In this document: positions 1 to 35,173 of the stretch, in pieces
Layout of the letters: each line of letters begins with the position of its first letter
Numbering within the stretch: the first letter of the stretch is position 1
Assembly (NCBI GenBank): GCA_014382295.1
Contig: JACNJZ010000074.1
Span: forward strand, 1-35,173
DNA: 35,173 nucleotides
Reading direction: 5' to 3'
Source of the DNA: Candidatus Desulfobia pelagia
GTDB lineage: Bacteria; Desulfobacterota; Desulfobulbia; Desulfobulbales; SURF-16
Made by a program: the position numbers and the translations under genes
The notes under the pieces: generated by a model
Database searches by the model: none
Seen by the model: the letters and a program-made list of their open reading frames with translations, nothing else
What the model was told of the DNA's origin: nothing

Positions 1-2247
1 CCTCTTTTTGTTGGACGACCGACATCCGTCAGTGCTGTTCAGGATGCGCTTGCCAGAGATAAGCTCTTGCTTTTGGTGACCCAGAAAGACGCCTCTCTCG
101 ATGAGCCGGAACCAGAGGATCTCTATAAGGTTGGTATGGTCTGTATGATTATGCGGACTTTGAAGCTGCCGGATGGCCGGTTGAAGGTTCTTGTCCAGGC
201 AATGCAGAAAGCCAGTATATTGGAAGTGATTGAAAAGACTCCCCATTTCGTTGCCAAGGTTGAAGTTTTTCATGACGACGATGAAATGGAGCCAACCGTC
301 GAAATTGAGGCATTGATGCGTAATGTCCGGGAGCAGACAGAAAAAATTCTTTCCCTGAAGGGCATTATGTCCTCTGAACTCATGATTATTTTGAATGAGA
401 TAGAAGAACCCGGACGTCTGGCGGATCTTGTTGTTTCGAATCTTAAGCTGAAAACCTCCGAGTCCCAGGAGGTCCTCGAGATATCTGATGCTGTGCGGCG
501 CCTGAAAAAAGTGGCGGATCTCCTCCAGAAAGAGCTGGAAGTATCCACCATGCAGGCCAAGATCCAGTCAGAGGCCAAAGAGGAAATGAGTAAGACCCAG
601 CGGGAATATTTTCTCCGGGAACAGCTCCATGCCCTGAAAAAAGAATTGGGTGAAATTGATGAGCGATCCGAGGAAATTGAAGAGCTCAGGCTAAAAATTG
701 AGAAAGCCAGGATGTCCCCCGAGGCAAGAAAAGAGAGCCTGAAACAGCTTAAGCGGCTGGAGATGATGCATCCTGATGCTTCAGAGGCTACGATTATCCG
801 TACCTATCTCGACTGGATGCTTGATGTACCCTGGCGAAAAAGTACCCGTGACCGGCTGGATCTGATAGATGCCAAGAAGGTTCTCGATGAAGATCATTAC
901 GGTCTTGAGAAAGTAAAAGAAAGAATCCTGGAGTTTCTTGCCGTACGCAAGCTTAATAAATCCACCAAGGGACCGATCCTCTGTTTTGTCGGCCCTCCAG
1001 GTGTTGGGAAGACATCCCTGGGCCGTTCCATTGCCCGGGCAATGGGTCGTAAGTTTCATCGGCTCTCACTCGGCGGCATGCGGGATGAGGCAGAAATCCG
1101 CGGTCACAGAAGAACCTATATCGGGGCCATGCCCGGCAGGATCATTCAGGGGCTGAAGACAGTGGCTTCCAATAATCCTGTTTTCATGATGGATGAGATA
1201 GACAAAGTGGGTTCGGATTACAGGGGCGATCCTTCCTCGGCGCTTCTGGAAGTCCTCGACCCTGAGCAGAACGTTGATTTTTCAGATCATTACCTGAACC
1301 TGCCTTTTGACCTGTCCAGGGTCATGTTCATCACCACGGCAAATATGGCGGACACCATTCCTTCACCTCTTCTGGATCGAATGGAAGTGATCCGGCTCTC
1401 CGGATATACTCTTGAAGAAAAGCTGGAAATAGCCAAACGATACCTGGTTCCGCGGCAGCTGACTGAAAACGGTATTGAGACAAAGCATATCAAGCTCGAT
1501 GATGATACCCTGGCGTTTATCATATTTCATTATACTCGCGAAGCTGGTCTGCGGAATCTGGAAAGGGAAATCGGCAAAATTTCCCGGAAAGTGGCGCGGC
1601 GTATTGCCGAAGGTGGTCGTGGGCCATATGTGATCTCCAGCAGGACATTGGACAAATATCTGGGGCCGCCAAAATATCTGCCCGAGGCGGAGATTGATAC
1701 CATTGATCAGCCCGGGCTGTCCACAGGTCTTGCCTGGACCGAGGTTGGCGGTGAGATTTTGTACATCGAGGTTTCTCTTCTGCCTGGAAAAGGCGGATTG
1801 ACCCTTACCGGTCAGCTGGGAGATGTCATGAAAGAATCAGCCCAGGCAGCAATGACCGTATGTCGTTCTAAACTGAAAAAGATGGGTCTTTCTGAGAATT
1901 ATTTTGAAGAGGTTGATGTTCATATTCACGTGCCGGCCGGAGCTATCCCCAAGGATGGCCCGTCAGCCGGTGTTACAATTGCCACGGCTCTGTATTCCGC
2001 CATGTCGGGCAAGAAGGTTAACCCGAATATTGCCATGACCGGTGAAGTTACTCTGCGGGGGCGGGTCCTTCCCATTGGAGGCCTGAAAGAGAAAGCTCTG
2101 GCAGCCCTCCGGGCCAACATCACCACGGTTATTATTCCTGACCAGAATAAAAAGGATCTTGTTGAAATTCCTCAGGATCTTCGCGATAAGTTGAAGTTTA
2201 TCCCTGTGAAAAGTATGGATCAGATTTTCTCCAAGGTGTTTGGTTGA
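1..2247 (+). CDS. lon: Lon protease, ATP-dependent (5' end outside window)
   Basis: Cytosolic ATP-dependent serine protease that unfolds and degrades damaged and regulatory proteins. The reading frame is open from base 1 and already reads as the Lon N-terminal substrate-binding domain ([10 protein letters not shown]), so the gene starts upstream of the window. The TTG at 67 is internal, not a start. Numbering from that codon, the Walker A motif GPPGVGKT is near residue 309, Walker B (FMMDEID) near 373, and the C-terminal protease domain has the catalytic Ser in KDGPSAG near 633 and the catalytic Lys in LKEKALAA near 676. All key residues of LonA are present. The stop overlaps the start of mltG by 4 bp, suggesting translational coupling. 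Assignment is secure. Confidence 0.97.
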
Positions 2248-3329
2248 CAGATGAAAAGAGGCAGGAGGGGGAAGATGTAGAAAATACCCCTCCTGCGCTC
2301 CACAAATCCGCCGGACGCATTTCGGTTTCGCAGTGGATTGCCGGGGCAGTACTCCTTGTTTTTGTTCTCTTGTTTTCAGGGGTTCTCTGGCTCTGGCTCT
2401 ATGCGATACACCCAGTTCATCCTTCCGATTCGTCTTCGATTATTGTAGAAATTCAGCCGGGAACAGGTTTTGCCGGAATCAGGCAGAACCTTGAAAAAGC
2501 CGGTGTGCTGAAACCTGATGTCCGTTTTTCTCTCCTTGCTCATTTTCTTGCAGTTTCACGCAATATCAAGGCTGGTGAATATGAATTTGCAGCCGGCCGG
2601 ACACCGGTGGAGATACTCCGACTTTTAGAGAGTGGGAAGGTGGTGCAGTGGCCGGTGACTGTGCCGGAGGGGACAAATATATATCAGCTCGCCGCTATCC
2701 TGAACGTCAGCCTTGGTATACAGCAGGATCAGTTCCTGGCGAAGGTTCAGGATGAGAAAACCATTTCCTCTCTGGGGCTCCCTGGTTTTTCTCTGGAAGG
2801 CTATCTTTTCCCAGACACCTATAAGTTGACTCGGAATCAGTCCGTTGAATCAATTCTTGCCATGATGACAGGTCGTTTTTTTACGGTGTATAAAGAGATA
2901 GCAGTAAAAAACGAGGGAGCCGCAGCCGGTGCAGAACCTCTCAGCAGGCATGAGATTGTAACGCTGGCATCTATTGTTGAAAAGGAAGCAGCAATAGCAG
3001 AGGAGAGGCCACTTGTTGCGGCTGTTTTCTTGAATCGGTTGAAAAAGAAGATGCGGCTTCAGGCCGATCCAACAGTGATCTACGGATTGAAAAAGTTTGA
3101 TATGGCTTTGACAAAAAAAGACCTGAAGACTCCGACGGCATACAATACGTATGTCAATAAAGGCCTGCCTGAAGGGCCGATATGTAATCCCGGCAAGGAC
3201 TCTCTTCTCGCCGTTCTCAATCCTGCTCAAAGCCCGTATCTGTATTTTGTTTCAAAAAATGATGGAACTCATCAGTTTTCAAGAACTCTTAAAGAACATA
3301 ACAGGGCAGTTTATCAATTTCAGCGGTAG
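2244..3329 (+). CDS. mltG: Endolytic peptidoglycan transglycosylase MltG (YceG-like)
   Basis: Inner-membrane lytic transglycosylase that cleaves nascent glycan strands and is thought to end their polymerisation. The 361-residue protein has a charged N-terminal cytoplasmic tail, one membrane segment at about residues 28-52, and the YceG/MltG catalytic domain with the family signature around the proposed catalytic Glu (ASIVEKEA, about residue 245) and the downstream LQADPTVIYGL and TYVNKGLPEGPICNPG blocks. The TTG start at 2244 overlaps the lon stop (TTGA), with a weak AAGG 8-11 bases upstream. No ATG lies before the membrane segment, which favours this start. It probably shares a transcript with lon. 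Family assignment is firm; the start is less so. Confidence 0.92.
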   Translation: MTDEKRQEGEDVENTPPALHKSAGRISVSQWIAGAVLLVFVLLFSGVLWLWLYAIHPVHPSDSSSIIVEIQPGTGFAGIRQNLEKAGVLKPDVRFSLLAHFLAVSRNIKAGEYEFAAGRTPVEILRLLESGKVVQWPVTVPEGTNIYQLAAILNVSLGIQQDQFLAKVQDEKTISSLGLPGFSLEGYLFPDTYKLTRNQSVESILAMMTGRFFTVYKEIAVKNEGAAAGAEPLSRHEIVTLASIVEKEAAIAEERPLVAAVFLNRLKKKMRLQADPTVIYGLKKFDMALTKKDLKTPTAYNTYVNKGLPEGPICNPGKDSLLAVLNPAQSPYLYFVSKNDGTHQFSRTLKEHNRAVYQFQR

Positions 3330-3466
3330 CTGTTATTGGTGGCCTCTGTGGTTTGAAAAAGACTTTTATGATACTATCAACATTGAACTTGATAACATGA
3401 GTTAAAAACAATACACTTTAGGGACGAAAATACACTATCTGCATAACATATAAAAGGACTGGCAGG

Positions 3467-3910
3467 ATGAAAATGGATATACAAAAGAATACAGGCCGCA
3501 GGATATTGAATCAGAAAGGTTTTTCTCTTATGGAACTTATGATTGTTATGGTTATCCTCGGGCTTCTGGCCTCCCTTGTCGGGCCGGCAATGTTCAAGAA
3601 ACTGGGGACAGCCAAGCAGGGAACAGCAAAAACTCAGATTGAGATGCTGATGACCGCCCTTGATTCATACCGTCTGGATGTGGGCCATTACCCGTCCGGC
3701 CAGGAAGGTCTTGAGGCGCTTGTGATAAATCCCGGAGAAGACAAATGGGACGGCCCCTATCTGCAGAAGGGTTTGCCTAAAGATCCGTGGGATTCCGATT
3801 ATAATTACCAGAACCCCGGCGAACATGGTGAAGTGGATATCTATTCCTATGGTGCCGACTCGCGGGAAGGCGGAGAAAAGGAAGATGCCGACGTGGGCAG
3901 CTGGCAGTAG
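3467..3910 (+). CDS. gspG: Type II secretion major pseudopilin GspG
   Basis: Major pseudopilin subunit of the type II secretion pseudopilus. It has a type III prepilin leader: a basic stretch ending in Gly18, then Phe19 (the predicted methylated N-terminus) and the conserved Glu23 at mature position 5 of FSLMELMIVMVILGLLASLV. The C-terminal half carries the GspG signature (YRLDVGHYPSGQEGLEAL, WDGPYLQKG, KDPWDSDYNY) and ends in the YSYGADSREGG calcium-loop region. The 147-residue length is normal. The preceding AGG gives a modest ribosome site; an in-frame ATG two codons later is an alternative start. No other gsp gene is visible in the window, so it is an orphan here. A GGCAAAA heptamer array begins 10 bases after the stop. 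Confidence 0.93.
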   Translation: MKMDIQKNTGRRILNQKGFSLMELMIVMVILGLLASLVGPAMFKKLGTAKQGTAKTQIEMLMTALDSYRLDVGHYPSGQEGLEALVINPGEDKWDGPYLQKGLPKDPWDSDYNYQNPGEHGEVDIYSYGADSREGGEKEDADVGSWQ

Positions 3911-3919
3911 CCTTTTTAA

Positions 3920-3983
3920 GGCAAAAGGCAAAAGGCAAAAGGCAAAAGGCAAAAGGCAAAAGGCAAAAGGCACAGAGGCAAAA
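3920..3983 (+). repeat. Heptamer tandem array (GGCAAAA)x7
   Basis: Seven perfect GGCAAAA units run from 3920 to 3968, followed by a degenerate unit and one more perfect copy at 3977-3983. The array lies between the stop of gspG and a second heptamer array, in the space between convergent genes. Open frames across it on either strand are low-complexity artefacts. Confidence 0.97.
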
Positions 3984-4040
3984 GGGCGGCAATCAGGAGT
4001 TGGAGATTGTTCTTGATTATCTGGTTTGTCTCTGTTTTTC

Positions 4041-4091
4041 TAAGCCCTAAGCCCTAAGCCCTAAGCCCTAAGCCCTAAGCCCTAAGCCCTA
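4041..4091 (-). repeat. Heptamer tandem array (TAAGCCC)x7, G-rich on the minus strand
   Basis: Seven perfect TAAGCCC units (4041-4089). On the minus strand this reads GGGCTTA, giving regularly spaced G3 runs with 4-base loops, a pattern able to form G-quadruplexes in DNA or in the mRNA of the leftward gene. The array overlaps the end of that gene, supplying its last codon and TAG stop (4082-4084). The unit resembles a telomere repeat, but I read that as coincidence. Confidence 0.96.
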
Positions 4092-5263
4092 CACTCCAAC
4101 AAATACAAATTCCCCTCAATCCATTCTCCCTTTTCTTTGCGTATATTTGCAGAGACATTTGACCTCACAGTAAATCCTGTTTTTTTAGCCAGTTTTTGAA
4201 TATAGCTTTCTGCATGGGCGTAACGGCCTGTGCCCTGGAGGATGAAGTCTTTATCCGTTTTTTCAGTGGAAAAGAGGAAGCATGCCCCGGGGGTGGCATG
4301 TTTTTTTATCTGCCTGAAGAGCGGCTCCAGGTTGCCCAGGTATACAAAAACGTCAGCCGCGATAAAGAAGTCGAAGGTTTCATCGCTCATTTCAAGAAAA
4401 GAGACGAGCTCCATTTCATAGAGAGCTTCATATATCCCCTTTTCACTGGCTTTGGCCAGCATTACCGGTGAAAGATCGATGCCGGTCAACGTCTTCACGT
4501 CATCTCGAAAGGCTTCGCCTGAAAGACCTGTCCCGCAGCCAAGATCAAGGCCATTCTCGAACTTTTCTTTCTCAGGCAAGGATTTTTCCAGTAGATTCCT
4601 TAACTGACCTGGAGTGGTGTAGCATAGATTGGTCTGCATGCTCTGGTCGTAATCTTCGAAATGATCAAAAACCTCTTTGACATATGCAGAAGGGGCGGAA
4701 TCTGTTGTTTCGCCCAGAAGTGAGGCCAGCATGTGTTTCGCGGCGGTATGGCCGGGGTCAAGTCTTAGAACCTGTTGGTAATGGGGGATTGCTTTCTCAG
4801 TGTCGCCGGCTTTGTGATGCAGGTGGGCCAGATGGTTGTGCGCCGGTATAAAGTTTGGATCACGGGAAAGAACCTGTTCAAAGCAGGTAGCGGCTTTTTC
4901 CCTCAGATTCATATTTTTATATATGATCCCGAGATTGTAGCGGGCATCTGTGTCGTCAGGAGAGATGAGTAACAGTTTTTCATAGCAGGTAGCAGCGTCT
5001 TCGGTTTTGTTCTGCTTTTTTAAGGTGATTGCCAGGTTGTAAAGGATGTCTGGGTCGTGTGGGGCACGTTCGTGCGCCAATCTGTATGCTTCTGCAGACT
5101 CGGGAAAATTGCCCTGGTCAAAATAAATAACGCCCATGTTGTAATGGGTTGCTGCCAGGGTTGGTTGCAGTTCTGCGGCTTTTTGAAGGCAGGATATTGC
5201 CTGTAGCGGTCGGGAGGCCTGCAGGTGTTCCATTGCCTCCTGGAATAGGGTTTCAATTTCCAT
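4082..5263 (-). CDS. TPR-repeat SAM-dependent methyltransferase
   Basis: A two-part protein of about 393 residues. The N-terminal half is a run of tetratricopeptide repeats (for example the LYNLAITLKKQNKTEDAATCYEKLL and YNLGIIYKNMNLREKAATCFEQ helical pairs). The C-terminal half is a class I methyltransferase with motif I (LDLGCGTGLSGEAF) and a following acidic GIDLSPVML strand. The substrate cannot be read from sequence; the TPR part suggests a protein target or partner. The frame extends to an ATG at 5311, but that would overlap the upstream nuclease gene by 44 bp; ATG 5263 leaves a 4-bp gap and is preferred, though no good ribosome site is visible. The stop is encoded by the CTTAGGG heptamer array, so the last residues may differ between strains. 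Confidence 0.85.
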   Translation of the reverse strand: MEIETLFQEAMEHLQASRPLQAISCLQKAAELQPTLAATHYNMGVIYFDQGNFPESAEAYRLAHERAPHDPDILYNLAITLKKQNKTEDAATCYEKLLLISPDDTDARYNLGIIYKNMNLREKAATCFEQVLSRDPNFIPAHNHLAHLHHKAGDTEKAIPHYQQVLRLDPGHTAAKHMLASLLGETTDSAPSAYVKEVFDHFEDYDQSMQTNLCYTTPGQLRNLLEKSLPEKEKFENGLDLGCGTGLSGEAFRDDVKTLTGIDLSPVMLAKASEKGIYEALYEMELVSFLEMSDETFDFFIAADVFVYLGNLEPLFRQIKKHATPGACFLFSTEKTDKDFILQGTGRYAHAESYIQKLAKKTGFTVRSNVSANIRKEKGEWIEGNLYLLECRA

Positions 5264-5267
5264 AGTC

Positions 5268-6032
5268 TCAGGGCGCCAGGGTGTCAATGTAGCCGGTAAG
5301 CTGGTCGGCAAGTTTCCGGTTGTCTATAAGGAGGGAGAGTTCATGGTTATAAGCCAGGGCGGAATGTGTCAGGTTGTGGCTGCCGACAAAGGAATAGCGC
5401 CGGTCTATGACAATCAGTTTGGTATGGGTTGTTGTCTTGATGGAATCAAAGAGAACCGTAACTCCATTTTTCTGGAGTTTTTCGGCAACCTTTTCGTTTT
5501 CTTCGTTGATAGAATCTTCGTAACTTGATTTTTCCAGTATCAGCCTGACCTGTACCCCGCGTTTTCGTGCTTTGATAAGTTCGTTAACAAGCAGCCTTGG
5601 CTTGTTGTTTCTAGATGCGGTTGTCTTGAAAATGAACATGGCCATGTCGATGGATATGTCAGCCTTGCCAATATAGTCAACCAGGGCGTCATAATACAGA
5701 GTATCCGGGAGCAATATAATGTTGTCCTGGTTGACTATATTGGCTGAGGTGCTTGAAGTGGGATGTTTTCCGATGGCAAAATATGGCTTAACGACTTTAA
5801 AGGTTTTTGGGCCTATGTCCGGGACTTCAAGCAGTTGGTCGAGCCTCGTGAAGCCCCCATGTTCTTTTCGATAGCGAATAATGGCCTGGGCTATTCCTTT
5901 ACCGATAAGAGGGATCTGGATGAGTTCTTTCTGGGTGGCGCTATTGAGGTCCAGCGGGCTTGGAGCTGCGGCAGGGAAGACCGGCCAGAGGGTTAGGAGA
6001 AGAAGGCAGAGCAGGTGTGAAAAATACTTCAT
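5268..6032 (-). CDS. Secreted HhH plus single-HKD (phospholipase D superfamily) nuclease-like protein
   Basis: The 254-residue protein has a clear signal peptide (residues 1 to about 23, ending FPAAA), a ComEA-like helix-hairpin-helix DNA-binding module (LDLNSATQKELIQIPLIGKG and a second hairpin VPDIGPKTFKVV, about 27-85), and a single PLD/Nuc domain with HTKLIVIDRRYSFVGSHN, the HxKx4D catalytic motif followed by the usual GSxN. Single-HKD proteins such as Nuc act as dimers. Export plus an HhH module points to a periplasmic or extracellular nuclease, perhaps for DNA uptake or scavenging (inference). It lies 4 bp upstream of the methyltransferase and downstream of the flavoprotein, all leftward. 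No Shine-Dalgarno is evident at the ATG. A cardiolipin-type lipid substrate is a less likely alternative. Confidence 0.85.
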   Translation of the reverse strand: MKYFSHLLCLLLLTLWPVFPAAAPSPLDLNSATQKELIQIPLIGKGIAQAIIRYRKEHGGFTRLDQLLEVPDIGPKTFKVVKPYFAIGKHPTSSTSANIVNQDNIILLPDTLYYDALVDYIGKADISIDMAMFIFKTTASRNNKPRLLVNELIKARKRGVQVRLILEKSSYEDSINEENEKVAEKLQKNGVTVLFDSIKTTTHTKLIVIDRRYSFVGSHNLTHSALAYNHELSLLIDNRKLADQLTGYIDTLAP

Positions 6033-6041
6033 AGGGAATAT

Positions 6042-6166
6042 GATTTCGAATAGTGGATTTCGGATTTCGGTTTGAATGCTTTAATTCCTTAATTGGTGCT
6101 AGGGAAATTTGCAATCCAAAATCCGAAATCCGAAATCGAAACTGGCTAATCCGAAATCATTTCGGC
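6042..6166. repeat. Inverted pair of GGATTTC heptamer tracts
   Basis: Left arm: GATTTCG at 6042-6048 and tandem GGATTTC units at 6055-6070. Right arm: the complementary CCGAAAT units at about 6122-6137 and 6150-6166. Between them is a roughly 50-base core without heptamers. The right end overlaps the 3' end of the flavoprotein gene, whose TGA stop (6157-6159) is part of the TGATTTCGG unit. The segment fills the gap between two leftward genes. Confidence 0.88.
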
Positions 6167-7878
6167 CACCAGTCAACCCCCATCCTTGAGATGCAGTTGA
6201 ACCCGCCTCCCAGAACAAGTGTATTTGTCAGTCCGACACTGTCAAGGAACACCTGGATTTCATAGGATCGTGTTCCTGCATCACAGATGATAATCAGTGT
6301 TTTGTCCTTGGGGAGTTCATTGTGCCTTTTTCGGATTTCATTATAGGGAACAGCATGCCATATACTGCCGAATTTCTCTGCAAAAGGGCCGATTTCGTTG
6401 GGGTGTCTTATGTCAAGGGTTGCCCAGTCCGGCTGTGATGAGGGATCGTCAATCCAGCTGAGGAAATTCTGGATGGACACATTGCGCTGGCGATTACACG
6501 CCATGTTGTCAGCAACATTGGCTGCGGCGTTCAGGGCATCTATGGCTGTGGAAAAAGGTGGCGCATAGGGCATTTCCAGAAGGCTGAAATCATCAATGGT
6601 GCCGCCTTTAACAATAAGGGCAGCAGCAGCGTTAATGCGGGCAAGCACAGCGTCATTCATGTCTCCAAAAGCTTGAACACCTAAGACTCTGCGATCTTTG
6701 CGGTCAAAGACAAGCTGCAACGGCATCTTTGTTTCCGTGGGGAAAAAATGCGCCCGGTCAGATGGGGCTGTGATGGCAGCATCAGCGTCAAAACCCTCAG
6801 CCCTGGCGCTTTCAAGGCTGAGGCCGGTGGCTCCGATGCAGCTTTCAAAGGCTTTCATGATGAAACTGCCGATGACGCCGGGAAAGGTGCTGGGAATACC
6901 GGCCAGGTTGTCGCCGACAACACGGCCTTCTCTGTTGGCTATTGATCCCATGGGGGCTAACATCTTTTTGCCGGTGATGAGGTTGGTGGATTCAACACAG
7001 TCGCCGGCTGCATAGATGTTGGGGTCGGATGTCTGCATGCGGTTGTTGACCACAATGCCGAATGGTGAAACATGGAGGCCTGCGTCCCGGGCAAGCTCAC
7101 TTCTGGCGCGGACGCCGGCAGCCATTACAACGATATCAGTTTCAATGGTTCGCTTGGGGGTGACGACCCTGCAGACCTTACCGCTTTCGTCGCCTTCCAA
7201 GGCCTGAGCCCCTTCACCGGTGTAAATGCTGACCCCATGTTTTTCCATGTGGCGTTTCACCATCTCGGCAAATGGGGCATCTATGATCCTGGGAAGAAGC
7301 TGGGGCATGAATTCAAGAACTGTGGTTTCGACACCCCATAAATCTCCGAATGCTTCCGCCATTTCAAGACCGATGGCGCCGCCGCCGATGACCACGGCTT
7401 TGCCTACCTGGCCTTTTGCCAGTCCTTCTTTGATGGCTATGGCTTTGTGCAGGTCACTTATGGTGTATACGCCCTCAAGATCCGCCCCGGGAATGGGCAG
7501 GACAAAGGGCTGGCTTCCTGTGCTGATAACGAGTTTGTCGTACGGAACGGAATCTTTGGCGCCGCTGATAACATCGACAACATCAACACTTTTTGTATCC
7601 CGGTTTATTTTTATGGCCCGTGTATTGATTCGAACATGAACGCCCTTGGCATTTTCAAAAAAAGGAACATCCCGGGTCATGTGAAAGCTTGTTTTGCGAA
7701 GTTCGTCTTCATCGCTGACATCCCCTGAGACATAATACGGGATGCCGCATCCCCCGTAAGAAATGAGGCTGTCCTGGTCCAGAATGGTTATCTCCGCATC
7801 AGGTATGAGGCGTTTGGCATGGCACGCCGCCTTTGGCCCGGCGGCAACTCCACCGATAATTACAATTTTTTCGCCCAT
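6157..7878 (-). CDS. CoA-disulfide / NAD(P)H persulfide reductase-like flavoprotein with C-terminal rhodanese
   Basis: Flavin disulfide reductase of the CoADR/Npsr type. FAD-binding GGVAAG is at residues 9-14, the redox Cys at position 44 in SYGGCGIPYYVSG matches the single-cysteine CoA-disulfide reductase signature, a second Rossmann motif (VVIGGGAIGLEMAE) lies near 165, and the second FAD signature YAAGDCVE near 290. The C-terminal ~110 residues form a rhodanese domain with active-site loop CDAGTRS (Cys532). Such fusions reduce CoA persulfides, polysulfide or elemental sulfur with NAD(P)H, placing this enzyme in cytoplasmic sulfane-sulfur handling. The ATG at 7878 has a good AAGGGAG ribosome site. 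Its stop codon lies in a heptamer repeat. The exact substrate cannot be read from sequence. Confidence 0.92.
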   Translation of the reverse strand: MGEKIVIIGGVAAGPKAACHAKRLIPDAEITILDQDSLISYGGCGIPYYVSGDVSDEDELRKTSFHMTRDVPFFENAKGVHVRINTRAIKINRDTKSVDVVDVISGAKDSVPYDKLVISTGSQPFVLPIPGADLEGVYTISDLHKAIAIKEGLAKGQVGKAVVIGGGAIGLEMAEAFGDLWGVETTVLEFMPQLLPRIIDAPFAEMVKRHMEKHGVSIYTGEGAQALEGDESGKVCRVVTPKRTIETDIVVMAAGVRARSELARDAGLHVSPFGIVVNNRMQTSDPNIYAAGDCVESTNLITGKKMLAPMGSIANREGRVVGDNLAGIPSTFPGVIGSFIMKAFESCIGATGLSLESARAEGFDADAAITAPSDRAHFFPTETKMPLQLVFDRKDRRVLGVQAFGDMNDAVLARINAAAALIVKGGTIDDFSLLEMPYAPPFSTAIDALNAAANVADNMACNRQRNVSIQNFLSWIDDPSSQPDWATLDIRHPNEIGPFAEKFGSIWHAVPYNEIRKRHNELPKDKTLIIICDAGTRSYEIQVFLDSVGLTNTLVLGGGFNCISRMGVDWWPK

Positions 7879-7920
7879 TGTGTACTCCCTTGTATAAGGT
7901 ATGAATAATTTTATAAAAAC

Positions 7921-7954
7921 AGTTTTAAGTTGAAAGTATTAAGTTTTAAGTTGG
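7921..7954 (+). repeat. Degenerate heptamer tract (AGTTTTA family)
   Basis: Five units in 7-bp register: AGTTTTA, AGTTGAA, AGTATTA, AGTTTTA, AGTTGG. The stretch 7934-7951 is an exact 18-bp reverse-complement match to 20626-20643 upstream of argS, so the same heptamer family occurs at two distant sites in opposite orientation. Confidence 0.85.
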
Positions 7955-8145
7955 TGGATGTGGCTTATTTATTTTTTTCCTGCTTGATTTTAAGTTTCAT
8001 GCTCGAAGTCTGGGCTTATCTCGTTGTTCCCGCCTGCTGGGATGGGGTTATAGTTCACTGGTTAACCGTTTAGTCAGGCAATCAGGATAGGCAACTTTAT
8101 CCTGAAAGAAATGTCATGTCAATTGCTGGCAATGAGATGTTTAGA

Positions 8146-8159
8146 AATTTTATAAAATT
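8146..8159. promoter_or_regulatory. 14-bp AT palindrome upstream of a promoter
   Basis: AATTTTATAAAATT is a perfect palindrome whose centre is 46 bp from that of the palindrome on the -10 box. Both share the core TTATAA. It could be a second operator or simply an AT-rich upstream element just before the -35 box. Confidence 0.4.
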
Positions 8160-8173
8160 CTTAAATTGCTCCC

Positions 8174-8202
8174 TTGACAGATTCTATAACCTCACTTATA
8201 AG
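8174..8202 (+). promoter_or_regulatory. Strong sigma70-type promoter for the DUF302-like gene
   Basis: TTGACA (8174-8179), a 17-bp spacer, then TATAAG (8197-8202). This is a near-consensus housekeeping promoter, predicting a start near 8209 and a leader of about 80 nt before the ATG at 8288. Confidence 0.75.
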
Positions 8203-8205
8203 TGA
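8192..8205. promoter_or_regulatory. Palindromic operator candidate overlapping the -10 box
   Basis: TCACTTATAAGTGA is a perfect 14-bp palindrome that covers the whole -10 hexamer of the promoter at 8174-8202. A dimeric repressor bound here would block RNA polymerase. The cognate regulator is not identifiable; no obvious ArsR or MarR gene is in the window. Confidence 0.6.
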
Positions 8206-8287
8206 ACATATGCACATAAAATATGCAATTGATAATAAGGAAAATTTTTAATATATCTTTTTTGTACAATTTCAGGAGGAGAGTTTT

Positions 8288-8704
8288 ATGAACAGAAGTC
8301 AGGATCTTTACGCAACGGAAAGCAGTAAGAGTGTGGAGCAATTTGCCCGGGATTTTACAGAGGTGGTTAAGGGAAATGCCTTTGTTGTAAATAACCTGGA
8401 TACTATGAACATGAAGAAAACGTTTGCAGAACATGGGGGTAAGGTTTCAGATGATTTCGATCTTCATATGATGCAGATTTGTAAACCTACGAAGGCTGAT
8501 GGAAGTCTTTCTTTCAATCCTGAAAGATCTATCCTTATGCCAAAATTTGTTATGGTTTTTTCTAAAGATGGGAAAACCCAGGTGCGTTACTTAAGCTACA
8601 GTGCCCAGGATATTTCAGAACTTGTCCTTGATGATCCTAAGTTCCCGGAATCATTGGCCCAGACATTTGCCAAAATTCGTTCAATGATTGACGAAGCCAA
8701 ATAG
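8288..8704 (+). CDS. DUF302-like small cytoplasmic protein
   Basis: The 138-residue soluble protein resembles DUF302. After an N-terminal SVEQFARDFTEVVKG helix it has FVVNNLDTMNMKKTFAEHG, an ICKPTKADG segment equivalent to the DUF302 C-N-P turn, and a LMPKFVMVFSKDGKTQVRY strand pair. It has no signal peptide or membrane segment. DUF302 proteins are of unknown biochemical role and turn up in redox and sulfur gene neighbourhoods. A near-perfect ribosome site precedes ATG 8288, and the gene has its own strong promoter with a palindromic operator candidate, so it is probably an inducible, well-expressed gene. The BASS transporter follows after 165 bp. The family match is by pattern only. Confidence 0.65.
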   Translation: MNRSQDLYATESSKSVEQFARDFTEVVKGNAFVVNNLDTMNMKKTFAEHGGKVSDDFDLHMMQICKPTKADGSLSFNPERSILMPKFVMVFSKDGKTQVRYLSYSAQDISELVLDDPKFPESLAQTFAKIRSMIDEAK

Positions 8705-8747
8705 AGATCTGGGATCGGAGTCTCACTGGCTCGCTTACCTGCGGATA

Positions 8748-8833
8748 TTTGATTTCGGATTGAGTGTTGGCCACGAATGACAGAAATCATAAAATAACAT
8801 TTTTTCGTATTTTTTAGTGGGTTCCGTGGCTAA
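8748..8833. repeat. Dispersed intergenic repeat fragment with imperfect inverted arms
   Basis: GATTTCGGATT (about 8750-8760) repeats the heptamer unit seen at 6055 and 27530. GGCCACGAA (8769-8777) and TTCCGTGGC (8822-8830) form an imperfect inverted pair around an AT-rich core. The stretch fills most of the 165 bp between the DUF302-like and transporter genes. I see no promoter or gene in it. Confidence 0.5.
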
Positions 8834-8869
8834 AATCTAAAAAATAATCTTCTAATGAAGAGATAAATT

Positions 8870-9862
8870 ATGTGGAAATTTCTTGTTCAGATTAATAAAA
8901 ATCTGATTGTTGCCATACCTGTAATGATGGTGTGCGGTTTTGTGTTCGGTCTCGCAGTGGATGCAGGGTTCGTGAAACAGCTTAAATCCCTGATCATGCC
9001 TTTCACATTCCTGATGGTGTATCCCATGATGGTGACGTTGAATATCAAACACCTGAAAGATGGGATAAAGAATGTTAAGCTGCAGGTGACAACTCAGGTT
9101 ATAAATTTTGCAGTGGTCCCATTTCTGGCATATGGCCTGGGGCTGTTCTTTTTCAGGGATCAGCCTTACATGGCCTTGGGGCTGCTTTTGGCGTCACTCC
9201 TGCCCACAAGCGGCATGACCATTTCCTGGACCGGTTTTGCCAAGGGCAATATGGGGGCAGCCATCAATATGACCGTAATTGGTTTGACCCTTGGCTCCCT
9301 GGCTACGCCATTTTATGTGCAGGGTCTTATGGGTGCCAAAGTGGATGTTGATATTTATCTGGTGGTAAAACAGATAGTACTCATTGTTTTTATCCCGATG
9401 CTGCTTGGGTATCTCACCCGCACTTCACTTGTTAAAAAACATGGCATGCCCAAATTCAAAAAGGATATTGCGCCACGATTTCCTGCCATGTCAACTATCG
9501 GCGTACTGGGGATTGTTTTTGTTGCCCTGGCCCTGAAAGCGAAAACCATTGCCGGTAATCCTGAAATCCTCGGTTCGATTCTTGTTCCCCTGCTTATTAT
9601 TTATTTCATTAATTTTGCATTGGGGACAGTAGTGGGGAAACTCTTTTTCAAGAGGGGCGATGCGATTGCCCTGGTCTACGGGACGGTTATGCGTAATCTT
9701 TCCATTGCTTTGGCCATTGCGATTAATGCTTTTGGAGAGGAAGGTGCCAATGCGGCGCTGGTTATCGCAATATCATATATTATACAGGTGCAGTCAGCAG
9801 CCTGGTATGTGAAGTTTACAACAAAGATTTTTGGGCCGCCGCCGGAAGAGGCTGCGGCATAA
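8870..9862 (+). CDS. BASS/ACR3-superfamily membrane transporter
   Basis: A 330-residue polytopic protein with about ten hydrophobic segments throughout, typical of the bile acid:sodium symporter / arsenite exporter superfamily. The diagnostic PTSGMTISWTGFAKGN block (about residues 110-125) matches the crossover/substrate region of BASS proteins, and a second one (YGTVMRNLSIALAIAINAFG) lies near 270. The Cys expected in true ACR3 arsenite exporters at the first block is absent, so arsenite export is not supported; an organic or sulfur anion is as likely. The ribosome site is modest (AAGAG). The NifX-like gene follows after 25 bp, probably on the same transcript. Confidence 0.8.
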   Translation: MWKFLVQINKNLIVAIPVMMVCGFVFGLAVDAGFVKQLKSLIMPFTFLMVYPMMVTLNIKHLKDGIKNVKLQVTTQVINFAVVPFLAYGLGLFFFRDQPYMALGLLLASLLPTSGMTISWTGFAKGNMGAAINMTVIGLTLGSLATPFYVQGLMGAKVDVDIYLVVKQIVLIVFIPMLLGYLTRTSLVKKHGMPKFKKDIAPRFPAMSTIGVLGIVFVALALKAKTIAGNPEILGSILVPLLIIYFINFALGTVVGKLFFKRGDAIALVYGTVMRNLSIALAIAINAFGEEGANAALVIAISYIIQVQSAAWYVKFTTKIFGPPPEEAAA

Positions 9863-9887
9863 ACAATATTATTAAGGAGAGAATGTT

Positions 9888-10283
9888 ATGAAGAAGATAA
9901 AATTAGCTGTACCGACCAATAATCCAGGAGGCATGGGAGCAACCCGTTCAGGGCATTTTGGTCAGGCGGATGTCTTTACTATTATTGATTTTGAAAACGG
10001 TGCAGTTGCAGAGGTAAGCACTGTTGGCAATGTTGAGCATGGAACTGGCGGCTGCATGGTGCCGGTGAATCACCTCAAGGATCATGATGTCGATGTTATT
10101 GTGGTTAGCGGGATGGGGATGCGACCTATGAAGGGGTTTAATGAGGTCGGCATCAAGGTGTTTTATGCTGACCAGGAAGCATTTCAGGATGTCCAGGATG
10201 TTGTTGATGGTTTCCTGCAGAATAAATTGCCGGAGATGCAGGCGCAGAATGCCTGCGGTGGCGGCAGTGATTGTCACCATTAA
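9888..10283 (+). CDS. NifX/NifB-type dinitrogenase iron-molybdenum cofactor family protein
   Basis: A 131-residue single-domain protein of the NifX/NafY/NifB-C-terminal family. It shows KLAVPTNN at the N-terminus, SGHFGQADVFTIIDF, and VDVIVVSGMGMRPMKGFNEVGIKVF, the usual cluster-binding fold. The C-terminal tail is rich in Cys and His (NACGGGSDCHH), which could bind a metal or cluster. No nitrogenase genes are nearby, so it is one of the stand-alone members common in anaerobes, often paired with DUF134 regulators as here (convergent, 34 bp away). An AAGGAG ribosome site precedes the start. Function: probably Fe-S or Mo cluster carrying, inferred from family. Confidence 0.85.
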   Translation: MKKIKLAVPTNNPGGMGATRSGHFGQADVFTIIDFENGAVAEVSTVGNVEHGTGGCMVPVNHLKDHDVDVIVVSGMGMRPMKGFNEVGIKVFYADQEAFQDVQDVVDGFLQNKLPEMQAQNACGGGSDCHH

Positions 10284-10317
10284 TGAGGTGGCATGCAGGG
10301 GGACCTATTAAAGTTCC

Positions 10318-10650
10318 CTATAGTTTTTTCAGTTTCGCTGATTCCCTGGTCTGAGGGTTCTGACTGATCTTTTCCTCCTCCCTTATGATTAATGCAGCGC
10401 CTTCAACCAGGGCTTCGGCGACTTTTTTTCGCGCCGAGGTCAGTATTCGCTGAACCGTTCCCCGGGAGACCCCCATTCTCAGACCGGCCTGTTCCTGGGT
10501 CAGTCCTGTCATGTCGCAGAGCTTTAAAGCTTCAAGTTCGTCACGCATTATTTCAATTTTACGAAGTTTGTCCATGGGGACTCGGGTGGGCTTGAATGCC
10601 TTTTCAAACATTCCCCCTTCACAAATGCGTATTTTTTTGGGTCTCGGCAT
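10318..10650 (-). CDS. DUF134-family helix-turn-helix regulator
   Basis: A 110-residue DNA-binding protein. The start MPRPKKIRIC, the ELEALKLCDMTGLTQEQAG segment and the following MGVSRGTVQRILTSARKKVAEAL form the sigma-70 region 4-like helix-turn-helix typical of DUF134 (residues about 45-90). These regulators usually accompany NifX-like proteins, as here. It is transcribed towards that gene and away from dsrA, so its promoter shares the 320-bp spacer with the dsr operon, making it a possible regulator of either side (inference). Confidence 0.85.
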   Translation of the reverse strand: MPRPKKIRICEGGMFEKAFKPTRVPMDKLRKIEIMRDELEALKLCDMTGLTQEQAGLRMGVSRGTVQRILTSARKKVAEALVEGAALIIREEEKISQNPQTRESAKLKKL

Positions 10651-10970
10651 GATGATCTCTTCCTGTTAAATAATTTAATTAAAAAGAATATTATCGTGAC
10701 TTGTGCATAAAATCAACACCTTATCGCATTCTGTTGAAATAGGTCTAGTTTTTTGGGAAAGAGATCCTTTTCGTGTACGATTTTTTGTTGACAAACAAAT
10801 AAGAGATGGATAAGTTCACGCTTTAATGAATGTCTATTCAGAAAAGTTATGTCATCCAGATGTGGGCGTTACCGTCAGTCTCGCCAGGCTGATAAAAATA
10901 GTAAGTAGCAGAAGGATGAATTGGGTATAGGCGTTATATATTAACTGATCCTGAGGAGGAACGAAAAAAA
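10651..10970. other. 320-bp divergent spacer between DUF134 and dsrA
   Basis: The left part is AT-rich (promoter region for the leftward DUF134 gene). The right part holds the dsr promoter candidate (10788-10816), a leader of about 148 nt with a small hairpin (CAGTC/GGCTG near 10876-10893) and a strong GAGGAGG ribosome site before the dsrA ATG. I see no gene in it. Confidence 0.65.
10788..10816 (+). promoter_or_regulatory. Promoter candidate for dsrABD
   Basis: A perfect -35 box TTGACA (10788-10793), 17-bp spacing and a weaker -10 box TAAGTT (10811-10816). The predicted start near 10823 gives a leader of about 148 nt. The weak -10 suggests help from an activator. Confidence 0.5.
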
Positions 10971-12251
10971 ATGCCAAAGCATGAAACTCCATTATTGGAC
11001 GAACTCGAAAAAGGACCATGGCCGAGCTTTGTTACTGACCTGAAACGTCAGGCTGAGACCAAGCCAGAATGCTGGGATATTCTTGGCCAGCTGGAATTGT
11101 CTTTCAAAGACAGAATCACTCATTGGAAACACGGCGGTATCGTTGGTGTCTTCGGATACGGCGGTGGTATTGTCGGACGTTACTCGGACTCTCCGAAAGA
11201 GTTCCCCGGTGTTGCTCACTTTCACACCGTTCGTCTCAACCAGCCTTCCAGTAAGTTTTACGGCACCAAAAAACTTCGTGAGATCTGTGATCTCTGGGAG
11301 AAATATGGTTCAGGTATGACCAATATGCACGGTTCTACCGGTGACCTTGTACTTCTTGGTACAACCACTCCTAACCTTGAGCCACTGTTCTATGACCTGA
11401 CCCATGACCTGAACATGGATCTTGGTGGTTCCGGTTCCAACCTGCGTACTCCGGCATGCTGCCTTGGTAAGGCTCGTTGTGAGTGGAGCTGTATTGATAC
11501 CCAGGCTCTCTGTCATCACCTGACCATGCATTATCAGGATGAGATTCACCGTCCTGCTTTCCCGTATAAATTTAAATTTAAAATGTCAGGCTGTCCTAAT
11601 GACTGTGTTGCTGCTATCGCCCGCTCCGACTTTGCTGTTATCGGTACATGGAGAGATGATATCCGCATGGATCAGGACGCTGTTAAGGGCTATATTAACG
11701 GTGATTTCCCAGCAAACGGTGGCTCTCATGCCGGTCGTGACTGGGGTAAATTCAATATCAAGAAAGAAGTTCTCGACCTTTGCCCTACCAACTGTATGTG
11801 GATGGAAGGCGATGAACTGAAAATTGACAATTCAGAGTGTACCCGCTGTATGCATTGTATCAATGTTATGCCACGTGCACTGCGTCCTGGTGCTGATCAG
11901 GGTGCAACCATCTGTGTCGGCGCAAAAGCTCCGATCCTTGATGGTGCCCAGTTTGCCACCATGACCATCCCTTTCCTGAAGATTGATCCTGAAACTGAGT
12001 TTGAGGCAGTAATCGAAGTAATCGAGAAAATCTGGGATTGGTGGATGGAAGTTGGTAAAAACCGTGAGCGTGTTGGTGAGACCATTATGCGCGTCGGCCT
12101 GCCTACCTTCCTGAAAGTTATGGAAGTAGATATAATTCCTCAGCATGTCAGAGAGCCTCGCTCCAACCCATATGTTTTCTGGCAGGATGAAGAAGTTCCT
12201 GGCGGGTTTGAACGTGATGTTATAGAGTTCCGTAAGAAACACGCTCAATAA
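10971..12251 (+). CDS. dsrA: Dissimilatory sulfite reductase alpha subunit
   Basis: Alpha subunit of the sirohaem/[4Fe-4S] enzyme that reduces sulfite in the last stage of sulfate respiration, acting in the cytoplasm with DsrB and DsrC. Diagnostic features are the coupled sirohaem-cluster ligands (ACCLGKARCEWSC at about residue 161 and SGCPNDC with its first Cys at 208) and an inserted ferredoxin domain (LCPTNC and ECTRCMHC, about 270-295). The 426-residue length is close to that of other DsrA proteins. A GAGGAGG ribosome site precedes ATG 10971. Codon choice favours CGT, GGT and GCT, consistent with very high expression. First gene of dsrA-dsrB-dsrD. Confidence 0.98.
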   Translation: MPKHETPLLDELEKGPWPSFVTDLKRQAETKPECWDILGQLELSFKDRITHWKHGGIVGVFGYGGGIVGRYSDSPKEFPGVAHFHTVRLNQPSSKFYGTKKLREICDLWEKYGSGMTNMHGSTGDLVLLGTTTPNLEPLFYDLTHDLNMDLGGSGSNLRTPACCLGKARCEWSCIDTQALCHHLTMHYQDEIHRPAFPYKFKFKMSGCPNDCVAAIARSDFAVIGTWRDDIRMDQDAVKGYINGDFPANGGSHAGRDWGKFNIKKEVLDLCPTNCMWMEGDELKIDNSECTRCMHCINVMPRALRPGADQGATICVGAKAPILDGAQFATMTIPFLKIDPETEFEAVIEVIEKIWDWWMEVGKNRERVGETIMRVGLPTFLKVMEVDIIPQHVREPRSNPYVFWQDEEVPGGFERDVIEFRKKHAQ

Positions 12252-12315
12252 GAAGTGCTCTCACCAGATTAATGAACTACATTCTATTATTTAGATGATA
12301 TAAGGAGGTTGTATT

Positions 12316-13446
12316 ATGGGTTACGATCCAGCGAATCCGATGGTTGATAGAATCACAGATATCGGTCCGCCACATTTTGAGCAGTTTTTTCCACCAGTTG
12401 TTAAAAAGAACTACGGCAAGTGGCTCTATCATGAGATTACCCAGCCGGGCGTTCTCATGCATAAAAGTGAGACAGGCGATGAATGCTGGACAGTACGTGT
12501 TGGTGCTGCCCGCCTGATTTCCATTGAGCTTATCCGCGAAATGTGTGACATCGCAGATGCACATTGTGATGGCTACCTGCGTTGGACTACAAGAAACAAC
12601 GTTGAGTTCATGGTTGATTCAAAAGCTAAAGTACAGCCGCTGCTTGACGAACTGGCAAGCCGTGGTAATAAATTTCCTGTTGGCGGTACCGGAGCCGGTG
12701 TTACAAACATCGTTCATACCCAGGGTTGGGTACACTGCCATACACCAGCTACCGATGCTTCAGGTGTTGTTAAAGCTGTTATGGATGAGATCTTTGATTA
12801 CTTCACCAGCATGACTCTTCCTGCTCAGGTTCGCGTTGCTCTGGCCTGCTGCCTGAATATGTGTGGTGCTGTACATGCTTCTGACATTGCTATCCTCGGT
12901 GTTCACCGTAAGCCGCCGATGATTGACCATGATGCCATTACAGGTCTCTGTGAGCTGCCGCTGGCTATCGCATCATGTCCTCTTGGTGCTGTTAAGCCTG
13001 TCAAGGCTACTAACAGCAAGGGTGAGGAAGTCAAATCTGTAAAAGTTAACGCTGATCGCTGTATGTTCTGCGGTAACTGTTATACCATGTGTCCGGCTAT
13101 GCCTCTGGCTGATCCGGAAGGTGATGGTATTGCTATCCTGGTTGGCGGGAAGGTTTCCAACTCCAGGTCAATGCCGAAATTCTCCAAGCTGGTTATCCCT
13201 TTCCTGCCAAACACAACACCACGTTGGCCTGAGACCGTTGCCGCTGTTAAGAATATTCTTGAAGTTTATGCTAAAGACGCCCGTAAATATGAGCGTGTCG
13301 GCGAGTGGGCTGAGAGAATTGGTTGGGAGAAATTCTTTGAAAAAACAGGTATTCCATTTACCATCAAGTCAGTTGATGACTATCGTCTGGCCTATGATAC
13401 CTGGAGAACTTCTACTCAGTTCAAGTTCACAAGTCATATCAAGTAA
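12316..13446 (+). CDS. dsrB: Dissimilatory sulfite reductase beta subunit
   Basis: Beta subunit of the DsrA2B2 sulfite reductase; it binds the catalytically active sirohaem in characterised enzymes. The cluster ligands are seen in [13 protein letters not shown] (about residue 140) and [15 protein letters not shown] (about 177), and the ferredoxin domain in [18 protein letters not shown] (about 250). The 376-residue length is normal. It starts 64 bp after dsrA with a strong AGGAGG ribosome site. A long stem-loop separates it from dsrD. The assignment is certain from the sequence patterns; co-occurrence with dsrD marks a reductive-type enzyme. Confidence 0.98.
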
Positions 13447-13456
13447 TATCACTGTC

Positions 13457-13519
13457 TTTCAGTAGTCGGCAATCAGTGCTGCAGCTATGCTGCAGCCCAC
13501 TGACTGCTGGAAGCTGAAA
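13457..13519 (+). terminator. dsrB-dsrD intercistronic stem-loop (processing or attenuation site)
   Basis: Nested inverted repeats TTTCAG/CTGAAA, TCAGTG/CACTGA and CTGCAGC/GCTGCAG close on a 3-base TAT loop, with internal loops between. There is no U-tract, so it is probably not a full terminator; it could protect the 3' end of dsrAB mRNA or set the dsrD level. Confidence 0.6.
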
Positions 13520-13553
13520 AGCTTATTTGAACTCGACAAGAGGAGTAACTAAA

Positions 13554-13808
13554 ATGGCTTTAAGTAGCGATGAAATAAAAGCAGCAATGCTTGCAAAAGC
13601 TGAGAAGGCACCAAAACCTCAGTTGTATGTCAAGGATTTTTATGCTTGTGATCCTGATACCAAGCCTCGTGCAATCAAGAATATTGCTAATGATCTCGTA
13701 AAAGAGGGTAAGCTGATGTTCTGGTCCAGTGGTAGTACAACTATGTATGCCCTGCCGAGTCGTATTAAAAATGAGGAAACTCGCGACGAAGCTGAGGAAA
13801 ATAAATAA
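13554..13808 (+). CDS. dsrD: DsrD, small winged-helix activator of sulfite reductase
   Basis: An 84-residue protein of the DsrD family, found with reductive-type dsrAB. It adopts a winged-helix fold and has been shown to act as an allosteric activator of DsrAB. Recognisable segments are KPQLYVKDFYACDP, the IKNIANDLVKEGKLMFWSSGSTTMY core and the YALPSR end. The frame extends to a TTG at 13527, but ATG 13554 has the GAGGAG ribosome site and gives the family N-terminus. A strong terminator follows 25 bp downstream, closing the dsrABD unit. Confidence 0.95.
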   Translation: MALSSDEIKAAMLAKAEKAPKPQLYVKDFYACDPDTKPRAIKNIANDLVKEGKLMFWSSGSTTMYALPSRIKNEETRDEAEENK

Positions 13809-13833
13809 TTTATTTTTCCCTTTTTGTTGGCGC

Positions 13834-13873
13834 AAAAAAGGCCACTGTCCGAAAGGACAGCGGCCTTTTTTTT
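13834..13873. terminator. Strong intrinsic terminator after dsrD (bidirectional)
   Basis: GGCC-A-CTGTCC, loop GAAA, GGACAG-C-GGCC, followed by eight T and preceded by six A. It can stop the dsr transcript rightward and also transcripts of the leftward TPR operon. Confidence 0.93.
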
Positions 13874-13910
13874 ATGTGTAAACGGCAACAAAAGTCTTAT
13901 TTGGAAAAAC

Positions 13911-14483
13911 TTAGCTGATTAACACCTCTTCGGCTTTTTTGAGCAAAGCCTCAGCGTGACGTTTGTGTTTATAGTTTTTATGGATTGAGGCTGCCAGCCG
14001 ATAGGAGTCCGCGGCTTTTTCTTTGTCTCCCATCTCAATATATATATTAGCCAGGATGTCCAGAGTGTCGACTGTTCCCTGGGGGTTGCGCAAGGCTTCA
14101 TATTCATCAATAACGTCGAGATAGAGTGTTACGGCTTCCTGATATCTTTTTGCCTGGAACATTACATGGGCTTTCTTCTTTTCCAGGGAAAAGAGGCTGA
14201 ACCTGTCTGAATCTTTTGTACAGATAGTATAAGCCCTTTCATAATGGTTGAGGGCGCCATCGAAATCTTCTCTCCCTGCACAGATATCGCCCAATTTGTC
14301 AGATGCATTTGCCACACCATGTTCATCCCCATCCTGTTCAAAACCGATCAAGGCGTTATGAAACATGTTGGCTGCCTGGGAAATGTCATCTTTTTGTAAA
14401 TGGTTCTGGCCAGCTTCATAATCAAGACGTGCCTGGCTTTTTTCTTCTGCTGTTTCTTTTTCCAGTTGTTCATTCTCTGTCAT
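13911..14483 (-). CDS. TPR-repeat protein, last gene of the TPR/HEAT operon
   Basis: A soluble protein of about 190 residues made of tetratricopeptide repeats (LDYEAGQNHLQKDDISQAANMF, DKLGDICAGREDFDGALNHYERA, DILANIYIEMGDKEKAADSYRLA). No catalytic domain or export signal is visible; it is a scaffold or adaptor. The frame opens with GTG at 14489, but ATG 14483 follows the upstream stop by 2 bases and is preceded by GGAGAAG, so I use it. It is the third gene of a leftward operon ending at the bidirectional terminator after dsrD. The partner may be encoded in the same operon. Confidence 0.85.
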   Translation of the reverse strand: MTENEQLEKETAEEKSQARLDYEAGQNHLQKDDISQAANMFHNALIGFEQDGDEHGVANASDKLGDICAGREDFDGALNHYERAYTICTKDSDRFSLFSLEKKKAHVMFQAKRYQEAVTLYLDVIDEYEALRNPQGTVDTLDILANIYIEMGDKEKAADSYRLAASIHKNYKHKRHAEALLKKAEEVLIS

Positions 14484-14485
14484 TA

Positions 14486-15619
14486 TCACTCTTCTCCATG
14501 CTGGGCTATTTTTTCTAAAGCTTCTTTTGCAAGTGCCCCGACAGTGGTTTCAACAGGTAACCCCTTTTCGTATACTGTCAGCTTGGCATCATCATTAATA
14601 AGTGTTTCTATTTCACCTTTCATTTCAGTAGCCTGAATTCTTCCGAATAATCGAACGGCATGACCACGAGTGAAAGAGTCCGGGTTATTTATAAACGAAA
14701 AAACGCTGTAGATAGGCATGTTGCGCACAGTTTGCGGACTGGTGGCGGCGATGGTTCCAAGGGCCCAGAGTACATGTACACGGCTTGTGGGAATACCACG
14801 ATACATGAGAAGGTGCCTGGAAAAGGATCCGAAAATGTCGGGTCGTGCCGCGATTATGGAGCCGATGGTCTCGAGAAGCCCCCAGTGGGAGGCGGCGGAA
14901 TCGGTGCAGGCTTCAAACAGGCGGTGCAGAAGGTCACTGACTGCTCCTGGTTTCCTGGTGGAAAGCCGAGCGCAGACCTGACCTGTTATGTGGGCAGCGT
15001 GCCAGCGTTTATTTTCGTCAGGATCATAAAACAGGCGTTGTAAAAACCGAAACGTTTTCAGGTTGTCAAAGGCAAAATCAACCAATGTGTCAATATCGTT
15101 GTTGGCAACACATTGGTCTATGTCCTTTTTCGTGACATTCTTTTTTTTTCGTTTCGGATCACGGGCCGGTTCCATTGGCGGCGGCTGAAACTTTTTGCCT
15201 TTATCTTTTGGTTCGGCCTGCTTCTTTTTATGGCCTTCAATTGATTTTGAAAGATCGGCTATGTCGCGGGTGAGCCTGATAAAATACAGGACACCGGCAA
15301 CCTTGCGGCCGTCGACATTTTTTGTCTCATACACCTGGTGAGTCTGCTCGTCATAATTGTCTACACGCCCGCTAATGTAATCTTCATCAGCAGTGAGGTC
15401 CCAGGCAAGTTCACTATTGTCGTTGCAGGCATACACCATGCACTCCACCATGGCCGATCCGACATTAAATCCTGTCGGGTCAGAGGTGTACACGGCTCCG
15501 CATTCACAGCTGCCTACCTTGAACTCATCCATTTTACGCTGGACAGGTTCCTGGGGTTGATCGACATCCTGGCCGCAGAAAGGGCACCAGGGGAGAACTT
15601 TTATTGTGGGGTTTTTCAT
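14486..15619 (-). CDS. Zinc-ribbon / HEAT-like repeat protein (resembles DVU0298 family)
   Basis: The 377-residue protein has an N-terminal zinc-ribbon-like element (CPFCG at 12-16 and CECG at about 38-41), a middle part rich in Lys/Pro (about 140-165), and a C-terminal helical region that reads as HEAT-like repeats (KRWHAAHITGQVCARLS, SRVHVLWALGTIAAT, TRGHAVRLFGRIQATEMKGE). It resembles proteins labelled DVU0298 family that accompany sulfate-reduction genes in Desulfobacterota; I state that from memory. Its start overlaps the upstream TPR gene (ATGA) and its stop is 2 bases from the next TPR start, so the three are tightly co-translated. Role unknown; a sulfate-reducer assembly or scaffold factor is plausible. 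Confidence 0.65.
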   Translation of the reverse strand: MKNPTIKVLPWCPFCGQDVDQPQEPVQRKMDEFKVGSCECGAVYTSDPTGFNVGSAMVECMVYACNDNSELAWDLTADEDYISGRVDNYDEQTHQVYETKNVDGRKVAGVLYFIRLTRDIADLSKSIEGHKKKQAEPKDKGKKFQPPPMEPARDPKRKKKNVTKKDIDQCVANNDIDTLVDFAFDNLKTFRFLQRLFYDPDENKRWHAAHITGQVCARLSTRKPGAVSDLLHRLFEACTDSAASHWGLLETIGSIIAARPDIFGSFSRHLLMYRGIPTSRVHVLWALGTIAATSPQTVRNMPIYSVFSFINNPDSFTRGHAVRLFGRIQATEMKGEIETLINDDAKLTVYEKGLPVETTVGALAKEALEKIAQHGEE

Positions 15620-16251
15620 TTTGCCTGTAATTCTTTAGTTACTGCTTCTGCAAATTGCGGATCTATGGGGTACCCCAGCTCAGCTGCTTTGGAAATGGAA
15701 TCCTTGGCTGCCAGGTAGTCTTTTGTGTAGTAATAGGCCACGGCAAGATTATTATGGGCCATGGGGAAGGCTGGATCTGTTTCAACGCCTTTTTGGGCGG
15801 CACTGAGGGCTTCCTCAAAATTGCCGGCCATGATCTGGGCTGAGGCGAGATTAACCCATGCAAAAGACATGTGTGGGTCGTGCATGGTGGCTTTGGTGTA
15901 GGCCTCAATGGCTTTGTCCTGCTCGCCTTTCTGCTGCATGATAAGGCCTATGTTGCAATGGGCATTGGCAGGTTTGTGGGCATATACCAGAGCCTTCTTG
16001 TTGGTGGCGAGGGCTTCGTCAAGGTTGCCCATTTCAAAATAAATGGCCCCGAGATTGATATAGGCCTCGTAGGATTGTTCATCAATTTCAAGGCATTTTT
16101 TGAGTTCGGCAATGGCATCATTTTGGCGGCCGGCCTTTCGGTATACCAGGGCCAGATGGTGGTGGGCCATAAGGGAGTCAGGATGTTCTGTGCATTTCTG
16201 CTCCATTTCCTCAATAACTTGGTTGATATTTTCACTAAGCTGCTCTGACAT
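15616..16251 (-). CDS. TPR-repeat protein, first gene of the TPR/HEAT operon
   Basis: A 211-residue protein with about five consecutive tetratricopeptide repeats (DSLMAHHHLALVYRKAGRQN, EAYINLGAIYFEMGNLDEAL, NAHCNIGLIMQQKGEQDKAI, FAWVNLASAQIMAGNFEEAL). No signal peptide. The frame extends to ATG 16386, but the extra residues are of unlike composition and ATG 16251 has a GAGGAAG ribosome site. It overlaps the zinc-ribbon/HEAT gene by 4 bp (ATGA). It diverges from dsrN across a 239-bp spacer. Likely a protein-protein adaptor; no specific partner can be named. Confidence 0.88.
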   Translation of the reverse strand: MSEQLSENINQVIEEMEQKCTEHPDSLMAHHHLALVYRKAGRQNDAIAELKKCLEIDEQSYEAYINLGAIYFEMGNLDEALATNKKALVYAHKPANAHCNIGLIMQQKGEQDKAIEAYTKATMHDPHMSFAWVNLASAQIMAGNFEEALSAAQKGVETDPAFPMAHNNLAVAYYYTKDYLAAKDSISKAAELGYPIDPQFAEAVTKELQAK

Positions 16252-16490
16252 AATTCTTCCTCGGTGGTGTTTATTATTTAATTTGATAGCTTTTCGTCTG
16301 ATATGTAACTGCAGACAGTAACCATCAAGACAGAGATTATCAAGTAAGGTAAAAGGAAAAATTAAGGGATGCTGTGTGATGAACATATTTTGTATGATAA
16401 GGTGGCAATTTTGCTGAATCTATTTTACTTTATTCATCACTGTTTACAGAATGTTACGGAGTATAGAGAGATAAAAAAGTATAATAAAAT

Positions 16491-17900
16491 ATGAATGGAA
16501 AAAAGCAGATAATCCCCACCAGGGGACTTGTTGTCGCTGGCCTTGGCGGAGGTTCAGGTAAAAGTGTCGTTGCCGTTGGTCTTGTTGCCGCATTGCGGGC
16601 CGCCGGACGCCATGTCGTTCCTTTCAAGAAAGGTCCGGATTATATTGATGCCGGCTGGCTCAGTCTTGGCGCCTCTGCTGACTGCTATAACCTGGATCCT
16701 TTCCTCATGGAGGAAGAGGCTATGAGGAACTCTTTTCAGGAGCACGCTGCAGGTGCCGAGATCGTCATAATTGAGGGGAACAGAGGGCTTTTCGATGGCG
16801 TCAATGCTGAAGGTTCATTCAGTACAGCTGAGCTGGCTCGTTTTCTGAAGCTTCCCGTGCTTCTTGTCGTCGACTGTACCAAAACAACAAGGACCGTGGC
16901 TGCACTGGTTCTTGGCTGCAAACATCTTGACCCGGATCTCTGTATTGCCGGGGTGGTGTTGAATCGGTTGGGAAGCACCCGGCATGAACACATTGTAAGG
17001 GAGGCAGTAGAAAAATATACAGGGATTCCTGTTCTTGGGGCCATAAGGAGGATGAAAAAGGATATTTTCCCCATGCGTCATCTCGGAGTCACCCCATTTC
17101 AGGAATATGATGACACTGATTCCGCTCTGGAAACACTTGTCCAGACAGCCAGGGAAAGCCTGGACATGGATAGAATAGAAGAGATCATGATGCATTCCCA
17201 GGTACTTGAGGGTTTTGTCAAGGTGCCAGGTGTATCAGGAGTGCAGGGAGGCAGGGTCCGAATCGGCGTGATCCGGGATGCTGCTTTTCAGTTTTATTAC
17301 CCCGACAATTTGCAGTCATTGGAAAAGGCCGGCGCCGAACTTGTTGAGATCAATGCCATGACGGCAGGGGAACTTCCGGAGATTGATGCTCTTTATATTG
17401 GTGGTGGTTTCCCGGAAAACAGCGCCGGGGTGCTTGCTGCTAATGTTTCGTTTCGTCATTCAGTGAAAGAGCAGGCGGAAAAAGGTCTGCCAATGTATGC
17501 TGAATGCGGAGGTCTTATTTATCTTGGAGAAAGTATTTTACTCGAGGGAACGGAACACTCTCTGGTGGGTATTTTTCCAGTGAAGTTTACCCTTGAAAAG
17601 CGTCCCCAGGCCCACGGCTATACCGTGTTGACAGCCAAAGAAGGAAATCCTTTTTACCGGACAGGGACGCAGATAAAAGGGCACGAGTTTCGATACAGTA
17701 AAATTACGGGATGGCAGGGCAATAGCGAGGACCTAAAGTTTGTCATGGACCGCGGTGTCGGTTTTGCAGAAAAAGGCGATGGCCTGGTCTACAAGAATGT
17801 CCTTGCCCTGTATACTCATATCCACGCTGTTGCCACCCCGGAGTGGGCAGAAGGTCTGATACGCAAAGCCCGAGAGTATCAGCGGTTAATTAGAAATTAG
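16491..17900 (+). CDS. dsrN: Cobyrinate/sirohydrochlorin a,c-diamide synthase, dsr-linked (DsrN)
   Basis: A 469-residue CbiA-family glutamine amidotransferase. The N-terminal ATPase part has the P-loop GLGGGSGKSVV (about residues 17-27) and KKGPDYIDAGW; the C-terminal class I GATase part has IGGGFPEN, the nucleophile Cys339 in AECGGLIYLG and the THIHA histidines near 443. CbiA makes cobyrinate diamide for cobalamin; the copy linked to dsr genes (DsrN) is thought to amidate sirohydrochlorin to give the sirohaem amide used by DsrAB. Its place beside dsrABD favours DsrN. The ribosome site is weak. The final codons and TAG stop (17898-17900) are formed by AATTAGA heptamers. Confidence 0.9.
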   Translation: MNGKKQIIPTRGLVVAGLGGGSGKSVVAVGLVAALRAAGRHVVPFKKGPDYIDAGWLSLGASADCYNLDPFLMEEEAMRNSFQEHAAGAEIVIIEGNRGLFDGVNAEGSFSTAELARFLKLPVLLVVDCTKTTRTVAALVLGCKHLDPDLCIAGVVLNRLGSTRHEHIVREAVEKYTGIPVLGAIRRMKKDIFPMRHLGVTPFQEYDDTDSALETLVQTARESLDMDRIEEIMMHSQVLEGFVKVPGVSGVQGGRVRIGVIRDAAFQFYYPDNLQSLEKAGAELVEINAMTAGELPEIDALYIGGGFPENSAGVLAANVSFRHSVKEQAEKGLPMYAECGGLIYLGESILLEGTEHSLVGIFPVKFTLEKRPQAHGYTVLTAKEGNPFYRTGTQIKGHEFRYSKITGWQGNSEDLKFVMDRGVGFAEKGDGLVYKNVLALYTHIHAVATPEWAEGLIRKAREYQRLIRN

Positions 17901-18000
17901 AAATTACGAATAGTGGTACTTGACTTTATTATAAGACCTCATTCAAATTCGTAATTCGTAATTCGTAATTCGTAATTCGTAATTCGTAATTCGTAATTCG
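17888..18000. repeat. Inverted heptamer pair with (AATTCGT)x7 array
   Basis: Left arm 17888-17911: AATTAGA, AATTAGA, AATTACG, AATA. Right arm: seven perfect AATTCGT units at 17946-17994 plus a partial one to 18000. The right array is the reverse complement of the left AATTACG unit: AATTACGAAT (17902-17911) pairs with 17947-17956 over 10 bp. The core is about 35 bp. It lies between convergent genes, beginning inside dsrN and ending 3 bp from the stop of the next gene. Confidence 0.95.
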
Positions 18001-18003
18001 CTC

Positions 18004-18366
18004 TTAATGGTTTGCCCTGGAGCCAAGGACCTTTTCGGCAATAGTTTTCTTGGTTTGTTCGTCAGGTTCAGGGGTCACCCAGTGAATGAATTCTTCCTTA
18101 ACACGCATAAAGGCACCATTGTCTTTTTTGCACTTGTCGCATATTGACTCAGCTGAATCACGATAGATAATGACTTTGCTGGCCGGTTCACCTTCTTTAT
18201 CAACGGCTGCCATTTTCCTGCAGCCGCAATCAAGCCTGATGACTGCGACACCGATTCCATCAGGGCTGCCTTCGATAATCCCTGCGATCATTGCTTCCTC
18301 GGATTTCAGGGCTGCCAGTTTTCCCTGACCCTTTTTGCTTCCTTTCTTTCCCATTAATTTTGCCAT
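18004..18366 (-). CDS. Conserved small Cys-containing protein, function unknown
   Basis: A soluble protein of about 120 residues: a basic N-terminus (MAKLMGKKGSKKGQGK), a strand-rich middle with LDCGCRK (about residue 46) and a CDKC pair (about 76), and a WVTPEPDEQTKK tail. Four cysteines in two pairs suggest a zinc or Fe-S site. I do not recognise the family. ATG 18381 would add five residues but has no ribosome site; 18366 is chosen with low certainty. It sits between dsrN and the ferredoxin, so a role near sulfite reduction is possible but unproved. Confidence 0.7.
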   Translation of the reverse strand: MAKLMGKKGSKKGQGKLAALKSEEAMIAGIIEGSPDGIGVAVIRLDCGCRKMAAVDKEGEPASKVIIYRDSAESICDKCKKDNGAFMRVKEEFIHWVTPEPDEQTKKTIAEKVLGSRANH

Positions 18367-18466
18367 AACTTTATATCCCATAAAAAAATTTGATTAGTCT
18401 GAATTGTTCATTACATTATAGTATACGGTCGTTCAGGTCAACATGAAGTGCAGGGGTAGAATTGTG

Positions 18467-18495
18467 TTGACAAAAAGAAATCGATGCTTTAATGG
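18467..18495 (+). promoter_or_regulatory. Weak promoter candidate for the ferredoxin gene
   Basis: A perfect TTGACA (18467-18472) with a poor -10 candidate TAATGG (18490-18495) at 17-bp spacing. The -35 context TTGACAAA also occurs upstream of dsrA (10788). The leader would be about 95 nt. Confidence 0.4.
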
Positions 18496-18550
18496 AAGTT
18501 ACAAATTGGGTTTTATAGGACTGTTTTTTGTCCCTGAGGTAATTATTTAA

Positions 18551-18784
<234 letters not shown>

Positions 18785-18814
18785 GTACCTTTGCAGGATT
18801 TCCTGCAGAGTTTT

Positions 18815-18855
18815 AAGGCCTGTCTTCTGTCGCCAGAAGGCAGGCTTTTTTTTTT
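18815..18855 (+). terminator. Intrinsic terminator after the ferredoxin gene
   Basis: GCCTG-T-CTTCTG, loop TCGC, CAGAAG-G-CAGGC, then ten T. A smaller hairpin (TTGCAGGA/TCCTGCAG, 18791-18808) lies just upstream. Confidence 0.92.
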
Positions 18856-18913
18856 GAAAACTTTTTGCAGGAAAAATTCTTTGTATTCTTTTCTCAAATA
18901 GGGATAATATCCA

Positions 18914-19333
18914 GTGTCTTCCAGGTTTAAACCTTCCGCCTCCCGTAAGACTATGCTGCTTATTGCGGCACTGTTCTGGACTGTTGTCGGGTTTGGGCTG
19001 ATGATTCGCGGCGTTGGTATTCTGCTTGAAGGAGATTATTATATTCTTCTTGCTGGTGCGATACTGCTGGGAACAGTGAAGGCAGTTTTTATTTTTGAGC
19101 GCACTGTCAGAAAAAATGTGGCAAGAATACAGGAAAAAGAGGACGGTGATTGTCTTGGAGGGGTATTTTCCTTTAAAAACTGGCTTCTCATTGTTGTTAT
19201 GATTCTGATGGGTCGCCTGCTCCGTCTTTCCGGATTGCCGCTTGGTATTTATGGAGTTATTGTCCTGGCTGTCGGCTGGGGCCTGTTTCTTGCCAGTCGT
19301 ATCATGTGGCTTGAGTGGAAACAGTGTGATTGA
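18914..19333 (+). CDS. Uncharacterised four-helix membrane protein
   Basis: A 139-residue protein with hydrophobic segments at about residues 14-34, 38-58, 86-104 and 108-128 and a charged cytosolic loop (RTVRKNVARIQEKEDGD) between the second and third. I do not recognise a family. The start is a GTG at 18914 with a possible GGGA upstream; an internal ATG at codon 14 would cut into the first helix. It is followed 27 bp later by alr in the same direction, so the two may be co-transcribed. Confidence 0.65.
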   Translation: MSSRFKPSASRKTMLLIAALFWTVVGFGLMIRGVGILLEGDYYILLAGAILLGTVKAVFIFERTVRKNVARIQEKEDGDCLGGVFSFKNWLLIVVMILMGRLLRLSGLPLGIYGVIVLAVGWGLFLASRIMWLEWKQCD

Positions 19334-19360
19334 AATTCTTGATGGAGACCCTTGTCATCC

Positions 19361-20482
19361 ATGAGTTCTGTCTCCCGAAATCAGATTGAAGTTGACCTGT
19401 CCGCTTTGCAGGGAAATTGTCGGGCCATTCAAAAAAGAGTCGGTTCAGGTGCCGGAATTCTGGCTGTGGTTAAGTCCGACGGCTATGGTCATGGTATGAT
19501 TCCTGTGGCCCGGGCACTCTCGAAAATAGGTGTCCGATCCTTTGGTGTTGCGGAAGTGCATGAATCTGTTGCCTTGCGTGATGCAGGGGTGGAAGGGGAT
19601 ATTGTTGTTTTTCTGGGGGCTAGGGAAGAAGAATTTGCTGAAATTGTTCAGTATGGAGTCCAGCCGGTTGTTTTTGAAGAAAAAGAATTGAGGCTGCTTG
19701 GCTCATATGCTGAGAAAAAAGAGTGTGCTATAGGTGTTCATCTCAAAGTAGACAGCGGGATGGGCAGGTTGGGTGTTCTGCCGGGAGACGTAAATCGCTT
19801 TGTTGCTACTATTCGGCAGGAAAAAGGGCTTTATCTTGCCGGTCTGATGAGTCATTTTCCCTGTGCCGATTCAGCGGATCTTGATCTAACCAGGGAACAG
19901 AACAGAGTGTTCGCAGAAGTGGTGAAAAAGGCCGCAGATCCAGGTCATCTCTCTCCCGTTCATATTGCCAATTCGGCAGCAGCAATCAGGAGTCCTGATG
20001 TGCATTGGGATATGGTGAGGCCCGGTCTTTCTCTGTATGGCTGCTATCCCTCTGATGAATGCCGTAATTTCGTTGATCTTAAGCCTGTTATGTCTTTTAA
20101 AACCGAAGTAATTCAGGTGAAAGATGTGCCGGCCGGTTTTGGTGTCAGTTATGGCCATACTTTTGTGACGAAACGGCCCAGCAGGCTTGCCCTGTTGCCA
20201 GTAGGGTATAATGACGGCCTGTTGCGAAACGTATCAAATAAGGCTCACGTTCTTGTCCGGGGTAAACGGGCTCCTCAGCTGGGCCGAGTCTGTATGAACG
20301 TGACAGTGGTTGACGTCACCGATATCCCTGGTGTCGAGTCAGGTGACGAAGTTGTCCTCATGGGCAGACAGGGTGAGCATCAGATAACAGCGGATGAGAT
20401 TGCCGGCTGGATGGGGACCATCAGCTATGAGGTGCTCTGTCTATTCGGCAACTTGAATCAGCGAGTTTATGTCGGGAATTGA
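19361..20482 (+). CDS. alr: Alanine racemase
   Basis: PLP enzyme interconverting L- and D-alanine for peptidoglycan. PLP-binding Lys38 lies in AVVKSDGYGHG; the second catalytic base is Tyr264 in GFGVSYGHTF, at the canonical position; MVRPGLSLYGCYP and RVCMNVTVVDVTD are further family blocks. About 373 residues, normal length. A TTG at 19352 lies 4 bases after GGAG and could be the true start, adding three residues; ATG 19361 has 13-base spacing. I report the ATG but the choice is open. Confidence 0.95.
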   Translation: MSSVSRNQIEVDLSALQGNCRAIQKRVGSGAGILAVVKSDGYGHGMIPVARALSKIGVRSFGVAEVHESVALRDAGVEGDIVVFLGAREEEFAEIVQYGVQPVVFEEKELRLLGSYAEKKECAIGVHLKVDSGMGRLGVLPGDVNRFVATIRQEKGLYLAGLMSHFPCADSADLDLTREQNRVFAEVVKKAADPGHLSPVHIANSAAAIRSPDVHWDMVRPGLSLYGCYPSDECRNFVDLKPVMSFKTEVIQVKDVPAGFGVSYGHTFVTKRPSRLALLPVGYNDGLLRNVSNKAHVLVRGKRAPQLGRVCMNVTVVDVTDIPGVESGDEVVLMGRQGEHQITADEIAGWMGTISYEVLCLFGNLNQRVYVGN

Positions 20483-20496
20483 ATACGTTACATTAA

Positions 20497-20526
20497 CCAC
20501 AGAGATCACAGAGATCACAGAGGTAA
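20497..20526 (+). repeat. CACAGAGAT 9-bp repeats
   Basis: Two perfect CACAGAGAT units and a third ending CACAGAGGT. Related fragments occur at 27506-27520 (CACAGAGGCACAGAG) and, inverted, at about 32080. This type of CACAGAG tract is scattered between genes in many environmental bacterial genomes. Confidence 0.8.
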
Positions 20527-20625
20527 CTGCTTGTAATGAAATGATATTCTTTCTTGTTTAGCGTGTTCTTTGCGAATAGGTTACTATGGAAGATTCAACT
20601 CAAAATAAGTAAAGAACATCCATTT

Positions 20626-20667
20626 ACTTAAAACTTAATACTTAAAACTTTTATTTTAAAACTTTCA
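20626..20667 (-). repeat. Degenerate heptamer tract (ACTTAAA family) in the argS leader
   Basis: Units in 7-bp register: ACTTAAA, ACTTAAT, ACTTAAA, ACTTTTA, TTTTAAA, ACTTTC. 20626-20643 is an exact 18-bp reverse complement of 7934-7951. The tract ends 8 bp before the argS start, where a ribosome site would be expected. Confidence 0.85.
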
Positions 20668-20674
20668 TTCAACA

Positions 20675-22351
20675 ATGATTAAATTACGCTTAAAAAAATA
20701 TCTTGATCAATGTTTTGAAGAGGGTGTCGAAAAAGGCATCTGGTCTGATTCTGCCGCCAACAGCTATGCTGTGGAGGAACCCAAATTTGAGGGGCAGGGT
20801 GATTTCTCCACCAATGCAGCCATGGTAATTGCTGGCAAGGAAAAGGATCTCACCGGCCAGAAGGTGAATCCCCGCCAGATTGCAGAAAAAATAGTGGCAA
20901 TGCTGGAGAGAGAGACGTCTCTTCTTGAAAAGGTTGAAATTGCCGGTCCAGGCTTTATTAATTTTTTCCTGAAGGAGTCTGTTTGGCCGACAGTGATTCC
21001 ACATGTATGCAGCCAGCAGGAAGATTTCGGGCGGATTACTGAAAAGAATGGGAAGCGTGTGCTTGTCGAATTTGTCAGCGCGAATCCTACCGGTCCTCTC
21101 AGTGTTGGCCATGGCCGTCAGGCAGTGCTTGGTGATGCTATTGCCCGATTGCTTGACAATGCCGGGTATGATGTTGAACGGGAGTATTATTATAACGATG
21201 CTGGCCGGCAGATGCGGGTATTGGGAGAATCGACCCGGGCCCGTTATCTCGAAGAACTGGGTCTGCCCTTTTCTTTCCCTGAGGATGGGTATCAGGGTGA
21301 GTATATACGCGATATAGCCAGGGCCCTCGTTCAGGCGAAAGGGGACTCTTTGAAAGAGCATGAAGATGTAACTCCATTTAAAGAGAGCGCTGAAAAGGCA
21401 ATCTTTGAGGACATTGATCAGACTCTGAAGCGTCTTGATATCGGATTCGACACCTATTACAACGAGCATACCCTCTATGATAACGGGTTAATAGATGATG
21501 TTGTGACTTCTCTCCGCGAGAAGGATCTCGTTTATGAAAAAGATGACGCCGTCTGGTTCAGGACCACGGAATTTGGCCAGGAAAAAGACAGGGTTATCAT
21601 CAAGAGCAGCGGTGAGCCGACCTATCGCCTGCCGGATATTGCCTACCACCGGGAAAAATTTAAACGCGGTTATGACTGGATGGTGAATGTTTTCGGTTCG
21701 GATCATATTGCCACAGTCCCCGATGTCCTTGCCGGGGTGAAAGCTTTGGGCTACGACGAAACAAAGATAACGGTGGTGCTGCACCAATTTGTTACCCTGA
21801 TGCGAGAGGGAAAACAGGTGAAGATGTCTACCCGGAAAGCTAATTTTGTCACGGTTGATGAATTGCTGGATGAGGTGGGAGCCGATGTTGCCCGTTTCTT
21901 TTTCCTGATGCGTAAAGCGGACAGCCAGCTTGAATTTGATCTTGATCTTGCCACCAAGCAGAGCCAGGAAAACCCGGTATATTATGTCCAGTATGGTCAT
22001 GCCAGGTTGGCCGGCATTGGCAACAAGGCCGGTGAAGAAAAGATGGACAAGGGCGATGTGGACAGTGCGCCCCTTCATCTTCTCAATCTTCCGGAAGAGC
22101 AAAAGCTGTTAAAAACAGTGGCTGCTTACCCCGCCATGGTGAAGGATGCCGCTGAAGATCTTGCTCCCCACCGGATAGTCTTTTATCTTCAGGACCTTGC
22201 CGGCCAGTTTCATAGTTACTATAATAAACATCGTGTAATCTCCGAGGATAAAGAACTTACCAGGGCAAGACTCTGGCTTGGGGAAGCTCTGCGAATAGTT
22301 TTCCATAACGGTCTGACGCTTCTGGGCATGAGCGCACCGGATTCTATGTGA
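20675..22351 (+). CDS. argS: Arginyl-tRNA synthetase
   Basis: Class I aminoacyl-tRNA synthetase charging tRNA-Arg. The 558-residue protein shows the N-terminal Add1 tRNA-binding domain, the HIGH-type motif in ANPTGPLSVGHGRQA (about residue 143), FGSDHIATVP, the KMS-type loop KMSTRKAN (about 383) and the all-alpha DALR anticodon domain at the C-terminus. Length is typical. ATG 20675 has no Shine-Dalgarno sequence; the bases before it are a heptamer tract, an odd leader for a housekeeping gene. The assignment is certain. Confidence 0.97.
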   Translation: MIKLRLKKYLDQCFEEGVEKGIWSDSAANSYAVEEPKFEGQGDFSTNAAMVIAGKEKDLTGQKVNPRQIAEKIVAMLERETSLLEKVEIAGPGFINFFLKESVWPTVIPHVCSQQEDFGRITEKNGKRVLVEFVSANPTGPLSVGHGRQAVLGDAIARLLDNAGYDVEREYYYNDAGRQMRVLGESTRARYLEELGLPFSFPEDGYQGEYIRDIARALVQAKGDSLKEHEDVTPFKESAEKAIFEDIDQTLKRLDIGFDTYYNEHTLYDNGLIDDVVTSLREKDLVYEKDDAVWFRTTEFGQEKDRVIIKSSGEPTYRLPDIAYHREKFKRGYDWMVNVFGSDHIATVPDVLAGVKALGYDETKITVVLHQFVTLMREGKQVKMSTRKANFVTVDELLDEVGADVARFFFLMRKADSQLEFDLDLATKQSQENPVYYVQYGHARLAGIGNKAGEEKMDKGDVDSAPLHLLNLPEEQKLLKTVAAYPAMVKDAAEDLAPHRIVFYLQDLAGQFHSYYNKHRVISEDKELTRARLWLGEALRIVFHNGLTLLGMSAPDSM

Positions 22352-22365
22352 TGGAGTTAGGTGGT

Positions 22366-22500
22366 TTGTTGAGTTTATTGTGTTATTGAGTTGACCTCTT
22401 AATACCCTGTTGTGATATGATAGAGAGTCTTTGGGGATTTATAGAAAGTACCCTTTGAAGAACTCAAAAACGCAATAACCCATAACTCAATAAACTCTAA
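22366..22500. repeat. Inverted pair of GTTATTG-type heptamer tracts
   Basis: Left arm 22366-22392 and right arm 22461-22500 are made of GTTATTG/GTTTATT-like units; GAGTTTATTG (22371-22380) pairs exactly with CAATAAACTC (22488-22497). The core of about 70 bp contains no recognisable gene. The element fills the spacer between argS and the SPOR gene, ending 6 bp before the latter's start. Confidence 0.85.
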
Positions 22501-22505
22501 CTGAA

Positions 22506-23069
22506 ATGGCTGCGAAAAAAAGAAAGAAAAAGCGTTTTCAAATACAGTTTGAACTGGGCCTGGGTGGGGTACTCAGTCTCGGTGTCGTCAGCTTTTGTAT
22601 TTTTCTGTGGATGTTCCTTTTAGGAATCTGGGCCGGGCAAACAGTTCTTCTCCCTTCCTCCGGTGACAATAAGCCCCAGGCCATACTGCAGATGGCTTCA
22701 GATATCTGGCAATATAGCAAGAAGGGAATAGAATCCATCCCTGTGCCGGATGGTCAGAACATCTTCCCTTTCCCTGAACTGGATCGAAGCCTGGAGCATC
22801 CGGAAGAGGCTTCTCTTTTTTCCCTGCAGGTCGCGTCTTTCCAGGACAGGAAAGAGGCGCATCGTTCGGTTCTGGGGTGGCAGGCTCGTGGTCATGAAGC
22901 TTTTTTTCTTTTGCCGGAAGAGGACTCTGATCTGTACAGGGTTTTTATCGGCAAGTTTGAAAAGCTGACGGAGGCAAATGCAATGGTTGCCGTTCTTGAA
23001 AACGATGAGAATGTCAGGGCATACATTACTCTGCTTCCTGAATCTGAAATATCAAAATGGAAACAGTAA
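22506..23069 (+). CDS. SPOR-domain inner-membrane protein
   Basis: The 187-residue protein has a very basic cytoplasmic N-terminus (KKRKKKR), one membrane helix at about residues 18-42, a periplasmic linker and a C-terminal SPOR domain (FSLQVASFQDRKEAHR through YRVFIGKFEKLTEANAM, about 100-185). SPOR domains bind denuded septal peptidoglycan, so this is probably a cell-division or envelope protein. SPOR genes often follow argS in Desulfobacterota (from memory). No ribosome site is visible because the heptamer arm ends 6 bp upstream of ATG 22506. Confidence 0.88.
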   Translation: MAAKKRKKKRFQIQFELGLGGVLSLGVVSFCIFLWMFLLGIWAGQTVLLPSSGDNKPQAILQMASDIWQYSKKGIESIPVPDGQNIFPFPELDRSLEHPEEASLFSLQVASFQDRKEAHRSVLGWQARGHEAFFLLPEEDSDLYRVFIGKFEKLTEANAMVAVLENDENVRAYITLLPESEISKWKQ

Positions 23070-23070
23070 A

Positions 23071-23238
23071 TATAATTTGTAACTGTTCAGGTAGGGCTAT
23101 AAACTACCCTAAACTCAGTAGGGTAAATGTTTAGGAGTGCCTCATATTTGTTTATTTGGGACTTCGAAGCATACTCGTGCTATTCGAGAAGGCCAAAATA
23201 AGCGAAGATGGGGTGCTGCTGAACAGTTACTATAATTT
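23071..23238. mobile_element. MITE-like element with 12-bp TIRs and 8-bp target duplication (IS66-like ends)
   Basis: GTAACTGTTCAG (23079-23090) and its exact complement CTGAACAGTTAC (23219-23230) bound a 152-bp element flanked on both sides by the direct repeat TATAATTT (23071-23078 and 23231-23238). GTAA ends and 8-bp duplications are the features known for IS66-family elements. No transposase is encoded. Inside are a small hairpin (GTAGGG/CTACCC, 23091-23109) and a long imperfect one (23136-23168 with 23183-23217, about 33 bp arms). It lies directly after the stop of the SPOR gene and 22 bp before the GNAT gene. Confidence 0.87.
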
Positions 23239-23259
23239 TAGATCGTACATTAATGAACC

Positions 23260-23736
23260 ATGATTAGAAATGCACAAATGAAAGATGTGAAGGCAATGTA
23301 TACTTTGCTTCACCATTTCGCAGATAAGGGACTGCTTCTTGGCAGGTCTCTAAGCTCCCTGTATGATCAGCTTCGTGATTTTCAGGTGTTTGTTGAAAAA
23401 GATGATGCTGGAGAGCAGATTGTCGGCCTCTGCGCCCTGCATATCAGCTGGGAAAATCTTGCGGAAATCCGTTCGCTGGCTGTAAAGGAAACATCCCAGG
23501 GGAAAGGTGTCGGCACCCAGCTTGTTGAAGCATGTATGGTTGATGCAAAAGCCCTCGGAATTAAGCAGGTGTTTACCTTAACGTATCAGCCGAATTTCTT
23601 TAAAAACCGTGGTTTTCAACCTGTAGATAAAAAAGAATTGCCCCATAAGGTCTGGAGTGATTGCATTAATTGCCCGAAGTTCCCGGATTGCAATGAAGAA
23701 GCCATGATCTGGAACAGCTCCGGACGTGAGGCATAA
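23260..23736 (+). CDS. GNAT N-acetyltransferase, N-acetylglutamate-synthase-like
   Basis: A 158-residue single-domain GNAT protein. Acetyl-CoA-binding motif A is VKETSQGKGVGTQLV (about residues 80-94), preceded by the LAEIRSLAV strand; the tail ends in a Cys-rich segment (CINCPKFPDCNEEAM). This arrangement matches the short ArgA-type N-acetylglutamate synthases that in many anaerobes make the first arginine intermediate. Neighbours fit: argJ lies one gene downstream and argS upstream. No ribosome site is apparent, and the MITE ends 22 bp before the ATG. The substrate is inferred. Confidence 0.82.
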   Translation: MIRNAQMKDVKAMYTLLHHFADKGLLLGRSLSSLYDQLRDFQVFVEKDDAGEQIVGLCALHISWENLAEIRSLAVKETSQGKGVGTQLVEACMVDAKALGIKQVFTLTYQPNFFKNRGFQPVDKKELPHKVWSDCINCPKFPDCNEEAMIWNSSGREA

Positions 23737-23745
23737 GGAAAATAT

Positions 23746-26289
23746 ATGTTAAATAAAGTTTTGACCAAAGTGTTTGGTAGTAAAAACGAGCGTGAACTCA
23801 AGAGAATCCAGCCCCTCGTAAATCGCATCAACAAGCTTGAGCCCCAGATGCAGGAGCTTGATGATGCGGCTCTTGTCGCCAAGACAGAAGAATTTAAAGA
23901 GCGTCTGGCCAACGGTGAAACCCTTGATGATCTTCTGCCGGAAGCTTTTGCCGTTGTCAGGGAGACATCTGTCCGGGTCCTGGGGATGCGCCCTTTCGAC
24001 GTTCAGCTCATTGGCGGTATTATTCTTCACGAGGGGAAAATTGCCGAAATGAAAACCGGTGAGGGAAAAACCCTGGTGGCAACTCTTCCTGTTTACCTGA
24101 ATTCTCTGACAGGAAAGGGAGTTCATGTTGTTACGGTCAATGATTACCTGGCCCGGCGCGATCTGGAGTGGATGTCCGGTATATATCATTTTCTTGGTTT
24201 GACAACAGGTGCGATCCTCCATGATATGGATGATGCCACCCGTAAAGCAGCGTATAATGCAGATGTCACCTATGGCACTAACAACGAATTTGGTTTTGAC
24301 TATCTGCGCGATAATATGAAGTTTTCACTGAACGATTTTTGTCAGCGAGACTTTCATTTTGCTATTGTTGATGAGGTTGACTCGATTCTTATTGATGAGG
24401 CCCGTACCCCGCTGATCATATCCGGCCCGGCAGATGTTTCCACGGAACGCTATAACCATGTAAATCAGATAATCTCTCATTTTGAAAATGAGACCCATTA
24501 TACTGTTGATGAGAAGGCAAAGTCTCTGTCAATGTCGGAAGAGGGAGTTGCACTTGGAGAAAAACTTCTGAATGTCGACAACCTGTACGATCCGCAAAAT
24601 ATAGAATGGTTGCATCACCTCAATCAGGCACTTCGGGCCCATAAGCTGTTCAGCCGGGATGTTGATTATCTGGTTCAGAACGGCGAGGTTGTCATCGTCG
24701 ATGAATTTACCGGCCGGACTATGCCGGGGCGGCGGTACAGTGATGGTCTGCATCAGGCTCTTGAGGCTAAAGAAGGTGTCAAGGTTGAGAAAGAAAATCA
24801 GACCATGTCATCCATTACCTTCCAGAATTATTTCCGCATGTATGAAAAACTTGCCGGTATGACCGGTACCGCTGACACAGAGGCGATAGAGTTTAAAAAG
24901 ATTTACGGCCTTGATGTTACCGTTATCCCGACACACCATACAATGGTTCGCGATGATTATGCTGATGTCATTTATAAAAACACCAAGGCGAAATTCCGTG
25001 CTGTTGTCCAAGAGATCAGGAGTCTCCATGAAAAGGGCCAGCCTGTTCTTGTGGGAACAACCAATATAGATGTTTCCGAGATGCTTTCCCGTATGCTTAA
25101 GAAGGAAGGGGTTAAACATTCCGTCTTGAATGCCAAACATCATGAGAAAGAGGCACAGATTATTGCTGAAGCAGGCCATAAAGGCAGGGTGACCCTTGCC
25201 ACAAATATGGCGGGACGAGGAACGGATATCAAGCTTGGTGAAGGTGTTGTTGAGCTGGGAGGGCTGCATATTCTAGGAACGAGCCGTCATGAGTCACGGC
25301 GAATAGATAATCAGCTCCGTGGCCGTTCTGGCCGTCAGGGTGATCCCGGCTCGTCACGGTTTTTCCTTTCCCTTGAAGATGACCTTCTCCGTGTATTCGG
25401 TTCGGATCGTATTTCCAGCATTATGGAGAAGCTCGGAATGGAGGAAGATGAACCCATTGAACACAGCATGATTTCCAAAGCCATTGAAAATGCTCAGCGC
25501 AAGGTGGAGGGACATAACTTCGATATACGTAAACATCTTCTTGAGTATGATGATGTCATGAATGATCAGCGGAAGATAATTTATGACCAACGCCGGGAAG
25601 TTCTTGGCGGAGACGATGTCAGCTATATTGTTGCAGATATGATTGAGGATCTGATCCCTGCAGTTACCATGGAATTTTGTGACGATAAGACGCCGTCTGA
25701 AGATTGGGACTGGGAGGGTATTGCTGAGCGTGTGTCGGCAAATATGGGCCTTGAACTGAACTGGGATGATGAGATTAAAACAGGACTTAAGGCAGAGACC
25801 TTTGAAAAGAAGCTTCTTGAGACAATGGAAGCGGCTTATAAAGCCAGAGAAGAAGAGTTCGGAGCGGAAACCATGCGTCAGCTTGAGCGTTATATTCTTC
25901 TCCAGATGGTGGACAGCCACTGGAAAGATCATCTTCTCGGTATGGATCACCTCAAGGAGGGTATCGGCCTCCGCGGTTATGGTCAGAAGAATCCCCTGGA
26001 TGAGTATAAGAAAGAAGGGTTCAATATGTTCAATGCCATGATTGAGAGGGTCAAGGAGAAGATCGTGTCAACATTGATGCGGGTCCAGTTGGCCCGACAG
26101 GATGAGGTTGAGCAGCTCGAGCAGGAAAAGCGCCGCCAGCGGCAGGAACTGGAAATGAGGCACGGCAGTGAAGCCGGCCTGGATAAGCAGCAGCCGGCAA
26201 AGCGTGAAGGGGATAAGGTTGGCCGCAATGCTTTGTGCCCCTGTGGAAGTGGGAAAAAATACAAACGGTGCTGCGGAAGTACTCAATAA
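23746..26289 (+). CDS. secA: Protein translocase ATPase SecA
   Basis: Motor ATPase of the Sec pathway, driving preproteins through SecYEG. The 847-residue protein has Walker [12 protein letters not shown] (about 102-112), Walker [16 protein letters not shown] (about 208-222), the preprotein cross-linking domain, [16 protein letters not shown] and [12 protein letters not shown] of the second nucleotide domain, the helical scaffold, and the C-terminal zinc-binding SecB-interaction motif [14 protein letters not shown] (about 831-844). AAGGA precedes ATG 23746, 9 bp after the GNAT gene. argJ follows 12 bp later, so the three probably form one operon. Confidence 0.98.
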
Positions 26290-26301
26290 TAGAGGGTTTC
26301 T

Positions 26302-27495
26302 ATGACTGCTATTCATGTTCCTGGTTTCAAGGCAGGGGCTGTTAAAGCCGGTATCCGGGGGAAAGATCGCCTCGATGTGGGGCTTATATACTCAGAGGTG
26401 CCGGCAACGGCAGCTGGTGTTTTTACCACAAGCCTGGTGAAAGCGGCCCCTGTTCTTTTAGGAATAAAGCATCTTGAAGGGGGAAAGGCTCAGGCCATTA
26501 TAGTCAATAGTGGAATTGCCAATGCCTGTACCGGAGAAGAGGGTATGGAGCTTGCGTTGACAACAGCTTCCCTGGTTGCTGATTATCTGGATATTGATTC
26601 ATCCCTTGTTCAGGTTTCCTCCACCGGTGTCATTGGCATGCAGCTGGATATCGGAATTTTTGAAAATTGCATGGGGCGCCTTGTTGATGCCCTTGCTGAT
26701 GATGGGCTGACCGACGTTTCCCTGGCTATGATGACCACGGATACCGTTCCCAAAACAGCCAGACGTACGCTGACAATCGATGGTAAAGAAATTGCCCTGG
26801 TCGGTCTGGCTAAAGGTTCCGGGATGATAATGCCGAACATGGCCACCATGCTCAGTTATGTCATGACGGATGCTTCTGTTGCATCAGATGTTCTGTCTGC
26901 AATGCTTCAGAAAAGTGTCAGTCAGTCGTTTAATGCCATCACTGTTGATGGTGATACGAGTACAAACGATACCGTACTTCTCCTGGCCAACGGGGTTGCC
27001 GGAAACTCGCAGTTAACTTCTCTGGATTCTGCTGATGCTGTGCTTTTCCAGCAATGTCTTGATTCTCTGCTTCTTGATCTTGCCCTGCAGATCGTAAAAG
27101 ATGGTGAGGGCGCAACAAAGCTTATCACTGTCCATGTAACGGGTGCCAGGACTATAGAGGATGCGGACAGGGCTGCCAGAACAATCGCCAACTCGAGTCT
27201 TTTTAAAACCGCTTGTTTTGGAGAAGATGCCAACTGGGGTCGTATTATTGCGGCTCTGGGAAGATCAGGGGCTGCCTTTGATGCCTATGATGTGCGTATT
27301 GCCTTTGATGATGTTGTTATGGTGGAAAAGGGTCTGGGGCTTAGCGCAGAACAGGAAGTTCTGGCCACAGCGGTTCTTAAGAAGGATGCCTTTGTGCTGT
27401 CTGTGGATATCGGTGCCGGGTCTTCAGAAAGTAAAGTGCATACCTGTGATTTGAGCATTGATTACATTAAAATCAATGCGGATTATCGGTCCTGA
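26302..27495 (+). CDS. argJ: ArgJ, glutamate/ornithine N-acetyltransferase
   Basis: A 397-residue self-cleaving enzyme of the cyclic arginine pathway that moves the acetyl group from N-acetylornithine to glutamate. The cleavage site and nucleophile are Ala181-Thr182 in MPNMATMLSY; also seen are GSGMIMPN, VDGDTSTNDTV and the CFGEDANWGRI block. Whether it can also use acetyl-CoA (bifunctional type) cannot be read from sequence; the separate GNAT synthase upstream suggests it may be monofunctional. Start ATG 26302 follows secA by 12 bp. Confidence 0.96.
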   Translation: MTAIHVPGFKAGAVKAGIRGKDRLDVGLIYSEVPATAAGVFTTSLVKAAPVLLGIKHLEGGKAQAIIVNSGIANACTGEEGMELALTTASLVADYLDIDSSLVQVSSTGVIGMQLDIGIFENCMGRLVDALADDGLTDVSLAMMTTDTVPKTARRTLTIDGKEIALVGLAKGSGMIMPNMATMLSYVMTDASVASDVLSAMLQKSVSQSFNAITVDGDTSTNDTVLLLANGVAGNSQLTSLDSADAVLFQQCLDSLLLDLALQIVKDGEGATKLITVHVTGARTIEDADRAARTIANSSLFKTACFGEDANWGRIIAALGRSGAAFDAYDVRIAFDDVVMVEKGLGLSAEQEVLATAVLKKDAFVLSVDIGAGSSESKVHTCDLSIDYIKINADYRS

Positions 27496-27505
27496 GAAAA
27501 AATCT

Positions 27506-27578
27506 CACAGAGGCACAGAGATTGCTTTTGATTTCGGATTGCGGAAAAACTATAAAATAGCCACATTCCGAAATCAAC
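27506..27578. repeat. Composite intergenic repeat: CACAGAG tract plus inverted GATTTCGG units
   Basis: CACAGAGGCACAGAG (27506-27520), then GATTTCGGATTGCGG (about 27530-27544), an AT-rich core and the inverted TTCCGAAATC (27566-27575). It mixes the GGATTTC unit found at 6055 and the GGATTGC unit of the array at 31981. The right end supplies the TGA stop of ribF (27574-27576). It lies between convergent argJ and ribF. Confidence 0.8.
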
Positions 27579-28548
27579 GATTGTACCTTTCTTCGCAGGA
27601 AAGGAGGATTTCCTTTTGGGCATCTTCCAGGACCTGCTTGGCCTGTTTGACATCCTCGCCTATCTGTCTGGCCAGTTCCTCCGGGCCTGAAAATTTATGC
27701 TCGCCACGCAGGAAACGCAGCAGGTTTATCTTGATCGGTTTGCCGTAGATATCCTGGTTGAAATCAAAGATATGCGTTTCTGCTGATAGTTTTCCATCTC
27801 CAAATGTCGGGTTGTAGCCGATGTTGAGGACGCCGCCATAGCATTTCCCGTCATAGATAACCTGTGTTACATATACCCCGTGTTTAGGGCAGAGATCCTC
27901 GGAGGAGATATCGAGATTGGCCGTGGGAAAACCAAGCTGGGCACCGCCTCTTTGTTTCCCGATTTTTACCTCTCCGCGAATTTGATAGGGGCGGCCGAGA
28001 AGGGCTTTCACATCCATCATCCTTCCTTCCTTGACCAGTTCTCTGACCTTGGTACTGCTGGCCAGCACTCCATCGACATAGTAAGGCTCAACAACGGAGA
28101 CAGGGAAACCTTTTTTGTAGCCCTGGTCCTTTAGAAATGAGATGTCTCCCTCACGCCCCTTGCCAAAGGCATAGTCATATCCGACAACAAGTTCTTTAAC
28201 ACCTATGGTCTTAATCAGAACGTCATCGACGAACTCTTCAGCAGGAGTTGCCGCAAAGGGCTTGGTGAAAGGAATGATGATCAAAACATCAATTCCTGCC
28301 ATTTCAATCAGTTCTCTTTTCTGTTCACAGTTCGATATGAGTTTGAGGCCGGAGTCAGGCCGCACAACCTGAAGAGGATGGGGGGTGAAGGTGATAGCGA
28401 CACTCGTACCTTGTTGCTGGTAAGCTTTGCTGACAACTTCTGAAAAAAGGATCTGGTGGCCGAGGTGGACACCGTCAAAGTTGCCGATGGTCACACAGGA
28501 ATTGGGAAATGGTTTTTTTATCTCTGTGAGATCAACATATATTTCCAT
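27574..28548 (-). CDS. ribF: Bifunctional riboflavin kinase / FAD synthetase
   Basis: Makes FMN and FAD from riboflavin. The 324-residue protein has the N-terminal nucleotidyltransferase (CVTIGNFDGVHLGHQ at about 19-33; VGYDYAFGKGREGD near 120; STKVRELV near 165) and the C-terminal riboflavin kinase (RGGAQLGFPTANLD near 198; GVLNIGYNPTFGD near 235; ETHIFDF near 258). The start at 28548 has no obvious ribosome site. Its stop TGA is formed by a GATTTCGG repeat unit, so the last codons may be repeat-derived. The gene stands alone on the minus strand. Confidence 0.96.
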   Translation of the reverse strand: MEIYVDLTEIKKPFPNSCVTIGNFDGVHLGHQILFSEVVSKAYQQQGTSVAITFTPHPLQVVRPDSGLKLISNCEQKRELIEMAGIDVLIIIPFTKPFAATPAEEFVDDVLIKTIGVKELVVGYDYAFGKGREGDISFLKDQGYKKGFPVSVVEPYYVDGVLASSTKVRELVKEGRMMDVKALLGRPYQIRGEVKIGKQRGGAQLGFPTANLDISSEDLCPKHGVYVTQVIYDGKCYGGVLNIGYNPTFGDGKLSAETHIFDFNQDIYGKPIKINLLRFLRGEHKFSGPEELARQIGEDVKQAKQVLEDAQKEILLSCEERYNR

Positions 28549-28680
28549 GAAACAGATGTCTCCTGATGGGGTTTACTCAAATACTCAAGGTGGCCTTTGC
28601 AGTAGTCTCAATAGTAACTCTGGGAAGCTATGTTGTATACCATACGTTTTCGTTTGTTAATCCTTTTTTGTTGAAAAATC

Positions 28681-28709
28681 TTGACAAAAAGCCCAGGAAA
28701 TATTTAAAG
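28681..28709 (+). promoter_or_regulatory. Promoter for tRNA-Leu
   Basis: TTGACA (28681-28686) with 17-bp spacing to TTAAAG (28704-28709), or TTTAAA with 16 bp; predicted start about 10 bases before the mature tRNA at 28727. Confidence 0.65.
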
Positions 28710-28726
28710 TCTTCTATTCACAATGT

Positions 28727-28813
28727 GCCGAAGTGGCGGAACTGGTAGACGCGCTAGGTTCAGGGTCTAGTGGGAGTATTCCTGTGCGAGTTCGAGTCTC
28801 GCCTTCGGCACCA
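28727..28813 (+). tRNA. tRNA-Leu (anticodon CAG)
   Basis: An 87-nt class II tRNA. Acceptor stem GCCGAAG/CTTCGGC, D-arm with TGGTAGACGCGC, anticodon arm CTAGG-TTCAGGG-TCTAG with CAG at the loop centre, long variable arm GGGAG-TATT-CCTG, T-arm GCGAG-TTCGAGT-CTCGC, discriminator A and an encoded CCA. It reads CUG leucine codons. It has its own promoter and terminator. Confidence 0.97.
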
Positions 28814-28828
28814 TTGAAAATAAAAATT

Positions 28829-28870
28829 AAAAGCCCGTAATCATAATAAACTGATTACGGGCTTTTTTTT
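28829..28870 (+). terminator. Intrinsic terminator after tRNA-Leu
   Basis: Perfect 12-bp stem AGCCCGTAATCA / TGATTACGGGCT with an 8-base loop (TAATAAAC), followed by a run of T. Confidence 0.93.
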
Positions 28871-29055
28871 CGTCCATTTTTAGAGTGGTTATAACAGGCC
28901 ATGGGCAAAAAAAGGAAGGTGAAAGCCTTGCTGTTTTTTACACAAGTTTCTATTGTAGCACGGAAATGGGTGGCATTATGTGATGAAATGATGATGCCAT
29001 ACCTTATGGTAGTCCTGATATTCAGATACTCCATCATTATCAAAAGGCAAGAGTA

Positions 29056-30987
29056 TTGTTCTGTCCAAAATGTCAAACCCGGAATGTTTCCCACGGAAAA
29101 TATTGTCATAGGTGTGGGAGCCGTTTGCGATCAAGGGGGGAGGGGTCATCCCATCTGGTGCAATGGCTTTTGGGGGCATTTTTTCTTGTTCTCGGAAGTG
29201 CTTTGTTTTTTTTCTTTCAGCAGTCGTCTTCCCCTGAGTCTCCTGTTTTGAATGTGTCCGAGAAAGGTATTCTTCCTGAAAAAAAATTACCAGAGGACTC
29301 CAGTGTTAACGGAAAAGTCGGGGAAGTAAGCGGAGCAGTTCAGGGAAATAATATTGGTAGTATCCTTTCAGTGCCGGAGGCGACAAAGGTACTCCCTTTT
29401 TTCGGAAGTGACAATAAACAGGAAATGGCGCCTCCCAAAATACCCCTGGCAGGGGAAGTCAGGATGTATGACCAGCATGGCAATGAAATTGCCTCGGTTA
29501 AGAGTCTTGTTTTGTCAGGAGGGTTTGTTGCGTTGCCTCGGCGTGCCTGTCTGGGGGCTGTTGACTGGCAGTTTGGCGCATACAGTGATCGAAAAGTGCG
29601 TCCTATTCGCGATGGAATATGGCGAGCGGGTGATGAAGTCGGATTATGGCGTATTGCCGGCAATGCAAAAGAAAGCATAGCGTTAACCCCATGGGATTCC
29701 GCCATGGCGCTGTCCTGGCTTTCTCTTCAGTCTGGTCGGGTTATCGCTGAAGTGGCGGTCAGGGTGGAAATGAACCAGGGGGATATTGTCTCTCTTGCCA
29801 TTCCGGAAGAAGTGGCATCTCCGGGTGTGTTTTTGCAGAACGGTAATGTTGTCGGCTGGACTTTTGGAGAATGGCTGGGGGGCGGCTATCTGTGGAATCG
29901 CGCTGTTCCAAGAGAGAATGAACTTCATTCTGATGTCCCCATGTTTTATGCCGCTACTTTTGCCGGTGGACGAGAAGAGCAGTTTGCCCGGGCAATTCTT
30001 ATGGATGAGGAAACGCCTGCTTTTGAGAGGCTGCAGGCGTTTTTGAAGGGGATTTACTTGCCGGCTAAACTTCTCAGAGAGGATACCCCTGAGCGGTTGT
30101 ATATTGAGAATATAATGGCCGACATCCGTTATCTTGCGCAGTTGATGCGGTATCATGGAGAGGCGGCGAAGCTTGCCAGTTTTGCTGATCCAGGAGTGTT
30201 TTCAGTTGTTGCAGATATGGAATTATTGAAAATTACTGTTGCCGCTGTCAGTGAGTCAAGTGGTTATGAGCAGGCGGTCCTTTTTGTTGAAAATGTCAGG
30301 GAATATTTTCCAGCAGTACCTGATGCCGCAGAAATTTCGGTGATGCATTTGTATCTTTATAAAGCATGGATCGGGCATGTGCTTGATGAGAAAGATGCGG
30401 ATGCCGGGTGGTATGTGTATATGAAGAGTATGGATGTTTTTCCTGATGATCCGGAATTACATCTTGCCGGAGTTGAGCTGGCATTGCTTGAAAATGACTG
30501 GAAGACTGCCGAAACTCTGCTTTATCAGAGAGACTATCCCGGTACTTTAAGGCAAAGAATTGATATGCTGGCTGCCAGGATCTCGGAGTTGAAAAAAGAG
30601 GAAGGGAGTGTTGTTGTTCGTTTTCCTGCGGGGGCCTCCCGAATCCCGGTCGTGGCACATGTAAACGGCAGGAAGGATATTGATTTCCTGGTGGATACCG
30701 GCGCGACCCTTGTTACGGTTCCGGTGTCACTCCTGGGCGCCCTTGGTATTGAAATTGATAATGACACCCCTCGCCGTATGGTGGCAACAGCGGGAGGTTT
30801 GAAGGAAGCCTGGGAGGTGAACCTTTCATCCATTGAGCTGGGAGGGTGGATTGTCTATGACCTCAAGGCTATGGCAATGGATATCCCGTATCATAGCCAG
30901 ACAGGTCTTCTTGGCCTTAATTTCCTTGAAAAGTTCAGAATGGATTTGAATACGGAAAAAGGTATTCTGCTCCTGGAGCCCTTGTAA
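29056..30987 (+). CDS. Zinc-ribbon, membrane-anchored retropepsin-like aspartic protease
   Basis: A 643-residue multidomain protein. A zinc ribbon at the very N-terminus (CPKC at 3-6 and CHRCG at 17-21) is followed by one membrane helix (about 34-55), a long extracytoplasmic region with TPR-like helices (about 430-500) and a C-terminal clan AA aspartic protease with the DTGAT active site (Asp547) and a GLLGLNFLEKFRMDL ending typical of retropepsin-like bacterial proteases. A single Asp motif implies a dimeric enzyme. The TTG start at 29056 is the first start after an in-frame stop and gives the expected zinc-ribbon N-terminus. The stop directly abuts the rhomboid ATG, so the two proteases are coupled. 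Substrates unknown; a role in envelope proteolysis is inferred. Confidence 0.82.
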   Translation: MFCPKCQTRNVSHGKYCHRCGSRLRSRGEGSSHLVQWLLGAFFLVLGSALFFFFQQSSSPESPVLNVSEKGILPEKKLPEDSSVNGKVGEVSGAVQGNNIGSILSVPEATKVLPFFGSDNKQEMAPPKIPLAGEVRMYDQHGNEIASVKSLVLSGGFVALPRRACLGAVDWQFGAYSDRKVRPIRDGIWRAGDEVGLWRIAGNAKESIALTPWDSAMALSWLSLQSGRVIAEVAVRVEMNQGDIVSLAIPEEVASPGVFLQNGNVVGWTFGEWLGGGYLWNRAVPRENELHSDVPMFYAATFAGGREEQFARAILMDEETPAFERLQAFLKGIYLPAKLLREDTPERLYIENIMADIRYLAQLMRYHGEAAKLASFADPGVFSVVADMELLKITVAAVSESSGYEQAVLFVENVREYFPAVPDAAEISVMHLYLYKAWIGHVLDEKDADAGWYVYMKSMDVFPDDPELHLAGVELALLENDWKTAETLLYQRDYPGTLRQRIDMLAARISELKKEEGSVVVRFPAGASRIPVVAHVNGRKDIDFLVDTGATLVTVPVSLLGALGIEIDNDTPRRMVATAGGLKEAWEVNLSSIELGGWIVYDLKAMAMDIPYHSQTGLLGLNFLEKFRMDLNTEKGILLLEPL

Positions 30988-31890
30988 ATGGGTACTGCAA
31001 ATTTTCTCACAGAAACCGTTGCCGGCTGGACGGCAAATTATCAGCAGGCCTATCTCTGGTCGCTTGTTTTGCATTCCGCTCATATAGAGCACGATCTGAA
31101 ACCTTATGATGGCGGGTGGAATATCAGTGTTGATGAAGATATGGTCGGTGCGGCCGTGGGTGAGCTCGAGGCTTATGAGTATGAAAATCAAAACTGGCCG
31201 CCTCCCAAAAATGAACCGGAAAGCCTGCTTTCTTTTCGAAAAAGGCATCCTCCTACTGTTTTACTCATGGGGCTTCTTGTTCTTTTTTTCAGTCAAACAG
31301 GACCATGGTCTTCTCATGGGTTATGGTTTCAGGCAGGATCTGTCGACAGTGTCAGGATAAAAGCCCATTCAGAATGGTGGCGGTTGGTAACCGGCCTGAC
31401 TCTACATGCAGATGCTGTTCATCTGATGGGGAATGTTATTATCGGTGGAATCATAATCCATTTTCTCTGTAAGATCCTGGGAAGCGGTCTTGGCTGGTTT
31501 CTTGTTGTTCTTGTGGGTTTGAGCGGTAATGCCATGAATATTTTTATTCGTGATGCGGCCCATCTGGCCGTTGGATTCTCAACTTCTGTTTTTGGTGTTG
31601 TCGGGCTGTTAAGCGGCCTGGAGATGAAGAGGGGGTTTAATGTGAAAGCCATGCTTCTTCCTTTTGGGGCGGGTGTCAGCCTGTTGGCCATGCTTGGGTC
31701 TGAAGGTGCGAGAACAGATCTTGGAGCCCATTTCTGGGGGCTTTTCTGCGGTATTTTTCTTGGTTTTTCTCTTGCCTCTTTTCCGTCTTTCCTGAAATGG
31801 AGTGCAACCATTCCTCGCCAGTTTTTCTTCTTTGCCATAGCCGCTGCAATTGTTGTCTGCAGTTGGTGGTTGGCACTCATGCGCATATGA
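30988..31890 (+). CDS. Rhomboid-family intramembrane serine protease
   Basis: A 300-residue polytopic protein with a cytosolic N-terminal domain of about 85 residues (its function is unknown) and six or seven helices. Rhomboid signatures are HLMGNVIIGG (the H/N of helix 2, near 150), GFSTSVFGVVG with the catalytic Ser (about 197), and LGAHFWGLFCG with the catalytic His (about 249). It cleaves membrane proteins within the bilayer. The ATG follows the stop of the aspartic protease with no gap (TAAATG), implying co-translation and a joint role. Confidence 0.9.
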   Translation: MGTANFLTETVAGWTANYQQAYLWSLVLHSAHIEHDLKPYDGGWNISVDEDMVGAAVGELEAYEYENQNWPPPKNEPESLLSFRKRHPPTVLLMGLLVLFFSQTGPWSSHGLWFQAGSVDSVRIKAHSEWWRLVTGLTLHADAVHLMGNVIIGGIIIHFLCKILGSGLGWFLVVLVGLSGNAMNIFIRDAAHLAVGFSTSVFGVVGLLSGLEMKRGFNVKAMLLPFGAGVSLLAMLGSEGARTDLGAHFWGLFCGIFLGFSLASFPSFLKWSATIPRQFFFFAIAAAIVVCSWWLALMRI

Positions 31891-31965
31891 TATGTGACAC
31901 ATCCAGGCTGCCTGTATTGTTTTCGTAAGAGAGAAATGGAAATAGCTTGAAATTAAAGGGGAAAT

Positions 31966-32083
31966 AGAGGACATTATGCCATTGCGGATTGCGGATTGCG
32001 GATTGCGGATTGCGGATTGCGGATTGCGGATTGCGGATTGCGGATTGCGGATTGCGGATTGCGGATTGGAGCTCATGTCCTCT
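31966..32083 (+). repeat. Heptamer array (ATTGCGG)x12 within a 9-bp inverted repeat
   Basis: Twelve perfect ATTGCGG units (31981-32064) plus a partial one. AGAGGACAT (31966-31974) and its exact complement ATGTCCTCT (32075-32083) frame the array. It is the longest heptamer array in the window and lies between rhomboid and hflK, both rightward, about 80 bp before the hflK start. Open frames on its minus strand are repeat artefacts. Confidence 0.97.
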
Positions 32084-32166
32084 GTGACTTTTCGTCATTG
32101 CTTCAAAATTTCAGGTTTTCACTCCTTTGTCAAAATTAAAACTCATTAAAATCACAGGAAATTATT

Positions 32167-33270
32167 ATGTCATCTGAGAACCAACAACCCCCCTGGGGAA
32201 AAAAGAATAGCCCTGGCTCACCTGAAGAGGTGCTAGCGGCTCTGTTCAAGAAGATTAAGGAAATGTTTGAAGGTGGTGGAGGCAACAAAGGAGGGCAGGG
32301 TGGTGAGAGCCCGGGTCAGTCTTCTCCTCCTAATATGTGGGCTGGTCTGATAAAGGTGCTGGTCGTCATAGGAGTCCTGTTCCTGGTTAATGTTGTCTAT
32401 TCTTCGTTTTATACCATTGAGCCTGGAGAGAAGGGTGTTGTCCTTCGCTTTGGCAAGTTTAATAAACTGACTTCTTCGGGGCTTAATTTTAAAATGCCTC
32501 TGATTGATGAGGTGGTCAAGGTCGATGTGGAAGCTGTGCGAAAACAAGAGTTTGGTTTCCGTACCCGTATTCCTGGCCAGAAAACAGTGTACACAAATAA
32601 AGGGTATGATCCAGAATCGCTCATGCTTACTGGAGATAAAAATGTCATTGATGTCGAATGGATTGTTCAATACAAGATTCAGGATCCCTTCAATTTTATC
32701 TATAAGGTCCGGAATGTTGATCAGGCGGTGAGGGATGTCTCTGAAAATGTAACCCGACGCGTTGTTGGCAATCAGAATTTTGATTATGTGCTCAGTAACC
32801 GTGAGATCCTCGAGGCAGCAACGGCCAGGGAACTTCAGGCAACACTCAATGACTATAAAAGCGGTGTGAAAATTGTTGCTGTAAAGCTGCAGGATGTCAA
32901 TCCTCCTGAACAGGTTAAGCCGGCTTTTAACGAAGTAAATGAGGCCGATCAGGATATGAAGCGTCTTGTGAACGAGGCGGAACAGACATACAATCAGATT
33001 GTTCCCAAGGCGAGAGGAACAGCGAAGAGAGTTCTTGAGGAGGCCCATGGCTATGCCGTGGAGCGGACAAATCTCGCTAAGGGTGAGGCGAATCGTTTCC
33101 TTGCAGTACTTACTGAGTATGAGAAGGCTGAGGAGGTAACCAGAAAAAGGATGTATCTGGAGATGATGCAGCAGGTGCTGCCATCGGTTACAGAGGTGTA
33201 TCTCATCGATAAGGATCAGCGTTCTCTTCTGCCGCTTCTTGATTTGACAGGAAACCGGAAAAAGAATTAA
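32167..33270 (+). CDS. hflK: HflK, SPFH/band-7 membrane protein
   Basis: Subunit of the HflKC complex, which forms large cages in the inner membrane around FtsH and modulates its proteolysis. The 367-residue protein has the typical Gly/Pro-rich cytosolic N-terminus (about 1-55), one membrane helix (about 58-78), then the SPFH domain (FYTIEPGEKGVVLRFGKF onwards) and the helical region with VEAVRKQEFGFRT, KLQDVNPPEQVKPAFNEV and the coiled coil that follows. An AGGAA ribosome site precedes ATG 32167. hflC follows after 30 bp. Confidence 0.96.
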   Translation: MSSENQQPPWGKKNSPGSPEEVLAALFKKIKEMFEGGGGNKGGQGGESPGQSSPPNMWAGLIKVLVVIGVLFLVNVVYSSFYTIEPGEKGVVLRFGKFNKLTSSGLNFKMPLIDEVVKVDVEAVRKQEFGFRTRIPGQKTVYTNKGYDPESLMLTGDKNVIDVEWIVQYKIQDPFNFIYKVRNVDQAVRDVSENVTRRVVGNQNFDYVLSNREILEAATARELQATLNDYKSGVKIVAVKLQDVNPPEQVKPAFNEVNEADQDMKRLVNEAEQTYNQIVPKARGTAKRVLEEAHGYAVERTNLAKGEANRFLAVLTEYEKAEEVTRKRMYLEMMQQVLPSVTEVYLIDKDQRSLLPLLDLTGNRKKN

Positions 33271-33300
33271 CAAAATAGATAGAATCTTGGAGAAAACATA

Positions 33301-34242
33301 GTGAACTCAATTGTTCGTTTTATTCTTATAGCTTTAGTAGTAGTGGCTGGAGCCACAGTTTGGGATGGCTTCTTTATTCTTCCTGAGGGAAAACAGGCCG
33401 TAATTACCCAGTTTGGTGCTCCTGTTGGAGATTCGGCAACAGAAGCCGGGCTTCATTTTAAGACACCCTTTATTCAGAAAGTGCGTTATTTTGAAAAAAG
33501 GGTTTTGATCTGGGACGGGGCCCCCAACCAGATTCCAACAAATGACAAAACCTTTGTTTACCTGGATACCACAGCCCGCTGGCGTATCAGTGACGCATTG
33601 ACGTTTCTGCAGGCAGTTAATAATGAAACCCGGGCTATGACGATTCTCGATGACATTATCGATAGTACGGTGCGAGATCTGGTCAACAAAAATAATCTTG
33701 TTGAGATTATCAGAAGCTCTGACTGGATTGTTGGTGAAAGAAGCAGGAGTGTTTCTGAAGATGAAGTGCAAGAGCCGATTAAATATGGGCGGGATAAGAT
33801 TGAAGAAATGATTTTTCTTGCGGCATCACAGCTGACACCCCAATACGGAATTGAACTTGTTGACGTCATGTTCAAGAGGGTTAATTACATCGAATCTGTC
33901 CGGGTGAAGGTCTATGAACGCATGATTTCCGAACGGCAAAGGATAGCTGCCGAAAAACGATCCCTGGGTGAAGGGCAAAAGGCGGAGATTCTTGGCAAGG
34001 TTCAACGAGAGTTGAAAGAGATAACATCTGTGGCCAGCAGGGAAGCTGAAGAGATTAAGGGTAAGGCAGATGCTGAAGCATCACGCATTTATGCAGATGC
34101 TTATAATAAGGACCCGGAATTTTATGCTTTTTCAAAGAGTTTAGAAAGTTACGGCAAGACTGTGGGCAGCAATACAAGATTGATTCTTTCTACTGATGCG
34201 GAGTTCTACAAATTTCTTAATTCATCAGGGGCGGTGAAGTAA
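33301..34242 (+). CDS. hflC: HflC, SPFH/band-7 membrane protein
   Basis: Partner of HflK. The 313-residue protein starts with a single membrane helix (about residues 5-25), then the SPFH core (FILPEGKQAVITQFGAPVGD, GLHFKTPFIQKV, FVYLDTTARWRISDALTF) and the HflC-specific RVKVYERMISERQRIAAEKRS helix and ADAEASRIYADAYNKDPEFYAF end. GTG start at 33301 with GGAG upstream. It forms an operon with hflK; the next gene is convergent, and I see no clean terminator in the 40-bp gap. Confidence 0.96.
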   Translation: MNSIVRFILIALVVVAGATVWDGFFILPEGKQAVITQFGAPVGDSATEAGLHFKTPFIQKVRYFEKRVLIWDGAPNQIPTNDKTFVYLDTTARWRISDALTFLQAVNNETRAMTILDDIIDSTVRDLVNKNNLVEIIRSSDWIVGERSRSVSEDEVQEPIKYGRDKIEEMIFLAASQLTPQYGIELVDVMFKRVNYIESVRVKVYERMISERQRIAAEKRSLGEGQKAEILGKVQRELKEITSVASREAEEIKGKADAEASRIYADAYNKDPEFYAFSKSLESYGKTVGSNTRLILSTDAEFYKFLNSSGAVK

Positions 34243-34282
34243 GAGGAGTGCCGGTGATGCCAGGGATAGCAGGTTTTTTCCT

Positions 34283-34933
34283 CTACTCCTGGCTCGGATA
34301 GGCCGGACGCTGACTGATTGAGTCATAAGCGATCCGGCCTTTTTTTGAAAGTTTTTCCTCAAAAGTTCGGAGATCCTGTTCGGATGAAATCCGGCTCTTT
34401 TCCAGTACGGTGAAACGGCAGTTGCAATTTGTAAGCTGTCCTCCGCACCAGGGACAGACTTCCACCGGGCAGCCAAGGGTGTGGTATTCGCCATTGGCAG
34501 TTGTACAGACGGGGCACAGCTCCTCGTTTTCATATGCAGGGCTATACAGCGGGTGGCTGGTTAAGTCTTTAGTGATATTTTCTATTCTTTCCGCTGCTGT
34601 ATATCCGAAGAAATCCAATACTTCGGTGTCGTAAATCCCTTCTTTTAATTGACCGAGGAATTCAGCTCTTTCCTGGTTGACCAGGTACAGATATTCATTC
34701 CTAGCCGTTACTGCACAGATCAGGAACAGTCCTTCTTTTTTATTGATAATCCTCAACTCACGGATCCAGTCTTCAATGCCATCGGGAAGAAAGCTGTAAA
34801 AACTGTGGAGAAGGTTGAGAGCAACAATGTCATTTTCAAATTCCTCGAGAAATTCATTGGCTTCTGCCAGGTGCTCTTTCGGCACACCATATTCCATTAA
34901 TTCTTTTATCGTGTCGAGTTGTGTGCTGATCAT
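34283..34933 (-). CDS. Zinc-ribbon protein of unknown function
   Basis: A 216-residue soluble protein. The N-terminal two-thirds (about 1-135) is helical and acidic with no family I recognise; the C-terminal part has two closely spaced Cys pairs (CPVC at about 139, CPWCGGQLTNCNC at about 160), one or two zinc-binding ribbons. It lies 31 bp downstream of thiE on the same strand and may share its transcript. ATG 34933 lacks a strong ribosome site. Function unknown. Confidence 0.7.
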   Translation of the reverse strand: MISTQLDTIKELMEYGVPKEHLAEANEFLEEFENDIVALNLLHSFYSFLPDGIEDWIRELRIINKKEGLFLICAVTARNEYLYLVNQERAEFLGQLKEGIYDTEVLDFFGYTAAERIENITKDLTSHPLYSPAYENEELCPVCTTANGEYHTLGCPVEVCPWCGGQLTNCNCRFTVLEKSRISSEQDLRTFEEKLSKKGRIAYDSISQRPAYPSQE

Positions 34934-34964
34934 GTTTGGTGTGTTCTTTTCAAGGTTTCTTGTA

Positions 34965-35173
34965 ATTAATCTTGACTGATGGCTTTTATCCAGCGTCGGG
35001 TTTCTCCGGCGATATCCTCTGCCGTTGTGAGCGCAGTGACAACAGCGAGACGTTTTGCCCCTAAACCTTTCAGGGAGAGCACGTGATCGAGTTTTATGCC
35101 CCCCATGACGGTGAAGGGGAGGTCTGATCTGGATGAATAGGCTGGGATAACCTCAGGGCCAATAAATGCAGCG
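34965..35173 (-). CDS. thiE: Thiamine-phosphate synthase, C-terminal part (5' end outside window)
   Basis: The minus strand from the window edge to TAA 34965-34967 encodes about 69 residues ending the TIM-barrel of a ThiE-like enzyme, which joins the pyrimidine and thiazole parts of thiamine. The strand-turn PFTVMGGIKLDH (about 32 residues from the edge) is the phosphate-binding loop region of the family; GAKRLAVVTALTTAEDI is the following strand-helix, and WIKAIS near the end the last helix. The start is outside the window. TenI-like relatives cannot be excluded. Confidence 0.72.

Follow-up and report, generated by a model that had tools for sequence, protein, structure and literature searches.

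Structured non-autonomous transposons (MITEs) that are moved in trans are a well-known kind of element, with Correia, ERIC, RUP, and BOX as examples. The Correia elements of Neisseria (CREE/NEMIS) occur in size classes of 155 and 107 bp and combine a long stem-loop, terminal inverted repeats (TIRs), and a target-site duplication (TSD) with intergenic positions and dozens of copies; their TIRs are 24 bp long with TA termini (PMC2229807). RUP of Streptococcus pneumoniae measures 107 bp and has TIRs like those of a resident insertion sequence (IS), its IS partner being IS630-Spn1, while BOX from the same species is modular, and both have strongly paired consensus folds (PMC3049150); the two are found mainly in pneumococcus and S. 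mitis. The enterobacterial ERIC/IRU sequences are 127-bp mobile palindromes with a wide taxonomic spread, a structured RNA, and orientation-dependent effects on mRNA (PMC2229807, PMC10969869). Chunjie, from Geobacter uraniireducens, is a bacterial MITE with a full length of 235 bp that is present in tens of copies (PMC10969869). Among autonomous elements, the ISBst12 group of the IS66 family includes ISDge4, which transposes and has ends GTAACTGCTCAGCA / GTGACTACTCAGCA with an 8-bp direct repeat (PMC12898284).

The window analysed here is a stretch of 35,173 nucleotides from Candidatus Desulfobia pelagia (Desulfobulbales), and the element at its positions 23071 to 23238 belongs to a family that resembles each of these systems in part. 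The TIR of the family is close to the ISDge4 ends; the ISBst12 group is autonomous and encodes a transposase, whereas the MITE is noncoding and has a core that bears no relation to the interior of the IS. Compared with the Correia elements, the ends are different, the short form of the MITE begins at an inner TIR, without the 5' module, and no promoter was found in the element. The family is order-wide, in contrast to RUP and BOX, whereas ERIC/IRU have other ends and hosts, without IS66-type ends, and Chunjie, compared by its published description, differs in full length. In the open-access literature, no MITE is described in this order and none is tied to IS66; the family is apparently undescribed. 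It is set apart by its order-wide spread, its nested inner end, and its one-stranded covariation.

The layout of 23071 to 23238 is TATAATTT, GTAACTGTTCAG, 128 bp, CTGAACAGTTAC, and TATAATTT, and its features are as follows.

23071-23078, no strand: left target-site duplication TATAATTT, an 8-bp perfect direct repeat
23079-23090, + strand: outer 5' TIR GTAACTGTTCAG, perfect complement of 23219-23230 and equal to both ends of the L108 IS66 element
23091-23122, + strand: remainder of the 5' module, variable, with small predicted hairpins; missing from core-only copies
23123-23134, + strand: inner TIR copy GTAAATGTTTAG, start of the core, with two mismatches against the family TIR; the start of core-only copies with a perfect TSD
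23123-23230, + strand: 108-bp core, a long hairpin with compensatory changes and a fold favourable on the + strand only
23219-23230, - strand: 3' TIR (CTGAACAGTTAC on the + strand), perfect complement of the outer 5' TIR
23231-23238, no strand: right target-site duplication TATAATTT, an 8-bp perfect direct repeat

The transposon proper spans 23079 to 23230 (152 bp), with the 5' module at 23079 to 23122 and the core at 23123 to 23230. An earlier sequence-only reading had described a complete 152-bp MITE with perfect 12-bp TIRs, perfect 8-bp direct repeats, IS66-like ends, and no coding capacity, and the present data agree on all of these points. No ORF of at least 60 aa overlaps the element (the longest one touching it has 35 aa), and DUF6444-type IS66 elements of the same order carry GTAACT(G/A)TTCAG ends, which is the TIR of the family, along with 8-bp duplications. 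The element is short and without a transposase gene, it has TIRs, a TSD, and dispersed copies, and its insertion is polymorphic between relatives; it is a real, complete non-autonomous transposon. The same reading placed an internal hairpin at 23136 to 23217. The hairpin itself was recovered, but its extent was not: the arms of the window copy are 23123 to 23165 and 23188 to 23230, longer than had been described because the TIR is repeated internally at 23123 to 23134. Folded as RNA, the element reaches -62 kcal/mol, compared with -37.0 ± 4.2 in dinucleotide shuffles (z = -5.9).

Searching the organism's own genome for these ends, as the reading had proposed, revealed many more copies. At least 38 blastn places match the element, and at least 110 TIRs occur with no more than one mismatch, versus 20 for a reversed control pattern. 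The closest copy (L002) is 95% identical, lies elsewhere, and has its own, different duplication. Across both catalogues, at least 119 distinct full-length copies have a perfect 8-bp TSD (55 + 64): in the first, with 117 non-redundant copies, the full unit is flanked by an 8/8 TSD in 55 and a 7/8 TSD in 17, and a second, non-overlapping set adds 64 copies with 8/8 and 15 with 7/8. At control positions the TSD match was at most 6/8 over 603 comparisons, counted before strand duplicates were removed. The TSDs of the family are AT-rich (22% G+C).

The SPOR-GNAT gene order around the insertion is kept in relatives, and ten of these relatives, among them a member of the same genus, lack the element there. 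At the locus of this congener the flanking proteins are 72% and 84% identical and the intergenic region is short, without the element. A covariance-model search of the loci from the ten relatives and of the window locus gave the window's copy as its sole match. The expected empty orthologous site was thus found as absence of the element and not as the exact target, since the intergenic DNA of the relatives is too diverged for a single TATAATTT to be aligned base by base. That the same 152 bp might be present at this site in distant relatives with no other copies is excluded by the ten element-free loci together with the dispersed copies. In L080, from one relative, the orthologous intergenic region upstream of the GNAT gene is taken up by a long run of degenerate short repeats (TTGGGTTTGTTGAG variants and their complement).

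The dominant unit of the family in the non-redundant catalogues is about 150 to 158 bp long with a perfect 8-bp duplication. It comprises a 5' module of 44 to 46 bp (full range 43 to 48 bp), which begins with the outer TIR, and a core of 107/108 bp (in the catalogues mostly 107 to 111 bp) with the inner TIR at its start and the 3' TIR at its end. In the first catalogue, the side of the core that the 5' module occupies never varies among copies with a good duplication. A few copies consist of the core alone and are flanked by a perfect duplication of their own (L004, L011, L026, L170, and one from the second set); the inner TIR is thus able to act as a transposon end too. The TSDs around both forms suggest two usable left ends, with movement either as the full unit of about 150 to 158 bp or, rarely, as the 107/108-bp core. 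This nested inner end provides a natural experiment on end recognition by IS66-type transposases, which has been described as insufficiently characterised (PMC12898284). Alifold finds no conserved hairpin in the 5' module, whose folding shows a weak average excess (-6.0 versus -4.5 kcal/mol; 23 of 72 with p ≤ 0.1).

Comparison with IS66 elements disclosed autonomous counterparts of the ends. L108 comes from a different family within the order and is an IS66 element of 2414 bp with GTAACTGTTCAG ends, equal to the window TIR, and a perfect 8-bp duplication; it carries a transposase gene (DDE_Tnp_IS66 + DUF6444) together with a DruA-domain gene. The latter is the second ORF of this element (L108:1240-3653; Pfam PF14236, whose name comes from the Druantia defence protein). 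A search with the L108 transposase returned several elements of 1.6-1.7 kb, each with a single IS66 transposase ORF. L230 and L231 have GTAACTATTCAG ends and perfect 8-bp duplications, and the L230 transposase is IS66/DUF6444 with the NCBIfam assignment IS66. One copy of the MITE in the own genome (L022) has 20 terminal bp in common with one IS66 end in L229. Overall, the MITE and the IS66 elements have only 12 to 20 terminal bp in common, and the core therefore did not arise by simple deletion within IS66. The notion of a full IS66 element with the same ends therefore holds within the order (L108, L230, L231) and fails in the own assembly, where the sole assembled IS66 (C85, L061) has GTAAGCGGTTA ends; this difference rules it out as the parent, and it belongs to a different subgroup from the likely partner of the MITE. 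The L061 element (L061:116-2576) contains three ORFs, and a short tandem repeat (TTTAGGCAC) adjoins it on one side. We call the putative partner group ISBst12-like from its resemblance to ISDge4 (similar ends, single transposase ORF), and the 152-bp element was most likely moved in trans by a DUF6444-type, ISBst12-like IS66 transposase.

The core hairpin was evaluated in 46 full-length copies. Seventeen of its 31 consensus pairs are changed on both sides, these both-sided changes extend far inward of the TIRs, and 97.1% of cells are paired, compared with 31 to 48% in slid controls. Compensatory cells numbered 140 versus 38.8 in shuffles (0/500). Alifold of the 46 copies gave -32.5 kcal/mol for the + strand versus -5.2 kcal/mol for the - strand, and the + core was more stable in 45 of the 46. 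Departures from Watson-Crick pairing in the first alignment were 85 G-U versus 10 A-C. The second alignment consists of copies from loci found by the model search plus the window copy and is largely, not strictly, independent, as a few rows may repeat places of the first set or close relatives. Here the + strand was more stable in 30 of 30 copies, and strand-neutral pairs, picked by Watson-Crick complementarity alone, departed as 86 G-U versus 12 A-C. Such an excess of G-U argues against a double-stranded constraint or self-correction, because both would treat either departure alike. The element seems selected as a folded single strand; the strand asymmetry could partly reflect strand-biased mutation. 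The folded strand would be a transcript or a single-stranded DNA intermediate, and we lean to RNA. The strand-specific covariation of the predicted fold also strengthens the earlier suggestion that the hairpin may form a structured RNA. Rfam gave no match at the gathering score, only sub-threshold chance matches. One-stranded covariation amounts to a testable claim rarely made for a MITE, namely an evolutionary dependence on a folded single strand.

The reading that we favour, with a probability of about 0.88, is a MITE with ISBst12-like IS66 ends, most likely mobilised in trans, with two left ends and a core probably acting as a folded single strand; its termini, TSD, dispersed copies, absence from the orthologous site, and end identity to real IS66 elements are direct observations. 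A DUF6444-type, ISBst12-like IS66 transposase would act in trans on the ends of the element, and insertion would duplicate 8 bp of AT-rich target between the SPOR gene and GNAT-secA-argJ. Either left end, the outer or the inner TIR, could be used, so that the full unit or the core would move, and the core hairpin probably works at some step as a folded single strand, be it a transcript or a single-stranded DNA intermediate. Mobilisation by an unrelated transposase with similar end recognition and 8-bp duplications is improbable. It would fit the lack of a matching IS66 in the own assembly or the congener, the several MITE-bearing relatives without any IS66 match, and the short stretch of terminal sequence held in common. 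With the own draft at 97% completeness and split into 224 contigs, an unassembled matching IS66 copy is possible. Against this rival, 12 identical bases at both ends and the same TSD length recur in several IS66 elements of the order, and some same-ended IS66 elements sit in MITE-bearing genomes (G025, G129, G150, and G176).

A conserved regulatory RNA or attenuator of GNAT-secA-argJ, maintained by the host and with merely incidental repeat-like ends, would account for a strong, covarying, strand-specific fold and for the sense orientation in the window. We find it hardly credible, and as the origin of the element it is already refuted: ten relatives with the same gene order lack the element here, dozens of copies elsewhere have their own TSDs, and no terminator-like or promoter-like site lies inside it. 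A local regulatory effect gained after insertion is possible. The stem could also be a by-product of palindrome self-correction, or of a transposase binding both arms as double-stranded DNA, in which case no folded strand would matter. MITEs often have palindromic ends, and transposition demands that the TIR portion of the stem be retained, but the one-sided departures in both alignments and the both-sided changes well inside the TIRs make this explanation doubtful. Returning to the folded single strand, the narrower claim that the folded + strand (RNA or a single-stranded DNA hairpin) is required for transposition or persistence of the family is a tentative one that may well prove wrong. If true, an IS66 system of the DDE type would have carried a structure-dependent parasite with two nested left ends through a whole bacterial order.

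Upstream, the element is bordered by a SPOR-domain gene, the stop codon of which ends 1 bp ahead of the left TSD; downstream lie a GNAT gene (NCBIfam N-acetyltransferase NF005840), secA, and argJ. The sequence-only reading had named an arginine-synthase gene as the neighbour, which is mistaken; argS, the arginyl-tRNA synthetase gene, precedes the SPOR gene and is one gene further upstream of the element. The window copy lies in sense orientation between co-directional genes, and the same genes are close together in the congener. A terminator had also been suggested between them. There are 0 terminator-like sites in 22900 to 23400 and no T-tract after the stem, and the element is not an intrinsic terminator; promoter-like sites were not found inside it either. 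A SPOR-GNAT read-through transcript would carry a very stable predicted fold and might be processed there. By likeness to Correia and ERIC elements, for which RNase processing has been reported (PMC10969869), it is a reasonable guess that an RNase may cut the transcript between the SPOR and GNAT genes.

In copies L011, L070, L088, and L178, a long incoming frame stops exactly on the TAA of the terminal GTAAC at the 3' end, so the TIR supplies the stop codon. An orientation bias at gene ends was seen in 76 elements with a TSD (stops within 10 bp, 16 on the 3' side versus 3 on the 5' side, p = 0.004) and was dropped after 81 further elements gave 15 versus 9 (p = 0.31). A cluster of stop codons 30 to 35 bp upstream in the 76-element set was gone in the 81 further elements. 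Sense insertions were not overrepresented with respect to genes (++ 22, -- 36, divergent 26, convergent 15); acting in cis within host mRNAs is therefore not an obvious reason for the fold.

At E ≤ 0.001, the family covariance model matched 172 of the 258 genomes sampled from the order, covering 56 of 69 genera. Among 395 genomes sampled across the phylum, 13 had matches at E ≤ 1e-4, ten from the same order and three from outside it (G321, G325, G578). Among the latter, L282 in G578 has three matches with a best E of 2e-20 and L290 in G325 has six with a best E of 3e-8, and both may reflect horizontal transfer. Scanning the species-genome collection for the exact pattern returned at least 101 stretches; among the matches listed, most carry the labels Desulfobulbaceae, Desulfobulbus, Desulfurivibrionaceae, Desulfocapsa, or Desulforhopalus, and the rest are unplaced Deltaproteobacteria/Proteobacteria and one Desulfobacterales. 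Plasmid and viral carriers were set aside, with no match in the plasmid collection or the viral contigs. The family is a major component of the genomes of this sulfur-cycling order, with visible effects on intergenic DNA. In the draft genome of one relative (G002), many MITE copies are located at contig ends (C227, C210, C136, C169, C150), which suggests that the MITE repeat breaks short-read assemblies in Desulfobulbales.
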